Origin: Fimbriimonadaceae bacterium
GTDB taxonomy: Bacteria > Armatimonadota > Fimbriimonadia > Fimbriimonadales > Fimbriimonadaceae
Length of the DNA: 64,000 nucleotides
Reading direction: 5' to 3'
NCBI GenBank assembly: GCA_019638775.1
Contig: JAHBTD010000001.1
Span: 248,001-312,000 of the forward strand
Positions within the stretch are counted from its first letter, which is position 1. Each line of letters opens with the position of its first letter. Shown piece after piece: positions 1 through 64,000 of this stretch. The translations under genes were made by a program, and so were the position numbers. The notes below the pieces were generated by a model that searched no databases, was not told where the DNA came from, and was given only the letters and a program-made list of their open reading frames with translations.

Positions 1-1734
1 GAGCGGGTCGACATCGATCCCTTGCGTCTGCTTGATGTTCTTGACGGCTCGTGATAGAACTGTGAGGTTTGACAGACCAAGGAAGTCCATCTTGAGGAGG
101 CCGATCTTCTCAAGAATTCCCATCTCGAAGGCGGTGATCGACTGTCCGTCGTTGCCCTTATATAAGGGGATGTGATCGACAAGCGGCTCGCCTGAGATGA
201 CCACGCCAGCCGCGTGGACTCCGGTGTGACGGGACATCCCTTCGACCGACTTCGCCACGTCAACGAGGCTTCGGACGCGTGGGTCGTGTTCGATCATCTG
301 CCGGAACTCGGCGGTCTCCTTGATGGCTCTCTCAAGCGACATTCCGGGCATGTTGGGGATCGTCTTGCAAATCTTGTCGGTCTCTTGGGGGGTGTAGCCC
401 ATTACTCGGCCGCAGTCCTTGATCGCGGCTTTGGGGCCGAGCGTTCCGAAGGTGATGATCTGGGCCACGTGGTCAGAGCCGTATTTTTCGGTGACGTATT
501 TGATGACCTCATCACGGCGTGCGTCCTCGAAGTCCATGTCGATATCGGGCATGGACACACGCTCTGGATTCAAGAAGCGCTCAAAAGTGAGGTCGTAATA
601 AAGCGGATCGACATCGGTGATCCCGATCACATAGGAAACCAAGGATCCGGCAGCAGAGCCGCGGACACCGTAGTAAATTCCCTGCTCCCTTGTGTAGTTG
701 GCAAACTCCCGAACGAGCAAGAAGTACGACTCAAATCCGGTCTTTTCGATGACGCTCAGCTCGTAGTTCAGCCTTTCCCAAGCCTCGTCATCCGCCTTAT
801 ACGCCCGCTTTTCAAGGTTCTCTTCACTGAGTTTGCGGAGGTACGACATCGGAGTCTCCCCCGGTGGCAGGTCGGGATTGGGCATCGGTGCGCGCTGCTT
901 GCCGAGCTCGACGTTGCACATCTCGGCGATCATCGCCGTGTTCTCCATCGCTTCGGGATGCTCGGGGAAGAGAGCCGCCATCTCTTGTTGAGATTTGAGA
1001 TAGAACTCCTCCGTCTCAAACTTCATCCGCTTTGTATCGGAAAGCAGCGCTCCGGTTTGGATGCACAGCAAAACGTCGTGCGGTGTGGCGCTGGTTCGGC
1101 AAAGATAGTGTGCGTCGTTGGTGGCGATCAGAGGGATCTTGAGCTCTTGAGAAATCTTGATTAGGCCCTGATTGGTCTGTCGCTGTTCGGCGAGGCCGTG
1201 ATCTTGAAGCTCGATGAAATAGTTCTCCTGCCCGAAGATGTCGCGGTACATCGCGGCGAGGTTCTTTGCCTTTTCGTAATCGCCTTTGAGCAGCGCTTGA
1301 TTGACCTCGCTTCCAAGACAAGTGCTTGTCGCGATGATTCCTTTGCTGTATTGGCGCAGGAGATCGTGATCGACGCGAGGCTTGTAGTAATAGCCGTCGA
1401 TCGCGGCGATCGTGGAAAGCTTGCAGAGGTTGCGATAGCCTTCGAGATCTTTCGCGAGCAAGAGGAGATGATAGGTTTCGTTCTCTTCCCTTCCCGTCTT
1501 CTTTTGGTGCCCGTTGGGCGCAACGTAAGCCTCGACGCCAATAATCGGCTTGACGCCTTTTTTCTGGCACTCGAAATAGAAATCCATGACCCCGAACATG
1601 ACGCCGTGGTCGGATATGGCAAGCGCGTCCATGCCCATGTCTTTGGCATGTCCGACCATATCCGGGATACGGTTTGCCCCGTCGAGGAGGCTGTATTCCG
1701 TGTGATTATGGAGGTGTACGAAACTCTGACACAT
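1..1734 (-). CDS. dnaE: DNA polymerase III alpha subunit, N-terminal part (gene runs off the left edge)
   Basis: Replicative DNA polymerase catalytic subunit. 578 codons are inside the window; the frame is still open at base 1, so the tau- and beta-binding C-terminal part lies outside. The start ATG (1734-1732) gives MCQSFVHLHNHTEYS, the classic opening of the PHP domain. HLHNH and ISDHG (D42/H43) are PHP metal-ligand-type motifs, suggesting an intact PHP site. The polymerase catalytic motif PDIDMDFEDARR places aspartates at 397 and 399, and KMDFLGL near residue 550 supplies the third aspartate position. These match the three catalytic aspartates of C-family polymerases. Long open frames on the opposite strand here are shadows. 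Length and motif order fit DnaE rather than PolC, as no exonuclease insertion is seen. Confidence 0.97.
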   Translation of the reverse strand, partial: MCQSFVHLHNHTEYSLLDGANRIPDMVGHAKDMGMDALAISDHGVMFGVMDFYFECQKKGVKPIIGVEAYVAPNGHQKKTGREENETYHLLLLAKDLEGYRNLCKLSTIAAIDGYYYKPRVDHDLLRQYSKGIIATSTCLGSEVNQALLKGDYEKAKNLAAMYRDIFGQENYFIELQDHGLAEQRQTNQGLIKISQELKIPLIATNDAHYLCRTSATPHDVLLCIQTGALLSDTKRMKFETEEFYLKSQQEMAALFPEHPEAMENTAMIAEMCNVELGKQRAPMPNPDLPPGETPMSYLRKLSEENLEKRAYKADDEAWERLNYELSVIEKTGFESYFLLVREFANYTREQGIYYGVRGSAAGSLVSYVIGITDVDPLYYDLTFERFLNPERVSMPDIDMDFEDARRDEVIKYVTEKYGSDHVAQIITFGTLGPKAAIKDCGRVMGYTPQETDKICKTIPNMPGMSLERAIKETAEFRQMIEHDPRVRSLVDVAKSVEGMSRHTGVHAAGVVISGEPLVDHIPLYKGNDGQSITAFEMGILEKIGLLKMDFLGLSNLTVLSRAVKNIKQTQGIDVDPL

Positions 1735-2026
1735 AGCCAGATGGAGCGGGCGTCCTTCCTCTTTCTTCCTACGCCATATGCGCCGGATAGAGGCGGTTGG
1801 TTTGCCCTGCTCCTATGATGACGAAGAAGCGCTGGCTTTCGCCGCGCAGCTCTTGAGATGTGGAAAATCAGTCTCCCAGAAGACCCCGGTATTTTTCCCT
1901 GTAATTGCCCCTATACGTCGCCACGGCACACGCTTTGATGTAGCCTCTTCATTAGTAGAGCTAGAGTTCACGAACATCGGCTCGATTTTTTGCGGCAATT
2001 ACAACTGCTCTTTAAGGAGATTTTAT

Positions 2027-2599
2027 ATGTTGAAGAAGGTATTTTTGGCGGCTGGTTTGGTTGCGTTGGCGCTCGGCGCTCAGGCTCAATCGCGAAGCTC
2101 TTTTCTTGGGGTAAGTCAAATCAACGGGATCACCGTAACGCCAAGCGGCGGCGGCCTCGTCTACACGGTTGCTGTGGGCGCTGCGCCGACGTTCGTTTAT
2201 AACAGCGTCACGTACAATATCCAAAACGTTCTGGGATTCTGGTCCCTGCGAAATCAGGACCCCGATAACCTCGGAGCGACCGGAAGCAACTTTACCGGCC
2301 TGAACGGCAACTGGACGTGGAACGACAGCACTTCGGGTACAGGCTCGATCGCAGGCTGGAAGTCCAATCCGAACGACGGCATCTTTGCCAATCAATCGGA
2401 CACCTTTACCTACACGGCGATCAACGCTGGAAACATTGACCAGTTCGGTTTCCACGTTCGTTTGACCGAAGGATTCTTCCCCGGCACACAGGGCAACACG
2501 GGCCACATCACGCTTGACCCGGTACCCGAGCCCGCTTCGCTTGCGATCCTTGGTGTTGGCGCTTTGGCATTGCTGCGACGTCGACGACAGACCCGATAA
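2027..2599 (+). CDS. PEP-CTERM sorting-domain secreted protein
   Basis: 190-aa predicted extracellular protein. ATG at 2027 is preceded at good spacing by AAGGAG (about 2014-2019) and begins MLKKVFLAAGLVALALGAQAQ, a clear signal peptide; the frame is open further upstream but that part is not protein-like. The mature part is rich in Asn, Gly, Ser, Thr and aromatic residues and looks like a beta-rich surface protein. It ends with VPEPASLAILG, a short hydrophobic helix and RRRRQTR, the canonical PEP-CTERM tripartite sorting signal. By family knowledge such proteins are processed by an exosortase, which is not in this window. Specific function unknown. Transcribed alone, followed by a strong hairpin. 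Confidence 0.88.
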   Translation: MLKKVFLAAGLVALALGAQAQSRSSFLGVSQINGITVTPSGGGLVYTVAVGAAPTFVYNSVTYNIQNVLGFWSLRNQDPDNLGATGSNFTGLNGNWTWNDSTSGTGSIAGWKSNPNDGIFANQSDTFTYTAINAGNIDQFGFHVRLTEGFFPGTQGNTGHITLDPVPEPASLAILGVGALALLRRRRQTR

Positions 2600-2619
2600 C
2601 TTCTATCGCGTCATCATTT

Positions 2620-2658
2620 GAAAACGCCGATGGCTAATCGCCATCGGCGTTTTCTTTC
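2620..2658. terminator. Strong bidirectional intrinsic terminator
   Basis: A perfect 15-bp inverted repeat (2620-2634 pairing with 2640-2654, loop TAATC) is A-rich on its left flank and T-rich on its right. It can therefore terminate the PEP-CTERM gene on the plus strand and the debranching-enzyme gene on the minus strand. The minus-strand gene's stop codon (2636-2634) lies inside the stem, so the right arm also encodes the last residues of that protein. Confidence 0.9.
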
Positions 2659-4517
2659 CAAGCCCTTAGCCACTCGGCGACGCTCCAGGCCTGCCAGGGA
2701 CATCCGTTGGCGCGGTGGGGGGCGTCTCCATCGTAGACCTCCGCCAATCCTCCGATCCCATATTCCGTCAGCATCTCTCGCCCCTGGCGCAGAATCCGTT
2801 TCGCTTCACCCTTATCTCCTCGAAGCTTGTCTAGCGCCGTAACATAAGGGCCCATCAGCCAGGGCCAAACGGTTCCTTGATGGTACGCCGCATCAAGCTC
2901 ACGGAGTGTGCCTTCAAATCGCGCTTGATAGCCCGATTCCGATGGCCCCATCGTCCTCAATCCATACGGCGTCAGAAGCTCCCGTTCGATGTGGCTCAAA
3001 GCCTGTTCGGCGCGTTTGCCTTTAGCAGGTCCAAACGGGAGAGACATTGCGATCAACTGGTTCGGACGAAGGGTTGCATCGAAGGGATCGACGGTGTCGA
3101 AGTAGTGGCCCCTGGATGCGCACCAGAACTTGGATTCAAAGCTGTCTTCGGCAAACTTCGCCGCCTTCTCGTAGCGCCACGATTGCTTGCCGAGCTCCTT
3201 CGAAAGCCAAGCCATGACCCACAGGGCATTCACCCAAAGCCCGTTGATCTCAACCGGCTTGCCGTGACGAGGGGTCACCACCCAGTCACCAATTTTTGCG
3301 TCCATCCAGGTGAGTTGCTCCCCTGGAACGCCTTGCGTGAGTAGTCCGTCCTCAAGGTCCACTCGAATACCGTACTCGGTGCCCTTGCGGTGGCAGTGTA
3401 AAACATCCTTGATGCACTCGTAGGCAAACTCGGCGAACGGAATGTCCCATTCCATTTTCAGGGTTTCGTACAAAGCTTGTACAAACCACAACGTTGCGTC
3501 AACCGTGTTATAGTCTGCGCCTCCATCCTCTACAAATCTGTTTGGAATCAACCCCTTTTTCAGGTGCTCCGAATATCGCATGAGGATGCGTCTTGCCAGA
3601 TCGATGCGTCCGGTGTGGAGACACAAGCCCGGCAGGGAGATCATCGTGTCTCGTCCCCAAGACGTAAACCACGGGTAACCCGCGATGATCGCTTCACTGC
3701 CTGGCTTATCGATCAGATAAACCCCAGCAGCTGATGCCAAGCTCGCGCCCAGGGGTTGAGAGAGTGGGCTCTGTACGGGCTCAGTAAGGTCCATCTCTTC
3801 GTAGGTGTTGACCATCAATCGTGCGGTTTGTCCGGGAGCGAGTTCGTATTGTAGTTCGCACGGGCAGTAGAGATCCTCTCGATAGTTGAGTCCTCTTTCA
3901 AGCTCGCGTGCATGATCGAACCGGTAGTACCAGCCCTGAACAGGAACGCGCTGCGCACCTGTGTGCTCAATACGAATTGGGGTGGGATCATCCACTACCG
4001 CAGTGGCTTCGGCCTCGAAGAGCATACGTTGGGGGTAATCGGCGCTCTCATGAAACTCGCCATGATAGCTGCGGTGGGCGACCAGCGGTCTTAACGCAAG
4101 AGAGAATGGGATTTCCCCTACGTTTCGATACTCGATCACGGCGGCGTTCTCATGTCGAACCAGCCAGATCACCTTCTCCAGGCGGCATTTCCCAACCCGC
4201 CAACGCCACACGGCCTTCGTCCCAACCTCGAAGGACTCCAGATAAAGGTAGCCCTCGGGGAAGATTGCTCCCGGGTACTGATTGGTAGAAAGTGAGACGG
4301 GGTTACCCTCTGCCTGAAGGGTGCACTCTATGTTTGCCAGAAGAAGCGTCCGCTCCATCGAGTCGCTGCATGAAAGCAGGTGACCGTGATAGCGGCGGGT
4401 GTTCAATCCTGCGATCGTCCCCATAGCAAAGCCGCCCGCTCCGTTCGTCAAAACCCATTCGTGACGAGACGAGAAATCGAGATTGCGGCATTGCTCTTGA
4501 TCAAACCGATAGCCCAT
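2634..4517 (-). CDS. Glycogen debranching enzyme / amylo-alpha-1,6-glucosidase family (GH133-like)
   Basis: 627-aa predicted cytoplasmic glucosidase acting on alpha-1,6 branch points of glycogen or maltooligosaccharides. The N-terminal domain has the family signature EWVLTNGAGGFAMGT...NTRRYHGHLL. The C-terminal (alpha/alpha)6-barrel domain carries GYPWFTSWGRDTMISLPGL, then NTVDATLWFVQAL and YHQGTVWPWLMGPY, all typical of the bacterial and archaeal single-function debranching enzymes. ATG 4517 was preferred over an in-frame TTG six codons upstream, because MGYRFDQEQ fits the family start. No other glycogen gene is adjacent. The last codons lie within a terminator hairpin shared with the convergent PEP-CTERM gene. 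Confidence 0.9.
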   Translation of the reverse strand: MGYRFDQEQCRNLDFSSRHEWVLTNGAGGFAMGTIAGLNTRRYHGHLLSCSDSMERTLLLANIECTLQAEGNPVSLSTNQYPGAIFPEGYLYLESFEVGTKAVWRWRVGKCRLEKVIWLVRHENAAVIEYRNVGEIPFSLALRPLVAHRSYHGEFHESADYPQRMLFEAEATAVVDDPTPIRIEHTGAQRVPVQGWYYRFDHARELERGLNYREDLYCPCELQYELAPGQTARLMVNTYEEMDLTEPVQSPLSQPLGASLASAAGVYLIDKPGSEAIIAGYPWFTSWGRDTMISLPGLCLHTGRIDLARRILMRYSEHLKKGLIPNRFVEDGGADYNTVDATLWFVQALYETLKMEWDIPFAEFAYECIKDVLHCHRKGTEYGIRVDLEDGLLTQGVPGEQLTWMDAKIGDWVVTPRHGKPVEINGLWVNALWVMAWLSKELGKQSWRYEKAAKFAEDSFESKFWCASRGHYFDTVDPFDATLRPNQLIAMSLPFGPAKGKRAEQALSHIERELLTPYGLRTMGPSESGYQARFEGTLRELDAAYHQGTVWPWLMGPYVTALDKLRGDKGEAKRILRQGREMLTEYGIGGLAEVYDGDAPHRANGCPWQAWSVAEWLRAWKENADGD

Positions 4518-4585
4518 AGTCCTACCATCGCACAATCCTCAACAGTTCGTTAGGCCGAAACGTCGGACTTGATGAGATATACCTG

Positions 4586-4879
4586 GTGGAATTACCTGGA
4601 ATGACCGAGAAGAATACTGGAATATGGATCATGAGGGTCAGAGGCGCACCTAACCTTTCAGGGGACTCCAGGATGGAATTATCACTCGCAAAAGGATTCG
4701 ACAAATCGAACGTGCGGCTATCATGGTTTGACCGCAGCGGCAATCTGCATACCGAGGACGTGTACGTCATGGAAGTGGGATTTGTGCCGATGTACGGCCA
4801 GTGCATGGTCACGAGCATGGGCGAAATTAAGCTTGATAGGATTCATACGTGCGAGCGGCTCGACGCCGCTGCTGCGTAA
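4586..4879 (+). CDS. Small hypothetical protein, 97 aa
   Basis: Unrecognised small soluble protein with ordinary, mixed amino-acid composition (for example SWFDRSGNLHTEDVYVMEVGFVPMYGQ) and no signal peptide or membrane segment. The start is GTG at 4586 or ATG at 4601; neither has a convincing Shine-Dalgarno site. It sits divergently from the debranching-enzyme gene and ends 5 bp before the stop of the convergent LptD-like gene. A stem-loop plus T-rich tract directly after the stop supports it as a real plus-strand transcript. A minus-strand open frame of similar length overlaps it but has poorer composition. No function can be assigned. Confidence 0.6.
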   Translation: MELPGMTEKNTGIWIMRVRGAPNLSGDSRMELSLAKGFDKSNVRLSWFDRSGNLHTEDVYVMEVGFVPMYGQCMVTSMGEIKLDRIHTCERLDAAAA

Positions 4880-4883
4880 ACGC

Positions 4884-6449
4884 TCAACCGCCAATAACGG
4901 TCAGATGAGGCGCCTTTGGCGTCTTTTCTTTTCTCTGGATATCCCTACTTTTTAGGCGCTCGAATACATCGAACGCGCGGAATTGGAACCCTATCCCAAA
5001 CCGCCGTGGCTCCTGTCGATACAGCAGATACAGCTCGAAACACCCTGCCACCTGCGAAAGAAAAACCTCTCTATCGTAGAGTGTGCTGCGCTCCGAATCG
5101 TACTTCCCGATAACCGAAAGCTTGCGCGGGCCAAGCTCCAAGTCGGCACGCGTGATCCACGTATGCTTTCGATCCAGATCATCAAAACTGAACGAGGGTG
5201 TGCCTGTATCTACCGTAAAGGTACGCCCGACTGCGATCTGTAACTCTTTGGCGGGCTTCCAGAGCAGACCCGCGGTGCCGCGCATCCAGCCAAACTTTTC
5301 GTTACCCAAGTACATTCGCGCATCGAACCGGGCGAGGGTGGACAGTTGAGAGTTGACACTGTAGGCAGGGATTCCGACGGTGCTCGACACAACAGCGCGA
5401 TTGCGATAGCCGCCGCCGTTCTCACCAATGCGCTGGTAGCGTATCTGTGCGGTCGTTGCCAGCGGTCCAACCGTTCCCCCCATCTCAACTGCGATATCCC
5501 AGGGTTTTGAGATTCCTCCACCGCCGAGGCTGCCACCCGACGAGAGGTTCCACGCCGAGCCGATACCGGCAGTGAAGACACGGGCAGATAGCCGTTTGTG
5601 CTCGGATTCTGGGCTTTTGACCAATACGTTGTCGAGGTAAGAGTCGGAGAATGGATCGCCGAGCTCAGAGCCGGGACGCACGGATCGTTCCGACCCGCCT
5701 TTGAGCAAGTCTTGGCTGAGCATGAAGTCGGTCCGGGGCCGACGTCCTGTAAAGCTTGAGAACGATCCGGACACGAAAGTATCCGCAGCCACCGGGATGT
5801 CGCTCGACCAAGTCACGCCAACGCCTGTTCCTGGACGAACGCTAAGAGATGGCATGGAAATCCCTTGTGAGCGACTATCGAGGCTGAACGTGTGCTTGGG
5901 CAGAGACAAGACCTTCTTTCCAAAAACGTTGAGCGCGATGCGCCGAACGACGCCGCTCTTTCCTGGACGGACCACAGCCGAATCCCCGCTGATCGTGATG
6001 CGACCGGGTTCGTCGGGGCAGGGCATCGCGACGATGTTCTTGAGCGTCCAGGCGTCTGGCATCACGTCGATCGACTCTGCTTTCACCACGAGACGGTCCA
6101 CATGAACCTCTACATCTTGGGCGTTACCCGTCCCAAGCGCCCAATTGAATTCGAAGCGCTGAGCGAGAATCATTCCGTCTGGATCGTCGATACGAACGTC
6201 CCCCTCGGCGACACCCCTCTCCTCTCCATCCTTCATATAGAGTGTGAGCTTCTCAGCCGTTAAGACCGTTGGACCGTAGTAGGCTTTGACGCCCCCAGTA
6301 AAAGTAAGGGTTTTGGCTTCGAGATCGGCTGATTTGTGCCGCCATTCGATGCGAAGAACTTGGTCGATCTGCTCCGATTGGATCACAAAAGCTGGCGCAA
6401 CGCTAAGCGGCGAGAGAACAGGAGCCGGTGTGCCGATGAGCCAAGCCAT
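4884..6449 (-). CDS. LptD/OstA-like outer-membrane protein (LPS-assembly family), short form
   Basis: 521-aa predicted envelope protein. ATG 6449 gives MAWLIGTPAPV and a hydrophobic N-terminus that may be a weak signal peptide. Residues about 30-110 resemble an OstA/LptA jellyroll (ADLEAKTLTFTGGVKAYYG, then LTAEKLTLYMKDG and GVAEGDVRIDDPDGMILAQRFEF), the repeated beta-strand pattern of lipid-transport proteins. The rest alternates polar and apolar residues with many aromatic-rich strands and ends in a probable beta-barrel. At 521 residues it is clearly shorter than proteobacterial LptD (about 780). It is divergent from an ECF sigma gene across about 87 bp, so promoter sharing or sigma control is possible but not shown. 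An extended frame reading further upstream would overlap the sigma gene and was rejected. Confidence 0.72.
   Translation of the reverse strand: MAWLIGTPAPVLSPLSVAPAFVIQSEQIDQVLRIEWRHKSADLEAKTLTFTGGVKAYYGPTVLTAEKLTLYMKDGEERGVAEGDVRIDDPDGMILAQRFEFNWALGTGNAQDVEVHVDRLVVKAESIDVMPDAWTLKNIVAMPCPDEPGRITISGDSAVVRPGKSGVVRRIALNVFGKKVLSLPKHTFSLDSRSQGISMPSLSVRPGTGVGVTWSSDIPVAADTFVSGSFSSFTGRRPRTDFMLSQDLLKGGSERSVRPGSELGDPFSDSYLDNVLVKSPESEHKRLSARVFTAGIGSAWNLSSGGSLGGGGISKPWDIAVEMGGTVGPLATTAQIRYQRIGENGGGYRNRAVVSSTVGIPAYSVNSQLSTLARFDARMYLGNEKFGWMRGTAGLLWKPAKELQIAVGRTFTVDTGTPSFSFDDLDRKHTWITRADLELGPRKLSVIGKYDSERSTLYDREVFLSQVAGCFELYLLYRQEPRRFGIGFQFRAFDVFERLKSRDIQRKEKTPKAPHLTVIGG
4908..4934 (+). terminator. Probable intrinsic terminator after the 97-aa gene
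   Basis: AGGCGCC (4908-4914), loop TTT, GGCGTCT (4918-4924) forms a 7-bp stem with one G-U pair. It is followed by TTTCTTTTCTC. It lies 29 bp after the plus-strand stop codon, inside the 3' end of the convergent LptD-like gene. Confidence 0.6.
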
Positions 6450-6536
6450 TGAAGAATTCCCAGTGTACCGAACCGTACCGAACAATCGACGTCCCAGGAA
6501 ACGTCGTGTATCATAGGAGAGCGTAGGTCTAAAGAC

Positions 6537-7094
6537 ATGCTTGAAGCTCGTACCGTCCCCATATCCCGTTCGGAAGCTATACAGGAGGAGTTGTATTGGG
6601 TTGTTCGTTGCCGCGCCGGCGACGAAGTTGCCCTCGGCTACCTGATAACCCGACACCGTAACCGCCTCATTCGAACCGCCGCCAACCTGTTGCGAGATCG
6701 CCACGAAGCCGAAGATGTAGCGCAAGAAGCGTTCCTTAAGGCTTTTCGTGAGATTCATCGGCTACGGGATGATCGCGCGTTCGCCGGATTTCTCTATCGC
6801 ATCTGTGTCCGTCTTTGCATGGACAGGCTGCGACTAAAGCGCCCTGAACTCGTCGAGTTCGACACCGCCCAACCGCACGACGGTGGGATTGTCGAAAACC
6901 GAGTGGTGATCGAAAAGGTCTTGGACCTTCTATCGCCCGAACTGCGTACAACGCTTGTACTTCGCGAAATGGAACAACTGAGCTATGAAGAGGTTGCCGA
7001 ATTGATGCACGTTCCTGTGGGAACGGTGCGTTCGCGCCTCCATACGGCTCGTGAGCGCTTCCGGAAGCTTTGGTTGGAGGCTAATCGCGAGTGA
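6537..7094 (+). CDS. ECF-family RNA polymerase sigma factor
   Basis: 185-aa sigma-70 family protein with only regions 2 and 4. Region 2 shows NLLRDRHEAEDVAQEAFLKAF and FAGFLYRICVRLCMDRLR, the core-binding and -10 recognition helices. Region 4 shows LSYEEVAELMHVPVGTVRSRL, the helix-turn-helix for the -35 element. Its last codons overlap the start of the next gene, an anti-sigma factor (4-bp GTGA overlap), so the pair is translationally coupled. The ATG at 6537 is used; MLEARTVPIS is slightly longer than usual and an internal start cannot be excluded. Target promoters are unknown; the divergent LptD-like gene is a candidate by position only. Confidence 0.95.
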   Translation: MLEARTVPISRSEAIQEELYWVVRCRAGDEVALGYLITRHRNRLIRTAANLLRDRHEAEDVAQEAFLKAFREIHRLRDDRAFAGFLYRICVRLCMDRLRLKRPELVEFDTAQPHDGGIVENRVVIEKVLDLLSPELRTTLVLREMEQLSYEEVAELMHVPVGTVRSRLHTARERFRKLWLEANRE

Positions 7095-7540
7095 AGTTCC
7101 GGCTTTTCGGGTGTACCAAGTTTAGCCGCCTGCTCTCGGACGCGCAGGACCGGCTAATCACGGATAGCGAACGCCGATATATGGATCGGCACCGCACCGT
7201 GTGCCCGAATTGCCGCAAGAAAGAACGAGAGAGCGACCTTGCCTTGAATATGCTGCGGATGGCCGCCTTCGACGTCGATCCTGAACCGCAGTTCGATCAG
7301 CGTGTCCTGCGTCGGCATAAGCTCGATACCGTGCGAGAAGATATCCGCTACTGGTCGCCAACGGTATGGGGGGCCGCCTTCGCCGTCGTCGCGATCTTCG
7401 CTGCTCTTCAGATGGTAAGCCGTTCTGCGCAGCTTCCCGTCTTCCACGGGCCGGGTACCGACGCGAAAAGGGTCACTTCAGAAGCGCCCCTTATCCCGGA
7501 TTGGAATCCTGGAGTTGATGCTCATCCGTTCTCCAAATGA
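7091..7540 (+). CDS. Membrane-anchored zinc-finger anti-sigma factor
   Basis: 149 aa, GTG start overlapping the sigma stop. The N-terminal part has a ZAS-type motif H34-x3-C38-x2-C41 (MDRHRTVCPNC), expected to bind zinc and hold the sigma factor. A single transmembrane helix follows at about residues 87-108 (PTVWGAAFAVVAIFAAL). The remaining about 40 residues would be outside the cytoplasm. The stop overlaps the start of the next gene (ATGA), so sigma, anti-sigma and the following membrane protein form one coupled unit. Function by family: membrane release of an ECF sigma on envelope signals. Confidence 0.85.
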   Translation: MKFRLFGCTKFSRLLSDAQDRLITDSERRYMDRHRTVCPNCRKKERESDLALNMLRMAAFDVDPEPQFDQRVLRRHKLDTVREDIRYWSPTVWGAAFAVVAIFAALQMVSRSAQLPVFHGPGTDAKRVTSEAPLIPDWNPGVDAHPFSK

Positions 7541-9129
7541 ACGCTTCGGCTAGGATCGCACTCGGGGTCATCGCCGGCTCACTGCTCACTCTCATCATTG
7601 ACTCACGTTCGCGCCCCATTGCGCTCGCCGGAATCGTCGAGCAGGGCCGCTCCACCGCCATTCAGTCGTCGAATCTGATTCCGCAAAACAGTCGACAACT
7701 CAGCCCTCCGCAAAACCTCATCGATGCCAGCATGTACATGCAGGTCGGGGCCATTCAGCTTGGACCGGGCGGCAAACTCTCCTCCGAGGAGATCACGACT
7801 CTCTTGCGCGTTGCCGAACACGCCGCTAAGTCGGAACCCTCGAACGCCTTTTGGAAGCAGATGATCGCCGTCCTTGAGCTCAAGCGAGGGCGCGCGACCG
7901 AGGCGAGAACGGCTTGGCTGGAAGCGGCCACATGCACGAACTGGAGAGACTATCAGTCGGAGAGATTGTTCGCCATCGCAAAGCTGCTCTCTCGGGAAAC
8001 CGGAACCCCGATGGCTTGGCATGTCTCTCGTGCGATGATGTTTCGCTCAGATGCGTGTGCAAACACGATCCGCCAGACGGGGACAAGCATCATCTCAAAG
8101 TCCAGTACAACTTCCAAGGGCGGGCTTGTCGTTCGCTACGCAACGCTTGAGAATGGGCGGCTCTTACGCGACGGCTCGCGGTCAATCACGTCAGGCTTAT
8201 CCGGGGTCACTCTCATCGAACTAGCGAGCCTCCCGCCTGGCATCCGTGTGCCGGAACGCTCACCGCGCAACCTCATCGTCTCGCGGCTTGAGTTTGTGAA
8301 GAACCTCCGGGGCGAAGGGTTTCCCGACGAGGCCAAGATCGCAGAAAGAGCCTTTTCGGTCAATGATGCGTGGAGTGCATTCTTGAATCGCGACGAAGCC
8401 GACGGTCTCACTCAGAGGCTTGTTCAGACCTCGCTTGTTTCGGCGACGCTACCCAGCGCACTGCTCATGATCTCGCTGATTGGTATTGCTGTGTTAGGGC
8501 TGTCGAAGGCTTTTGAAAGATGGCCTAAGATGATGGTTGTCTTTCGCGCCCCATTCGCGCCTGCGATCGGAGGGCTGGCCGCGATCGTCCTGTACCTGAC
8601 GACAGACTTGCTTCTGCTTGCCCTGACCGCTGTTCTTTGCATCGGCTTTGTTGCCTTCACTCCATCTAAGACTCGCAGCCGTCCTCCGGACGATCTTGGG
8701 CCGCTGTTCAAGGTCGTCTGTGGCACCTTTGTCGTTGTCTTTGTCGGGCTGTTGTCGGTCTTCATCATCGGCCTCACCAGACCCGCAATCGAGATTAGCG
8801 AACTAGCTGTCATCCCTCCCGAATACATCGGAGGGGGGACGCTGCCGCTGGGCTTGGCGTTTATTGTTCTCTGTCTTTTGTGCGTTGCTGCGCCAAGTTG
8901 GGCGTTTGTCCAACGCATCGATACGACCCGGGCGCTCACCATCGCTTTTCGGCAATTCGGAAGCTACACGATGTGGCTTTGCCTCGTGTTCGGTATCCTG
9001 GCAGTGCCAGCCGGTATTTTTATTGATAGCCGCACGGAGGCACAACTTAGCCAGATTCTCGCAAACGAGCCAAACTACTACATACTCGATGCACGATTTG
9101 CAGGCTTCTCGAATACGCCCGATCGCTGA
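7537..9129 (+). CDS. Unrecognised polytopic membrane protein in the sigma/anti-sigma operon
   Basis: 530 aa, coupled by ATGA overlap to the anti-sigma gene. It begins with an N-terminal hydrophobic segment (ARIALGVIAGSLLTLII), then about 270 residues predicted outside the membrane. Within these, around residues 85-150 there is helical, TPR-like sequence (LLRVAEHAAKSEPSNAFWKQMIAVLELKRG). From about residue 290 to 500 there are about six transmembrane helices (for example ALLMISLIGIAVLGL, FKVVCGTFVVVFVGLLSVFII, LGLAFIVLCLLCVAAPSWAF). I do not recognise a family. Position suggests a sensor or client of the upstream ECF pair. Its 3' end overlaps glnD by 41 bp. Confidence 0.8.
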   Translation: MNASARIALGVIAGSLLTLIIDSRSRPIALAGIVEQGRSTAIQSSNLIPQNSRQLSPPQNLIDASMYMQVGAIQLGPGGKLSSEEITTLLRVAEHAAKSEPSNAFWKQMIAVLELKRGRATEARTAWLEAATCTNWRDYQSERLFAIAKLLSRETGTPMAWHVSRAMMFRSDACANTIRQTGTSIISKSSTTSKGGLVVRYATLENGRLLRDGSRSITSGLSGVTLIELASLPPGIRVPERSPRNLIVSRLEFVKNLRGEGFPDEAKIAERAFSVNDAWSAFLNRDEADGLTQRLVQTSLVSATLPSALLMISLIGIAVLGLSKAFERWPKMMVVFRAPFAPAIGGLAAIVLYLTTDLLLLALTAVLCIGFVAFTPSKTRSRPPDDLGPLFKVVCGTFVVVFVGLLSVFIIGLTRPAIEISELAVIPPEYIGGGTLPLGLAFIVLCLLCVAAPSWAFVQRIDTTRALTIAFRQFGSYTMWLCLVFGILAVPAGIFIDSRTEAQLSQILANEPNYYILDARFAGFSNTPDR

Positions 9130-11464
9130 ACGTCGACAGACGTTGGTGGAAAGTCTGCGCCAAGACCCCGCCGGACTTAGCTGGTGCGAACTCCACTCGG
9201 ACCTCATCGACGAAGCGATTCGAGAGATTTACGAGGCTGTCCGAAGAGCGCACCCTGACCTACCGCATATCTCGATTGTGGGTGTGGGTGGTTATGGAAG
9301 ACGCGAACTTGCCCCTTATTCGGACATCGACATCGTTGTGATCCCCATCGAGGAGACCCATCCCGCCCTCGATGTCGCTGTTAAAGAGCTTTACTTTCAC
9401 CTGCACGAGGCTTTCCGAACTCAGTTTGGGTTAGAACCTGGATACGCCTATCGGCTCATCAACGACGCCATTGCTCTGGATGCCAAGTCTCAAACCGGGA
9501 TGCTCGACGCCCGACTGGTCGCGGGTTCTCACGCACCGCTGCAAGCCTTCCAAGGGCTGTTTCATGAGTCATTTGTCGCCGGTGAGTTTGTGCTTGCAAA
9601 AATTCGCGAGCGCGAAGAGAATTTTCGGACCTACCATGACACCCCCCTCGTTACTGCTCCCCATCTCAAAGAGGGTGCAGGGGGCATTCGGTGTTTTCAT
9701 TGCGCGAACTGGATACGCCTCTCCATTGAGACCATGCCTGCGCGGCCCAGCTCGGCTTTCGACTCGGTCGCGAAGTATCGCAATCTTCTCCACGTTGTTG
9801 CAGGCAAGCCCACCGACCATCTGACGTGGGCACGTCAAGGCGAACTCGCCGAACTGCTCTCCACAACGCCCAACGACCTTATGTCCGAACTTGCAACGAG
9901 CATGCTCGCGGTCCACGAAGAGTACATCGCAGCGCTTGACGTCCTCCGCGAATCGCGATACCGCATCGCCCCCGGAGTGATGGCGATCCGTGGTGAAGCA
10001 AGAGTGACTGGCGATGCGACGCTGAGCGCAGCCGCCCAAGGCATCGCGATTGCGACAGAGCTTGGACTGCGCGTGGAATCGGATGTGTCTGAATCTAGCC
10101 CGGATGTTGATGGGGCAGAGGCACTGCACGCTATCTCGTCAGGCGAGGTGACGCTGCGGAATCTTGACCGGTCCGGACTGCTTGACAGGCTGCTCCCCGA
10201 ACTCACCGCTTGCCGGACGCTCATGCCCCAAGACCCTACGCACACCTACTCGGTCTTTGAACACACACTGCGCGTTATCCGCAACCTCGACAACGTCCCT
10301 CGCGAGGGATACTTGGGCAACGTTCGCGCGGCTGTCTCGGCAAAGCCAGCGCTGTATCTCGCCGCGCTGCTCCATGACACTGGCAAAATCGATCCACTGC
10401 GAGAGCACAGCGAGTTAGGCGCCGAAATCACCCTTCGAGTGGCTCAACGGTGGGGGATTGCCTCAAATGTGCGCGATACGGTTGCCTGGCTGGTTCGGGA
10501 GCACCTGACACTGGATCGCTTCTTGCGGACTCGCGATGTCGAAAACGCACAGGCCGCTTGGGATTTCGCCACGATTGTGCAAAACCAAGAGCGACTTGAT
10601 ATGCTCACGCTCTTAACCTACGCCGACGTCAATGCCGTATCCGATACTGCTTGGACCGTCACCCAAGACAGCTACCTACGCGTCCTCCACGAGCGGACAA
10701 CAGCCGCGCTCGAAGGGGAGACATCCACGGCACCGGCGCCCGCAACCTTCCGCCGAATGCTTGAGCGCGAGCTGATTAAAGAGGACATCGACGACGACGA
10801 GATCCGCGCCTATCTGCAAGCGTTACCGCCGCATTACATCCTCAGCACACCCACCGAGACAGCAAAACGGCATCTCCAGCACGAGCGGCGTGCGCGCGAA
10901 GGCGCTGTCATCGTTGAGGTGAACCATAGACCCGACGCCCACACCAGCGAGATCACGGTCTGCTGCCTGGACGCGCCCGGATTACTGAGCAAGATCCTTG
11001 GTGTGGTTTACGCCTACGACGTCACAACTCTCGGCGTTCGCGCGGCGACCACTCGTACCGATAAGCCGGTCGCCATCGACACCCTGACCGTCAGTTTCAA
11101 CGAAAACTGCGTCCCTTTCGCGACAGAAAGGCAGATCGAAACCGGCCTTCGCGAAGTTATCGAAGGCCGTACGCCGGTCGCTGACATTCTCAAGAAGCGC
11201 GGCAAGGACGCCAGCCGTAAACAGGACCAGTTCACGTATACGTTCACCGAGGGCAAGCCGGGAATCCTTGAAGTGCGTGCCCCACGCGGACGCGGCATGG
11301 CCTATCGCATGTCTCAGCTCATCTCCGAAAACGCTTGGAACATCTCCACTGCAAGATTTGGGCAATGGGCAGGACGGGGTTCGGCGACTTTCTATATCTC
11401 TGGTAAGGATGAAGCCCCCCTTTCGGCGACGGACGTCGAGCAGGCTCTCTCGCGAGGGGTATAG
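9089..11464 (+). CDS. glnD: Bifunctional [protein-PII] uridylyltransferase / uridylyl-removing enzyme
   Basis: 791-aa nitrogen sensor that uridylylates PII proteins when glutamine is low and removes the group when it is high. The nucleotidyltransferase motif GVGGYGRRELAPYSDID (residues about 65-81) carries the two metal-binding aspartates D79 and D81. An HD phosphohydrolase domain follows, with H near 393 in EHTLRVI and the HD pair near 428 in LLHDTGK. Two ACT domains end the protein (ITVCCLDAPGLLSKIL near 621; LEVRAPRGRGMAYRMSQLI near 727). Domain order is the complete GlnD set. ATG 9089 was chosen because MHDLQASRI fits; the frame is open further upstream within the preceding gene but encodes nothing conserved. 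No PII or glutamine synthetase gene is in the window. Confidence 0.93.
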   Translation: MHDLQASRIRPIAERRQTLVESLRQDPAGLSWCELHSDLIDEAIREIYEAVRRAHPDLPHISIVGVGGYGRRELAPYSDIDIVVIPIEETHPALDVAVKELYFHLHEAFRTQFGLEPGYAYRLINDAIALDAKSQTGMLDARLVAGSHAPLQAFQGLFHESFVAGEFVLAKIREREENFRTYHDTPLVTAPHLKEGAGGIRCFHCANWIRLSIETMPARPSSAFDSVAKYRNLLHVVAGKPTDHLTWARQGELAELLSTTPNDLMSELATSMLAVHEEYIAALDVLRESRYRIAPGVMAIRGEARVTGDATLSAAAQGIAIATELGLRVESDVSESSPDVDGAEALHAISSGEVTLRNLDRSGLLDRLLPELTACRTLMPQDPTHTYSVFEHTLRVIRNLDNVPREGYLGNVRAAVSAKPALYLAALLHDTGKIDPLREHSELGAEITLRVAQRWGIASNVRDTVAWLVREHLTLDRFLRTRDVENAQAAWDFATIVQNQERLDMLTLLTYADVNAVSDTAWTVTQDSYLRVLHERTTAALEGETSTAPAPATFRRMLERELIKEDIDDDEIRAYLQALPPHYILSTPTETAKRHLQHERRAREGAVIVEVNHRPDAHTSEITVCCLDAPGLLSKILGVVYAYDVTTLGVRAATTRTDKPVAIDTLTVSFNENCVPFATERQIETGLREVIEGRTPVADILKKRGKDASRKQDQFTYTFTEGKPGILEVRAPRGRGMAYRMSQLISENAWNISTARFGQWAGRGSATFYISGKDEAPLSATDVEQALSRGV

Positions 11465-11476
11465 TCTGCCTGGCCT

Positions 11477-11929
11477 ATGAATGCGGTCATTTTTGGATGC
11501 GGCCGAACCGGCGCAGCGCTTGCCCTGCAACTGCGGGCTGCAAAATACAGCGTGACGATTATCGAGCAAAACCCTGAGGCGCTCATACGTTTGGGCAACG
11601 ATCACGGGTGCGAAATAATCATCGGCAGTGGCCTCGATAACGAGGTTCTCCAACGCGCAAACCTCGCGAACGCGGAGGCTTTTTTCGCGCTTACTCGCGG
11701 TGACAACACCAACCTTATGGCGGCCCAGATCGTGCGGCTCAAGTACAACTGCCCTCGCGTCTGTGTCAAGGTTTCCGATCCGCTCCGCGCCGATGCGTAC
11801 CGCAAGATGGGCTACGTCTGCATCAATCCCCCCTCACTCGCCGCTGGCATGATGCTGGACTGGGTTTTGGAGAGAGAGTATAAGCCGGTTGATGCGTACA
11901 ACGATCTCCCCGAGGAGCTGAAGGTTTAG
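11477..11929 (+). CDS. TrkA-N (RCK) domain K+ transport regulator, single-domain
   Basis: 150-aa protein with an N-terminal Rossmann motif (MNAVIFGCGRTGAALA) and acidic strand end (TIIEQNPE), the NAD-binding RCK_N fold that gates Trk/Ktr potassium channels. The usual second motif (GDG/GSGLDNEVLQRANLANAEAFFALT) and CVKVSDP are present. There is no complete TrkA-C domain, only a short tail. It is 3 bp upstream of a second, longer TrkA gene and 12 bp downstream of glnD. The two probably form a hetero-ring on a membrane subunit encoded elsewhere. Confidence 0.88.
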   Translation: MNAVIFGCGRTGAALALQLRAAKYSVTIIEQNPEALIRLGNDHGCEIIIGSGLDNEVLQRANLANAEAFFALTRGDNTNLMAAQIVRLKYNCPRVCVKVSDPLRADAYRKMGYVCINPPSLAAGMMLDWVLEREYKPVDAYNDLPEELKV

Positions 11930-11932
11930 TCC

Positions 11933-12607
11933 ATGTATATGGTTCTCGTTGGCGGTGGCAATGTCGGGCTTGAGCTCGCCAAGCGGCTGATCGAAGCCGA
12001 TCACGAAGTGCTCGTTCTCGAAAAGGATGCTCGCAGCGCCGTACGGTTGATTCAGCTCATCGGCGAAGAGAATGTTTTGATCGGCGATGGCTGCGAGGTT
12101 GTGGTGCAAAAGAGCGCAGGTCTTGAGCGTGCCGATGTCGTCGTTGCTGTGACGGGCGAGGATGAAGACAACCTTGTGGTCTGCCAGATGGCAAAAGCGC
12201 TTTGGAATGTCGACCGGGTTTTGGCCCGAGTCAACGATCCCGACCATGTCGAGGTCTTTAAGCAACTCGGTATCGACGACACGGTCAGCGCCACCGGCAT
12301 CATCTATTCCCTGCTTGAGCAGCAGATATCGCCTGACGTGGTTGTTCCGGTTGGCGCGTTGGGTCGCGGCAACCTCGAAATCGTGGAGGTAGAGCTCAGT
12401 TCACGCTCGCCGGTAGTCGGGAAGAAGGTGCGTGATCTCGTTCTGCCCGCACAAACGAATATCATCTGGATCGTTCGAGAAGATCACGGGTTGGGCGTGA
12501 CCGGTGACACCGATCTTCTTGTGGGAGATATGGTCGTCGCGCTCGTGAATCGAGACCACTCCATTGAGTTTCGCGCTGCCCTCCATCCTGTGATGGCCCA
12601 GGGCTAA
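11933..12607 (+). CDS. trkA: Trk system K+ uptake regulator TrkA (RCK_N + RCK_C)
   Basis: 224-aa cytosolic regulator. RCK_N: MVLVGGGNVGLELAKRL (GxGxxG type), VLVLEKD, GDGCEVVVQKSAGLERADVVVAVTG. A TrkA-C domain follows from about residue 140 (GNLEIVEVELSSRSPVVGKKVRDLVLPAQTNII... then GDMVVALVN). Paired with the shorter TrkA-N gene directly upstream (3-bp gap). The TrkH/KtrB channel subunit is not in the window. The stop codon overlaps the stop of the convergent Rqc2-like gene by 4 bp. Confidence 0.92.
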   Translation: MYMVLVGGGNVGLELAKRLIEADHEVLVLEKDARSAVRLIQLIGEENVLIGDGCEVVVQKSAGLERADVVVAVTGEDEDNLVVCQMAKALWNVDRVLARVNDPDHVEVFKQLGIDDTVSATGIIYSLLEQQISPDVVVPVGALGRGNLEIVEVELSSRSPVVGKKVRDLVLPAQTNIIWIVREDHGLGVTGDTDLLVGDMVVALVNRDHSIEFRAALHPVMAQG

Positions 12608-14223
12608 TCTCTCTCGATACGAAGCGTCTTCTCGTGGGTGTAAACGGCAAAGCCCGTTGGACTGCCCTTTGGCTTGCGCACATACTTCTTCAGTGTGTAA
12701 TCGACTTCGACATAGCTCGAATGCTTGGCTACGCTGTGCTTGACAGCCACCTGCGCCGCAAACAGAAGCGCTTCCCGGCTGATCTTATCCGGCTGGTTGT
12801 GGGTTTGGATGACGACATGTGTTGACTGAGATCCGCGCACATGAAGCCAGATGTCATTGGGCTTTGCGATGCGCAAGGTGAGGTAATCGTTCGCCTCAGA
12901 GTTCTCACCGAAGAAGACGCGCTCGCTTCCGGGTCCGATTAACTCTCGAACCTTCTTGCCTTCGTAGGGGCGATCCTCTTTCTTTTGAGACGCTTCCGGT
13001 TGATCGAAGAGCCATCTGCGCGCCTTCGCCGCCTCCCGCAAACGGTCCACTTCGTCCGGGTCGGTGGCAGCTTCAAGGCGCGCCAGTAGCTCGTGCACGT
13101 CTTGCATCTCGGCGGAGAGACGCTGCATCTGCTCTGCAACATCCGACGCGCTGGCCTTGGCCCGCTTTGCCTTGTGAAAGAAACGCTCGGCGTTCTGCTT
13201 GAAGTCAAGGTCTGGATTCAGCGAGATCGTAATCGGCTCTCCGCTATAATCGTGCGCCTCAAGCTTTGTTGCTCCCTCTTCTAAACCGTTTCCATAGGCA
13301 AGGATCAACTCGCCCTTGAGTTGCAATGCAGCCGCGCGCCTCGATGTATCCAAGACCTCTTCGAGCGACTGGATGGCGACTTGGCGGGCCAGGGTCACGC
13401 GCTCAAGCTGCTGGAACAAAGATCGTTTGCGTTGCTCGGCTTCATAGGCAGGAAGGGCATCCTCATAGTGCGTTTCCAGCGCGTGAGAGATCGAGCCGAA
13501 TTCTCTCACCGAATAGCCAAGCGCCCGAACATCGACAGGATACGCGCCGAAACCCTCGGCGAGCACCGGCTGAAACTCCTCAAACTCGACACGTTGACGC
13601 AGGCGATCGAGCGGCTCGACCTCTGCCTGAAGCCACCGCACCAAAAATGGCGATGCCCCTTCTCGGCCCTTGAGATCGTCAAGACCATCTGCACTCCACA
13701 AAGAGGGCATAGGATCGACCGGAGGGGGCGTGTAAGGGCGTGTAGGGCCTATGGGACGCGCGCTCTGGCTGGGGCTGAGCCACTTTGCCGCTGAGGCGAT
13801 CTTGCCGTCGGGATCGACGAGGAGCAAATTGCTGTGCTTGCCCATGATTTCAGCGATCAGTGTAAACACACCTTCCTGTGTCCCAAGCTCGATCTTCAGA
13901 ATGCGGTCGAAGCCAACCTGTGTGATTGACATCACCCTGGCGCCATCGAGCTTGGCGCGCATCGTCCGGCAAAGGTGAGGGATATCCGCCGGGTTGCGCC
14001 CTCGGCTGCTTATGAGATGAATACGCCCAAACATCGGGTGTACGCAGAGGCTGAGATGTCTCTCCTCGCCGCCCGCATAGATTCCCAACACGACCACATC
14101 CCACGAGGGCTGGATGATCCGCTGGAGCTTGCCGCCAATCAACACCTGAAGCTCCGCGCAAACAGCGGCCAGGCATAGACTGTCAAACGGAATCTTTTTT
14201 AGCTCGGGCATCGCAAGCTTCAT
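12604..14223 (-). CDS. Rqc2/RqcH-like NFACT-family ribosome quality control protein
   Basis: About 539 aa. The N-terminal NFACT-N/FbpA domain opens with PFDSLCLAAVCAEL and contains GRIHLISSRGRNP-type sequence. A central helical region has a coiled coil (SASDVAEQMQRLSAEMQDVHELLARLE). The C-terminal NFACT-R domain has IWLHVRGSQSTHVVIQT and SYVEVDYTLKKYVRKPKGSPTG. The family binds stalled 50S subunits carrying peptidyl-tRNA and adds C-terminal alanine tails; older annotations call it fibronectin-binding protein. The DIWLHVRG sequence is conserved here. Start chosen at ATG 14223 (MKLAMPELKK); ATG 14211 is an alternative. An upstream frame would overlap the divergent gene. Confidence 0.88.
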   Translation of the reverse strand: MKLAMPELKKIPFDSLCLAAVCAELQVLIGGKLQRIIQPSWDVVVLGIYAGGEERHLSLCVHPMFGRIHLISSRGRNPADIPHLCRTMRAKLDGARVMSITQVGFDRILKIELGTQEGVFTLIAEIMGKHSNLLLVDPDGKIASAAKWLSPSQSARPIGPTRPYTPPPVDPMPSLWSADGLDDLKGREGASPFLVRWLQAEVEPLDRLRQRVEFEEFQPVLAEGFGAYPVDVRALGYSVREFGSISHALETHYEDALPAYEAEQRKRSLFQQLERVTLARQVAIQSLEEVLDTSRRAAALQLKGELILAYGNGLEEGATKLEAHDYSGEPITISLNPDLDFKQNAERFFHKAKRAKASASDVAEQMQRLSAEMQDVHELLARLEAATDPDEVDRLREAAKARRWLFDQPEASQKKEDRPYEGKKVRELIGPGSERVFFGENSEANDYLTLRIAKPNDIWLHVRGSQSTHVVIQTHNQPDKISREALLFAAQVAVKHSVAKHSSYVEVDYTLKKYVRKPKGSPTGFAVYTHEKTLRIERD

Positions 14224-14258
14224 TAAACCAGCCCGAGACGTATAGAACATTGCCGACC

Positions 14259-14681
14259 ATGAGCCAGATTCCCCAGCCGCCCCCCATGCCTCCCCCACCC
14301 CCGATTGTCAATCCACCCGAGGGGAAGACGCCAAAGGCGTGGATTTGGTACCGAGCGCTTTGCATCTTATTGGTGCTGATTCAAGGGTTCTTAGCTTGGT
14401 TGGGATACTGGATTCGAACGAACGCGGAGTGGTTTCATCAGGAGGACCCCAGTCAAGCTGTAGCGACCTATCGTGGCGCGGGGGACTTCTTGATCGTGTG
14501 CGCCATCGTCTTTGCGATCTTGAACATCGTCATCATTTTTCTACCGCGCAAGCGGTGGGCATACGCTTTGCACGTCACAAACGTCATCGCGGCGATCGCG
14601 CTTTGCTGCCCCGCACCGCTCGCGATCTGGGTCCTCGTCATGATCTGGAAGCCGGAGAATCGAAGGTGGTACGACGCGTAG
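14259..14681 (+). CDS. Small multi-pass membrane protein with proline-rich N-terminus
   Basis: 140 aa, unrecognised. A proline-rich cytosolic leader (QPPPMPPPPPIVNPPEG) is followed by about three transmembrane helices: ALCILLVLIQGFLAWLGYWI, FLIVCAIVFAILNIVIIFL and VTNVIAAIALCCPAPLAIWVLVMI. It ends KPENRRWYDA, typical of small bacterial membrane proteins in which the last helix is followed by WKPE..R. ATG 14259 is preferred over ATG 14250 three codons earlier. Divergent from the Rqc2-like gene. No function assigned. Confidence 0.75.
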   Translation: MSQIPQPPPMPPPPPIVNPPEGKTPKAWIWYRALCILLVLIQGFLAWLGYWIRTNAEWFHQEDPSQAVATYRGAGDFLIVCAIVFAILNIVIIFLPRKRWAYALHVTNVIAAIALCCPAPLAIWVLVMIWKPENRRWYDA

Positions 14682-14719
14682 AGACGAAACTCTTTTTCAC
14701 GCGGTGCGTCACATAGTGT

Positions 14720-15040
14720 ATGAACGCCTTCCTCGCCATGATGGGCTCGATTTCGTTTTTCGCGGGCACTCTCGGTCAAACTCCCCCGACGGGAAGTCCG
14801 GGCCAATTCATCGCGCCGAAGCCCCGAGTCGTGCCGATTAAGATCACGATCCGTCACGCCGACCCTTGGTTTGTCGTGAACATGCTGCAGGGCATCCAAG
14901 TGCAGTTTCCCGAACTGAGCACGCTGGGAATTCCGGGTCTGCTAAATCCACCCGCTGGACAGGGACTTGCCCTCTTCCCAGGCAAGTTCATCGTGAACCC
15001 CACCGATAACTCGATCTGGTACTACCCTGAGCAGAAGTAG
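14720..15040 (+). CDS. Small secreted hypothetical protein
   Basis: 106 aa. The N-terminus MNAFLAMMGSISFFAGTLGQT resembles a signal peptide although it lacks an early basic residue. The mature part has KITIRHADPWFVVNMLQGIQV, reminiscent of the short alpha/beta repeats of secretin N-domains, but too short to call. It then has Gly/Pro-rich sequence ending DNSIWYYPEQK. It follows the small membrane protein gene by 38 bp and converges on a small lipoprotein gene. Confidence 0.6.
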   Translation: MNAFLAMMGSISFFAGTLGQTPPTGSPGQFIAPKPRVVPIKITIRHADPWFVVNMLQGIQVQFPELSTLGIPGLLNPPAGQGLALFPGKFIVNPTDNSIWYYPEQK

Positions 15041-15049
15041 GGATTGCTC

Positions 15050-15208
15050 TTACTGGTGATACTGGTCGCCGTTTGAGTTCTCGACCTCGTTTTGAATCCG
15101 GTCGGCCTTACCCTGGTCGATCGGTTTGTCTTCGAGGGTCTCACAACCCGCCAAGATCGGCGCTATGAGCGCAGCCAGGATGATGAGCCGGGAAAAAAAT
15201 CGGTGCAT
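15050..15208 (-). CDS. Very small lipoprotein
   Basis: 52 aa. ATG 15208 gives MHRFFSRLIILAALIAPILAGCETLEDK: a basic n-region, hydrophobic core and LAGC lipobox, so lipidation at Cys22 is expected. The mature peptide is only about 31 residues, hydrophilic and acidic. Such entericidin-like mini-lipoproteins are common but their roles are usually unknown. Convergent with the preceding secreted-protein gene. Confidence 0.65.
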   Translation of the reverse strand: MHRFFSRLIILAALIAPILAGCETLEDKPIDQGKADRIQNEVENSNGDQYHQ

Positions 15209-15278
15209 ATCAGATACTCCTAGCATTATTCTTGCCACATGGCGACTATCCGTTAGGCTAAGGCGTCTTTTCCCGAAG

Positions 15279-15479
15279 ATGGCACTCCTTGCCCCGCACC
15301 ACGAAAATCCAAGTCTGCAGTGTCCCCGCTGCCAATCCCCGATCCGTGAAGAGCGCTCCCATTATCGTTGTGAGATTTGTGGGATCGTTGCGGCTTGCTG
15401 CGAAGGGGAATGCGCCCAGCCGCTATCCCCCGCGCTCATGGGCAACGGACTATCTGAGACTCCCGCAGAGCCGTCATAA
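15279..15479 (+). CDS. Small zinc-ribbon protein
   Basis: 66 aa with two CxxC pairs: CPRC near residue 15 and CEIC near 32 (YRCEICGIVAACCEGEC), plus extra cysteines. This is a probable zinc ribbon or rubredoxin-like fold. ATG 15279; the stop is 10 bp before the GNAT gene start, so it may lead that operon. Short length lowers certainty. No specific role is visible. Confidence 0.6.
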   Translation: MALLAPHHENPSLQCPRCQSPIREERSHYRCEICGIVAACCEGECAQPLSPALMGNGLSETPAEPS

Positions 15480-15489
15480 TCCGGCTTCA

Positions 15490-16107
15490 ATGTCCGTACG
15501 GATAGAACCGCTTTCGACTGAAACCATCGCCGGGGCCATCGCCCTCCAGCGCGAGTGCTATCCGTTGCCTTTTCCGGCAGAACTCCTATGGCAGCCGGAG
15601 CACCTTGCCCAGCACATCAAGGTCTTCCCCATGGGACAATTCGTCGCCATGAGCGATGAAACCGTCGTCGGCAGTTCCAGCACCCTAATCATCTCCGAAG
15701 AGAATTGGCTGAGCCGGTCGGACTGGGAGACCACCACCGGCGGCCACTTCATGAAGAACCACGATCCAAACGGAAAGACCCTTTATGGAATGGACATCAG
15801 CGTCCATCCTGACTTTCGTGGGATTGGCGTTGGCAAAGCTCTCTATCAAGTACGTTTTGACCTGGTGCAGAGTCTTGGCCTGACCCGATTCGGAACCGCT
15901 TGCCGTATTCCTGGATTGAGGCGATGGCTGGATGCGAACTACGGAGACGCCCTGAGTTATTGTTTGATGGTGGCAAACGGCGAGTTGACCGACCGCACCT
16001 TAACACCGCTCCTTCGATACGGACTAAGATTTGTACACGTGATCGAGAATTACATGGACGACGAGGAATCCTGCAACTGCACAGCCTTATTGGAGTGGGA
16101 TAGATGA
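15490..16107 (+). CDS. GNAT-family N-acetyltransferase
   Basis: 205 aa. GNAT motif A is clear: GMDISVHPDFRGIGVGKALYQVRFDLV, with R-G-x-G-x-G for acetyl-CoA pyrophosphate binding. A preceding beta strand (MSDETVVGSSSTLII) and C-terminal NYMDDEESCNCTALLEWD complete the fold. ATG 15490 was chosen; reading further upstream runs through the zinc-ribbon gene. Its stop overlaps the start of the nitrilase-type gene (ATGA). In other bacteria one polypeptide carries a GNAT domain followed by a carbon-nitrogen hydrolase domain (YhcX type), which this gene order matches. The substrate is unknown. Confidence 0.88.
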   Translation: MSVRIEPLSTETIAGAIALQRECYPLPFPAELLWQPEHLAQHIKVFPMGQFVAMSDETVVGSSSTLIISEENWLSRSDWETTTGGHFMKNHDPNGKTLYGMDISVHPDFRGIGVGKALYQVRFDLVQSLGLTRFGTACRIPGLRRWLDANYGDALSYCLMVANGELTDRTLTPLLRYGLRFVHVIENYMDDEESCNCTALLEWDR

Positions 16108-16943
16108 AAGTAGCTGCCGTCAACTGGGAGATCCGGCAGTTACGCGATGAGCAGGGGTTCTTTAACCACCTCTTTGAGTTGATTCGCCGATGCGCCGACA
16201 AGGGGGCGGACCTTGCCGTATTGCCTGAGTCGGTAGTGCTAGAACTCTGTAGCTTGCGCCCTGATTTGCAGGGCCCGTCGATGATCGATTGGCTATTGCA
16301 ATTCGCCGAACCGTTCGAGCGAATGCTCATCCAACTTGCAGGAAACCACAACATTGGCATCGTTGGAGGCTCTCACTTTGCCTTGCGTGACGGCAAGCCC
16401 CACAACGTGAGTCTGTACGTGCCTAAGGAGGCTCCTGAAACCGCGATTGCCATCCCCAAAGTTTTCATGACGCAGTTTGAGGGTGTGGAATGGGGAGTGG
16501 TCGGTGGGTCAGCAGTGCCGAATACGCTTGATCCGAAAATCGGTGTTTCCATCTGCTATGACTCGGAGTTCCCGGAAGCGGTGCGTCCGATCTGCGAAGC
16601 AGGGGCCCTGCTTCTTTGCGTACCCGCTTATACCGAAACCATCCGGGGGTTCCAGCGCGTACGCTGGTGCTGCCACGCTCGGGCTGTGGAGAATCAGATT
16701 TATGTGGTGCACGCCTCGCTTGTGGGGGCGCTGGGTCGAGAGCCGATCCCCCGAACGCACGGAAGCTCCGCGATTCTGACGCCCTCGATTGAACTGTTCC
16801 CAGAGTCGGCGGTGCTGGCGGAGACGCCGTTTAATGTGGAAGCTGTGGCGGTAGCAGACCTTGACTTTGAGATCCTTTTGGATGCACGGACCAAGGGCGA
16901 TGTGCGGAATTGGGAGGATTGGCAGAGCAGTAAGGGTTGTTAG
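16104..16943 (+). CDS. Carbon-nitrogen hydrolase (nitrilase superfamily)
   Basis: 279-aa amidase-type enzyme. The Glu-Lys-Cys triad is present: E42 in LPESVV, K119 in IPKVFMTQFE and C151 in VSICYDSEFPE. The expected VENQIYVVHAS segment follows. It would hydrolyse an amide or nitrile, substrate unknown. It overlaps the upstream GNAT gene by 4 bp, and the pair corresponds to the fused GNAT-nitrilase proteins of other bacteria. The last four sense codons lie in a short tandem repeat (TAAGGGTTG) that continues downstream. Confidence 0.9.
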   Translation: MKVAAVNWEIRQLRDEQGFFNHLFELIRRCADKGADLAVLPESVVLELCSLRPDLQGPSMIDWLLQFAEPFERMLIQLAGNHNIGIVGGSHFALRDGKPHNVSLYVPKEAPETAIAIPKVFMTQFEGVEWGVVGGSAVPNTLDPKIGVSICYDSEFPEAVRPICEAGALLLCVPAYTETIRGFQRVRWCCHARAVENQIYVVHASLVGALGREPIPRTHGSSAILTPSIELFPESAVLAETPFNVEAVAVADLDFEILLDARTKGDVRNWEDWQSSKGC

Positions 16944-16997
16944 ACGTAAAGGTTGTAAAGGGTAAGGGTTGTAAGGGTTGTAAGGATCGTGAGGCCC
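16930..16997 (+). repeat. 9-bp tandem repeat (TAAGGGTTG-like) at the 3' end of the nitrilase gene
   Basis: Imperfect copies of TAAGGGTTG or GTAAAGGTT run from inside the last codons of the nitrilase gene through its stop codon to about 16997. The clearest in-phase copies are at about 16963-16985. The following 17000-17100 is a CT/CA-rich low-complexity stretch with repeated TCATTCATC and no coding potential. Confidence 0.7.
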
Positions 16998-17104
16998 AAC
17001 ACTCAACACCAACCTCCTCCCGTCCCCGATTCATCATTCATCGTTCCTCACTCATCGCATCTCATTCATCACCTCTCTCTCGCCTTCCCTGCCATAATCC
17101 TCCC

Positions 17105-17869
17105 GTGCCCAACTACTCCGAGCTTGTCCCGGCCCTTGAAGACCTGATGCGACGGGCAGGCCAGATCGCCCGAGAAGCTCGCCAAAAGCTGGACACCCGC
17201 CTCAAATCGGACGGCAGCGTCGTCACCAATGCCGACGTCATGGTTGACGAACTCCTATGTTCCGAGCTGCCGAAGCTGGTCGGTAAGACTGGATGTTGGG
17301 GCGAAGAGTCCGGCTTTAATCCTCCAGGCGTGAACGGTCTGTGGGCGTTTGACCCGGTCGACGGCACTTCAAATTTTGCATTCGGATCACCGCTTTGGGG
17401 GATCAGCGTGGCCCTGGTGCAAGGCGAGGACATCCCCATCGCAAGCGTTTACTTGCCCGATTTTGACGAGATGTACACTAGTGTGCAAGGACATGGGGCC
17501 GTGTGCAATGGCAAACCGCTTGGACCGATCCCACAGGGCAAAATCAAGAAGCACGAGATCGTCAGCTACTGCTACAACGTCGTCAAAAACTACCCCGAGG
17601 TGCTCTGGCCTGGCAAAATGCGCTGCAACGGAGCGTTCGTTGTTGAGGGCGCGTGGGTGGCTCAACAACGAATGCGGGCGATGGTCGGCATTCGGGAAAA
17701 GCTTTACGATATTGCCGGAATTGTAGGGGTTTGTCGAGAGCAGAATGCACAAATCCGGTATGCCGACGGTTCGCCTTTTTCCCTGGCCGAACTCATCGCC
17801 GATGTAAAAGTGACGAAGGCTTGGTTGATCTTCCCTGAGGGTGAAGACTTCACTGTGCCTACTCCTTAA
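17105..17869 (+). CDS. Inositol monophosphatase family protein
   Basis: 254 aa. The lithium-sensitive phosphatase motifs are present: TNADVMVDELL, WGEESG (metal-binding Glu), WAFDPVDGTSNFAFG (DPxDGT core) and LYDIAGIVGV in the position of the WDxAAG motif. GTG 17105 (PNYSELVPAL) is the natural start; the longer upstream frame is low-complexity repeat DNA. Substrates of this family include inositol-1-phosphate, histidinol-phosphate, fructose-1,6-bisphosphate and PAP. None can be chosen from sequence here, and histidinol-phosphate is only a weak idea since hisD is elsewhere in the window. Confidence 0.9.
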   Translation: MPNYSELVPALEDLMRRAGQIAREARQKLDTRLKSDGSVVTNADVMVDELLCSELPKLVGKTGCWGEESGFNPPGVNGLWAFDPVDGTSNFAFGSPLWGISVALVQGEDIPIASVYLPDFDEMYTSVQGHGAVCNGKPLGPIPQGKIKKHEIVSYCYNVVKNYPEVLWPGKMRCNGAFVVEGAWVAQQRMRAMVGIREKLYDIAGIVGVCREQNAQIRYADGSPFSLAELIADVKVTKAWLIFPEGEDFTVPTP

Positions 17870-17922
17870 TCAATCCCGACTCGTTCACAAAAAGATAGTG
17901 GTGCTGGCATCCTAGCTTGATC

Positions 17923-18034
17923 TTTCACGCGGAGTTCGCAGAGAACGCAGAGTTTTGGATGAGGTCACAGCGAACCTATTGCGAGAACTTCTACCAACTT
18001 TGCGCCCTTAGTCACTTAGCGAACTTTGCGTAAA
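17923..18034. repeat. Degenerate intergenic repeat (TTTCACGC...CGCAGAG and CTTTGCG...CTTAGCG types)
   Basis: 17923-17952 reads TTTCACGCGGAGTTCGCAGA followed by GAACGCAGAG. 17999-18034 reads CTTTGCGCCCTTAGTCACTT followed by AGCGAACTTTGCG. Both are internally repetitive (TTCGCAGAG/ACGCAGAG; CTTTGCG twice). The second part runs into the convergent peroxiredoxin-like gene and encodes its C-terminal tail. A fragment of the first type (TTTCACGCAGAG) recurs near 42456. Confidence 0.55.
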
Positions 18035-18547
18035 ATCCCCAGCCACAACCGACCGCATCACGGCTTTCAATTCATCTGGACTGACGTTATCCGCAGCATC
18101 CCTCGCTGGCTGAGCAAAGCGTATCTCCCCTGTCGTGTCGATCACGAACGTGCCGCCAAGCTGCCAAGGATTGCTGGAGGGTTTTGCCGCGCTATTGCCC
18201 CGCAGCATCGCCGCTATCCCCTTCCGAAAAGTGTGGATGTTGAATATCTGCCCAAACTTGCCCTCTTTCACATCAAACGCATGGTAGAGTTCTCGGTCAG
18301 GATCGCAGATGAACCGGTGAGGCGACTTCATCAACTCTTTCACCTCCGCTGCTTGATCCGGGTTTCCCATCGTCGCAAAGGCGATATTCAAGCCGTTGAG
18401 GGGACCGAGCTTGCGCATGTGGTCACGGCAGAAGACGCATCCGAAGTGGCGCACAAAAACCAGAGCAAGAGGCGCGTCGGAATATAGACTTGCAAGGCTG
18501 ACTTCGTCGCCGGTTGAGAGTTTGACCAGGGCATCAGGTGCTTTCAT
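18008..18547 (-). CDS. Peroxiredoxin-like (AhpC/TSA, PRXL2-type) thioredoxin-fold protein
   Basis: 179 aa. A thioredoxin-fold strand LALVFVRHFGCVFCRDH places a CxxC pair at C37 and C40, followed by FATMGNP and ICDPDRELYHAF. This matches the AhpC-TSA_2/PRXL2 group of predicted redox proteins. FVIDTTGEIRFAQ gives the last beta strands. ATG 18547 lies 8 bp after the mfd stop, so the two are almost certainly cotranscribed. The extreme C-terminus (TQSSLSD) is read from a degenerate intergenic repeat. Confidence 0.82.
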   Translation of the reverse strand: MKAPDALVKLSTGDEVSLASLYSDAPLALVFVRHFGCVFCRDHMRKLGPLNGLNIAFATMGNPDQAAEVKELMKSPHRFICDPDRELYHAFDVKEGKFGQIFNIHTFRKGIAAMLRGNSAAKPSSNPWQLGGTFVIDTTGEIRFAQPARDAADNVSPDELKAVMRSVVAGDFTQSSLSD

Positions 18548-18554
18548 GTTTTGC

Positions 18555-21500
18555 CTATGCCTCAATCCGCGCCAACCGCACCTCTTCGATCGCGTTCTCA
18601 AGGGTCTCTACCAAGCGCTGAGCCGCAGCAAGCGGGTCGCCCGTATAAGGCCAAATCAAATTCTCTCGAGTGAGGTAGCTCTCTCGGTTCTTCTTGCCCA
18701 TGATGCTAAAGGCCATTGCAGGAATCTTCTCACGATGTCGGAACCAGACCGCGACCCGTCCCCCCCGAGCCTCCATCTTGTCGATCCACAGGCTATGGGC
18801 GCGAACGCGAACATGCATGACGGCAAGGGCGTTCGCGACTTCTTCTGGCAAATGCCCGTAACGATCTACGATCTCGGCGCGGGTTTCTCCCAAAGCATCG
18901 AGATCGCGAACGCTCATCATTCGCTGATATATGTATAGCCTTTGAGCTTGGTCTTTAATATAACTCTCGGGGATAAGTGCGGAGATGGGGAGGTCGAGGG
19001 ACGGCAGCGGCTCTGCTGCACTCAGCGAATCGCCCTCCAGTTCCTGAAGCTTTTGCTTCGAAATCTCCCCTTCCGAAAGCGCCTTCATCAACGACACCTG
19101 TTCGCTGATAAGCTGGCTATAAAGCTCATATCCAACCGAAGCCATCGCCCCGTGCTGCTTGGCCCCGAGCAACTCTCCTGCGCCACGTATTTGGAGGTCG
19201 CGGAATGCAAGCGAATACCCCGATCCGAGCGTACTGAACTCCTGCAAAGCCTGGAGCCGCTGCATAGCAATATCGGCAACTACTTTGTTTGATTCATACA
19301 GCAGATAGGCGTAGGCCTGCCTGTCCGACCTTCCGACCCGTCCGCGCAACTGATAGAGCTGAGAAAGCCCAAAGCGGTCGGCATTCTCGACGATGAGAGT
19401 GTTGACGTTGGCGATGTCGATCCCGTTCTCGACGATCGTGGTCGAGAGAAGAATATCGATCTCCCCTTTGATGAACCCGATCATGACCGGCTCAATCTCT
19501 TTTTCGCCCATCTGTCCGTGAGCGACGGCGATGCTGGCGTTCGGGACGATCTTACGCAGCTTTTCGGCGATGTGAAAGATGCCGTTAACCCGGTTGTAGA
19601 CGTAAAAAACCTGCCCGCCACGAGAGAGTTCTCGAAGCAAGGCCTCTCGGACAACCTCCGACGCGTACGGGCGAACGAACGTGCGAACTGGCAACCGTCC
19701 TGGTGGGGGATCGTTGATGAGTGACATCTGCCGGATGTCCATCAACGCCATGCTTAGGGTTCGGGGAATTGGAGTCGCCGACATGGAAAGCACATCCACC
19801 GCTGTGCGGAGCTTCTTCAAAACCTCCTTTTGCTTGACACCGAACTTTTGCTCTTCGTCGATGACAACCATGCCAAGGTCTTTGAAAGCGACTTCGGCGC
19901 TTAAGATTGCATGGGTGCCGATGATGAGGTCCACTTTCCCGCGCTCAAGATCGCTCAGAATCTGCCGTCGGTCGTTCGCATGCGTGAAGCGATTTAGGAG
20001 AGCCAGCCGGACCCCAAACGGCCCCATCCGCTCCAGAAAGTTGCGGTAGTGCTGCTCAGAAAGGATGGTGGTGGGGCACAGAACAGCAACCTGACGCCCG
20101 GCTTGCACAACCTTGAAAGCGGCCCGGATCGCAACTTCGGTTTTGCCGAAGCCCACATCGCCGCAGACCAGCCGATCCATCGGATAGTCGGTTGTTAGGT
20201 CTCGTTTGACGTCTCGGATGGCTCCGAGTTGGGATGGTGTTTCGACCCAGGGAAACGTGGCCTCCATTTCACTTTGCCAGGGGGTGTCCGGTCCAAAGCT
20301 CGGGCGCTGAACGGTTTTCCGTTCGGCGTAAAGCTTGACCAGGTCCTGGGCAAACGCTTTCGCGTCCTCTCTCGCCTTCGAGATCGTTTTTTGCCATTCT
20401 CCGCCGGTGAGGCGGTAGATTTTCGGCGCGGCATCGCCGGGATTGAGGTACTTCTGCACGCGGTCGAGCTGGTCAGCAGGCACATACAGCTTGTCCGGAG
20501 GTGAGTACTCGATGTAGAGGTATTCCTTTTCTTGGCCATCGACGATCCGCTTGACCAAACCTTGATAAACGCCGATGCCGTACTGGATGTGCACGACGTA
20601 GTCGCCGGGCTTGAGGTCGAGAACGGTGGCAATAGGAGCGCCTTCAAGGAATCTCTTTTGGGGGAGCTTCAGCCGTCCGACACCAAAGAGTTCTGCATCC
20701 GTTACGAAGACGAGCTTCTCGCTTTGCAATGCAAATCCACCCGCGAGGTTGCCAGTCGATAGGTAATACCCGGGTTTGATCTTGTCTTCGGGAATCGAAT
20801 CCCCGACGAAAATCTCGACCTGGTTCAGCATCGACGTTGCGCGACTTGGCTGATCGGTGCAGAACACGACCGAAAGCTTTTGATCTCCCCAAGTTTTAAG
20901 GGTCTTGGCAAAGGAGTCGGGCCGGGCACGGCAAGGCTCTAGCGATGCGATCTCCAGATCGAACTCCTTCCCTGCTTCCAGCCAACTGGGGATGGCGTTC
21001 ATCGCCGTCACGTTCCAGATTCGATCGTGGTTTGAGATGTGCTCGGGGGGGAGCATGAAGTCGAGCACGGTGCTGTGCAGAATCTCTCCGCGCTCTGCGC
21101 GGGCCTTGAGCGCCTGCGCCAGGTCTTCTTCGGACTTTGTGATGAGGCCCTCAAGCTCAAGCGGCTCATCGAGGAGCAAGAGGCCTCCCGACCCGAGAAG
21201 GTCAACGGCACAACCTGAATCGGGGAAGATGAGCGGTCGATACAGGTCCAGCCGATCGAAGTATCTTCGGTGAACGATGGAATCGGCATCCTCGGCGATC
21301 AGAGAGCGCAGGCGCTCCGCCGACGTCTCCTCAAGCTGTCCAGATTCCACATCCATCGAGCGGATGAGCATGTCGCGAAAGTCGGCGACATCGTCGGGAA
21401 AAACGGTCTCACGCGAAGGATTGAGGGAAATCCCTTTCAGTTGCCCGACCGACCGCTGCGTGGTCGGATCGAAACTACGGAGGCTCTCCACCTCGTCGCC

Positions 21501-22091
21501 GAAGAACTCCACGCGGACGGGCAGGTCTTGCCCGGTGGCGTACACGTCCACAATGCCACCGCGCTTGCTGTACTGCCCCGGCAGACGCACGGGCTCTTGA
21601 TGCTCATAACCCAGCCTTTTGAGGCGGCTCACGAGCTTATCCGGGTCCATCTCTCCTCCTGGCCTTAGCTCAAGATGGAGATCCTGAAGGAGGTCGGCGG
21701 GAAGGGTCCTCTCCAGGGCGGAGGGGGCCGTGGCAATCACGATCACCGGATCGTCGTCGGCAAGGGCGCGAACAGCCCCCAGCCGCTCCGAGAGGGCGAT
21801 ATGCTCGGGCGCGGCATCCTCAAAGAGCGCAGAGGTTCCGCTTGGGAGCTGCTTGATTTGGGATTCGGCAATGCCAGCAAGAACCAGCTTGGCCTGCCAT
21901 TTGAGGCATTTTTCGTAGGTGCTGGTCAACACCAACACTTTACTAGGAGCCCTAAGAAACTGAGCAGCGAGCAGGACCGCACGCGCCTCGTCGGCCACGG
22001 ACTGCCATGTCGAGGAAGCGTTTAAAGACTCAAATGCCGGTTTGAGCGCCGAGAGATCGGGGAGGCGTTTTGCCCAGTCCGAAAAGCGCAT
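18555..22091 (-). CDS. mfd: Transcription-repair coupling factor
   Basis: 1178-aa DNA translocase that removes stalled RNA polymerase and recruits UvrA. The N-terminal UvrB-homology region is followed by a CarD-like polymerase-interaction domain near residue 494 (LKPGDYVVHIQYGIGVYQG). The helicase motor has Walker A GDVGFGKT near 644 and DEEQ box VIDEEQKFGV near 744. SATPIPRTL, VENGIDIANVNTLIVE and QLRGRVGRSDRQAYAYLLY are further SF2/RecG motifs. The C-terminal TRCF domain covers about 950-1100. ATG 22091 (MRFSDWAKRL) is the start; the open frame upstream is 11-bp repeat DNA and tRNA-Gly antisense. Family length (about 1150) matches. Confidence 0.97.
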   Translation of the reverse strand: MRFSDWAKRLPDLSALKPAFESLNASSTWQSVADEARAVLLAAQFLRAPSKVLVLTSTYEKCLKWQAKLVLAGIAESQIKQLPSGTSALFEDAAPEHIALSERLGAVRALADDDPVIVIATAPSALERTLPADLLQDLHLELRPGGEMDPDKLVSRLKRLGYEHQEPVRLPGQYSKRGGIVDVYATGQDLPVRVEFFGDEVESLRSFDPTTQRSVGQLKGISLNPSRETVFPDDVADFRDMLIRSMDVESGQLEETSAERLRSLIAEDADSIVHRRYFDRLDLYRPLIFPDSGCAVDLLGSGGLLLLDEPLELEGLITKSEEDLAQALKARAERGEILHSTVLDFMLPPEHISNHDRIWNVTAMNAIPSWLEAGKEFDLEIASLEPCRARPDSFAKTLKTWGDQKLSVVFCTDQPSRATSMLNQVEIFVGDSIPEDKIKPGYYLSTGNLAGGFALQSEKLVFVTDAELFGVGRLKLPQKRFLEGAPIATVLDLKPGDYVVHIQYGIGVYQGLVKRIVDGQEKEYLYIEYSPPDKLYVPADQLDRVQKYLNPGDAAPKIYRLTGGEWQKTISKAREDAKAFAQDLVKLYAERKTVQRPSFGPDTPWQSEMEATFPWVETPSQLGAIRDVKRDLTTDYPMDRLVCGDVGFGKTEVAIRAAFKVVQAGRQVAVLCPTTILSEQHYRNFLERMGPFGVRLALLNRFTHANDRRQILSDLERGKVDLIIGTHAILSAEVAFKDLGMVVIDEEQKFGVKQKEVLKKLRTAVDVLSMSATPIPRTLSMALMDIRQMSLINDPPPGRLPVRTFVRPYASEVVREALLRELSRGGQVFYVYNRVNGIFHIAEKLRKIVPNASIAVAHGQMGEKEIEPVMIGFIKGEIDILLSTTIVENGIDIANVNTLIVENADRFGLSQLYQLRGRVGRSDRQAYAYLLYESNKVVADIAMQRLQALQEFSTLGSGYSLAFRDLQIRGAGELLGAKQHGAMASVGYELYSQLISEQVSLMKALSEGEISKQKLQELEGDSLSAAEPLPSLDLPISALIPESYIKDQAQRLYIYQRMMSVRDLDALGETRAEIVDRYGHLPEEVANALAVMHVRVRAHSLWIDKMEARGGRVAVWFRHREKIPAMAFSIMGKKNRESYLTRENLIWPYTGDPLAAAQRLVETLENAIEEVRLARIEA

Positions 22092-22143
22092 CTGTGTGGG
22101 GAGTGTACCGGGTTCTGTTGGGGTTAGACGGGACGATGTGAAA

Positions 22144-22326
22144 AGGTTTGTCAGGTGGTTGGCAGGTAGTCGGCAGGTGGTTGGCACGTTGTCTGCATGT
22201 AGTCGGCACGTTGGTTTCAGGTTGTGCTCCGAAGTGGACAACTCATTATAAAAAGTCAACTTGCCAACCACCTGCCGACCACTTGATAACAACCTGCCGA
22301 CTACTTGCCAACTACTTGCCAACCCT
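22144..22326. repeat. Inverted pair of 11-bp tandem repeat arrays upstream of mfd
   Basis: Left array 22144-22231: about eight consecutive 11-bp units of the type GTGGTTGGCAG (variants GTAGTCGGCAG, GTTGTCTGCAT, GTAGTCGGCAC). Right array about 22250-22326: about seven units of the reverse-complement type (CTGCCGACCAC, TTGCCAACCAC, TTGCCAACTAC). The 18-bp centre contains ATTATA, giving TATAAT on the mfd strand. Nothing coding is present between mfd (22091) and the tRNA-Gly promoter. Confidence 0.9.
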
Positions 22327-22339
22327 CCCAAAAAGTCCC

Positions 22340-22368
22340 TTGCAATCATCGGCCCGACCGGGTATAAA
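22340..22368 (+). promoter_or_regulatory. Promoter of tRNA-Gly
   Basis: TTGCAA (22340-22345), 17-bp spacer, TATAAA (22363-22368). Initiation would fall a few bases before the tRNA 5' end at 22383. Spacing and hexamers match a housekeeping sigma promoter, and the site abuts the 11-bp repeat region. Confidence 0.8.
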
Positions 22369-22382
22369 TATGCCCTTCGCGA

Positions 22383-22457
22383 GCGGGAATAGCTCAGTGG
22401 TAGAGCATCTCGTTGCCAACGAGAGGGTCGAGAGTTCGAATCTCTTTTCCCGCTCCA
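22383..22457 (+). tRNA. tRNA-Gly (anticodon GCC)
   Basis: Full cloverleaf: acceptor GCGGGAA pairs with TTCCCGC, the D arm is GCTC/GAGC, and the anticodon stem TCTCG/CGAGA has loop TTGCCAA (anticodon 22415-22417). The T arm contains GTTCGAAT. CCA is encoded at 22455-22457. Confidence 0.97.
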
Positions 22458-22568
22458 GTTTTTCTTCTGGACGCCCGCGAAATCTTCCAAAGCAACCCTA
22501 AGAAGCTCTCCGCTTCACTACAGGGACCTTTGCAACCTCAACCGCCTTCGTCGCATACTAATCGGAAC

Positions 22569-23117
22569 ATGTCGAAGAAAGCGCGTCCCTCCGGCAGCGC
22601 CGAAAAAGTCTCCATTCGATTGGATTACGTGAAGACTCCGCCAGGGCTGATCATCGACAGCCTGAGCATTACGGGAGATCGCATCAGCATCTTCGGCGAT
22701 CCATTTCAAGCATCCTTGCCCAAACCAGGAGAGGTCGTCGCCCGAATCTCGCAGGACTCTATCGCCCACTTCCTCGGCTATCGTGACCTTGGCAAAGTCG
22801 AGGAGTTGACGATCAGCTTCAGTCCGGGAGTGATCGATATTGAGGCTGTCGTACGCGTTGGCGTATCAATCTCCGTGGAAGTGCAATGCGGACTAAAGGT
22901 AGAGAGCGGTACGAAGGTGATGGCCTACGTGAAGTCAGCGAAGGCGCTGGGGCTCGCACCGACCGGGGTGGTGCAGAAGATTATCGACGATATCAATCCG
23001 CTGTTTGAGACTTCGATGATCCCCATTCCTGTGACCCTAACAGAAGTGGAAGTGATGCACGAGGCGGTCGAACTGCGGGGAACGTTTGATCTGCCAGAGT
23101 CGATTGTTGGAGGATAG
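22569..23117 (+). CDS. Hypothetical protein resembling DUF2993/LmeA-type lipid-binding proteins
   Basis: 182 aa. ATG 22569 gives MSKKARPSG. The body is a run of amphipathic beta strands: IDSLSITGDRISIFGDP, EVVARISQDSIAHFLG, VEELTISFSPGVIDIEAVVRV, ending IPIPVTLTEVEVMHEAVELRGTF. This pattern resembles the DUF2993 proteins of diderm and mycolate bacteria, which bind phospholipid. No signal peptide or membrane helix is seen, unlike many relatives, so the family call is tentative. It lies alone between tRNA-Gly and tRNA-Leu. The frame extends upstream through the tRNA but is not coding there. Confidence 0.7.
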   Translation: MSKKARPSGSAEKVSIRLDYVKTPPGLIIDSLSITGDRISIFGDPFQASLPKPGEVVARISQDSIAHFLGYRDLGKVEELTISFSPGVIDIEAVVRVGVSISVEVQCGLKVESGTKVMAYVKSAKALGLAPTGVVQKIIDDINPLFETSMIPIPVTLTEVEVMHEAVELRGTFDLPESIVGG

Positions 23118-23170
23118 AGCAAGGCTTCGTATCGGAGCAGAGCAGTCCCGACCCGTACCTTAACGGCGGG

Positions 23171-23176
23171 TATATT
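23171..23176 (+). promoter_or_regulatory. Possible -10 element for tRNA-Leu
   Basis: TATATT lies 12 bp before the tRNA-Leu 5' end, at the expected distance. No good -35 hexamer is seen 17 bp upstream, where the sequence is CCGACC-like, so this is a weak call based on position. Confidence 0.4.
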
Positions 23177-23187
23177 CAATCTCCCCT

Positions 23188-23272
<85 letters not shown>

Positions 23273-23327
23273 TCTGTTCTTTCAGCTTGAGCCCTGAAGA
23301 TTCCTTGAAGATATCTGCTCCCTGCGA

Positions 23328-26096
23328 CTAACTGCTCCCCTTCTTAATCCTCAGCTCTTCGAGCAATTCGTGAAGGATTTGGCCCATGTCTTGAACGGTG
23401 TTGGGCTTAAGCACCAACTTCCGAATGCCAAGATCGTTCGTTTGCTCGATGTCCTCGGGGCGGATGTAGCCGGTCACCATAATGACCGGAACGTCAGGGC
23501 GGACGGCTAGCAGTTGGCGAACGAATTCGGGGCCGTCGATGTGTGGCATCGACATATCCGTCACCACAATTTCGAAGCGCTGCGTATCGGAAAGGAAGAC
23601 CTTCAGGGCCTCTTGTGGATCGGTAAAGCCCGCGACCTCATAGTTCAGCCGACGCAACATTCGGGTGACCATCAAAACGAGAGCTTCGTCGTCATCGACA
23701 TACATGATGCTCTCGCCATTACCACGGAAAACTCGGTCGTCATTTGCGCTGCTCGCCGGAGCCGACGACTCCATCGCGGGCAGGTAGATGCGGAACATCG
23801 TCCCTCTGTCGGGTTCGCTGTATGCCGTGATGGCCCCGCCATGCCGCTCAACGATGCCATAGACCACTGAAAGCCCAAGACCTGTGCCCTCGCCATTGCC
23901 CTTTGTCGTAAAGAACGGCTCAAAGATGCGCTGTAGAGTTTGGCTGTCCATACCCTTGCCCGTGTCGCTCACGGAGATGCGCACAAACCGTCCGGGGGTC
24001 AGGTTCGGGAACGTTCCCGCAGCCACTTCGTCGAGGGTAATCACCGTTCCGCGAATCTCCAGTTTGCCGCCACGATCACGCAAGGCGTGGAAGGCGTTGA
24101 CACCGAGGTTCATCATCACCTGATGCAATTCGGTGGAGTCGCCAAGGATTGCTGGCATGTCGGGGTCGAATTGGATGTCGATCTCAATGTTGTTCGGTTT
24201 CGTTGCCTTCAAGAACTGAATCGTCTCTTGGATCACCGCCTCAACATTGACCTGCTCGTTCTTCGGAGCTTCCGAGCGGCTCATTCTTAGAATCTGGCGG
24301 ACCACCGAAGCTCCCCTTGCGGAAGCTTTCTCGATCTCAGAAAGATCGCGTTGAACGGGATGGTCGAACTCAAGTTCATCTTGAGCAAGCTTTACGTTGC
24401 CGACAATCGCGGTGAGAACGTTATTAAAGTCATGGGCGATGCCACCCGCAAGCGTGCCCATCGCTTCCATTTTCTGAGCAAGTCTCAGGCGCTCTTCCAG
24501 CTTTTTCTGATCGCTGATATCGCGAACCATCTTCGAAAAACAGACGACCTCTCCATCCTCGCCAAAGACGGGAGAAATCGTCGCTGAAACGAAGAGCGGT
24601 TGGCCTGACTTATTCAATCGAACCGTTTCAAAGCGTTCTCGTCGCTCTCCACGGACCATCAATTCCAGTTCTTCCTTAATCTCGTTCTTCCGGTCTTCGG
24701 GCACGAGTAGTTCGACGGGTTGACCGATCATTTCCTGTGCCGAGTAACCAAACACCGACTCTGCTGCGGCATTCCAAGCGGTAATGACTCCATCCAAACT
24801 GACCGTGATAATGGCCTCCGACGACGACTCAACGACCGCTCCGTAGAGCTTCTCCATCTCGTACATGTTGCGCAGAGAGGTCGTCTTATCGCGGATATCC
24901 GCCATCATCGAATCGAAGGATTGGGCGAGAACCCCGATCTCACCTGCCGCTGAAGTTGGCACTTCCAGGGTTTCTTCACCATCAAAATGTTCCACTGCCG
25001 CAGTTAGCTGCTCCAGAGGTTTGATCTGGGATCGGGCGATGAGGACAGCAAAGAGGACGGCTATCACAACAGCCGCGAAACCTCCGAACATGCCAGCCTT
25101 CCGCACTGCATCGGCTGGGGCCATGACGATGGATCGGGGCATTGTTTGAATAATCGCGACAAACTTCTTGTCCATCAGTTGAACGGTCGAAGCAACGACG
25201 TAAAGTTGATCCGGGCCAGAGCCCATCGTGGCGTAAGCAATATCCTCTCCCGAAGCAAAAGCGCTTGTAAAGGACGGGAAGTCCTCTTGCCAGGTTGAGT
25301 CCTTGCCCAGATCAGACGCAAACTCTCGGTCCTTTTGTGGGTGGATCAAATAGTTGCCTTGACTATCGACCGCATAGAGTGTTGCCCCAACAGCCGCCAT
25401 TGATCGAATGCGCTCCAGCACGATGCGCATATCGATACTGATCACCAGGATTGCAAAGACTTTGCCGCTTGGCAAATGTACAGGGGTGCACACTCGCATG
25501 ATGGGGACGTGCGGGACTTCCACCTTGCCTTGTTCACGATTCAATTCAACTGGTGAGACATAGGTTTCGCCATTCTGAAGCTCCAATGTACGGGCAAAAT
25601 AGGATCGGCTTCCTTTTTCTTGGAGTCCATCCGATTGGACAATACGGATGCTGCCTTCCTGCCCACCACGATCCACGCGGACGAGCTCTTTTCCTCCGTT
25701 GGCGACACCAATCAGACGAAATTGATAGTACGAGGGGCGAGCTTTCAGGCTTGCAGCGAGATTGTTCGCAAGTACCCGTTTCCACTCTTCAAGGGTCTCC
25801 CCAGCGACTGAATCTATCCCACCACCGACGGTTGCGCGAATGATTCCTTCGACAGCTTCCGAGCCTCGAACGGAGATGATCTCGGCCTGCGTATCCTCGG
25901 TAAAAGAAGTAAATTGTGCAGTGCGCCGACGAGTAAGCGTCTCTAGACGCTCCATTTCGGTTGGAATGATCACACTCTCAAGGTTGCGATACGAGAGATA
26001 GCCCACGGACAACGCTGTAAACGCCACCAGGAATACCGAAGCTATGATCAACCTCGTTGATAAACCCATATTTGGTTTGCGGAATCTCCAGACCAT
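23328..26096 (-). CDS. Hybrid sensor histidine kinase with extracellular Cache-like sensor, HAMP, PAS and receiver
   Basis: 922 aa. TM1 (LSTRLIIASVFLVAFTALSVGYL), a roughly 280-residue extracytoplasmic Cache-type sensor (MRVCTPVHLPSGKVFAILVISIDM, YAVDSQGNYLIHP), TM2 (MFGGFAAVVIAVLFAVLIA), HAMP, then PAS (GAVVESSSEAIITVSLDGVITAWN). HisKA: LAGGIAHDFNNVLTAI with phospho-acceptor H555. HATPase: VMMNLGVNAFHAL, VSDTGKGMDS, GNGEGTGLGLSVVYGIV. A receiver domain ends the protein, with D847 in VVTDMSMPH. The GGIAHDFNN box is typical of HisKA phosphorelay-type kinases. No separate response regulator or Hpt is nearby, so output is unknown. Transcribed alone toward tRNA-Leu. Confidence 0.93.
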   Translation of the reverse strand: MVWRFRKPNMGLSTRLIIASVFLVAFTALSVGYLSYRNLESVIIPTEMERLETLTRRRTAQFTSFTEDTQAEIISVRGSEAVEGIIRATVGGGIDSVAGETLEEWKRVLANNLAASLKARPSYYQFRLIGVANGGKELVRVDRGGQEGSIRIVQSDGLQEKGSRSYFARTLELQNGETYVSPVELNREQGKVEVPHVPIMRVCTPVHLPSGKVFAILVISIDMRIVLERIRSMAAVGATLYAVDSQGNYLIHPQKDREFASDLGKDSTWQEDFPSFTSAFASGEDIAYATMGSGPDQLYVVASTVQLMDKKFVAIIQTMPRSIVMAPADAVRKAGMFGGFAAVVIAVLFAVLIARSQIKPLEQLTAAVEHFDGEETLEVPTSAAGEIGVLAQSFDSMMADIRDKTTSLRNMYEMEKLYGAVVESSSEAIITVSLDGVITAWNAAAESVFGYSAQEMIGQPVELLVPEDRKNEIKEELELMVRGERRERFETVRLNKSGQPLFVSATISPVFGEDGEVVCFSKMVRDISDQKKLEERLRLAQKMEAMGTLAGGIAHDFNNVLTAIVGNVKLAQDELEFDHPVQRDLSEIEKASARGASVVRQILRMSRSEAPKNEQVNVEAVIQETIQFLKATKPNNIEIDIQFDPDMPAILGDSTELHQVMMNLGVNAFHALRDRGGKLEIRGTVITLDEVAAGTFPNLTPGRFVRISVSDTGKGMDSQTLQRIFEPFFTTKGNGEGTGLGLSVVYGIVERHGGAITAYSEPDRGTMFRIYLPAMESSAPASSANDDRVFRGNGESIMYVDDDEALVLMVTRMLRRLNYEVAGFTDPQEALKVFLSDTQRFEIVVTDMSMPHIDGPEFVRQLLAVRPDVPVIMVTGYIRPEDIEQTNDLGIRKLVLKPNTVQDMGQILHELLEELRIKKGSS

Positions 26097-26324
26097 GCCT
26101 TCCCCTCATGAACCGGGACTGTTACGCGATTAAAATTACTTTCAAGCGAATCTTAAGGCAACTCGCTACAACTTGCGAACGAACAATCAAATCCAATCGG
26201 TAGCTTACTATACGATTGCAAACATCGGGAAGCATCGTAATCCAGTTTTATGTCAAAAATGGAGCAACTTATTTAGCTCGAAAATGCCGTTTCCTTCTCA
26301 CTCAGAATCCGCTTTTCAGCTTAT

Positions 26325-27926
26325 TTAATTCACGCGCAGAGCACGGGTTGACGTATAGGTTTGCCCGAACATGTCGGTTGTGCGTACGTGAATCGGATAT
26401 ACCCCGGGCGGGACTGTGCGTCCAAGCTTAATCTTCCAAAGATGGGTTGAGTTTGCAGCCGCTGGCAAGGCCCGATATGGGGGCTTCAACTCCTTGTCTC
26501 GCGCGCTCATCTTTACGAATTCGGGATCGGGTTCCAACGCTTTATCCATCGGCAGCCACAACCCACCAGCAAAGCTCATTTCTACCTTCGACCTTTCCGA
26601 TCCGCCGAACACGTTCACATAGAGTTCGAACGACTGCACGTCCTCCGCTTTCATTTCATCCGGCGCGTAGATGTTCATCTGATAATTGGGGAGCTTGCCG
26701 GCTACGCGGTACTGAATCGAATACTGATTTCCATCGAACGAGAAAATTGAATAACCGATGGGCCCGCCATCGCGCATCGTCGAGTGTGGCACTCCAAACT
26801 CGTTGGGAGCGCCGGACCACCAACTGCCACACGTTGTGACGCTCACGACGTGATGGTGCGGCTTGGAACCCTTCCACCCCTCTTTCTCAGTGATAAATCG
26901 GTGCTCTTGGGTGTGTGTATGCGCCGATACTGAAAGGCAATAGGGACGCTTCTCGAGGATTCGATAGAGCTCCTCCCGGTCCACCATGTCCGTCATCGGA
27001 ATGTGCATCATCACCACAACAAGCTGGTTGGATGGGACAAACTTGAGGTCCTGACGGAGCCATTCAAGCTGCTCGGCGCCAAGGCCGCCCTTATAGCTTC
27101 CCCGGTTGTTGGTTGAATTCTCCGCCCCCGTCCACAACACGTTGTCGAGGCTCACAAAGTGGGTTGGGCCGCTGTCGAACGAGTAGTACGACGGACCGAA
27201 TGTTTTCTCCCAAAACTCATCCGAATACTTGTCGTTCTTCGCGTCGTAGTTGATGTCGTGGTTGCCCAGCACGTAGTACCAAGGAATGCCGATCAGGCCG
27301 ATGGTCTTGACCAGCGGCATGGTCACCGAAAGATCGTCGAACACGATATCCCCGAGTGTCACCCCGAAGGAACTCCCCTCGGTATGCCCGATCAACGGGT
27401 CGATAATCTGGCGTGAAAGATAGTTGACTTCGCGCAAATCTCTGGGCTGCGTGTCGCCAAAGAAGATCGCAGAAAACTTATCGCTCTCCTTCTGTTGGTG
27501 AAGAGGAAAGTCGATCGACGCGGGAAGCGGCCCGCTTGGGGCAACGCCCTCGAATCTCAACTTTGGCGAACCGTCCGGCTTGTGAATGTAATAAAACCGC
27601 GGGACGTTGTCTTCATCGACAGGCGTCATCCAGCCCTTAGGCTTCACCACAAAAAACGTTGTATCGTTCGTGTGCCCTAGCGTCCATTTGCCACTACGAT
27701 CGGTGGCAACCACTTCCCGCATGTTCGAGACGCGTACATTAGGGATACCTGGCTCACCCCCGTCCTTCTTGCCATTTCCGTTCCTATCGTCAAAGACGAA
27801 TCCGGTCGCCGTCCCAACGTAAGCCTCGGGGGCGGGAACTTGAGCAGGGATGAGCCCATGAATGGAGAGGGCAAGCAGTGCAGCCGAGGTGATCATAGAT
27901 AAAAGCATACACCGCAACAACGTCAA
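26325..27926 (-). CDS. Secreted calcineurin-like metallophosphoesterase
   Basis: 533 aa. A signal peptide covers the first about 30 residues (MITSAALLALSIHGLIPAQ is an equally good start at 27896). An N-terminal SdrD-B/MetallophosN-like domain contains the calcium-binding-like FVFDDRNGNGKKDGGEPG. The phosphoesterase core has all metal motifs: FFGDTQ, TLGDIVFDD, LGNHD, MMHIPM and SAHTHTQEH. A MetallophosC-type beta domain closes the protein (YQMNIYAPDE). Expected to hydrolyse phosphate esters outside the cytoplasm; substrate unknown. Downstream of an ECF/ZAS pair in the same direction with a 27-bp gap, so readthrough or regulation by that sigma factor is possible. Confidence 0.9.
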   Translation of the reverse strand: MTLLRCMLLSMITSAALLALSIHGLIPAQVPAPEAYVGTATGFVFDDRNGNGKKDGGEPGIPNVRVSNMREVVATDRSGKWTLGHTNDTTFFVVKPKGWMTPVDEDNVPRFYYIHKPDGSPKLRFEGVAPSGPLPASIDFPLHQQKESDKFSAIFFGDTQPRDLREVNYLSRQIIDPLIGHTEGSSFGVTLGDIVFDDLSVTMPLVKTIGLIGIPWYYVLGNHDINYDAKNDKYSDEFWEKTFGPSYYSFDSGPTHFVSLDNVLWTGAENSTNNRGSYKGGLGAEQLEWLRQDLKFVPSNQLVVVMMHIPMTDMVDREELYRILEKRPYCLSVSAHTHTQEHRFITEKEGWKGSKPHHHVVSVTTCGSWWSGAPNEFGVPHSTMRDGGPIGYSIFSFDGNQYSIQYRVAGKLPNYQMNIYAPDEMKAEDVQSFELYVNVFGGSERSKVEMSFAGGLWLPMDKALEPDPEFVKMSARDKELKPPYRALPAAANSTHLWKIKLGRTVPPGVYPIHVRTTDMFGQTYTSTRALRVN

Positions 27927-27953
27927 GGGGGTGTTAACCCAAACGACGGCGGC

Positions 27954-28193
27954 TTAGGCTTCGTTCAAGGAGCTAAAGATTCGGCTGCGCAAATCTTCGG
28001 GAATGGATTCTTCGTTGAGCTTATCCTTGACCAGCTTGAGCATCGACTGTTCGAAGCTGAATAGCGATGCACAATGCCCGCAAGCATCGAGATGGTGCTG
28101 GACGAGTGCAGACTCTTCGCTGTCGAGCTCCCTATCTAAGTAGGGCATCAGGAAGGCAAGAACTTCCTCGCAACTAAGCATCCTCTCAGACAT
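27954..28193 (-). CDS. Soluble zinc-containing anti-sigma factor (RsrA/ZAS type)
   Basis: 79 aa, no membrane helix. Cys8 (MLSCEEV) plus H34-x3-C38-x2-C41 (HHLDACGHC) reproduces the C...HxxxCxxC ligand spacing of RsrA-type anti-sigma factors, in which zinc loss or disulphide formation releases the sigma factor. ATG 28193 overlaps the end of the upstream sigma gene by 8 bp, so the two are translationally coupled. A longer frame upstream is the sigma gene in another phase. Redox sensing is inferred from the ligand set only. Confidence 0.87.
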   Translation of the reverse strand: MSERMLSCEEVLAFLMPYLDRELDSEESALVQHHLDACGHCASLFSFEQSMLKLVKDKLNEESIPEDLRSRIFSSLNEA

Positions 28194-28755
28194 GGGCGCC
28201 ACCTCCAACGATTCCTCGGGCTTTGGCGAACTCCCACAGTTCGGCTTGGAGGGCTTTTCGTCCACGGTGGAGTCGGGACCGGACTGTCCCCACCGGGATA
28301 TCAAGCGTTGCAGCAATCTCTTCATAACTCATGTCGCCCAGAAAGAAAAGCATACAGGCCATCCGAAACTCTTCGGGAAGCGATTCTAAAGCCTTTTTGA
28401 CGTGTTCCGCTTCGATCGAGTCGAAAAGCTCCCGCGCAGGATCGGCTCCTTCTAAATGAACTCCCGCTTGGGCGGCGTTCACGTATAGGTAAGCGTCTTG
28501 GACGTCAGCGATGTCAACTGTCTGGACTTGCTTTCTCGTTCTGGTTCGATAAAACTCGTTAGTCAGAATCTTGAAGAACCAGGCACGGAAATTGGTTCCC
28601 AGCTTGAACCCTTCGCGTCCTTTAAAAGCAGCAAGCGTGGCGTCTTGGAGAAGGTCGGCTGCTTCATCTGCGTTGCCGCTAACAAGCCGCAACGCATAGC
28701 GATACGCCTTTTCAAGCTCAGGCTGAAGCAAATTCTCGAACGCGCCTTTATCCAA
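28186..28755 (-). CDS. ECF-family sigma factor (SigR-like)
   Basis: 189 aa. Region 2: EAADLLQDATLAAFKG and FRAWFFKILTNEFYRTRTRK. Region 4: LPEEFRMACMLFFLGDMSYEEIAATLDIPVGTVRSRLHRGRKAL. The region 4 sequence and its coupling to an RsrA-like ZAS protein resemble the SigR group that controls thiol-oxidative stress genes in actinobacteria; equivalence is inference. The upstream region to the divergent HAD gene (about 150 bp) presumably holds its promoter, but no clear ECF element was recognised. Confidence 0.93.
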   Translation of the reverse strand: MDKGAFENLLQPELEKAYRYALRLVSGNADEAADLLQDATLAAFKGREGFKLGTNFRAWFFKILTNEFYRTRTRKQVQTVDIADVQDAYLYVNAAQAGVHLEGADPARELFDSIEAEHVKKALESLPEEFRMACMLFFLGDMSYEEIAATLDIPVGTVRSRLHRGRKALQAELWEFAKARGIVGGGAHV

Positions 28756-28903
28756 ATCTCACTCCAAAACAAACTGATGACACTTGATGGAGTTATTGTA
28801 CGTTATCGAAGCTACTGGGCAAGCCCAGCCAGGACGGACGACGTACTATTTGCCAATTGGCGGGTCGGGACACGCTTCCGATCCGCCATAATTTAAGCCT
28901 ATT

Positions 28904-29674
28904 GTGAGTTGCTCAAACCCGTTTGCCGACGTCAAGGCCGTGTATTTCGATCTCGACGACACCCTGTGCGCTTATTGGATCGCCTCCAAAGCCGCCCTGC
29001 GATCAGCATTTGAGCAGCACGGTCCAGACGGCTACACGCCCGAAGAGATGATTGGGCATTGGGCAGGAGCTTTCCGAGATTTCAGCCCTCGAGTCAAACG
29101 CACCGATCTTTATGCCGAGTACCTGAAATCTGGCACGAAGACGCGAACCGAACAGATGCGTCTTGCCCTTGAAAGGGTCAGTGTGGACGACACCCCCCGC
29201 GCCGAAGCCCTCAGCCACACCTACATGACCTTGCGTGACGCGAATCTTAAGCTCTTTGATGAGTCGCTTGATGTCCTCAACCACCTCTACGGAAGATATC
29301 CGCTCGGCTTGATGACCAACGGTCCCGCCGACATCCAGCGGCAAGAGGTCAACACCCTCAACATCGAACGGTTCTTCGACCACATATACATCGAAGGAGA
29401 GGTCGGATTTGGCAAGCCCGTGCCCGAGCTTTTCCGCATGGCCGAGCAGGCTGTGGGTTTCCCGCCCGAGCAGATTTTGTTCGTGGGCAACAGCTATCGT
29501 CACGACATTGAGCCCGCGATCCTTGCTGGATGGAAAACGTTTTGGGTGCGGCGGGCAAGCGATATCCCGCCCAGCGCACCGGGAATTCATCCCATGCCCG
29601 AAGACCGCCCTGAAGGCGCACCCCGGCCCGATCTTGAAGAGAGCAGCCTAACGCCGCTGCTCACCTTGCTATAG
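28904..29674 (+). CDS. HAD-superfamily hydrolase (subfamily I phosphatase)
   Basis: 256 aa, GTG start at 28904. Motif I VYFDLDDTL gives nucleophile D16 and acid/base D18. Motif II LMTNGP, motif III lysine in GFGKPVPELF and motif IV FVGNSYRHDIEPA are all present. A helical cap lies between motifs I and II. Similar to YjjG-like nucleotidases and 2-haloacid-dehalogenase-type phosphatases; substrate not predictable. The next gene, mqnC, starts 100 bp downstream in the same direction. Confidence 0.9.
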   Translation: MSCSNPFADVKAVYFDLDDTLCAYWIASKAALRSAFEQHGPDGYTPEEMIGHWAGAFRDFSPRVKRTDLYAEYLKSGTKTRTEQMRLALERVSVDDTPRAEALSHTYMTLRDANLKLFDESLDVLNHLYGRYPLGLMTNGPADIQRQEVNTLNIERFFDHIYIEGEVGFGKPVPELFRMAEQAVGFPPEQILFVGNSYRHDIEPAILAGWKTFWVRRASDIPPSAPGIHPMPEDRPEGAPRPDLEESSLTPLLTLL

Positions 29675-29773
29675 GGCATTTCGTTGTGGTTTGAGTGTCT
29701 CACCCGAGTAATCCACCGCCCAATCGCCGATAGTCCGAACCACCAAAACCGCCTCCCGAGTACAATAAGCCTA

Positions 29774-30868
29774 ATGTCTTCCGTCGCGCCCACGAGTCTC
29801 GAAGGGATCACCTTTGACTCCATCGCAGACAAGGTCTTCAACAACGAGCGAATCTCGGCGGATGAAGCTCTGTTCCTTTTTGAGCACAACAACCCGTTGG
29901 ATCTGGCGACCCTTGCCAACCATCGAAGGCAGCAGCGGGTCCCTGGGCGCACAGTCACCTACATCATCGGACGGATTCTGAACTACACCAACGTCTGCTG
30001 GGTGCGGTGTAAATTCTGCGCTTTCTACAGGGTTCCAGGGCATGATGAGGGCTATCTCCTTCCCGAAGAGGAGATTCTCCAGAAGGTTGGGGACACGGTG
30101 GATAAGGGCGGGATTGAGATCCTTTTCCAGGGTGGTCTGAACCCCAAACTCAAGATCGAATACTACGAAGAGATTTTCCGCAAGATTAAGACCGCCTACC
30201 CCGGTGTCATCCTCCATGCGCTCTCCCCGGCAGAGATCATTTACATCGCCCACATCTCGAAGCTGACCCTTCACGATTGCCTTGCACGGCTGAAGGATGC
30301 GGGCCTACACTCGATTCCGGGTGCGGGCGGAGAGATTTTGGTCGACCGCGTTCGCAAAATTATCGCCCCTTACAAAGACACGACCGACGAATGGCTGGAG
30401 TGTATGCGCACGGCGTCTGCCCTTGGCATTCGCAGCACGGCTTCGATGATGTTTGGGCATGTGGAGACGATTGAAGATCGGGTGGAGCACCTTGGGCGCA
30501 TTCGTGACCTGCAAGATGAGTGCAATCCGTTCCGCGCTTTTATCACCTGGAACTTCCAGCCTGAAGATACTAACCTGCCGATTGCGAAGAAAGCGTCGGG
30601 CTGGGATTATCTTAAAACTGTAGCAGTTTCGCGCATTTTCTTAGACAATATCGATAATCTACAGGTGTCTATCCTCACCCAGGGACCGAAGATCGCACAG
30701 ACCGCGCTGAACTACGGCGCGAACGACTTCGGCTCGATCATGATTGAGGAGAACGTCGTTTCTGCGGCGGGCAATAAGTTCATCCTGAGCGCTGAAGAGT
30801 TCGAGCGAGAGATTCGGGATGCGGGCTATGAGCCGCATCGAAGAAACACGCGGTACGAATTGATTTGA
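29774..30868 (+). CDS. mqnC: Cyclic dehypoxanthinylfutalosine synthase (menaquinone, futalosine route)
   Basis: 364-aa radical SAM enzyme that cyclises dehypoxanthine futalosine. The 4Fe-4S cluster motif C75-x3-C79-x2-C82 is in NYTNVCWVRCKFCAFYR. Family markers are ILFQGGLNPKLKIEYYE, LKDAGLHSIPGAGGEILVDRVRK, TASMMFGHVET and NYGANDFGSIMIEENVV, which distinguish MqnC from the related MqnE and CofH. ATG 29774 gives MSSVAPTSLEG; the frame upstream of it is not protein-like. mqnE is present about 19 kb away (49803), and the two share parts of the same pathway. Confidence 0.93.
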   Translation: MSSVAPTSLEGITFDSIADKVFNNERISADEALFLFEHNNPLDLATLANHRRQQRVPGRTVTYIIGRILNYTNVCWVRCKFCAFYRVPGHDEGYLLPEEEILQKVGDTVDKGGIEILFQGGLNPKLKIEYYEEIFRKIKTAYPGVILHALSPAEIIYIAHISKLTLHDCLARLKDAGLHSIPGAGGEILVDRVRKIIAPYKDTTDEWLECMRTASALGIRSTASMMFGHVETIEDRVEHLGRIRDLQDECNPFRAFITWNFQPEDTNLPIAKKASGWDYLKTVAVSRIFLDNIDNLQVSILTQGPKIAQTALNYGANDFGSIMIEENVVSAAGNKFILSAEEFEREIRDAGYEPHRRNTRYELI

Positions 30869-30873
30869 GTTTT

Positions 30874-30915
30874 GTGATCAGTAATCGGTGATCGGTGATC
30901 CGATATCCGAAATCC
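30874..30915. repeat. 7-bp tandem repeat array (6 units)
   Basis: Units in phase: GTGATCA, GTAATCG, GTGATCG, GTGATCC, GATATCC, GAAATCC. Starts 5 bp after the mqnC stop and ends 11 bp before the next gene's ATG. Same family as arrays at 38036, 50975 and 54206. Confidence 0.85.
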
Positions 30916-30926
30916 GACAGGAGCGC

Positions 30927-31304
30927 ATGTTGAGTTCATCTGCTGGCAAGACGCTCATCCTGTACAGACCCGTTGGACAGGCCGAACTGGACCTCATCGC
31001 ACAGTCCGGCTATGCCGCCTTCCCTCCCCGACTCCCGATCCAGCCGATCTTCTACCCTGTCCTCAGCGAGGAGTACGCCATCCAGATCGCTCGCGATTGG
31101 AACACAAAGGATGCTGCTTCCGGGTTCGTGGGCTATGTGACGCGGTTTGAGGTGGATGCGGAGTGGGCGGCGCGGTATCCGGTGCAGACTGCCGGGGCTT
31201 CCCAGCATCAGGAGCTGTGGATACCTGCGGAGGAGTTGGAGGATTTCAACGCACATATCGTCGGGAAGATCGAAGTCATCCAGCGCTTTTCAAAAGAGGC
31301 TTAG
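30927..31304 (+). CDS. Hypothetical protein of the 'ADP-ribosylation/crystallin J1' annotated family
   Basis: 125 aa. LYRPVGQAELDLIAQSG, FPPRLPIQPIFYPVLSEEYA, FVGYVTRFEVDAEWAARYP and HQELWIPAEELEDFNAHIVG match a short widespread protein usually given the uninformative name ADP-ribosylation/crystallin J1. There are no catalytic motifs I can name. It is unlikely to be an ADP-ribosylglycohydrolase, since it is too short and lacks the Asp-rich metal sites. ATG 30927 preferred; the earlier ATG at 30888 lies in heptamer-repeat DNA. Confidence 0.72.
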   Translation: MLSSSAGKTLILYRPVGQAELDLIAQSGYAAFPPRLPIQPIFYPVLSEEYAIQIARDWNTKDAASGFVGYVTRFEVDAEWAARYPVQTAGASQHQELWIPAEELEDFNAHIVGKIEVIQRFSKEA

Positions 31305-31350
31305 GATCTCTCACGGCCCGTCACCCGCGCCTTGTTCACTTCGTGCACCG

Positions 31351-31370
31351 CCTCCCCATCAAGGGGGAAG
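31351..31370. repeat. Short palindromic repeat, CTCCCC-ATCAA-GGGGG type
   Basis: CCTCCCC, loop ATCAA (31358-31362), GGGGGAAG. It shares the loop and arm composition of the palindromes at 46009, 46059 and 46192. It lies between a hypothetical gene and acylphosphatase; the surrounding 31305-31417 is otherwise empty. Confidence 0.6.
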
Positions 31371-31417
31371 AGTTCTCTTTTCGCGGGTTTCTTTGAGATT
31401 GCCGCTAAACTCTTGCC

Positions 31418-31693
31418 GTGGCGTGCAGACACTTTCGCGTGACGGGCTACGTTCAAGGCGTCGGGTTTAGGATGTTCGTTCAAGAGACGGCATTGACGCT
31501 CGGGTGTAAAGGAGAAGTCTGGAACTCTCGTGACGGCGCAGTGGAGCTGGTTGCCGAGCACGATATCGAAGCCATCTTGAACGACCTTACGCTTCGGCTT
31601 CGCGGTGGTCCCGGCCGGGTGGAATCGGTGCAGGATCTAGGGGTCGTGAGTGGGTTAAGTTTTGAGGGATTCGAGATTGGGCCGAGTCGATAA
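31418..31693 (+). CDS. acyP: Acylphosphatase
   Basis: 91 aa, GTG start. The signature GYVQGVGFR supplies catalytic Arg18, and the second conserved segment GEVWNSRDGAVEL supplies Asn36; both active-site residues are thus present. Hydrolyses carboxyl-phosphate bonds such as acetyl phosphate or carbamoyl phosphate. The length is normal for the family. The C-terminal FEGFEIGPSR is slightly divergent. Alone between a hypothetical gene and a secreted protease-like gene. Confidence 0.93.
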   Translation: MACRHFRVTGYVQGVGFRMFVQETALTLGCKGEVWNSRDGAVELVAEHDIEAILNDLTLRLRGGPGRVESVQDLGVVSGLSFEGFEIGPSR

Positions 31694-31733
31694 TTTACTT
31701 GGCGTCTGGAACGAGGAGAGCTAAACTGATTCC

Positions 31734-32933
31734 ATGCTAACAGCCCTGCTCACTGCACTAGCATTGAACGGAAATGGCTTTCCCCAGTCTGAGGGACTTT
31801 TGCTCGTTCCAGCGAGGAGTACTCAAACACTGTACTTCAAGGAGTTCAAGACTCGCGATTATTCACCTGACCGGCTTTCTATTGAGCTTGAAGACGTTGC
31901 CTTGGTTCAATGGAACAACATTGTTCTGAGCTGGAATGTAGAGCGTGACACCGATGCGACAATCAAGTTTGAGGTCAGACCTGTATTCTGGGATCAGCGC
32001 GGCCCTTATTTCACGCTGGGCACATGGAGTTTGAAGGGGGTGCGTGAGAGTACGAACGGCCAATCGAACACTTTCGGCAAAGTGCAAACGGACATCTTGG
32101 TGCTTAACGAGGCGGTCAGAAAAATCGACATACGAATCACGTCGGATAGACCTCTCCTCGCTGCAAACGGGCATCCCTTGATCAAGTCTCTATTTGTCAG
32201 CGCCGTCGATTCAAGAACACCAACTCCAGTCCCACAGACTTCGGAAGAGTTCATAAGTAGATATATGAGCCCTGAATCGAGCAAGCCGGGAACAGCCCTA
32301 AGGAAGGGCGACCCAATTTTCATCACTTCTGCTGGACCTATGACTTTTGAGGTTACTTTTCGGGAAGCATGGGGCAAGCTCCTTCTTGTCCCCCAGCGCT
32401 GCCAAGGCGACTACCCCAACGGCAGCGCCATTTGCAGCCCAACTGCAACATCCATGATCCTCGCTTACTGGGCAAATAAGCTGAACCGTCCAGAGTTGGA
32501 TGAGGGTGTCGAAAGAGTTTGCGCGGCCGTCAACGACCCGAATTGGCCGGGCACCGGAAATTGGCCCTTTAACACTGCTTATGCCGGGAGCTTCCCAGGA
32601 ATGCGAGGCTTGGTTGCTCGGCTTGAGAGCAGCGCAACCCTTGAACAACTGATCGCCAAAGGCATCCCGGTCGCATGCTCTGTGAGTTACGATCTTCTGA
32701 AAGGTAAGGATAAGCAGGGCAAGAAGGACGGACACCTCGTCGTCTGTGTCGGCTTCACAAAGAACGGCGATCCCATTTTCAATGACCCCGGCAAGCGAAT
32801 CGTGCGCCAAACCTACGACCGTTGGGCGTTCGAGCGAGCATGGGCTACATCGAATCGTACAACTTATCTCATTTTTCCTGAGTCGCATGACTCAGTCATT
32901 AGGCTCATCAGTAACAGGTATTCGGGACCCTAG
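31734..32933 (+). CDS. Secreted C39-like (papain-fold) peptidase family protein
   Basis: 399 aa. A hydrophobic N-terminus (MLTALLTALALNG) may be a short signal peptide. Residues about 20-200 form a beta-rich domain of unknown type. The C-terminal half is a peptidase C39-like domain: VPQRCQGDYPNGSAICSPTATSM with candidate nucleophile C234, DGHLVVCVGF with H334, and PIFNDPG with N350/D351. These give a Cys-His-Asp/Asn arrangement, so catalysis is plausible. The domain resembles stand-alone C39_2 proteins rather than bacteriocin exporters, as no ABC or membrane region follows. Located just upstream of an export operon, separated by 61 bp. Confidence 0.85.
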   Translation: MLTALLTALALNGNGFPQSEGLLLVPARSTQTLYFKEFKTRDYSPDRLSIELEDVALVQWNNIVLSWNVERDTDATIKFEVRPVFWDQRGPYFTLGTWSLKGVRESTNGQSNTFGKVQTDILVLNEAVRKIDIRITSDRPLLAANGHPLIKSLFVSAVDSRTPTPVPQTSEEFISRYMSPESSKPGTALRKGDPIFITSAGPMTFEVTFREAWGKLLLVPQRCQGDYPNGSAICSPTATSMILAYWANKLNRPELDEGVERVCAAVNDPNWPGTGNWPFNTAYAGSFPGMRGLVARLESSATLEQLIAKGIPVACSVSYDLLKGKDKQGKKDGHLVVCVGFTKNGDPIFNDPGKRIVRQTYDRWAFERAWATSNRTTYLIFPESHDSVIRLISNRYSGP

Positions 32934-32994
32934 CCTCAAACTGTCCCACATGCCCTACCGCCCCAAGCCGTAATCTCGGATACTGGGTTCGCTT

Positions 32995-34641
32995 ATGAAA
33001 AAGGTCGCCGTTGTCCTTCTCATCGTCGTTGTGGTCATCTGTGGAATTGGGGGATACATGGTGAAGACCATGGGCGCAGCCCAAAAAGCAGCGGCTGAAG
33101 CGAAGAAGGGAGTCATCAAAGTTGAACGCGGTGAGATCCTCCGCAAGGTCGTCGAAACCGGAACTGCCGATGCCGTGAAGGCTGTGGAGGTCCGCAGCAG
33201 GGCTACAGGCCGACTTCTCAAGATGTATGTCCAAGAGGGCGATATCGTCAAGCAAGGCCAGCTCATCGCCGAGATTGACCCCCAAGAGACTCAGCTTCGC
33301 GTCGATCAGGACAACGCCACGCTGTCAGGGGCGCGCAGTTCTATCGCCAGACAGGATATTGAGATAGAGCAGCGTCGGATTACGGCAAAGGCGGCCTACG
33401 ATACCGCTGTTGCTCGCCTTGCTCAACTTCAAAATGAACTTGTTGCCCAGCCCAAACTCACAAGTGCTGCGATCCGACAGGCAAAGGCAAATTTGGACTC
33501 GGCGAAGCAGGGCCACGATCTTCTTCTCAAGTCAACTCAACCCAATGCTCGCACAGAAGCCCAGCGGGCGCTCACCGAAGCTAAAGCAACTTTCGACACC
33601 TCCGAGCAGGAATACAAGCGCATCGAAGAGCTGGTTAAGCTGGGATACGTTGCCGGACAGCGGCTCGACACAGCCCGCCAAGAGATCGCCATCGCACGGG
33701 TACGGCTACGATCTGCTCAGGATCAATTGGACCGCCTCGACGAGCAGCAAAAGATTGAGCGATCTCGATCCGAAGAATCGATCCGGCAAGCGCAGGCCGA
33801 ATATGACCGCGCAGTGGTCAACAGCATTCAAGATGTCAACAAGAAGCGAGACGTTGAGCAGGCCCAAGCTGAAGTTGCCCGCGCCAAAGCAGGTCTACGT
33901 GACGTCGAGGCCATGCAGCAGTCCAAGAAGGAAACGGCAGCCAACCTGACTCGGCTTAGCAGTGTCCTTCAGGATAGCCAGCGTCAGCTTAACGAAACAA
34001 AGATTATCGCTCCGGTGGATGGCGTTGTCGCCAAGCGCTATCTTGAGATCGGCGATCTCGTTACGGGCCTCAGCGGGTTCTCCCAAGGAACGGCGATCTT
34101 CCGCATCGAAGACCGCGACTCGATGCGAGTCCGCTTGGAGATCAACGAAATCGACACCGCCCGACTCAAGGTCGGAATGGAGGCCATCGTCACTGTTGAC
34201 GCCCTCCCCGAGAAGACCTTCAAGGGCACCGTCAAGCGTATCGCTCCTGCCAGTACAAGCCTCGCTGCTGCAGGGCAAGGTGGAGCGGCAGCTAGCGCCG
34301 ATGCGGTGGTGAAGTACGAGGTTGAGGTCTGGCTGGCCAATAGTGACAGCGCGCTCCGATCCGGAATGTCAGCCAAGTGCACGATGGAAGTTCTCCGACG
34401 CGATAATGTCCTGCGCCTGCCCGCCGAATACGTTGGCAAGGATAAAGAAGGTTCGTTCGTCATGCTCAAGGGCACAGGCAAAGATGCCAAGCCTAAACGT
34501 ACTCCGGTGCAAACTGGCGCTTCGAGTGGAGCCTACATCGAGATTTTGAGCGGGGTCTCTGAAGGAGCCGAAGTCGATCGGCCCAAGTTCACTGGTCCAG
34601 AACGACAAGGATTTATGCAGGCGGGTGGAGACGGCGAATAA
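32995..34641 (+). CDS. Membrane fusion protein (HlyD/MacA type), long coiled coil
   Basis: 548 aa. A single N-terminal membrane anchor (KVAVVLLIVVVVICGIGGYMV) is followed by a biotinyl-lipoyl half-motif (EVRSRATGRLLKMYVQEGDIVKQGQLIAEIDP). A very long alpha-helical hairpin spans about residues 110-335, rich in Ala/Gln/Glu/Arg. The lipoyl motif is completed (IIAPVDGVVAKRYLEIGDLVTG), then a beta-barrel and proximal domain follow. Longer than MacA (about 370 aa) because of the extended hairpin. Its stop shares one base with the start of the downstream permease (TAATG). Expected to link an inner-membrane permease to an outer-membrane factor. Confidence 0.92.
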   Translation: MKKVAVVLLIVVVVICGIGGYMVKTMGAAQKAAAEAKKGVIKVERGEILRKVVETGTADAVKAVEVRSRATGRLLKMYVQEGDIVKQGQLIAEIDPQETQLRVDQDNATLSGARSSIARQDIEIEQRRITAKAAYDTAVARLAQLQNELVAQPKLTSAAIRQAKANLDSAKQGHDLLLKSTQPNARTEAQRALTEAKATFDTSEQEYKRIEELVKLGYVAGQRLDTARQEIAIARVRLRSAQDQLDRLDEQQKIERSRSEESIRQAQAEYDRAVVNSIQDVNKKRDVEQAQAEVARAKAGLRDVEAMQQSKKETAANLTRLSSVLQDSQRQLNETKIIAPVDGVVAKRYLEIGDLVTGLSGFSQGTAIFRIEDRDSMRVRLEINEIDTARLKVGMEAIVTVDALPEKTFKGTVKRIAPASTSLAAAGQGGAAASADAVVKYEVEVWLANSDSALRSGMSAKCTMEVLRRDNVLRLPAEYVGKDKEGSFVMLKGTGKDAKPKRTPVQTGASSGAYIEILSGVSEGAEVDRPKFTGPERQGFMQAGGDGE

Positions 34642-35867
34642 TGGGCTTGTGGCAATCGTTTCTCGTTGCCCTCGACATGCTTCGGACGCATAAGCTGCGT
34701 GCGTTGCTCACTATGCTCGGCGTTATCATCGGCGTCTTTTCCGTGACCATCATCGTCATGATCTCGAACGGATTCCAAGCCTACATGAACGGACAGTTCA
34801 ACCAGTTTGGAGCCGACACCATCTATCTCTTCTTCGATCCCGGCCGACAGCGCGGACAGTCGCTGGGCAGCATTGACGGACTGCGGATGGACGATGTCAC
34901 CTATTTGCGCGAGCGAATCCCGGCGCTTGATATCATCTCTCCGATGACGGATGGCGGAAAGCTGGAAGCATCTCACGAAGGCGAAAGCCTGGACAAAGCG
35001 GCGCTCAAGGGTGTTGACGAGTACTACCTGGAGATGAGCAACTATGAAATCACCCAGGGTCGCTCGATCAACAAAGCCGATCTCGAAAACCTTGCAAACG
35101 TCTGTGTCATCGGCGACGAAACCAAGAATCGGCTCTTCAAGGCGGAAAACCCGCTAGGCAAGATCATTACGTTCCGAGGTCTATCGGTAGAAGTCGTTGG
35201 CGTGATGAAGAAGCACAGCGCCTTTGGCGACAGCAACGAATTCGATGTCCTCGTGCCGCTGAGCACCTTTCAAAAGAAATGGTCGGGCGATGACCGGGTC
35301 ATGTTCATCAGCATGCGCCCGAAGGAGGGTGAGAAGGTCAAAGTCGTTATGGATCGAGTTTGGGAGGCGATGATGGCACGCTCAAACAATAAGCGTCTTT
35401 ACCGCCTCGACTCGAACGAATCGGTTCTTCAAGTTCTCAACGGCATCTTCGGAATGGCTGGCATCATGCTTGCCGGAATCGCGGCGCTTTCACTGCTCGT
35501 AGGTGGCATCGGCATCATGAACATCATGCTGGTTTCCGTCACCGAGCGCACCAAGGAGATCGGCCTGCGCAAGGCCATCGGCGCGCGCAGCGGCACCGTC
35601 CTCAGCCAGTTCCTCGTCGAATCGGCGACTCTTAGCTTGGTCGGTGGAATTATCGGCATGACCTTCGCGTGGATTTTTGGGCAATTGGTGCAGATCCTCA
35701 CCGCGTCGTTGAAGTTTCCAACCGAAGAGGGCTTAGCCACGCCCTTCCCCATTACGGCCGCCATCGGGGCTGCTATTTTCTCAGCTTTTATCGGCGTCGT
35801 TTTTGGCCTGTATCCCGCTTATCGTGCATCGAGACTTTCACCCATTGACGCGTTGCGGACGGAGTAG
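34641..35867 (+). CDS. ABC transporter permease, MacB/FtsX type (copy 1)
   Basis: 408 aa. Topology is MacB-like: TM1 near residues 20-40 (LLTMLGVIIGVFSVTIIVMI), a periplasmic MacB_PCD domain of about 220 residues, then three C-terminal helices with the family signature LVGGIGIMNIMLVSVTERTKEIGLRKAIGAR and GVVFGLYPAYRASRLSPIDALRTE. There is no nucleotide-binding domain. Paralogous to the 36135-37364 gene, with a near-identical N-terminus and signature loop. Part of an MFP-permease-small protein-permease-small protein operon. Confidence 0.93.
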   Translation: MGLWQSFLVALDMLRTHKLRALLTMLGVIIGVFSVTIIVMISNGFQAYMNGQFNQFGADTIYLFFDPGRQRGQSLGSIDGLRMDDVTYLRERIPALDIISPMTDGGKLEASHEGESLDKAALKGVDEYYLEMSNYEITQGRSINKADLENLANVCVIGDETKNRLFKAENPLGKIITFRGLSVEVVGVMKKHSAFGDSNEFDVLVPLSTFQKKWSGDDRVMFISMRPKEGEKVKVVMDRVWEAMMARSNNKRLYRLDSNESVLQVLNGIFGMAGIMLAGIAALSLLVGGIGIMNIMLVSVTERTKEIGLRKAIGARSGTVLSQFLVESATLSLVGGIIGMTFAWIFGQLVQILTASLKFPTEEGLATPFPITAAIGAAIFSAFIGVVFGLYPAYRASRLSPIDALRTE

Positions 35868-35870
35868 ACC

Positions 35871-36122
35871 ATGGCAGATTATCCGCATCAACCGTGTAGC
35901 CGTGCCTTGTGGGAAAACTGGGTCGAAGAAAATGTCGACCTAATTCTAAAGGCAAACCTACCGCTTGTCGCCGTCTCAAGCCTGGACGAATGGAGTGAGT
36001 TTTGCAAGGGGCTCACCGGACAAACCACGCCCTGCGAAATGGTCAAGAGCTGGAACACCAGCAAAGACCAAATCGCCGCCGTGCGGCAACTGATGGAACG
36101 AACACCGGAGGGCTGGTTCTAG
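35871..36122 (+). CDS. Small hypothetical protein between two ABC permeases
   Basis: 83 aa, starts 3 bp after the first permease stop and ends 12 bp before the second permease. Soluble, Trp-rich (ALWENWVEENVD, LDEWSEFCKG, EGWF), two Cys besides one near the N-terminus, no signal. I do not recognise the family. Tight packing between paralogous permeases argues it is a real member of the transport operon, possibly a cytoplasmic accessory. Confidence 0.75.
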   Translation: MADYPHQPCSRALWENWVEENVDLILKANLPLVAVSSLDEWSEFCKGLTGQTTPCEMVKSWNTSKDQIAAVRQLMERTPEGWF

Positions 36123-36134
36123 CCGAACAACATC

Positions 36135-37364
36135 ATGGGACTTTGGCAATCGTTTCTGATCGCGCTCGGAATGCTCCGCCTGCACAAGCTGAGAGCCTTC
36201 CTGACCATGCTCGGCGTTATCATCGGCGTCTTTTCTGTGACGATCATCATCATGATCTCAAACGGGTTCCAATACTACGTCACTTACGAATTCAAGAAAC
36301 TCGGCGCAGACACCATCTTTGTGAGCTACGACGGAGGACGGCGCAGTCAGGGCGGACCGTTTAGCGGAATTGCCGGACTGCGCGACGAGGACCTCCAATA
36401 TCTCAAGGACCAGGTCCCTTCCATCGACATCCTCGCACCGATGCTCATGGTCCCCAGCCAGAAGGTTCTCTACGAAGATCGCACGCTCGATAATCCGAGG
36501 ATTTTTGCCTCGGACGACAACTTCCATATCCTCAACAGACTTACGCTCATCAAAGGCAGACATATCTCCGAAACGGACATCCGCAATCGTGCCAACGTTT
36601 GCGTGATCGGAGAGGAGGTCATCACTAGGCTTGGGCTCGGCGATAATCCCCTTGGCAAGCTCATCAGTTTTAAGGGCATCACCCTTGAGGTCGTTGGCGT
36701 GTACAAGCGCTTCGACATGATGGGGCAGACCAACGCTCGCGACGTCCTCGTCCCCATCACCACCGCCCAAGATAAATGGCTGGGCGGCCGCTACTACAGC
36801 ATGATCTCGTTCAAACCCAAGCCCGGTTACACCGTCGAAGAGACGATGGACCGAACTTGGGAAGCGCTCATGCGCCGATCCGACAATCGCAAAATCTACC
36901 GACTCGATTCACGCGAGTCGATCATGAATATTCTTGGGGGTGTTGTTGGAGCTGCCGGTGTCATCCTGGCGTTGGTTGCCGCCCTTTCGCTGCTCGTCGG
37001 TGGCATCGGCATCATGAACATCATGCTGGTCTCCGTCACCGAGCGCACAAAAGAGGTTGGCCTGCGCAAGGCCGTCGGCGCCAAAAGCGGTGCCGTTCTA
37101 ACCCAGTTCTTGGTCGAATCGGCGACGCTTAGCCTTGTCGGCGGACTGATCGGGATGTTCGGAGCGTGGATGCTGGGGAACTTGGTCACACTGATGACCA
37201 TCGCCAATAAGTGGCCTTCCGAGAGCGGCCTTGCCATGCCTTTCCCGGTTGTTGCCGGTATCGCGGCGGCGGCGTTCTCTGCGCTCATCGGGGTTGTCTT
37301 TGGCTTGTATCCTGCCATTCGTGCGGCTAAGCTGAGCCCGATCGAAGCGCTCAGGACGGACTAA
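36135..37364 (+). CDS. ABC transporter permease, MacB/FtsX type (copy 2)
   Basis: 409 aa, paralogue of the 34641 gene: MGLWQSFLIALGMLRLHKLRAFLTMLGVIIGVFSVTI at the N-terminus, a periplasmic MacB_PCD domain, then LLVGGIGIMNIMLVSVTERTKEVGLRKAVGA and GLYPAIRAAKLSPIEALRTD. The periplasmic domains of the two copies differ much more than the membrane parts, suggesting a heterodimeric permease. No ATPase domain. It is followed 3 bp later by a helical accessory gene. Confidence 0.93.
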   Translation: MGLWQSFLIALGMLRLHKLRAFLTMLGVIIGVFSVTIIIMISNGFQYYVTYEFKKLGADTIFVSYDGGRRSQGGPFSGIAGLRDEDLQYLKDQVPSIDILAPMLMVPSQKVLYEDRTLDNPRIFASDDNFHILNRLTLIKGRHISETDIRNRANVCVIGEEVITRLGLGDNPLGKLISFKGITLEVVGVYKRFDMMGQTNARDVLVPITTAQDKWLGGRYYSMISFKPKPGYTVEETMDRTWEALMRRSDNRKIYRLDSRESIMNILGGVVGAAGVILALVAALSLLVGGIGIMNIMLVSVTERTKEVGLRKAVGAKSGAVLTQFLVESATLSLVGGLIGMFGAWMLGNLVTLMTIANKWPSESGLAMPFPVVAGIAAAAFSALIGVVFGLYPAIRAAKLSPIEALRTD

Positions 37365-37367
37365 GTT

Positions 37368-37883
37368 ATGGGCGGTAAAGTCCCGCGTCGATACCGTTTC
37401 CTTCCCGCGACAAGATTGCTCGCCATCATCATTCGATTGCAAGAAGCTGACGAGCTCACAGAACTCGAAAAGTACAAACTCAACGCGCTTAAACTTGAGC
37501 AGGGTATTCGCCTACAGCAAAAAGAAGAAAAGCTCGAACAGCGGATTCGACGGCGATATCGGCCTTACTTGAAGTCAAACGTCTTGCGGCGCGCCGAAGA
37601 GATCGGCATCATGTCCGATGATCCTGTCTATCGACTGCTCGGCGAGCTTGCCAACAAACACTATCTCCTCGCCCGGAAGTACCTCACAGCGGCCCAGCGG
37701 ATCGACTCGGCCAACGCACGGATTCAACTTGAGGCCGCCCAGATCCAACTGGACACCCTACTCATGCCTTCAGAGGTTGATTTACGGCTTTATGACGCGA
37801 CAACCATGATGCTCAAAATCCTGGAGCGGTCTGAGCCAAAGCAGAAAAGCCAGACACAACAGTCCGACGAAAAGCCCGAATGA
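37368..37883 (+). CDS. Hypothetical helical protein ending the export operon
   Basis: 171 aa, begins 3 bp after the second permease stop. Strongly helical and charged, with a coiled-coil-like stretch (ADELTELEKYKLNALKLEQGIRLQQKEEKLEQRIRRR is the region, about residues 26-62) and a second helical block (KYLTAAQRIDSANARIQLEAAQIQL). The C-terminal tail is Gln/Lys/Ser-rich. No signal peptide or membrane helix. Not recognised. Position suggests a cytoplasmic partner of the permeases. Ends 24 bp before the convergent tRNA-Met. Confidence 0.75.
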   Translation: MGGKVPRRYRFLPATRLLAIIIRLQEADELTELEKYKLNALKLEQGIRLQQKEEKLEQRIRRRYRPYLKSNVLRRAEEIGIMSDDPVYRLLGELANKHYLLARKYLTAAQRIDSANARIQLEAAQIQLDTLLMPSEVDLRLYDATTMMLKILERSEPKQKSQTQQSDEKPE

Positions 37884-37907
37884 GCCGTCAACGATGAAAA
37901 GTGGATT

Positions 37908-37982
37908 TGGTAGCGGCGAGTGGATTTGAACCACCGACCTAACGGGTATGAACCGTGTGCTCTACCACTGAGCTACGCCGCC
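37908..37982 (-). tRNA. tRNA with CAT anticodon (probably elongator tRNA-Met)
   Basis: Cloverleaf on the minus strand: acceptor GGCGGCG/CGCCGCT (G1-U72 wobble), D arm GCTC/GAGC, anticodon loop TTCATAC (CAT complementary to 37948-37950), five-base variable loop, T arm GGTGG TTCAAAT CCACT, CCA encoded. The anticodon stem CACGG/CCGTT has a C-U mismatch at 27-43 and lacks the three G-C pairs of initiator tRNA, so it is not the initiator. tRNA-Ile2 (lysidine-modified CAT) cannot be excluded by eye. Confidence 0.93.
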
Positions 37983-37997
37983 ATCCAGGGAACTGAT

Positions 37998-38027
37998 ATT
38001 ATGCGTCGATTTTAGTATCGGTTGCAA
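37998..38027 (-). promoter_or_regulatory. Promoter of the CAT-anticodon tRNA
   Basis: On the minus strand TTGCAA (38027-38022), 18-bp spacer, CATAAT (38003-37998), about 16 bp before the tRNA 5' end. It uses the same TTGCAA -35 hexamer as the tRNA-Gly promoter. Confidence 0.65.
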
Positions 38028-38035
38028 GGGTCCCG

Positions 38036-38132
38036 ATGGTCAGCGGTCGGACATCAGATGTCAGCTATCAGCGGTTAGCTATCAGCAATCAGCAATCCCA
38101 AATCCCCAATCCAAAATCCAAAACCAAAATTC
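38036..38132. repeat. 7-bp tandem repeat array (about 14 degenerate units)
   Basis: Phase-consistent heptamers run from ATGGTCA through GCGGTCG, GACATCA, GATGTCA, GCTATCA, GCGGTTA, GCTATCA, GCAATCA, GCAATCC, CAAATCC, CCAATCC, AAAATCC to AAATTCC. The array drifts from G-rich to A-rich units and ends exactly against the stop codon of the minus-strand permease gene (38133-38135). Confidence 0.8.
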
Positions 38133-38987
38133 CTACGGCTTGCCCAACCCCGCAGGCGCCTGGTTCCGCCCAAGCAGTCCTGCCAAGGCAACTACCGTCA
38201 CCAAATACGGCAAGGATTGCCAAAACTCGGGAGGCGGCTCCAAGCCCGCAATCTTGATCCCTTGCAGATTGATCTGGAGGGCCTGAAAAAACCCAAAGGC
38301 AACACACGCTATCAACGTTGGAATAGGTCGCCATCCGGAGATCACGAGGGCAGCAAGCGCGATAAATCCACGACCCGCCGTCATTCCGTCGCTAAAAACG
38401 CGCGTTGTGCTCACCATCAGCGTTCCTGCCAACCCACACAAAACACCAGTTGCCAGCAACGCCATCAGCCGAACTCGGACTGCTGAAACTCCCATTTGCC
38501 GAGCCTTGTCTGGGTCATTCCCCAGCGCGAGCAGACGAAGCCCACCGCGTGACCGCTGCACATAAAGCAGACACAGAAGTGGGAGCAAGAACGCCAGCGC
38601 GTCGTACATTGCCACTGGCATGATCGGCACCTTCGCGGCGAACGATTCATCCATGAATGTGCTGGCCAAGAAGTTGGTCCCCCCAAAGGCGATGATGTTT
38701 ACCGCCATGCCGCTCACCACATGATCGACGCTGTAGGTTTGGGTAAGCAGGTAGTGCAGGAGCGACATCACAACCGCTGCGCCGATCCCGGCCAGCAGAC
38801 CGAACATTGCACTTCCTGAGCTCAAGCCGACTATCGCAGCCAGACACGCTGCCGAGAGCATCTTTCCCTCAAGCGCGATGTTGATGATGCCGCTGCGCTC
38901 GCTGAAGAATCCGCCCAAAGCAGCAAGGATTAAGGGTGCGCTTAGGGTGATCGTGCTCCCCAACAAGGCGATGAGAAGATCAATCAT
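38133..38987 (-). CDS. ABC transporter permease, nucleoside/BMP type (NupQ/YufQ-like)
   Basis: 284 aa, about eight transmembrane helices. RbsC-like branched family: begins LLIALLGSTITLSAPLILAALGGFFSERSGIINIALEGKML, the typical opening (SERSGVINIALEG) of the second permease of purine-nucleoside/BMP importers. VSTTRVFSDGMTAGRGFIALAALVISGWRP is the conserved core. Overlaps the upstream permease by 8 bp. With the next two genes it forms an import complex whose lipoprotein receptor is missing from this locus. Confidence 0.93.
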   Translation of the reverse strand: MIDLLIALLGSTITLSAPLILAALGGFFSERSGIINIALEGKMLSAACLAAIVGLSSGSAMFGLLAGIGAAVVMSLLHYLLTQTYSVDHVVSGMAVNIIAFGGTNFLASTFMDESFAAKVPIMPVAMYDALAFLLPLLCLLYVQRSRGGLRLLALGNDPDKARQMGVSAVRVRLMALLATGVLCGLAGTLMVSTTRVFSDGMTAGRGFIALAALVISGWRPIPTLIACVAFGFFQALQINLQGIKIAGLEPPPEFWQSLPYLVTVVALAGLLGRNQAPAGLGKP

Positions 38988-39972
38988 GACGCACCTGCTT
39001 TCGATAGCGAATGACGGCGTAGACGATAATCAGCACCCCCAAAACAACACCGGTAATCCCCTTCGGAACACCTTCAACTTGCAAGGCGGTTGAACCCTTC
39101 GACAAAGCTCCAAAGAGAAATGCCGAAGGGATGAGCCCGATCGGTGTGCCTCCGGCAAGAAGCGCGACTCCGAGAGCCTCGAACCCATATCCCGATGAGA
39201 AATTGGCATAGAAGCGACCTTCAAAGGCGAGTACTTGACAAGCCCCCGCCAGTCCGCCGAGCGCACCTGAGACCGCCATCGCCCGTGCGGTCACCCGCTT
39301 CACGTTCACCCCGGCAAACTCAGCGGCTCGAGCCTTCGCACCGGTGAGCCTTAGCTCAAATCCCGCGACCGTTCGCTTGAACCAAATCCCGAACCCCAGC
39401 AGAATCGCCAACGCCAAAAGGAGGGCTAAATTGACCTGTGGCTCTGACCATACATTGCCTAATCGGGTTCCTTCGGACAACGTTGCCGTCGTCGCGCTCT
39501 GCTGGCCTTCCTGCTTGAGCGGTCCGGCTGTGAGATATTGTGTGAGCCGGAAAGCAACTTCGTTCAACATGATCGTCGTAATGACCTCGTGCCCGCCTCG
39601 GTATGCCTTGATCCAACCTGCTGGATACGCCCAAATAGCTCCGGCAACGCAGCCCGAAATAAGCGCCAACACTATGCCGATCCAACCTGGAATTGCCAAT
39701 CCGACACAGGTCGCTGCGCCTGCCCCCGCCAAGAGCTGACCCTCTACGCCGATGTTAAACAGACCCGCCTGCAGACCGATGAACACGGCAAGTCCGGCGA
39801 TGAGCAACGGAGTCATCTCTCTTAGAGTTCCGCTCACGGCATTGGAGCTTCCTAGACTTCCCTTGAACAGAGCCTGTACCGCTGCGATTGGAGAAACGCC
39901 GGTTAGCCACACGGCCCCAAGAAGCAGCAAGAACGATCCCAGGATGAGGAGCGGAATCTTGAAGCGGCTCAT
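38980..39972 (-). CDS. ABC transporter permease, nucleoside/BMP type (NupP/YufP-like)
   Basis: 330 aa, multi-pass. Conserved segments are LREMTPLLIAGLAVFIGLQAGLFNIGVEGQLLAGA, GGHEVITTIMLNEVAFRLTQYL and GYGFEALGVALLAGGTPIGL, which mark the first permease of the BMP-dependent nucleoside importer family. ATG 39972 overlaps the ATPase stop by 4 bp (ATGA), so it is tightly coupled to both neighbours. Confidence 0.93.
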   Translation of the reverse strand: MSRFKIPLLILGSFLLLLGAVWLTGVSPIAAVQALFKGSLGSSNAVSGTLREMTPLLIAGLAVFIGLQAGLFNIGVEGQLLAGAGAATCVGLAIPGWIGIVLALISGCVAGAIWAYPAGWIKAYRGGHEVITTIMLNEVAFRLTQYLTAGPLKQEGQQSATTATLSEGTRLGNVWSEPQVNLALLLALAILLGFGIWFKRTVAGFELRLTGAKARAAEFAGVNVKRVTARAMAVSGALGGLAGACQVLAFEGRFYANFSSGYGFEALGVALLAGGTPIGLIPSAFLFGALSKGSTALQVEGVPKGITGVVLGVLIIVYAVIRYRKQVRHD

Positions 39973-41465
39973 TCTCCCACCATCAATTGCCCGACCGTGG
40001 CACGGTCCCTTTCCTGCCCAGCCGGAGGATTGTGCAGCCGTCCCCGGTTCATCGCCACCAGTCGGTCACAGTTTTCCAGGAGTTCGTCGAGATCGTAGCT
40101 CACGATGAGCGCCACCGCACCCTCTTGACACTTGGCGCGTATGCTGTCGTAGAGCCGTCGGGTAGCGTCGATGTCGAGCCCGCGCGCCGGTTGGAATCCG
40201 AGTATGAGCTTTGGGTTCAACCACAACACCCTCGCCGCGACAAACCGTTGCTGATTTCCTCCACTCAGGCTCTGCATTGGGGAGTTCAGCCCGCCATGGC
40301 GGGTATCAAACATCGCGGCGATTTCATTCGCTGCCTGATGCTTGGGTTCGGTGCGAATCCATCTTCCATCACTAAATGGAGGGATCTCCTGAAGCCCCAG
40401 CATGGCGTTCTCCGTCAAGGGCCAAGAATCGACAACGCCCTCTTCATGGCGGTCCTCGGGAATGAGTCGCAGACCAAGCGCAATTCGTTCGGCAGTGGTC
40501 TTGTCGTTAAGGGTGATTTCATCCAAGCTGATCAGCCCGGAAGTCGGCCTGAGAATCCCCATGAGCGCCCAAAACAGTTCGCGTTGCCCGCTGCCATCTA
40601 CCCCTGCAATCCCAACCACTTCCCCTTTACGAACCTCAAGGGAAAGCTCTTTCACGGCGTCTTCGCCGCGATGACCCTTCACGGTAAGGCGATCTATCAC
40701 CAAAATCAGCGAGCCCCCTTGCCTCTCTGCACGCTCTGGTGGAGCCGACATTGCGTGGCCCACGATCAGTTCTGCCAACTCTGGACAGTCCGTTTCACTT
40801 ACTGGCTTGGAGGTGATCAGCTTCCCGCCCCGCAGTACCGTCACGTCGTCGCAATGCTCCAAGACCTCAGGGATTCGGTGTGTCACGACAATAACGGTCG
40901 CCCCTTCTGAAGCGAGCCGTTTAAGGCTTGCGTAAAGTTGAGCGCTGTCTTGTGGCGAGAGCATTGCCGTTGGCTCGTCGAGGATCATGATCTTGGCGTT
41001 GCGCCAAAGCAGCTTCAGAATCTCCAGTTTTTGGGCTTGAGCGGGGGAGAGGGTTTCCGCCAGCGCGTCCCATTCAAACGTGAATCCCATCCGCTCTGCC
41101 AGTGATTGAGCCCTTTCTTGGGCGGGTTTCAGCGAGATGAGCGGCCCAGGCTCCGCCCCAAGCATCAGATTTTGCAAGCAGGTGAGCTCTGGGATGATGC
41201 TGTAGTGCTGACTCACCATGCCAATCCCGGTGGCGATGCCCTGTGCGGCGTTCTTGAAGTGGACCTCGTTCTCGTTAACTTTGAGGAGGCCTTCGTCAGC
41301 CGCCAGCGCCCCATAAAGAATGCGCATCAGCGTGGTTTTGCCTGCGCCATTTTCGCCGACGACGGCATGGATCGACCCCGACGCCACATTTAACGTGACT
41401 TCGTTGAGCGCTTCAACAGCCCCAAAGCGCTTTGTCATTCCCTGCATTGAGACTGCGTAAGGCAT
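39969..41465 (-). CDS. ABC transporter ATPase, two nucleotide-binding domains (NupO/RbsA-like)
   Basis: 498 aa. The first NBD has Walker A GENGAGKTT (37-45), signature-region ETLSPAQAQKLEILKLL and Walker B IMILDEPTAML. The second NBD has the degenerate P-loop GVDGSGQRELFWALMG usual for this family, signature LSGGNQQRFVAARVL and FQPARGLD in the D-loop region. Sugar/nucleoside importer ATPases of the RbsA/YufO group share this layout. Downstream are two permeases; 13 bp upstream is a dehydrogenase gene instead of a BMP receptor. Confidence 0.94.
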   Translation of the reverse strand: MPYAVSMQGMTKRFGAVEALNEVTLNVASGSIHAVVGENGAGKTTLMRILYGALAADEGLLKVNENEVHFKNAAQGIATGIGMVSQHYSIIPELTCLQNLMLGAEPGPLISLKPAQERAQSLAERMGFTFEWDALAETLSPAQAQKLEILKLLWRNAKIMILDEPTAMLSPQDSAQLYASLKRLASEGATVIVVTHRIPEVLEHCDDVTVLRGGKLITSKPVSETDCPELAELIVGHAMSAPPERAERQGGSLILVIDRLTVKGHRGEDAVKELSLEVRKGEVVGIAGVDGSGQRELFWALMGILRPTSGLISLDEITLNDKTTAERIALGLRLIPEDRHEEGVVDSWPLTENAMLGLQEIPPFSDGRWIRTEPKHQAANEIAAMFDTRHGGLNSPMQSLSGGNQQRFVAARVLWLNPKLILGFQPARGLDIDATRRLYDSIRAKCQEGAVALIVSYDLDELLENCDRLVAMNRGRLHNPPAGQERDRATVGQLMVGE

Positions 41466-41478
41466 GCCTACACATAAT

Positions 41479-42348
41479 TTAGCCGCTCGCGGGCATCCTT
41501 AACATTTTCTCAAACAAAGCGCATGTTGTTTCTTGTCCCCGCCCCTCGGCGATCATCTCTTGCAGGAGCCTGTTTACAAGCTCTGTCCCCGGCACTGCCG
41601 CCCCAATCTCTCTCGCAGCCTCTTCACAATAGCCAAAGTCCTTCGTCTGGTTGAGAATGCTAAAGCCGGGCGACCAGTCCCTGTTCAGAATCTTGGGCCC
41701 GTAGTTTTCGAACGCCCAGCTTCCCGCCGCACCGCTGCCGACCATCTCCCGCGCTTGTTCAAGATTGAGCCCAGCTTTTTGGGCAAAGCTCAGGGCTTCG
41801 CACAAGGCGATCAAGGCTCCACCGACAGCGATCTGGTTGACCATCTTCATCATCTGGCCCGCACCCGAATCCCCTACCCTCTCGGCTCTCTTGGCGTAGG
41901 CCTGCACGTATGGCAAGACATGATGGATATGTGTAGGATTTCCGCCCATAAATATCGTTAGTGTCCCTTTTTGCGCTCCCATGCTTCCGCCGGTGATCGG
42001 CGCATCAATGAATCCGATGCTGTGCTTTTCAAGCTCATCGTGCACGTCCTTTGCGGCTTTTGGAGAGATCGTGGAATGATCGACGATTATGGAGTCGGGA
42101 CGCATGTTATGTGCAAGTTTTGAACAGATATCATGAACATCTTCGGACTTTGTGACGCACAGAATCACGATATCGCATGCCTTGGCAAGCTCTTCAAGGG
42201 ATTCGGCAATGGCCGCCCCTTGGTCGGCGAGTGGCTTGGCCTTTGCAGGCGTTCTTGCCCAAACGGTGACGTCGTGACCAGCCTTGAGCAAGTGCCCTGC
42301 CATGGGTCCACCCATCACGCCAAGGCCGATAAATCCGATTCGGGTCAT
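41479..42348 (-). CDS. NAD(P)-dependent 3-hydroxyisobutyrate dehydrogenase-family oxidoreductase
   Basis: 289 aa. N-terminal Rossmann motif FIGLGVMGGPMAGHLLKAGHDV (GxGxxG at 8-13), substrate loop DAPITGGSMGAQKGTLTIFMGG and catalytic-lysine helix GAGQMMKMVNQIAVGG. The family includes 3-hydroxyisobutyrate, tartronate semialdehyde, and related beta-hydroxyacid dehydrogenases; the exact substrate cannot be told. Starts upstream of the nucleoside-type ABC genes with a 13-bp gap and probably leads their operon, which hints at a shared substrate pathway. Confidence 0.92.
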   Translation of the reverse strand: MTRIGFIGLGVMGGPMAGHLLKAGHDVTVWARTPAKAKPLADQGAAIAESLEELAKACDIVILCVTKSEDVHDICSKLAHNMRPDSIIVDHSTISPKAAKDVHDELEKHSIGFIDAPITGGSMGAQKGTLTIFMGGNPTHIHHVLPYVQAYAKRAERVGDSGAGQMMKMVNQIAVGGALIALCEALSFAQKAGLNLEQAREMVGSGAAGSWAFENYGPKILNRDWSPGFSILNQTKDFGYCEEAAREIGAAVPGTELVNRLLQEMIAEGRGQETTCALFEKMLRMPASG

Positions 42349-42732
42349 GCGGTTATTTTGGCGGATGCGGCGGGTGATTTACCGAATGGGCAGATCTACC
42401 TTTGTGGTTCTGCGGTCACTGCCTTGAGTCGCGTTTTGTGGAGTCTTGCTGGGAGTTTCACGCAGAGGAGTTGTCATGTTGTGCTGATGTGCAATGAGTA
42501 AAAACGCATCCAGGCGGCACGTCAGGTAACCGCGAGCGCCGGAATCCATGACCGAGACGGTCATGGGACACACGGGCGAGACGCCCGTGCCACGATCGGA
42601 AGTGCTTTCAGACCCTCTATCGCAGGCGACAGGGTGACGACTGCAAACCCAATAAAGACCCTCCATCGCAAGCGACGGAGGGATGGGCGCATTGCTAACT
42701 CCAGATTCCAAAACCCAAAAAATAGAACTGAG
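42349..42732. repeat. Intergenic region with four palindromes of two families
   Basis: No gene. 42546-42566: CCATGACCG-AGA-CGGTCATGG. 42571-42589: CACGGGCG-AGA-CGCCCGTG, same AGA loop. 42612-42635: ACCCTCTATCGC-AG-GCGACAGGGT. 42659-42682: CCCTCCATCGC-AA-GCGACGGAGGG. The last two are variants of one another. 42456-42468 carries a TTTCACGCAGAG fragment like that at 17923. 42349-42540 otherwise shows nothing recognisable. Confidence 0.75.
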
Positions 42733-44139
42733 TCACTCTTCAAACCGAATGCTTGCCCCACGGGCATGCTGAGGGAAGCCTTCCATTTCGCCGAACGCTT
42801 CGATGGTCGGCAACAGTTCCTTCAAGTCCTCGCGAGTGAGGCGGCTGATGCTCTGGAATCTGAGAAACTCCATCACATTCAACGGGGAGCCAAAACGCGC
42901 TGCCATCGACGTAGGCAGGGTGTGGGAAGGGCCAGAGCAGAAGTCGCCTGCCGACTGAGGTGTATAGCTGCCGAGCAGGATGCAGCCCGAATGTTCGATC
43001 GACTGCAATGCCTCCTCCGGGTTCTCCACCATTAGGGTCAGGTGCTCGGCGGCAAGGCTACTCGCTGTATTGAGCGCCATCTGCCGCGACTCGTCGATGA
43101 TGACGATGCCATGATCCTTCAGAGCGGTTCGCATCACCTGCTCGCGAGGAGAACCTTTCAGCTGCTTCTCAGCCTCGGCTAGGATCGCGTTTGCGACATC
43201 CTTGCTCCAAGTAACGAGCACTCCGAAGTTATCTTCCGCGTGTTCAACCTGAGAAAGCCAGTCTGCCGCCGCCCAAGCTGGATTTGCGGTTTCGTCTGCG
43301 ACTACTGCGACCTCGCTTGGGCCTGCGTAAGTGTCGAACCCGACAAGCCCCCAAAGCTGACGCTTGGCTTCATTCACCCACTTGTTTCCAGGCCCCACGA
43401 TCTTGTCGACCGCGTGCCACAGATCGCCTGTGTTCTTTGGAACGCCGCGCTCGGTGTAGGCGGAGTTGTCGCCGTGCGCCAGGATAGCGACTGCGGCTGC
43501 GCCGCCCGACTTGATAATCTGGCTGATGCCCAGCTCGCGCGCGGCGATCAGGATCGCGGGGTGCAGAGATCCGTCTGCGAGCGGGGGCGTGGCGATCCTG
43601 ATCTCCTTTGCTCCCACTGCCAGAGCGGGGACTGCGTTCATGATCACCGAGCTTGGGTAGCTCGCCTTTCCGCCCGGTGCGTAAACGCCGATTTTCTCGA
43701 TGGGAACAAGCCTTTGCCCCTCATAGCCTGTGTCGTTTGCGCCGTGACGCGCGGGCATGCGCCACTCATAGATGTGTTCGCCAGATTTTTGCCAGCCTTT
43801 CGTCAGAGCTTTCAACTGCGCTTCATGAAATTCGCGCACTCGCTCAATGCTGTGGACGATGGCGGCGTGGTGTTCTTTAGAAACCACAGCGTTCTTGATC
43901 TCTTTCTCGGTAACGACCAGATCTCGGATACGGAGTTTTGGGGCATCAAATCTGCGGGTGTACTTCCACACGGCCCAAAGACCGTTTATACGAACGTCTT
44001 CGATGATCTTGGCGACGGCTTTGGATTCGGCAAAGCTCCGGTCCAGTCCCCTTCGGGAAAGAGCGATCCGCGCACGGGCGTACTCGTGGAAGGTAGTTCT
44101 GTCGGACGTATCGTAGACGATCACACGACAGAGGCTCAT
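42733..44139 (-). CDS. hisD: Histidinol dehydrogenase
   Basis: 468 aa; catalyses the last two oxidations of histidine biosynthesis (histidinol to histidine). Family motifs: VPIEKIGVYAPGGKASYPSSVIMNAVPA, NKWVNEAKRQL, DTYAGPSEVAVVAD, LSQVEHAEDN (Gln and His zinc ligands), AAEHLTL (catalytic Glu-His) and a C-terminal PQHARGAS with the last conserved His. About 35 residues longer than the common 430-aa form. ATG 44139 overlaps the gltX stop by 4 bp, so the two are coupled. No other his gene is in the window. Confidence 0.95.
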   Translation of the reverse strand: MSLCRVIVYDTSDRTTFHEYARARIALSRRGLDRSFAESKAVAKIIEDVRINGLWAVWKYTRRFDAPKLRIRDLVVTEKEIKNAVVSKEHHAAIVHSIERVREFHEAQLKALTKGWQKSGEHIYEWRMPARHGANDTGYEGQRLVPIEKIGVYAPGGKASYPSSVIMNAVPALAVGAKEIRIATPPLADGSLHPAILIAARELGISQIIKSGGAAAVAILAHGDNSAYTERGVPKNTGDLWHAVDKIVGPGNKWVNEAKRQLWGLVGFDTYAGPSEVAVVADETANPAWAAADWLSQVEHAEDNFGVLVTWSKDVANAILAEAEKQLKGSPREQVMRTALKDHGIVIIDESRQMALNTASSLAAEHLTLMVENPEEALQSIEHSGCILLGSYTPQSAGDFCSGPSHTLPTSMAARFGSPLNVMEFLRFQSISRLTREDLKELLPTIEAFGEMEGFPQHARGASIRFEE

Positions 44140-45662
44140 CCCAGCATCCCGAGCGCGCGGTCGATGCGTCGGATCATCCGGTCCGGCCCGAGCACGCTCA
44201 TCAGTTCGAACAGTCCGGGGCCGACGGTTTTGCCGGTGAGGGCAACGCGGGTGGGGTGGACGATAGGGCCAAGTTTCTCTTGTCCGAGGACTTCAGCTTG
44301 ATTTCTTAGGAAAGTCTCGCACTCTTCTACAGAAATCTCTTTCTTGTTATCGAGAAACGCCTTTAGATTATCGAACAGTGCGGGGACATGCTCCTGCCCA
44401 AACCACTTCTCCACAGATTTTTCGTCCATCTCTGGCTCTTCAACCAGAAAAAACTGACACGCTTCGCCGAATTCGGCAAGGGTCGTGACACGCTCTTGCT
44501 CCAGCGTGATCGCCTCCGACACAAGTGTCTCATCCTCGCGTGCTGCCTTCGCCAAAAGCTTGAGAGCAGCTCCGGTCTTCTCTTCGGCGCGCGCTTCCGC
44601 TGCCCAATACTCTGCCGATTCCGGACTTGATGCGTAGTCGGCAACCTCCTTCACGAGCAAGGTCGGTGACATTTGGCGAATGTAGTTTCCGTTCATCCAT
44701 TTGAGCTTGTCGGGGTCGAAGACACCTGGTGAGGGCTGCAGGCCATCCAGGTCGAACGCTTCCGCCATCTCATCCATCGACATCAGTTCGCGGTCGCCTC
44801 CGGGGGCCCAACCGATAAGAGCAATAAAGTTCGCCAATGCGCCGGGCAGATAGCCTGCGGCACGGTAGTCAAGACAGCGTGTATCGCCGTGCCGTTTGCT
44901 GAGCTTGGCGCCGTCCTTGCCTTTGATGACGGGGACGTGGACGAATTCGGGCGGCGTCCATCCGAACGCCTCGAACAGCCAGACGTGCTTGGGTGCTGAG
45001 CTGATCCACTCTTCGCCTCGGATGATATGGGTCGTTTCCATCAGGTGGTCATCGACCATTGCGGCGAAGTGATAAGTCGGCATGCCGTCGGCTTTGATCA
45101 GCACGGGATCGTCCACTTCTTCGGCGTCGAACTCGATTCGTTTACGAATGGCGTCCTGGATCACCAGCTTTTTGCCTCGTGGCATTTTGAGGCGGATCAC
45201 CCCAGGCTTTCCGGCAGCCTTTGCTTCTTCGACTTGGGCGGGGGTTGCGTCTCGCCAAATCCCTCCAAAGTAGCCGATGGGCTGCTTGTTGATCTGCTGG
45301 AATTCGCGCATCTCAGTCAGCTCTTCCGAGGTGTCGAAAGCCCAATACGCGTTGCCTTGATCGAGAAGGATTTGTGAGTATTTATCGTAAATTCCTAACT
45401 CTTTCCTTTCGCTTTGCCGGTACGGTCCGAACGGCCCCCCCTTGTCGGGGCCCTCGTGCCATTCGATTCCCATCCATCGAATGCTCTCTTCAATCTCCTC
45501 TTCGCAACCGGGGACGTAGCGCGTTCGGTCGGTGTCTTCGATGCGCAGCATCATCTGTCCGCCGTGATGCTTGGCGAAGAGGTGGCAAAACAGCGCTGTT
45601 CGGATGTTGCCCACGTGGGGGGATCCGGTGGGTGATGGGGCGTAGCGAACGCGTACGGACAT
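44136..45662 (-). CDS. gltX: Glutamyl-tRNA synthetase (Glu/Gln-tRNA ligase class Ic)
   Basis: 508 aa. ATG 45662 gives SVRVRYAPSPTGSPHVGNIRTALF with the HIGH signature as HVGN (16-19). ALGNIEDTDR-type MMLRIEDTDRTRYVPGCE follows, and the KMSKS loop is KLSKRHGD near residue 251. The anticodon-binding C-terminal helical domain is complete. The open frame upstream of the ATG is low-complexity, repeat-derived DNA. Transcribed into hisD. The amino-acid specificity is presumed Glu. Confidence 0.95.
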   Translation of the reverse strand: MSVRVRYAPSPTGSPHVGNIRTALFCHLFAKHHGGQMMLRIEDTDRTRYVPGCEEEIEESIRWMGIEWHEGPDKGGPFGPYRQSERKELGIYDKYSQILLDQGNAYWAFDTSEELTEMREFQQINKQPIGYFGGIWRDATPAQVEEAKAAGKPGVIRLKMPRGKKLVIQDAIRKRIEFDAEEVDDPVLIKADGMPTYHFAAMVDDHLMETTHIIRGEEWISSAPKHVWLFEAFGWTPPEFVHVPVIKGKDGAKLSKRHGDTRCLDYRAAGYLPGALANFIALIGWAPGGDRELMSMDEMAEAFDLDGLQPSPGVFDPDKLKWMNGNYIRQMSPTLLVKEVADYASSPESAEYWAAEARAEEKTGAALKLLAKAAREDETLVSEAITLEQERVTTLAEFGEACQFFLVEEPEMDEKSVEKWFGQEHVPALFDNLKAFLDNKKEISVEECETFLRNQAEVLGQEKLGPIVHPTRVALTGKTVGPGLFELMSVLGPDRMIRRIDRALGMLG

Positions 45663-46383
45663 AGACGTATAGGTTACCTTTGAGCCTGGGGCGAGCGAGA
45701 GGACTGCGGGGCACTCGGCAGGGCGGGGGTTCCTTGGCGTCCCTTGCAGATGTGTAGCCTCCACCCTTTGGGAGGGTGGAGGCATGGAAAACGGGGTGCT
45801 TGGCTGGGGGGGGGCAGTCCCGGCTGGTGCAGGCAAGATGCCTGCGACACAATTGGGAGCGCCCGTTCGCAGTGCGGAGTGTCCGTAGCTGTAGGAGCCT
45901 CTGAGTTTGGACCTGGGACAGTCTGATTCCCTTTCCCCTTGCAAAGGGATTAAAGAATGGGTGTTGCTGGATGTCATCGACTCCGGCGTTCGCCACCCTC
46001 TCCCCTTGCCCCTCTCCCATCAAGGGAGAGGGGATTCCTGTATCAACTGATTGGCGTTCCTCCCCATTGAGGGGGGAGGTCCGTGAGCGAAGCGAACGGG
46101 GTGGGGGTGATTGGGCTGCGTGGTCTGAAGATCAAGGACTGCGAGCTTTAGACAGGGAGTCCGGCTCACAGCAGGCTGCGCGCATCGTCATCCTCTCCCA
46201 TGAAGGGAGAAGGGATTTCTATAATTGTGCGGAGATTGTTATAATGAAAGCAGGCGCGCAGGACGCCTCCCGTCCGCGGGAAGGACCGAGTCCACCTGTT
46301 TCATGGGTTTCGAAAGCAAGGTTCACAGCGAACCTCCTAGCCCGATGCCAGCGGACCACGGGCACAGCTAAGGAGGCTTCGTT
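45663..46383. repeat. 721-bp non-coding interval packed with palindromic repeats
   Basis: No credible gene. It contains a perfect 11-bp stem GCCTCCACCCT (45757-45767) with AGGGTGGAGGC (45773-45783). A second hairpin is GCAGGC-AAGAT-GCCTGC (45829-45845). A third is the perfect 10-bp stem CCCCTCTCCC-ATCAA-GGGAGAGGGG (46009-46033). Two relatives of the third are CCTCCCC-ATTGA-GGGGGGAGG (46059-46079) and TCTCCC-ATGAA-GGGAGA (46194-46210). Open frames crossing it are repeat-derived. The 3' end provides the AGGAGG (46371-46376) of the ankyrin gene. Confidence 0.8.
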
Positions 46384-47649
46384 ATGTCATATCGCGATCT
46401 GCCAGTTCGGCCCAGTCTTACACAGCTCAAGCATCAGGCTAAAGATCTTCTCCGCCAAATCAAGCGCGGCGATCCTCAAGCCCTGGAAGAGCTTCAAACC
46501 CATCATCCCGATCCCATCGATCCGGCTTCCGTCAAGCTCGCCGACGCTCAGCTTGTGCTTGCCCGAATGTACCAAGCGCCAAGCTGGCATCGGCTTACGC
46601 TCGCGTGTCATCTGATCGACGCTATCTGGAACGACGACATTCGCACGGTGCGCAGGCTTGTGACCGAGCACCCTCGCCTGATCCACGAACACGCCACGAT
46701 CCGAGACAGCAACTGGGGACCGCCCCTGTCCTACGCGGCGAATCTCGGGCGCGATGAGATTATCAAGCTGCTCCATTCGATGGGCGCGACCGATCTGGAG
46801 CACGCGATCGGGCGCGCCACGCTGCAGAGCAGGGTTAGCACCGCTTTGCTACTTCATGAGCTACTGGGTAAGCCCAAGCCACCGGAGGATGCTCTCGGCG
46901 GGCCAGCCTATACGTTGAGTGTAAGCGGCACGGAGCTCATGCTTGAACTCGGGGCTCAAGTCAAGGATGAGAGGGGGAAGCCCATTGCTCCGGTATCGGT
47001 CGTGCTCGAAACCGACAGCCGCAAGCCTGAGGCAAAGCATCGGATTCTTGAGCTTTACGTTCAGCACGGCCTGGAGCTTCCCGACACGCCCACGATGGCG
47101 CTTCATCGGGGCAGGATCGACCTTCTCGAAGAGCACCTACGCCGCGATCCTCAGCTATTGTCACGGACGTTTTCCCATGAGGAGATCTATCCGCCCGAGC
47201 TTGACTGTCACGACGAGATTCTTGCCACGCATGGCACGCCGTTAGCTGGGACGACACTGCTGCATATGTGTGTCGATTACGACGAGATGGAGATCGCCCT
47301 ATGGCTGCTGTCGAAGGGCGCGGATGTCAACACGCCAGCCGCCGTCGATGCCGAAGGGTTTGGCGGGCATACGGCTCTTTTTTCGACCGTGGTCTCTCAG
47401 CCGAACTTCTGGATGAATCATAACAAACTTCCGCAGGTCGCGCCGTTCACCGAGCTTTTGCTGAAGCACGGGGCCGATCCCAACGTCCGAGCATCCCTGC
47501 GCAAGCAGCTCCATCCAGGATATGGGGAGGACTGGATGCACGAGTATCGGGATGTGACGCCTTTGTCATGGGGTGAGCAGTTCCACAGCCAAATCTTTGT
47601 GAGCCTTCCTGCGATGCGGCTGATTGAGGAAGCTGGTGGTGTGCGGTAG
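46384..47649 (+). CDS. Ankyrin-repeat protein
   Basis: 421 aa, ATG 46384 with AGGAGG 7 bp upstream. An N-terminal helical module (RPSLTQLKHQAKDLLRQIKRGDPQALEEL) typical of a group of bacterial stand-alone ankyrin proteins is followed by degenerate ankyrin repeats. Examples are SYAANLGRDEIIKLLHSMGA, GTTLLHMCVDYDEMEIALWLLSKGADVNTPAA and FTELLLKHGADPNVRAS. No signal peptide or enzymatic domain. Likely a protein-interaction scaffold in the cytosol; partner unknown. Transcribed alone between two repeat-rich intervals. Confidence 0.87.
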   Translation: MSYRDLPVRPSLTQLKHQAKDLLRQIKRGDPQALEELQTHHPDPIDPASVKLADAQLVLARMYQAPSWHRLTLACHLIDAIWNDDIRTVRRLVTEHPRLIHEHATIRDSNWGPPLSYAANLGRDEIIKLLHSMGATDLEHAIGRATLQSRVSTALLLHELLGKPKPPEDALGGPAYTLSVSGTELMLELGAQVKDERGKPIAPVSVVLETDSRKPEAKHRILELYVQHGLELPDTPTMALHRGRIDLLEEHLRRDPQLLSRTFSHEEIYPPELDCHDEILATHGTPLAGTTLLHMCVDYDEMEIALWLLSKGADVNTPAAVDAEGFGGHTALFSTVVSQPNFWMNHNKLPQVAPFTELLLKHGADPNVRASLRKQLHPGYGEDWMHEYRDVTPLSWGEQFHSQIFVSLPAMRLIEEAGGVR

Positions 47650-47667
47650 GTGGGATCGTCAGATAAT

Positions 47668-47684
47668 GCAGGTGAGATGCCCGC
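47668..47684. repeat. Short palindromic repeat, GCAGGY-GAGAT-GCCYGC type
   Basis: GCAGGT-GAGAT-GCCCGC, followed by ACTAC. Third member of the family also seen at 42571 and 45829. Downstream (47740-47790) is another CCCTCTCCCC/GGGGC inverted, T-poor segment of the CCTCTCCC type. The interval 47650-47918 holds no gene. Confidence 0.6.
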
Positions 47685-47918
47685 ACTACAATCGCAGGAC
47701 GCGCAAGGATGCCCAGTTCCCTGCAAGCCTGTGCTGATCGTCACCCTCTCCCCTGCCCCCTCTCACGTCAAGGGGCACTGGTGAGGGCGGGGCATTGGGA
47801 TATTCCAAATGTATGCCTCATTGGAACCAGCGCCGGATTTGGGTCCCCAATCGAAGGTTCAGCTCAAGATTATCGAACCCGTTGGGTATCCTGCCCGGTC
47901 ATACTAACAAGGATAAAC

Positions 47919-48410
47919 ATGAACTCCAAGCTCATCACGCTTTTCATTTCGATTGCGGCAACCATCATTCTCTTCGCGGGTTGCGGAGGAGGCGGTGGCG
48001 GTGGCAGTTCAAACGGTGGCAACGGCGGAGGCACCGGCACCACCAGCGGCTACACTGGGCGCGTTGTAAGACAGGACACGCTCAACGGCCTTGCCAACGT
48101 CAAAGTTGAAATTAGAGACGCGGGCGGTAGCGTTCTCAAAGTTGCGACCACGAACTCGACCGGAAATTTCAGCGTTGACCTAACCGGACTGGGGACTCCG
48201 ACCCGTTTTCACATTATCAACAGCTCGATTCCCATCGGCTATTTCAAGCAGTTTTCGTACAACACGAAACGCTACACAACGCTGGATACAACTTGCAGCG
48301 CACCCTTGCCGACCTACAATCCAGGCTTCATGACCCCCATGGCGACAAGTATCGTCATCACGCCTCAAAACCTTCCTCCGCCTCCTCCACCCAACGGCTG
48401 CGGGCTTTAA
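47919..48410 (+). CDS. Lipoprotein with carboxypeptidase-regulatory-like beta domain
   Basis: 163 aa. MNSKLITLFISIAATIILFAGCGGGGGGG: signal peptide with lipobox FAGC, then a Gly/Ser linker. The mature domain YTGRVVRQDTLNGLANVKVEIRDAGGSVLKVATTNSTGNFSVDLTG is a typical transthyretin-like CarboxypepD_reg fold. The C-terminus is proline-rich (PPPPPPNGCGL). ATG 47919 with AAGGA upstream is preferred over an earlier in-frame ATG. Function unknown, cell-surface attachment expected. Confidence 0.82.
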   Translation: MNSKLITLFISIAATIILFAGCGGGGGGGSSNGGNGGGTGTTSGYTGRVVRQDTLNGLANVKVEIRDAGGSVLKVATTNSTGNFSVDLTGLGTPTRFHIINSSIPIGYFKQFSYNTKRYTTLDTTCSAPLPTYNPGFMTPMATSIVITPQNLPPPPPPNGCGL

Positions 48411-48514
48411 GTAGGCGATTCGGCGCATTTGAAGGATTGAGTGCAACTCAATCTTTACCCTCCTGCGTGAGTACAATGAGGTTGCATCGCCGACAGCGAG
48501 ACAGGTGGGGTTGA

Positions 48515-49765
48515 TTGGACGCTGATCTAAAGCAAACCGAAGATTCCGACCGCGGGCAGGTTCAAGAGATGATCCTGCTAGCGGAGCGCTTGCGTGACGT
48601 TCACGGAGGCGACCTTGACGATGCCGCGATCCAGGCGGTTTCTGAGGCATCGGGCATCCCAGTCGAGTACGTGCGCTTAGCGGTGCAGCGATTGCCCGAG
48701 GGCAAAAAGCCCAACCTCGTCCAGCAGTTTCGTAACTCCTTCCAGGCGCTTGAGCCCGACACCCGCCGCAACGTCCTCGCCAGTTCGATCGGTTCGATGA
48801 TGGGGCTGTTCGGCACCATCGGCACAAAGTGGGGCGATCAGTACTCCATTTGGGGCATTGCCAGTCTCCTTGCCTTGGGCTTGGGGATGTGGAATGTCGC
48901 GGTAAGCAAAGATAAGCGGGCGGGGGCGATCTCGGGAGCGTTGCTCGGCGCGTCGATGTTTATCGCCGGTTCGCTGTTTTCGTTTATCTTTCAGGCTCCA
49001 CGCTATTTCGACTCCATCGTTCTGGTGCCATACATCCTGATTGGGGCGCTCGGTGGGCTTACGCTGCAGTCAATTGTCTCTACCAACCGGAACAAATTCG
49101 GCCTTAAGGACCCTCAACAAGAGCGGCAAGAACTTCTTCATCAACTGCACGAGATTCAAGAGCGTTTGCGCACCGGCGACCAGTCGATGGCATTTTTGAG
49201 CCTCGACATCGCAGGCTCGACGAAGATGAAAGAGTCGGCAGACCCTTTGAGTGTGGAGTTTACGTTCACTGAGTATCACAAGTTTGTGGACATGGCGTGC
49301 AAGCGGTATCGGGGCACGGTGCACTCAACTGCGGGTGACGGAGTGACTTGCGCTTTTGACCATCCGCACCAGGCTTTTGCGGCGGCTCGCTACATTCAAG
49401 CTGGGCTTGTGGAGCTGAATACTTTTAGGAATCGGATCGGCGTTCCGATCACGCTTCGGGCAGGCATTCACGTTGGTACGGTCAACGTTCCGCCGGGGCA
49501 GGACGTGACCAAAGTGAACTTTGCCCACGTCATCGATGTTGCTGCGCATTTGCAGAAGCAGTGCCCGATTGGCGGGATCGCGGTCAGTGTGGAAGCGACG
49601 CAGAGCTTGCCGGGCGGGCCACTATCGGTGGGGCTGGATGAGATTACGGTTGAGAATATACGGGCAAGAGTTTGGCAGCCGAAGACAGTGACGCCGAACA
49701 CGGTAATCGCTACTCCGCCACCTGCGCCTACCCTCCCTTCGAGCGACGAAAGCCCAGCGGTTTGA
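48515..49765 (+). CDS. Membrane-anchored class III nucleotidyl cyclase homologue with altered catalytic residues
   Basis: 416 aa, TTG start with AGGTGGGG about 5 bp upstream. The N-terminal cytosolic region (residues 1-75) includes a helix-turn-helix-like AIQAVSEASGIPVEYVRLAV. Three hydrophobic segments follow (about 85-175: IGSMMGLFGTIGT, GIASLLALGLGMWNVAV, GAISGALLGASMFIAGSLFSFI, VPYILIGALGGLTL). The C-terminal cyclase domain keeps both metal aspartates, D231 (FLSLDIAGST) and D275 (TAGDGVTCAF), and RAGIHVGTV. The transition-state Asn-x3-Arg pair is replaced by D341 and H345 (VIDVAAHLQ). Fold call is firm, activity uncertain. It ends 37 bp before mqnE, in the same direction. Confidence 0.87.
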   Translation: MDADLKQTEDSDRGQVQEMILLAERLRDVHGGDLDDAAIQAVSEASGIPVEYVRLAVQRLPEGKKPNLVQQFRNSFQALEPDTRRNVLASSIGSMMGLFGTIGTKWGDQYSIWGIASLLALGLGMWNVAVSKDKRAGAISGALLGASMFIAGSLFSFIFQAPRYFDSIVLVPYILIGALGGLTLQSIVSTNRNKFGLKDPQQERQELLHQLHEIQERLRTGDQSMAFLSLDIAGSTKMKESADPLSVEFTFTEYHKFVDMACKRYRGTVHSTAGDGVTCAFDHPHQAFAAARYIQAGLVELNTFRNRIGVPITLRAGIHVGTVNVPPGQDVTKVNFAHVIDVAAHLQKQCPIGGIAVSVEATQSLPGGPLSVGLDEITVENIRARVWQPKTVTPNTVIATPPPAPTLPSSDESPAV

Positions 49766-49802
49766 ACTGCGCGGAGGTATTCTGCGTAGGTAGAGGATAA
49801 CC

Positions 49803-50963
49803 ATGTCAGCAAATGCAGAACGCATCGTCGGGACCGACCTGATGGACATCTACCGCAAGGTAGATGAGGGCAAACGACTCTCGTTTGAGGACGGGATGCG
49901 TCTTTATGAGACCCCCAACCTGACGGGTGTCGGCTACATGGCCAATATCGTGCGTGAGCGGTTGCACGGCAAGAACACGTATTGGGTGCGCAACCAGCAC
50001 ATCAACTACACGAATATCTGTAACAAGTTCTGCAAGTTCTGCAGCTTTTACGCCAAGAAGGGTGGACCCGACCCCTACGAAATGAGCATCGAGGAGGTCA
50101 AGCGCCGTCTCGAATGGCACAGAGATGTGGAGATTACTGAGGTCCACATGGTTGGCGGGATCAACCCACGACTGCCCTATCAGTACTACATGGACCTTGT
50201 GAAGGTCGTCAAAGAGGCGATCCCCGGTGTTCACGTGAAGGCGTTTACGGCGGTTGAGATTGTGGAGATTGCGCGGGTTGGGAAAACGACCATTGACCAA
50301 GCGCTCGCCGATCTCATCGAAGCTGGCTTGGACTCCCTTCCCGGTGGCGGCATCGAGGTTTTGAGCGACCGCGTTCACAGTGAGTTGTTCGGCAAAAAGC
50401 TCAATGGTGAGGAGTGGAAAGAGGTTGCCCGGGCCGCAGCCAAGCTCGGATTAAAGCAATATGCGACGATGCTTTACGGGCACATCGAGACCAACGAGGA
50501 GCGCGTGGATCACTTGATTCAGCTACGCGAGCTTCAGGATGAGACCAAGCACTTCCTGACCATGACTCCGTTGAGTTTCCACCCCGAGAACACGGAACTT
50601 GAGCATATCGCCCACCCCACCGCCGACTGCGATCTGCGCAACATCGCCGTGACCCGGTTGATGCTCGATAACTTTGAGCACGTGAAGAGTTTCTGGATTA
50701 TGAACAGCATTCCGGTCACGCAGATGGCGCTTTGGTATGGCGCCGACGATGCGGATGGCACGGTTCACGAATACGAAATCACCTACAAGGACGGCGAGCA
50801 CGGCAACAAGAATCAGGTGTTGACGGTTGCTGGAATGAAGGAGATGATCCTTGAGGTTGGGCGAACGCCGGTCGAGCGGGATTCACTCTATCACGAGATC
50901 AAGCGTGAAGGTGAAGAGGCGGCGACTGGGAAGCAGCGGTTTACGGCTTTGCCGATGGCGTAG
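49803..50963 (+). CDS. mqnE: Aminofutalosine synthase (menaquinone, futalosine route)
   Basis: 386-aa radical SAM enzyme converting 3-[(1-carboxyvinyl)oxy]benzoate and SAM to aminofutalosine. The 4Fe-4S motif C73-x3-C77-x2-C80 is in NYTNICNKFCKFCSFYAKK. EVHMVGGINPRLPYQYYMDLV, HVKAFTAVEI, GLDSLPGGGIEVLSDRVHSELF and YGADDADGTVHEYEITYKDG are MqnE-specific. ATG 49803 follows GAGG at good spacing. It belongs to the same pathway as mqnC (29774); mqnA, mqnB and mqnD are not in the window. Confidence 0.95.
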   Translation: MSANAERIVGTDLMDIYRKVDEGKRLSFEDGMRLYETPNLTGVGYMANIVRERLHGKNTYWVRNQHINYTNICNKFCKFCSFYAKKGGPDPYEMSIEEVKRRLEWHRDVEITEVHMVGGINPRLPYQYYMDLVKVVKEAIPGVHVKAFTAVEIVEIARVGKTTIDQALADLIEAGLDSLPGGGIEVLSDRVHSELFGKKLNGEEWKEVARAAAKLGLKQYATMLYGHIETNEERVDHLIQLRELQDETKHFLTMTPLSFHPENTELEHIAHPTADCDLRNIAVTRLMLDNFEHVKSFWIMNSIPVTQMALWYGADDADGTVHEYEITYKDGEHGNKNQVLTVAGMKEMILEVGRTPVERDSLYHEIKREGEEAATGKQRFTALPMA

Positions 50964-50974
50964 GGGAGCGATTG

Positions 50975-51051
50975 GCTATCAGCTATCGGCTATCGGCTAT
51001 CCGCTATCGGCTATCCGCTATCGGAGATCAGAGATCGGAGATCCGTGATCC
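50975..51051. repeat. 7-bp tandem repeat array (11 units)
   Basis: Exact phase: seven units GCTATCN (GCTATCA, GCTATCG or GCTATCC), then three GAGATCN, then GTGATCC. It lies between the mqnE stop (50963) and the convergent DUF2461 gene. The same order of unit types occurs in the 54206 array. Downstream 51096-51150 is CT/AG-rich palindrome-like DNA. Confidence 0.9.
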
Positions 51052-51159
51052 GGACCCCATTTTCTGAGGATTGAGGTGGCGTACTGATGGTGGAGTGGAT
51101 TCCTCCCTCCCCCTGCCCACTCAGCCTTCGGCGTGCGTGAGAGAGGGGGATTGATGCAC

Positions 51160-51819
51160 CTACTTCATTATCTTCGCGAAGTATTCGTTTACGGGTCGGG
51201 CGACGTGCCAGTGTTCCATGACCGTGTCGACGATCTTCGGACTTGAGACGACTTTCTCGGGCAGTTCCACCCAGAAATACCATTGCTTATTCGCGACGTA
51301 GGGCTCGGCAGCAGCAGCGGCTTTGAACTCTTCGGGCAGAACCTTGTTTCGGTCTCCCTGGATTTCACCAAACTTCTCCACGAACTCCTTCGCTTCCGTG
51401 ACTTTGTGGAAGGTTTTGGGGTCAGCCATGATCGCGCGCCGAATCTTAATCATCGTCTCGGGATCGCATTCGTAAACGCCTCCCGCGATGGCGAGCGTTT
51501 TGTGGGAGCACTGCATGTAAATGCCAGGGTTTTGGAGGTCTTTGCGGCCTCCGGGGGAGACGACCGCCGCCATGAATGTCTTGTACGGCGTTTTGTCCTT
51601 TGAAAATCGCACATCGCGGTAAATGCGGAAGATGGCGTCCTTGGGCAGGAGTTGTACAGCCTTGTCATGCTTCTGGACTTGGGTGATCACCTCGGCGACG
51701 AACTCCTCGAACGGGCCTTTGACGACTTTCTCAAACCTTTTTTTGTTCTTTTCGAACCATTCTTTGCTATTGTCGGCCTCTAGCTCTTTGAAAAAATCGA
51801 CGTATTCTTTGCCTAACAT
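51160..51819 (-). CDS. DUF2461 family protein
   Basis: 219 aa. ATG 51819 preceded by GGGAGA. Diagnostic segments are FFKELEADNSKEWFEKNKKRFE, DAIFRIYRDVRFSKDKTPYKTFMAA, GIYMQCSHKTLAIAGGVYECD and EHWHVARPVNEYF, which match the DUF2461/TIGR02453 family of widespread cytosolic proteins of unknown function. A longer frame upstream is not family-like. No role can be stated. Confidence 0.9.
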   Translation of the reverse strand: MLGKEYVDFFKELEADNSKEWFEKNKKRFEKVVKGPFEEFVAEVITQVQKHDKAVQLLPKDAIFRIYRDVRFSKDKTPYKTFMAAVVSPGGRKDLQNPGIYMQCSHKTLAIAGGVYECDPETMIKIRRAIMADPKTFHKVTEAKEFVEKFGEIQGDRNKVLPEEFKAAAAAEPYVANKQWYFWVELPEKVVSSPKIVDTVMEHWHVARPVNEYFAKIMK

Positions 51820-51963
51820 CTGCTTCTCCCGATCTCGATTCCATCTGAATGTTGCTCCTATTTTGCCGTAATCCTTAGCCAATTGGATGTTCGTCGCTAG
51901 ACCGAATTGCCGTTTATCCTGCCGATTTGCAACGGCCCATACCGATGCACGTAAAATAGCGGT

Positions 51964-52773
51964 ATGACTCGGACAAACTCTGCACGCTCAGCGCGCACAC
52001 GCGCGGGCGCCCTCTTGATCGCTACCACTTTGATGGCAGGCGTTGCCGTCTTTGCCATCGCGGCACAGAGCAAGGTCACCCTACGGTTCAACTTTAAGAA
52101 CGGACAGAAGTTGACCTACACCACGACAGCGAAGGTGACTTCGGATGGGATGGGCGGCGCTCGAAACGGCGCTCAAGGTGGAACGATGAACATCGACGCC
52201 ACTCAGGCGATCGTGATATCGGAGGCCTCTGCAAAGGGCTTTACTGCCAAAACGACAACTTCGATGACGCAGCAGGGAAAGAAGCGAGAGACGACGCAGA
52301 CCGCAAAATATGACGCACGCGGCGCGCAGCTTTCCGGATCGTCGTCACAGCCTGGCGGTCCGATGGCGGGCATCGGTCCCGGCGGATTTTTAGGAATGAC
52401 CTTCCCGGCAGAAGCAGTGGGCGTTGGCTCAACTTGGACGGTTGATATTGACCTCAAGAATGCGATGGGTGGTATGGGTGGAGGCGCTCAAGCGCCGCAG
52501 GTAAAGGGCCGCATCCCAGTTAAGTACACGCTTAAGAGCTTTGGCACGAAGGCCGGCAAAAGAGTCGCCAACATTACGGCGGTGATCAATGGAACGGTGA
52601 CTATGGGCGAAGGTCAGAACAATATGTCGATGACGCTCAAGGGCACCGCCGGTGCGGTGGTTGAAGTGGCTACCGGCATCATTCACGAATCGACAATGAC
52701 GGGCGACGCGACCGTAGCCTTCAGTGGTATGAATATGGTCAGCAAGATCTCTACTAAGACCGTTCTAAAATAA
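51964..52773 (+). CDS. Secreted protein, DUF6263-like
   Basis: 269 aa. A twin-basic, Ala-rich N-terminus (SARTRAGALLIATTLMAGVAVFAIAAQ) is an export signal. The mature part is beta-rich with many Thr, Gly and Met-Gly motifs: LRFNFKNGQKLTYTTTAKV, FLGMTFPAEAVGVGSTWTVDI, GRIPVKYTLKSFG, GAVVEVATGIIHESTMTGDATVAF. This pattern is like the DUF6263 group of secreted proteins of unknown function. Divergent from the DUF2461 gene and followed by a perfect 14-bp palindrome. Confidence 0.75.
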   Translation: MTRTNSARSARTRAGALLIATTLMAGVAVFAIAAQSKVTLRFNFKNGQKLTYTTTAKVTSDGMGGARNGAQGGTMNIDATQAIVISEASAKGFTAKTTTSMTQQGKKRETTQTAKYDARGAQLSGSSSQPGGPMAGIGPGGFLGMTFPAEAVGVGSTWTVDIDLKNAMGGMGGGAQAPQVKGRIPVKYTLKSFGTKAGKRVANITAVINGTVTMGEGQNNMSMTLKGTAGAVVEVATGIIHESTMTGDATVAFSGMNMVSKISTKTVLK

Positions 52774-52782
52774 CTTGCCTCG

Positions 52783-52812
52783 ATTGTAGAGGGCGGGTCC
52801 GCCCTCTACAAT
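52783..52812. terminator. Perfect palindrome after the DUF6263-like gene; terminator or repeat element
   Basis: ATTGTAGAGGGCGG (52783-52796), loop GT, CCGCCCTCTACAAT (52799-52812): 14 bp with no mismatch. Downstream TTACTGGGTTTTTGGG has a T run but not directly adjacent. It ends the DUF6263-like gene and separates it from the ECF operon. Its arms have the length and style of a dispersed intergenic palindrome. Confidence 0.7.
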
Positions 52813-52899
52813 TACTGGGTTTTTGGGTATCAAGCCATCCTCTCGGAACTCTCCTAACTTCTTCCCGGTTGAACCTGCCGAAGGTACAATCCGACCGCC

Positions 52900-53463
52900 A
52901 TGCTCTTCTCCAAGCGCAGCAAACGCGACCAGTTCGAGCGTGAAGCGGAACGTGTGTTCCCTTCCGTCTTCGGTACGGCGTTGCGTCTGACGCGCTCCAA
53001 AGAAGACGCCGAAGACCTGGCCCAAGAGGCGATCGTCCGAGCGTTCGATGCATACGACCGATTCGACGGAACGAACTTCAAGGCTTGGTTGTTACGAATA
53101 TTAACCAACCTTTATATCAACCGGTATCGACAACGCCAACGTGGACCGCTGGTTTCATCGATCGATGAAGACGGGGTTTTGGAACCGGTTGCGGAAGAGG
53201 CCTATCTTACGGATAGGCAGGTTTTCGATGAGTTGGTCGGCGCCGAAGTAGAGGAAGCCCTGGCAAAAGTGCCGGAAGACTTTCGACTAGCGGTGATCTT
53301 AAGCGATATTGAAGGTATGAGTTACCAGGAGATTGCGGATGCCACGAACGTTCCGATTGGAACGGTTCGATCTCGCTTGGCCCGGGGCCGAGCTTTGCTC
53401 CGCAAATCCTTAGAAGCATATGCCCGTGTTGAAGGGTATTTGAAAGAGGAAATTAACGAATGA
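52900..53463 (+). CDS. ECF-family sigma factor
   Basis: 187 aa. Region 2: RSKEDAEDLAQEAIVRAFDAYDRF and NFKAWLLRILTNLYINRYRQ. Region 4: VPEDFRLAVILSDIEGMSYQEIADATNVPIGTVRSRLARGRALL. Complete and normal in length. Its stop overlaps the start of the next gene by 4 bp (ATGA), giving the third coupled ECF/anti-sigma pair of the window. Regulon unknown. Confidence 0.94.
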   Translation: MLFSKRSKRDQFEREAERVFPSVFGTALRLTRSKEDAEDLAQEAIVRAFDAYDRFDGTNFKAWLLRILTNLYINRYRQRQRGPLVSSIDEDGVLEPVAEEAYLTDRQVFDELVGAEVEEALAKVPEDFRLAVILSDIEGMSYQEIADATNVPIGTVRSRLARGRALLRKSLEAYARVEGYLKEEINE

Positions 53464-54206
53464 GCGAATGGCTCGACATCCATGCATTAGCCGACGGAGA
53501 ATTAAGCGCCGAAGAGAAGGCGCAGGCCGAGCAGCGCCTGAAGACCTGCGACACGAGCCGCAAGGAGTTTGAGTCTGTTCAAGCTCTGAAAGGGGTTCTC
53601 CGTTCGAAATTGCCGACACCCTCCTGCGATAGCACTTGGACAAAATGCCAGGGCCGTCTCAAGGAGATGGAGCAGAAGCGGCGTGTCGAGCGATTCGTTA
53701 CCCGCTATGCGTGGGGCCTGTGCGCCAGCATCTTTGTCCTGATGATTGGTGGCGCATGGATGAACCGCACCGACGGCAGCGAAGTCCGAACGGGTGAGCT
53801 TGCGCGGATTATGGCGGGCGTAGGCCCGAGCAGCCAGCCCTCGACGGGCGATTCGGAAGAATTGCAGAAGTGGATTCCGGCGAATCGCCGCAAGCCACCG
53901 TTCCTTAGCTTTGGAAGTTTGCAGGTGATCGGAGCGACCAGCGGCACGTACCGCGGGCACCCGTTCGCGATCTTTGGAATCAACAGCAGCGGGCAATTGA
54001 TGGACCTGCTCTTGATCGACGATGTTGAGAAAGTGCAGGGCCTGGAGCCGATGGTTGAGAACTCCAAGTATCGGTCGGGCGTGATGGGCCAGCGCAATTG
54101 TGTGTCCTGGAAAGACATGGACTACACGCTGATGCTCATGGGCGAGCAGACACCCTTCGATCTTGCGGCTACGGCTGAGCAGATTGATCTGCGACCGAAT
54201 AATTAG
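53460..54206 (+). CDS. Anti-sigma factor with degenerate zinc motif
   Basis: 248 aa. The N-terminal anti-sigma-like region (WLDIHALADGELSAEEKAQAEQRLKTCDTSRKEFE) aligns with ZAS domains, but the H-x3-C-x2-C ligands are reduced to C30 alone (Gln/Arg at the His position, Ser33 for the second Cys), so zinc binding is doubtful. One transmembrane helix is at about residues 84-100 (YAWGLCASIFVLMIGGAWM). The extracytoplasmic domain of about 145 residues is unrecognised (FLSFGSLQVIGATSGTYRGHPFAIFGINSSG). Role inferred from coupling to the sigma gene. The TAG stop's last base begins a heptamer array. Confidence 0.8.
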   Translation: MSEWLDIHALADGELSAEEKAQAEQRLKTCDTSRKEFESVQALKGVLRSKLPTPSCDSTWTKCQGRLKEMEQKRRVERFVTRYAWGLCASIFVLMIGGAWMNRTDGSEVRTGELARIMAGVGPSSQPSTGDSEELQKWIPANRRKPPFLSFGSLQVIGATSGTYRGHPFAIFGINSSGQLMDLLLIDDVEKVQGLEPMVENSKYRSGVMGQRNCVSWKDMDYTLMLMGEQTPFDLAATAEQIDLRPNN

Positions 54207-54296
54207 CTATCAGCTATCAGCTATCAGCTATCAGCTATCAGAGATCAGAGATCAGAGATCAGAGATCAGAGATCAGAGATCAGTGATCGGCTATCG
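54206..54296. repeat. 7-bp tandem repeat array (13 units)
   Basis: Five GCTATCA units, six GAGATCA units, GTGATCG, GCTATCG. The first G is the last base of the anti-sigma TAG stop codon, and the array ends 9 bp before the stop of the convergent permease gene. It is the most regular member of the family. Confidence 0.93.
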
Positions 54297-54304
54297 GTCA
54301 TTAG

Positions 54305-55117
54305 CTACTTCGACCGAGGGTCGAGGGTGCTTCTGAGGCCATCTCCCACAAAATTCAACGCGAAGATCGTTGCGCTAAGAAATGCGCATGGCCAAAGCAA
54401 CATGAGTGGGTAGGAGCTCATCTGTTGGCGCGCCGCTTCAATCATGCCGCCCCAGCTTGGTTGAGGGGCTTGGATGCCGATACCGATGAAGCTGAGAGTG
54501 CTCTCCGATAGGATGGTTCCGGCGAGGCTGACCATCGTATACGCGAGCAGGATGCCGCCCATCTGCGGGAGGATGTGCTTCACGACGGTATAGGTTGTGG
54601 AGGCGCCCTGGGCTTGCGCAGCGACGACAAACTCCCGATCCTTAAGGCTTGCCACTTGGGCCACGACGAGGCGCGCTACGGCGGGCCAAGAGGTGATGGA
54701 CAATGCAATCACCACTGGGAGGACGCCAGGACCCCAGAAGCCAATAATCATAATGGCGAGGAGAATGTCTGGGAAAGCGAACATGCCGTCGATGAATCGC
54801 AACACCGGCACTCTCAACCATTTAGGAGCGAAGACTCCGGCAGCGCCGAGGAAGACACCAAAGAAAACGCTGATCGATTGGACGACGAAGCCGATAAGAA
54901 GCGAAGTTCTGCCGCCGTGGGCTATGCGGACAAGGATGTCGAACCCTTGCTCGTCCGTGCCAAGCAGGTGCTTGCCTCCAGCCCCAAGAAATGGATCGGC
55001 AACCCTCTTTGCCACGGGCGGGCCGATGTAGGGATAGACAAAGCAGAAGACAACCAGCGCCAACAGGAAGATTGCGCCAATCCAAAATAGAAAGTCGAAC
55101 TTGTGTTTCTGCTTCAT
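54305..55117 (-). CDS. Oligopeptide/dipeptide ABC transporter permease (OppC/DppC type)
   Basis: 270 aa, about six transmembrane helices. Family motifs: HLLGTDEQGFDILVRIAHGGRTSLLIGF near the N-terminus and VVAAQAQGASTTYTVVKHILPQMGGILL, the EAA-like loop that contacts the ATPase. LAGTILSESTLSFIGIGIQAPQPSWGGM is the classic C-type permease segment. Overlaps the OppB-type gene by 4 bp. No ATPase or substrate-binding gene is next to it on either side. Confidence 0.94.
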   Translation of the reverse strand: MKQKHKFDFLFWIGAIFLLALVVFCFVYPYIGPPVAKRVADPFLGAGGKHLLGTDEQGFDILVRIAHGGRTSLLIGFVVQSISVFFGVFLGAAGVFAPKWLRVPVLRFIDGMFAFPDILLAIMIIGFWGPGVLPVVIALSITSWPAVARLVVAQVASLKDREFVVAAQAQGASTTYTVVKHILPQMGGILLAYTMVSLAGTILSESTLSFIGIGIQAPQPSWGGMIEAARQQMSSYPLMLLWPCAFLSATIFALNFVGDGLRSTLDPRSK

Positions 55118-56064
55118 ACTTGGCTCTCCCGAATGCGCGGATCAAGGATTGGCAGAAGGATATCGACAATCAGATTAACGGTAATAAACATGAGGCCGGC
55201 GATGAGTACAGTTGCTTGAACGACGGGCGCATCTCCCGAACGGATCGCTTCGATGGCGGTTGATCCCAGGCCAGGGATCGTGAAGAATCGCTCTACGACA
55301 AACGAGCCGGTGAGTAGAAATCCAAACGTCGTGCCGATGGCGGTGATGACGGGGAGGATGGCGTTGCGCAGGGCGTGCTTAATGATGAGCGTGAGGGGAC
55401 GGACGCCTTTCGCGATGGCGGTGCGGATGAACTCCTGCTTCATGGTCTCAACCATGCTCGCGCGGGTGAGTCGCGTTAGAAGGGCCATTGGGCGGGCGGC
55501 AAGAACGATCACAGGAAGGATGAGATATTCGAAATCCGAGCCGACTCGGTTCAACTCCCAGTTCTGCGGCAAACGGTCGAGCCAGAGTGAAAAGACGATG
55601 ACGAGCAGCGGACCAAGCACAAAATTAGGCAGAGTTACCCCTATCGTGCTGAGGATGAGGACGCTCCGGTCAGCGGCTCGGTTTTCATATACGGCGGCAA
55701 GTGTGCCAAGCGCGATGCCAATGACCGCAGACAGCAGGATGGCGATCACGGCGAGCATGAGCGTCATCGGCAAGGTTTGCTTAATGCGGTCAATCACCGG
55801 CTCCTTGGTGCCGTAATAGCTGTTTCCAAAGTCGAGGTGGGCGAGGTTGTTCAGAAACCGTCCGTATCGGATCAGCACCGGGTCGTTCAGGCCGAGTCTT
55901 TCACGCAGCTCCATCACCCGTTCTTGAGTGGCTTTTTCTCCTGCCATGACGGTTGCTTGGTCACCAGGAGCAATCTCGTCCGCCATGAAGGCGACAAACG
56001 AGATAAAAAGCAGGCTGAGGAGCCCGAAGAGGAACCGTAGCAGAATGGCCTTGGCAAGCCGCAC
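55114..56064 (-). CDS. Oligopeptide/dipeptide ABC transporter permease (OppB/DppB type)
   Basis: 316 aa. RFLFGLLSLLFISFVAFMADEIAPGD, ELRERLGLNDPVLIRYGRFL, LGNSYYGTKEPVIDRI and YVLPVIVLAARPMALLTRLTRASMVETMKQEFIRTAIAKG mark a B-type permease of the Opp/Dpp/nickel family, with FTIPGLGSTAIEAI near the C-terminus. About six membrane helices. First gene of a two-gene permease unit; upstream is a cyclophilin gene with 102-bp gap. Confidence 0.94.
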   Translation of the reverse strand: MRLAKAILLRFLFGLLSLLFISFVAFMADEIAPGDQATVMAGEKATQERVMELRERLGLNDPVLIRYGRFLNNLAHLDFGNSYYGTKEPVIDRIKQTLPMTLMLAVIAILLSAVIGIALGTLAAVYENRAADRSVLILSTIGVTLPNFVLGPLLVIVFSLWLDRLPQNWELNRVGSDFEYLILPVIVLAARPMALLTRLTRASMVETMKQEFIRTAIAKGVRPLTLIIKHALRNAILPVITAIGTTFGFLLTGSFVVERFFTIPGLGSTAIEAIRSGDAPVVQATVLIAGLMFITVNLIVDILLPILDPRIRESQV

Positions 56065-56165
56065 GGCGAATACATTACCCGTTGCATCGGTCCAGGTTCA
56101 CGGGCAACAGGCTAAACTCGGCCTATAGCCGGTTTGTTTGCAAAAGTTTGTGCTTGGCGATACCG

Positions 56166-56729
56166 TCAGCCCTTAACGATCTTGACTGAGGAGATGACGT
56201 CTCCACGTTCGATCTTCTTGACGACGTCCATTCCCGAAACCACCTTTCCAAAGACCGTGTAGCTCCCGTCGAGGAACGGGAAGTTCCCCAGCAGGATGTA
56301 GAACTGGCTGTCTCCGGAATCGCGGTCATTCGGCTTGGTGGAGAGGCCAACCGACCCCTCTTGGTTCGCAAAACCGCTGTCTTCGTAGGCAACCTTGGTG
56401 CCCGATCCACCTGAGCCCATCGTGGGCTTATCGAGGTTTGACGCATCCTTGGATGCGGGATCGCCGGTCTGGACGAGGAAAGGCTTTGGCGACTTATCGA
56501 CTTTGAAGAACCTTTGACCGTTGTAGAAGCCGTTTTGGGCAAGCCGCATGATTTGGGCAGTCGTGTTCGGCGCTTCCTTGGTATGGAGCTTGATATGCAC
56601 GGTGCCGCGCCCAGCAACCTCTACGACCATGATGGTTTCGCCTTGTTTGGGCTGGTAAGCCTGTGCAATCGCCCACACCGCGAGGACGACAATTGCAGCC
56701 AATATGAAAATAACTCTTCGCGATGTCAT
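56166..56729 (-). CDS. Peptidyl-prolyl cis-trans isomerase, cyclophilin type
   Basis: 187 aa. N-terminal membrane anchor or signal (VIFILAAIVVLAVWAIAQA). The cyclophilin domain has VHIKLHTKEAPNTTAQIMRLAQNGFYNGQRFFKV, LVQTGDP, NQEGSVGLST, DSQFYILLG and YTVFGKVVSGMDVVKKI. The catalytic Arg of eukaryotic cyclophilin (FHRV) appears as FFKV, as often in divergent bacterial members. Likely assists folding in the periplasm or at the membrane. No partner is evident. Confidence 0.9.
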   Translation of the reverse strand: MTSRRVIFILAAIVVLAVWAIAQAYQPKQGETIMVVEVAGRGTVHIKLHTKEAPNTTAQIMRLAQNGFYNGQRFFKVDKSPKPFLVQTGDPASKDASNLDKPTMGSGGSGTKVAYEDSGFANQEGSVGLSTKPNDRDSGDSQFYILLGNFPFLDGSYTVFGKVVSGMDVVKKIERGDVISSVKIVKG

Positions 56730-56775
56730 GTATATCCGTTAGACGATGGAGCGCTTTAAACGTCTCGTGGAAGTC

Positions 56776-57348
56776 CTAGCGATCCATGACGCGCCCGTAC
56801 CCATCGACCTTCGGCGAGCCGGACAAAATCAGGATACCGTCGATTAGGCTCCATATCCAACCCACGAAGCACGGAAAGAAAACAAGCTGCAGCACACCGA
56901 TAGCTGCGTAACCCATATACATTCGCCCGACTCCGGGGATGAGGAGGTTGAGCAATCCTGCGGCGACGCGGCTTTTTTCGCTCTGGACGGCGAGGTATCC
57001 ACCCGGCGGTGATGAGATGGGATACGGGGCCATTGAGCTGGGGTTCGCGTACCCAAGCGGTGCAGCGGGTGCGCCGGTCCAGCGCATCGGGTCTTGGGTT
57101 GAACCGCCACCAGCGTTAACCGAAGGCGACATGGTTGGCGGGGGTGGGGGACTGGCGAAAAGGGGGTCTACCGTGAGGAAGAAGGAACCAAGTTCATCAG
57201 AGTTCACCGCGATATCCCAGCTTGCTAACCCCGTCCGCCAGACGTAAGTTTCGCGCTGGATTACACCGCCTTGCACAAGCTCTCCCATTTGGTCGAGCGT
57301 GAGCGGTCCTAGCTGTCCGTAGTGTCCGATATAGTACCAGTCGGCCAA
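56776..57348 (-). CDS. GYF_2 (DUF4339) plus TM2 domain protein
   Basis: 190 aa. N-terminal GYF_2 domain: WYYIGHYGQLGPLTLDQMGELVQGGVIQRETYVWRTGLASW. A Pro/Gly-rich linker (residues about 70-120) is followed by a TM2 domain with two helices: KSRVAAGLLNLLIPGVGRMYMGYAAIGVLQLVFFPCFVGWIWSLIDGILIL. This is a common architecture in bacteria, function unknown, probably a membrane-associated adaptor. Located between the cyclophilin and the RND operon, transcribed with both on the minus strand but separately spaced. Confidence 0.9.
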   Translation of the reverse strand: MADWYYIGHYGQLGPLTLDQMGELVQGGVIQRETYVWRTGLASWDIAVNSDELGSFFLTVDPLFASPPPPPTMSPSVNAGGGSTQDPMRWTGAPAAPLGYANPSSMAPYPISSPPGGYLAVQSEKSRVAAGLLNLLIPGVGRMYMGYAAIGVLQLVFFPCFVGWIWSLIDGILILSGSPKVDGYGRVMDR

Positions 57349-57458
57349 GGAAACTCCCTCGTTGGACTTACTCTACAATAGTTGTTGCGATATCGGGGTT
57401 GGCGATGGGCCATCAGGGTCGATTGGCCCAAGCTGTCGGGACTCCTGCCCCACAAACA

Positions 57459-57494
57459 GCAGTACAGCCGGTGGTTTTCCACCGGCTGCACTGT
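57459..57494. terminator. Hairpin downstream of the RND operon
   Basis: AGCCGGTGG (57466-57474), loop TTTT, CCACCGGCT (57479-57487), extended by further pairs to 57459-57494. It lies 20 bp beyond the RND pump stop codon. There is no long U run on the minus side, so it is a weak or Rho-independent-like stop, or a 3'-end stabiliser. Confidence 0.55.
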
Positions 57495-57513
57495 CTGCTT
57501 TGAGAGTTGGGGA

Positions 57514-60500
57514 TTAGCCAATCTCGGGGCTTGGATTGCTCTGTTCCCCTTCCCCACCATTGAGCGCATCGCTCGGCGGGAACTGATCGCCACCGGCTCG
57601 GCGTTTGCGACCGGAAAGGGCGAGGAAGATGTCATCGACGATGGTGTACGAACATGGGATGATCAGGAGTGTCAAGATCGTTGACAAACTGATTCCCCCG
57701 ATAATCGTGATACCAATCGTCTCTCGGAACTCCGAGCCTCGCCCGATGGCGAGCGCGACTGGAAGCATTCCCAACACCAACGCGAGCGACGTCATCATGA
57801 TTGGACGCAAACGCGTTGGGCCCGCTTCAAGAAGCGCGTCTCGCCTGCTCTTTCCTCTTCCGCGGAGCGTATTTGTATAGTCCACGAGGAGGATCGCATT
57901 CTTTCCAACAAGACCAACGAGAGCGATGATTCCGATAAACCCGACGATGTTCAAGGTCTTATCGGTAAGCAGGAGGGCCAGAAGCGCTCCGACCATCGCT
58001 TGGGGCTGGGCAAGCTGGATGATGAAAGGGTAGAGCATGTTGTTGTACAACGATGCCAACAGCATGTAGACCAGTACAAACCCTGTGAACAGGGCGGTGA
58101 ACAGGTACAAGCTTTCACGAGCCTGAACGTCGGCCTGGCCTAATGGCTTGATGCGCACACCGTCGGCGACAAGCTTTTCATCTTCGATCAACTTGCTGAT
58201 TTGCGTCTGAACCGAACCCGCTGCGTATCCAGGCAAGAGGTCGGCGGTTAACCGAATCTCCTGTTCCTTGTTTCGGCGATCGATCTTGTCGATACCGATG
58301 CCCTCGTTAAGACTGGCGACCTGATCGAGATAGATCGGGTTGCCTTGGACAAAGCGGATCGGGACCGATCCCACTGCATGGGGATCGTTGCGATCGCCGA
58401 TATCCATCATCACGCGGATGTCGTACTCACGCCCGTTGACGCGGAATTTCGTGTCGTTGTTTCCATCGTAGAGCACGCGCATCGAGTTCGCGACATCAGC
58501 AACGCTCATTCCAAAATCCGCGAGGCGGACCCGGTCGGGAATCGCCTGAAGCTCCGGCTTGCCGGGCTTCGAGCTGATATCCGGGCTGACAACACCGGCG
58601 ATGGCGCCCTGTTGGAGCCTTTCTTTGATTTTGGAGACCGTGCTCAGCAGCTTGTCGGTGTCATCGGAAGCAAACCCCATCTGGATGGGGGCACCGAATC
58701 CAAAACCGCTTTGAGCCGAGATGGTTACGTCTGCGCCGGGGATGCGCTTGATCTCTTCGAGGAGGTCGGCGGCAACGGCGTTGTCCGAACGCGACCGAAG
58801 CTTCCCTTCATGTTTCTTCCAGAACATGATGGAATCGAGCATCGCGGAACGGTCGTTCAGCGTTACACGAACCTCGGCAAAGCCAGGACCGGTTTCGTTT
58901 CCGACAAAGTCGCCGCTTCTTGCGCCAACATTTGAGAGAACGTACTTTGTGTCCGGGTGTTTGCGGGCGGCATCTTCGATCCTCTTGACCACGGCTTCGG
59001 TCTGCTTGAGACTTGACCCAGGGGCCATCGTGATTTTTGCGGAGACGAGTCCAGCATCGCTTGGAGGGGCAAAGGCGAACTTAAAGAGAGCTTCCTTCTT
59101 CCAATCTGCCCAACCATGTCCGGCTAACGCAGCGAGGATAAAGACGCCGCCAAAGGCGAATCCACCCAATATCTGCTTGACCTTGGCATGGCCCCGGATA
59201 GCGTTGATCCCAAACACGACAATGCCGATCAAGACGCTTATCACAAAGAGCGGAATCGCGCCTTGGATGGCTAACAAGCTACTCCCTGCGAAGCTACCTG
59301 CAATGAGCATGAAGACGCCGATTAGGGCGACAAAACCACCGATGAAGACTTCCCAACGATGGTTCAAAGCGGATTCAAGAAGTCGCCTATAGAACTTCTC
59401 GAACTTGTGGAAGCCCGCTTCGAATGCCCGTGCGAAACCGCCCTTCGGGTGCTCCACGTCTTCGCCCTTCTTGTACCACCGTGAGGCCAACATGGGCGTA
59501 ACGGTGAACGATACAAGGAGCGAGAGCAGAACGCTTGCGACGACCGTAACTGCGAGGGGCTTGAAGAACTGCCCGACGACGCCGCCCATGAACGCGATGG
59601 GGACGAAGACAACGACGTCTGCCAGCGTGATGGAGATCGCGGCGAGGCCGATTTCGTTTCGACCGTTGATCGCGGCTTCCACCGGTTCTTCGCCCATCTT
59701 TAAGTGCCGGAAGATGTTTTCGAGAACGACGATAGCGTCGTCAACGAGAATACCAACCGAGAGCGACAGCCCCAACATTGTCATGTTGTTGATCGTAAAG
59801 CCGAGCGCCTTGATGGCAAGGAAAGCTGCCATAAGACACAACGGGATTGCGATAGCAACGATCAGCGTTCCGCGCCAGTCGTGCAAGAAGATGTACACGA
59901 TGAGGGTGACGAGGAAGATTCCGAAGAACAGGGCGATGTTCAGGTCGAGCAGGGACTCGGCGATGATGGTCGCCTGGTTTTGGACCTTGATCGTCTTGAT
60001 TCCATACTGAGTCGCGATGGTGTCGATGACCTTGGATGCGCCTTGGTCAATCTCAATCGCGTTTCCACCCTTGGACTTTTGGATCGTCATGATGACGGCA
60101 TCGCCGCCATCCAATCGCCTCCAGTTTCGGCGCTCAACGCTGCCGTCGGTTACCTCGGCGATATCACCAAGCCGAACAATGGTCGGCTTGCCGCCGAAAG
60201 CGTTGGGGTCCTTAACCGATAGCGAAGTGTCGCGAATCTCTTCAACCGTCTTGTACTCACCGAGCACACGAACAGAGATTTCGCGATCAGCTGTCGACGA
60301 ACGTCCGCTGGGGACGTTGAGCGTCGCACCTTGGATTGCGTTGACGACGTCGAGGATTCCCAGCTTGTAGGCGACCAGTCGGTCGCGCTTGACCTGGATT
60401 TGGATCTCCCTAACCTGACCGCCGGATACGCTCGCCGAGGCAACGCCGGGGATTCGGGCAAAGAGGTCTTTGAGCTTATCGTCGGCGAGGTCGCGCATTT

Positions 60501-60954
60501 GGCGACTCGACATCGATTCGCTAGAGAATGCGAGAAAGAGAACTGGGTCGGAGGCCGAGTCGAACTTGGAGATCGTCGGCTTCTCGACAGCACGGGGCAG
60601 TTGCGGAACGGTGGCGTCAACTTTTGCACGAGCGTCGTTGAGCGCCTCGTCCATATTCGTGCCCAACTCGAACTGAGCCGCGACGATGGAGATGCCTTCC
60701 TGCGATGTGCTGGTGACTTCAAGGATGCCCTCGATACCGGACATCGCCTCCTCAATCTTTCTGGAGACGAGAGTATTGACCTCTTCCGGTCCTGCGCCAG
60801 GATAGACGGAGGTCACGGTGATGGTGCCGAAGTTGACCTCTGGGTTTTGCTCTTTTCGCATTCCAGTGAATGCGATTAGGCCCCCAAAGATCGCCAACAG
60901 CATCAACATCAAGAAGAAGACCGGGCGCGATATGGCTAATCGTGTTAAACCCAT
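57514..60954 (-). CDS. RND efflux permease (AcrB/HAE-like) with two apparent extra transmembrane helices
   Basis: 1146 aa (AcrB about 1049). The N-terminus MGLTRLAISRPVFFLMLMLLAIFGGL, GILVDDAIVVLENIF (the two proton-relay aspartates of TM4) and GLVGKNAILLVDYT (TM10 lysine) are conserved, so proton-driven drug or metabolite export is expected. Between TM7 (near residues 540-560) and the second periplasmic loop there is an inserted about 60-residue hydrophobic stretch: IPLFVISVLIGIVVFGINAI near 567-588 and QILGGFAFGGVFILAALAGHGW near 593-616. In relatives TM7 leads directly into that loop. Last gene of the AbrB-TolC-MFP-RND operon, 4 bp from the MFP stop. Confidence 0.95.
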   Translation of the reverse strand: MGLTRLAISRPVFFLMLMLLAIFGGLIAFTGMRKEQNPEVNFGTITVTSVYPGAGPEEVNTLVSRKIEEAMSGIEGILEVTSTSQEGISIVAAQFELGTNMDEALNDARAKVDATVPQLPRAVEKPTISKFDSASDPVLFLAFSSESMSSRQMRDLADDKLKDLFARIPGVASASVSGGQVREIQIQVKRDRLVAYKLGILDVVNAIQGATLNVPSGRSSTADREISVRVLGEYKTVEEIRDTSLSVKDPNAFGGKPTIVRLGDIAEVTDGSVERRNWRRLDGGDAVIMTIQKSKGGNAIEIDQGASKVIDTIATQYGIKTIKVQNQATIIAESLLDLNIALFFGIFLVTLIVYIFLHDWRGTLIVAIAIPLCLMAAFLAIKALGFTINNMTMLGLSLSVGILVDDAIVVLENIFRHLKMGEEPVEAAINGRNEIGLAAISITLADVVVFVPIAFMGGVVGQFFKPLAVTVVASVLLSLLVSFTVTPMLASRWYKKGEDVEHPKGGFARAFEAGFHKFEKFYRRLLESALNHRWEVFIGGFVALIGVFMLIAGSFAGSSLLAIQGAIPLFVISVLIGIVVFGINAIRGHAKVKQILGGFAFGGVFILAALAGHGWADWKKEALFKFAFAPPSDAGLVSAKITMAPGSSLKQTEAVVKRIEDAARKHPDTKYVLSNVGARSGDFVGNETGPGFAEVRVTLNDRSAMLDSIMFWKKHEGKLRSRSDNAVAADLLEEIKRIPGADVTISAQSGFGFGAPIQMGFASDDTDKLLSTVSKIKERLQQGAIAGVVSPDISSKPGKPELQAIPDRVRLADFGMSVADVANSMRVLYDGNNDTKFRVNGREYDIRVMMDIGDRNDPHAVGSVPIRFVQGNPIYLDQVASLNEGIGIDKIDRRNKEQEIRLTADLLPGYAAGSVQTQISKLIEDEKLVADGVRIKPLGQADVQARESLYLFTALFTGFVLVYMLLASLYNNMLYPFIIQLAQPQAMVGALLALLLTDKTLNIVGFIGIIALVGLVGKNAILLVDYTNTLRGRGKSRRDALLEAGPTRLRPIMMTSLALVLGMLPVALAIGRGSEFRETIGITIIGGISLSTILTLLIIPCSYTIVDDIFLALSGRKRRAGGDQFPPSDALNGGEGEQSNPSPEIG

Positions 60955-60958
60955 CGCG

Positions 60959-62476
60959 TTATGCTCCTTCGGAGGTTGCGGCTCCGGTGTCCTTCTTTGG
61001 CTGATCTTCCTTGATCACCGAACCGTCGATGACGGCATTTACACCTTTAACGATAACTTTTGCGCCTTCGGCAATGCCGATGACCTGCACGAATTCGGTG
61101 TTGGTAAGCCCGGTCCTTACTTCGACTTTCTTCACACTGTCGTGAGCCTCAGTGTTCTTGGCGGGGTCTGATGGCACCTGTTGCACAACAAAGACAAAGG
61201 TTTTGTCATCTTGCTTAAGCAAAGCCGTGATCGGGAGAACAATAGCGTCCTCCACCCGCTTGACCGTTACCACTCCGCGTGCGAACATACCGGGCTGAAC
61301 ACCGACTTCATTTCGCTCAAACTGGACACGAACCGTGAACATCCGTCCTATGTCTGAACCCAGGGGATTGATGCTGACGACTCTGCCGGTGAAAGGACGA
61401 TTGGGAAAAGCATCGACCGTGATTTCGACGGCTTTACCGATTTGTACTTCGGCAAGACGGACTTCGGGGACCTCGCCCTCGAAGTAGATTCCTTCGGAAC
61501 CAACAAGGTTGACGACTGTTTGACCAGGATTGAGGACCGTGCCAGGCTGGGCAGGGCGACCGGAAACTCGTCCTGAGAACGGGGCTCGAATCGTGGCGTC
61601 GGCAATCTGCTGACGGACGATATCGACCTGGGCTTGAGCGGCATTGACAGCCGCGACCGCGCCCATAACCTGATCGTTGAGGGTCACGTCGAGAGCTTTC
61701 TGAGCTTTGGCGCTGCGCACGTTTTCCTCGGCCTGACGGACCGCCTCTTCGGCGGCGCGCAGGTCTTCAGGGCGGGTTGCGTTCTGGGTAACACGCTGCG
61801 CTTCAAGAGCGCCGTTGTATCCAGCGAGAGCTTGCTCGTACGCGTTTTGGGCTTGTTCGACCCTCTGGAGTGGAACCGCGCCTTCTTTGTAAAGTTCGCG
61901 TACACGGTCGAGCTCTTTCTTGGCTGTCTCCATGTTGGCTTTGGCGGAGCGCACATTCCATTCAGCCTGAGCGATCTCTTCAGTACGGGCGCCTTTGCGG
62001 GCTTTGTCGAGCTGGGATTTAGCCGACCGCAACTGCGATTCGGCGGCAGCGACCGCCGCCGCTGTGCGCTGTGGCGCGATAGCCGCATTGGACTTTGCCT
62101 GAGAAAGCTGCGACTGGGCTGAGCTGAGCTGCGCGAGAGCCTGCCTGAGCTGTGCGTTTTGAATAGAGGTCTCTTGAACGGCGAGCACCTGTCCTGCCTG
62201 GACCGAGTCACCGTCTTTCACGTTGACCGAGGCCAGTCGTCCGGCAACTTTGGCGCCGACAGATGCGGTGTCGGAAGTGACGATCTGACCCGTTATGTCA
62301 AGCGTTTCCGACATGGGCATGGACGTCGCGACTGCGGTCGTCACAAGCACTGCCTTATCTTTGATAATCTCTTCGGTGCGTTTGGCTTGTGCCTGAGCGG
62401 CACGATTGACACACCCCGGCGTTACCAAGACCGCCGATAGACCAATAATCGTGGCGAAAACCAGCGATCTTTTCAT
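60959..62476 (-). CDS. RND efflux membrane fusion lipoprotein (AcrA/MexA type)
   Basis: 505 aa. The signal peptide ends in a lipobox (LVTPGC) with Cys22, so it is tethered to the inner membrane. Lipoyl half-motif VGAKVAGRLASVNVKDGDSVQAGQVLAV, then a long alpha-helical hairpin about residues 90-270 (Ala/Gln/Arg-rich, LRQALAQLSSAQSQLSQAKSN), then IRAPFSGRVSGRPAQPGTVLNPGQ and beta-barrel and proximal domains. Longer than AcrA (about 397) because of the hairpin, like the other MFP in the window. Coupled to TolC upstream (4-bp overlap) and to the RND gene downstream. Confidence 0.94.
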   Translation of the reverse strand: MKRSLVFATIIGLSAVLVTPGCVNRAAQAQAKRTEEIIKDKAVLVTTAVATSMPMSETLDITGQIVTSDTASVGAKVAGRLASVNVKDGDSVQAGQVLAVQETSIQNAQLRQALAQLSSAQSQLSQAKSNAAIAPQRTAAAVAAAESQLRSAKSQLDKARKGARTEEIAQAEWNVRSAKANMETAKKELDRVRELYKEGAVPLQRVEQAQNAYEQALAGYNGALEAQRVTQNATRPEDLRAAEEAVRQAEENVRSAKAQKALDVTLNDQVMGAVAAVNAAQAQVDIVRQQIADATIRAPFSGRVSGRPAQPGTVLNPGQTVVNLVGSEGIYFEGEVPEVRLAEVQIGKAVEITVDAFPNRPFTGRVVSINPLGSDIGRMFTVRVQFERNEVGVQPGMFARGVVTVKRVEDAIVLPITALLKQDDKTFVFVVQQVPSDPAKNTEAHDSVKKVEVRTGLTNTEFVQVIGIAEGAKVIVKGVNAVIDGSVIKEDQPKKDTGAATSEGA

Positions 62477-63795
62477 TGCATTCCCCCTAACACTTCATCA
62501 CGCGGACCTTTGGTCACGTCGTCATTGCCGATCGCCTTTTGCAATTGGGCAAAGGCGGTGAGATAGTCGTAGCGTGCGCGGACTTGTGAAGTCCTTGCAC
62601 CGATAAGCTGAGTCTGTGCGTCGGTCACTTCGACCGAGATGCCCTCTCCGGCTTGAAGCCGAACGACTGCGAGGCGATAAGTCTCTTTCGCAAACTCGAC
62701 TTGCTTGTTGGCGAGGTCGATCCGAGACTTGGCGTTCTGCAAATTTGTGAGCGCTTGGCGAACCTCCAATGAGACTCCGAGTTGCAGTTGGTCTAGCCTT
62801 AGCTTGGCCTGCTTCTCATCCTCGGTTGCTGTCTTGACCTTTGCCCTTGTGAGCCCAGAGTCGTAAAGCGGGATCGAGAGCGTGACCACGCCGACCGTTG
62901 TGTTGGACTGTGAAGAGAATCCCATCGCGTCGTAGTTGTGCGAATACTGAAGGCTAAACGAGAGCGACGGTTGAAGGCCGCTTCGCTGGGCTTCGCGGAT
63001 GAATCTCAGCGATTCGATCTGATAGCGGACCGCGGCAAGATCCGGGCGAAACTTCATCGCAGCCTCAACGGCCTGACCTTCGGGAACTTGTCCATTCGGC
63101 AATGCGTCGATGTCGACTAACACGACTTCGGTTTCTATCGGCCGCCCCAACGTATTGTTGAAGACCTCTTTGGCGAGTTCGTAGCCATTCGCAACCGTGA
63201 TGAGGTCAGATTCGGCCTGCTTGACCAGCGTTTCGAATCTGAGCACGTCAACCCTTGCAAAGCTTCCCTGCCTCTCGTTCGCTCGTGCGTTTTCTAACCT
63301 CTCCATCGAGAGCTTCAGATTCTCCTCGGCAACGTCGAGCTGTGCCTTGGCCTGCAGAACTTGAAAATAGCCTTGCCGAACCTGGAGCCGCAGAGCATTC
63401 TTCTCTGCTTGGAGCAAAGCCACGCTGGCGTCTTCGACGGCACGGGAAGCCTTGATGCCTCGGCTAATATTGCCGGCGATATCGAGCGGCATGGAAAGGC
63501 TTAGTTTTGATTCCTTGCTGTCGATGGGGCGGGTGACAATGGTTGATGAGCCAAAGCTTGAGGTCAACTCTTTGTCGAATCGGGTGTAGGTCGAGTCCAG
63601 CGTCAGCTTAGGCCCTGCAAGCGCCTTTGCCTGATCAACTTGGTATTTCGTCTTGTCAACGTTCGAAGCGGCGATTCGGACCGAAAAAGCGTTCTTCTCG
63701 GCGATCATTAGCGCTTGATCGAGCGTGAGCGAATTGTCTTGGGTCATTGGGACGAGGGATGCCCAAGCGGCAATCCCCAACGGTAGAAGCACCAA
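62473..63795 (-). CDS. TolC-family outer-membrane efflux protein
   Basis: 440 aa. TTG 63795 or GTG 63792 start behind AAGGAGGAAGG. Signal peptide (VLLPLGIAAWASLVP). Two homologous OEP repeats: SLTLDQALMIAEKNAFSVRIAASNVDKTKYQVDQAKA and VEAAMKFRPDLAAVRYQIESLRFIREAQRSGLQPSLSFSL, then RLQLGVSLEVRQALTNLQNAKSRI and RLQAGEGISVEVTDAQTQLIGA. This is the alpha-barrel/beta-barrel exit duct for the pump encoded downstream. Start 1 bp after the AbrB-like gene stop. Confidence 0.93.
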   Translation of the reverse strand: MVLLPLGIAAWASLVPMTQDNSLTLDQALMIAEKNAFSVRIAASNVDKTKYQVDQAKALAGPKLTLDSTYTRFDKELTSSFGSSTIVTRPIDSKESKLSLSMPLDIAGNISRGIKASRAVEDASVALLQAEKNALRLQVRQGYFQVLQAKAQLDVAEENLKLSMERLENARANERQGSFARVDVLRFETLVKQAESDLITVANGYELAKEVFNNTLGRPIETEVVLVDIDALPNGQVPEGQAVEAAMKFRPDLAAVRYQIESLRFIREAQRSGLQPSLSFSLQYSHNYDAMGFSSQSNTTVGVVTLSIPLYDSGLTRAKVKTATEDEKQAKLRLDQLQLGVSLEVRQALTNLQNAKSRIDLANKQVEFAKETYRLAVVRLQAGEGISVEVTDAQTQLIGARTSQVRARYDYLTAFAQLQKAIGNDDVTKGPRDEVLGGMQ

Positions 63796-63796
63796 T

Positions 63797-64000
63797 TTAT
63801 CCTTCCTCCTTCGGCTCTTTTTCGAGCTCTCTCAGACTTCTATCGAAGTCATCAAGGAACTCGCGTACAGACTCCATCTTAAAAATCATCAGGCCTTTGT
63901 GGGCCGGGTGACGCATAACGAGCAGCTTATCGCCGGGGTTAAACCCGTACTCTTGCCTCGCTTCGGCGGGGATGACGATCTGTCCGCGCTCACCCACCGT
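63797..64000 (-). CDS. AbrB/SpoVT-MazE-type transcription regulator, truncated by the window edge
   Basis: 67 codons are visible with the frame open at the edge (TVGERGQIVIPAEARQEYGFNPGDKLLVMRHPAHKGLMIFK). This is the swapped-hairpin DNA-binding fold in which T-x-x-x-RGQ-x-x-IP is the signature, so only the first residues are missing. The C-terminal tail RSLRELEKEPKEEG is acidic. It is the first gene of an operon with TolC, MFP and RND pump (1-bp spacing to TolC), so it most likely represses or tunes that pump. Confidence 0.85.
   Translation of the reverse strand, partial: TVGERGQIVIPAEARQEYGFNPGDKLLVMRHPAHKGLMIFKMESVREFLDDFDRSLRELEKEPKEEG

Follow-up and report, generated by a model that had tools for sequence, protein, structure and literature searches.

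An inverted pair of 11-bp repeat arrays between mfd and tRNA-Gly belongs to a genome-wide class of strand-polarized intergenic repeats in a Fimbriimonadaceae bacterium

The window, the 64,000-nucleotide stretch of DNA analyzed here, carries on its reverse strand a gene at 18555-22091, found both in the ORF list and by our gene call, which we take to be mfd (transcription-repair coupling factor) on the basis of a preliminary description of this DNA and general knowledge. A forward-strand tRNA-Gly(gcc) gene lies at 22383-22457. Between the two genes sits an inverted pair of 11-bp tandem arrays with the unit GTNGTYGGCAR, far above chance (10 two-unit matches versus 0.17 expected from shuffles), confirming the pair that the preliminary description had reported upstream of mfd. 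The left array (22155-22220, G-rich on the forward strand) contains six good units and reads away from mfd, whose start codon at 22091 is 63 bp away; counting degenerate units brings it to eight (22144-22231), in agreement with the earlier estimate. By contrast, the right array (22261-22326, G-rich on the reverse strand), which reads away from tRNA-Gly at a distance of 56 bp, holds six clear units instead of about seven. The non-repeat center is AT-rich as described, but it is about 29 bp long (22232-22260), or 40 bp once weak units are excluded, and not 18 bp.

A TATAAT hexamer does lie in this center on the mfd strand (22245-22250), but it can only be called a candidate −10 element: it lacks a −35 partner, a search for sigma-70-like −35/−10 pairs within 22050-22600 found none, and the window contains four copies of the hexamer versus 6.2 expected. 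Upstream of tRNA-Gly, TTGCAA...TATAAA was judged by eye to be a plausible promoter of its own.

A genome search for other arrays of the same 11-mer, as the preliminary description had proposed, retrieved many. With one mismatch allowed, the GTNGTYGGCAR pattern gave 154 matches in the genome versus none in a reversed control, and with three mismatches 256 versus 22. A phased scan delimited at least 45 arrays, a lower bound, at about 35 loci, each consisting of 2-17 units, and 34 further array places besides the mfd locus were retrieved for analysis. The idea of a one-off slippage tract with no other 11-mer arrays around it is thus contradicted, and among the earlier readings that of a repeat element that landed here comes closest. 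The arrays are intergenic in 44 of 45 cases at a coding density of 87%, the remaining one overlapping a predicted gene. Inverted pairs were found at about 11 loci, while most arrays have no inverted partner. As a hairpin, the mfd pair reaches −90.6 kcal/mol (z −10.3), so a long RNA hairpin, or the cruciform that had been suggested, is possible as predicted from sequence, but it is not a defining trait of the family, most of whose members stand alone.

The consensus derived from 252 units leaves position 3 free, requires a pyrimidine at position 6 and a purine at position 11, and is nearly fixed at the other eight; the tandem unit is non-palindromic as DNA. The first unit of an array is usually NGCGTYGGCAR and is preceded by a G-rich leader, often YTAGGGG, which often supplies the stop codon of the gene before it. 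Three-tetrad G-quadruplex motifs were present in none of the 45 arrays and two-tetrad motifs in 35, with a mean G4Hunter score of 0.58; a G-quadruplex basis for the arrays was rejected.

The arrays are placed with a strict polarity relative to genes. Of the two ends of the G-rich strand, the 5’ one is closer to an ORF in 39 of 44 arrays (p=1.4e-7), and restricting the count to unpaired loci with one array per locus still gave 20 of 23 (p=5e-4). Among 25 sense arrays behind a stop codon, 20 begin no more than 8 bp after it; where an array faces a start codon instead, it is antisense and mostly 14-82 bp off. Genes were called by a simple home-made codon model trained on the retrieved DNA, and start-side distances are therefore approximate, whereas stop-side distances are firm. 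Stop codon usage is skewed next to arrays, with TAG at 14 of 19 adjoining stops and TAA at none, versus 138 and 121, respectively, of 372 stops. Because almost all of the at least 45 arrays share this strand-specific direction away from the nearest gene, the inverted repeats at mfd are one copy of a repeat family that is spread across the genome and whose general kind is already known, rather than a switch dedicated to this gene.

The placement rule is shared by unrelated repeats in the same genome. Intergenic arrays of other periods (7- to 16-bp, mostly 7 bp), oriented by the strand with more G than C, showed the same polarity in 26 of 30 cases. This orientation was adopted after an attempt to orient heptamers by their ATC strand had given no signal (16 of 32), and a hold-out of 400 kb of fresh regions, picked away from known 11-mer loci, supports it: 15 of 19 arrays followed the rule versus a fraction of 0.55-0.56 in array-free intergenic control windows. 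Other-period intergenic arrays numbered 28 per 400 kb in these fresh regions, compared with 2 in the relative G017 and 0 in G009. Within the window, 7-bp arrays of NNNNATC type occupy intergenic positions 50974-51050 (AGCTATC), 54205-54295 (GGCTATC), 38053-38130 (AGAGATC) and 30874-30914 (CAAAATC), and heptamers are at least as abundant as the 11-mers in this genome.

Among 291 genomes from the phylum, clear arrays of the unit or its variants turned up in only five, namely the window's genome, two of the three species of genus g27, G004 and G083. Core bases differ in relatives with arrays (GCC, TTC), the variant unit being GTNGTCGCCAR in G004 and GTTGTCTTCAG in G083, and the first unit NGCGTYGGCAR is common to two genera. 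We located mfd in 40 relatives. The preliminary description had called for a check of orthologous mfd upstream regions; by whole-genome searches none of those retrieved holds an array, and just one of them has tRNA-Gly close to mfd, with a gene intervening. A regulatory site specific to mfd was accordingly rejected, as mfd in relatives is without the array and its neighbors are not conserved. Exact matches outside the phylum (Anaerolineae, Clostridia, Halorubrum, Burkholderiaceae) amounted to lone arrays, each contig contributing one match; a viral origin was also considered and dismissed, the two viral contigs with matches carrying only two units each.

Array turnover is visible between the sister genomes G096 and G097 (93% identical): their arrays at one orthologous locus are about one unit apart in length, and at another the entire intergenic region has been rebuilt between conserved flanks. 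Blocks of two or three units recur inside arrays, and units two steps apart are more alike (1.91 mismatches) than immediate neighbors (2.29), a pattern that agrees with slippage or recombination proceeding 22 bp at a time. We infer that strand slippage and recombination lengthen and shorten the arrays, often in increments of 22 bp. Pure slippage, nonetheless, fails to account for a first unit conserved across genera or for the stop-forming YTAGGGG leader.

A small mobile element of the MITE or REP kind, with terminal inverted ends YTAGGGGGCGTYGGCA, an internal 11-bp array and a transposase acting in trans, has several points in its favor: the outer unit and its G-rich leader are conserved in most arrays, the outer unit recurs in another genus, inverted pairs exist at about 11 loci, and the distribution is patchy even within g27. 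However, inspection by eye revealed no target duplication at the paired loci, the ends are inconsistent between copies, and most copies are one-armed. The two Y1 transposase matches in the genome (C4:147662 and C2:835326) both lie away from array loci, and arrays built from other units are placed in the same way. We consider a mobile element unlikely on this balance. No clean empty site was found; G026 was inspected for one, but its broken gene order makes that site uninformative.

Still less probable are two functional readings. An 11-bp period that sets one unit per helical turn, with eight nearly fixed positions and degeneracy at 3, 6 and 11, could suit a cooperative array for a DNA-binding protein (nucleoid, centromere-like or regulator), and the paired arrays around a center recall parC of plasmid R1, in which paired arrays flank a center. 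Nevertheless, most arrays start directly after stop codons, most relatives have none and those that do use other core bases, and 7-bp arrays obey the same placement rule, making such a binding array highly improbable. The cooperative protein platform that had been proposed for mfd is likewise not supported, given the absence of arrays at mfd in relatives, the preference of most arrays for sites after stops, and the like placement of unrelated units. The alternative that the arrays work as RNA after stop codons, as a 3’-end hairpin, terminator or mRNA stabilizer with paired copies serving both directions, agrees with the 20 of 25 sense arrays lying within 8 bp of a stop and initially with folding: relative to dinucleotide shuffles, folding was stronger for G-rich RNA (mean z −3.07) but not for C-rich RNA (+1.13). 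This signal disappeared under column permutation (0.43, nothing special), as did that for self-pairing of units through the wobble self-complementary GUYGGC, which had been strong against shuffles and was rejected. As folding is no stronger than in column-permuted arrays, no RNA structure is claimed. The window region also contains one terminator-like site versus 0.6 expected, and many arrays precede start codons, as at mfd; an RNA-level element is therefore very doubtful.

The closest known counterparts are heptamer arrays. Rehm et al. 2015 (PMC4692102) described degenerate intergenic arrays of GGGNATC or GGGGA(C/T)T in Xanthomonas and Nostoc, with the G-rich strand no more than 50 bp downstream of a stop codon (coding strand) or upstream of a start codon (non-coding strand); some overlap the stop codon, inverted copies occur, and array length varies between related species. 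Their polarity was discussed via G-quadruplexes and no function was assigned. The GGGNATC arrays resemble ours in their over-representation in non-coding DNA and in the G-rich 5’ end lying beside an ORF, but they have a quadruplex-forming 7-bp unit with a G3 tract, whereas the present unit is 11 bp and free of three-tetrad motifs; the present arrays also add a conserved first unit, a different phylum and arrays between divergent genes. Cyanobacterial STRR heptamers and the TAACTGA arrays of Beggiatoaceae (MacGregor 2015, PMC4679880) are likewise numerous, dispersed and intergenic, with patchy phylogeny and whole-unit indels between strains, but they are heptamers, and TAACTGA arrays lie mostly just upstream of start codons, whereas the 11-mers mostly follow stops. 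REP and BIME sequences share an extragenic location, high copy number, a frequent position downstream of genes and possible inverted pairs. REPs, however, are palindromes of 20-40 bp, most of them tagged GTAG or CGTC (PMC3733652), in contrast to non-palindromic tandem 11-mers that show neither the palindrome nor the tag; a REP/RAYT system would further have its Y1 transposase flanked by repeats, unlike either match here. MITEs combine terminal inverted repeats with a target-site duplication; inverted ends are present here at about 11 loci, and inspection by eye showed no duplication there. Archaeal Borg tandem repeats (PMC9879509) are fast-evolving, intergenic and strand-biased in composition as well, but consist of perfect units that are A-rich on the coding strand, as opposed to degenerate G-rich ones.

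Taken together, we favor as probable that the mfd element is a copy of a dispersed intergenic class of degenerate 11-bp tandem repeats, STRR-like, that turns over by slippage and recombination and may owe its polarity to transcription or selection. More tentatively, the polarity may come from transcription leaving the ORF. Past the point where ribosomes stop, naked G-rich RNA may remain on the template as an R-loop and favor growth on that side, while an array turned the other way ahead of a start codon would give the leader structured G-rich RNA and face counterselection. On this view the mfd pair consists of two arrays that begin close to their respective genes and meet around the short AT-rich center. 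The mfd locus requires no dedicated function, and the evidence does not support a regulatory platform built for this gene.

The novel features are the 11-bp unit, the lack of three-tetrad motifs, a first unit that is conserved, and the finding that arrays of other periods within one genome obey the rule as well. That the rule holds both in 11-mers without three-tetrad motifs and in other 7- to 16-bp arrays points to transcriptional strand asymmetry or selection rather than to quadruplexes, and the window's genome is a place where the cause of the polarity can be tested. A broader proposition, which we regard as unlikely, is that this polarity is a general law of bacterial intergenic tandem arrays, whatever their unit length, sequence or quadruplex potential, with growth only where an untranslated G-rich transcript exits a gene; if true, such arrays would record a transcription-coupled mutation process.

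Several minor observations accompany these results. A good SbcD (TIGR00619) match is absent in the window's genome (G000), G004, G083 and G006, and a match is present in G096, G097, G026, G017, G009 and G012, below the cut-off in all. A link between SbcD absence and tolerated inverted arrays is possible but weak, and SbcD loss as the cause of the arrays was set aside for this weak association. At L053 (1685-2964), a pair of short arrays in opposite orientation, separated by about 1.2 kb, flanks two similar small membrane-protein-like ORFs; the interval was rejected as an autonomous element, since the enclosed ORFs resemble small membrane proteins by eye and no transposase is evident. In genus g27 (G096 and G097; L194, L197, L203, L207), longer composite repeats that also contain heptamers (CGATTCA..CATCCCCCC) enclose the 11-mers. 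Very long heptamer arrays occur at L050 (4732-4920, about 27 units) and at L077 (14298-14423), where about 18 units are perfect.
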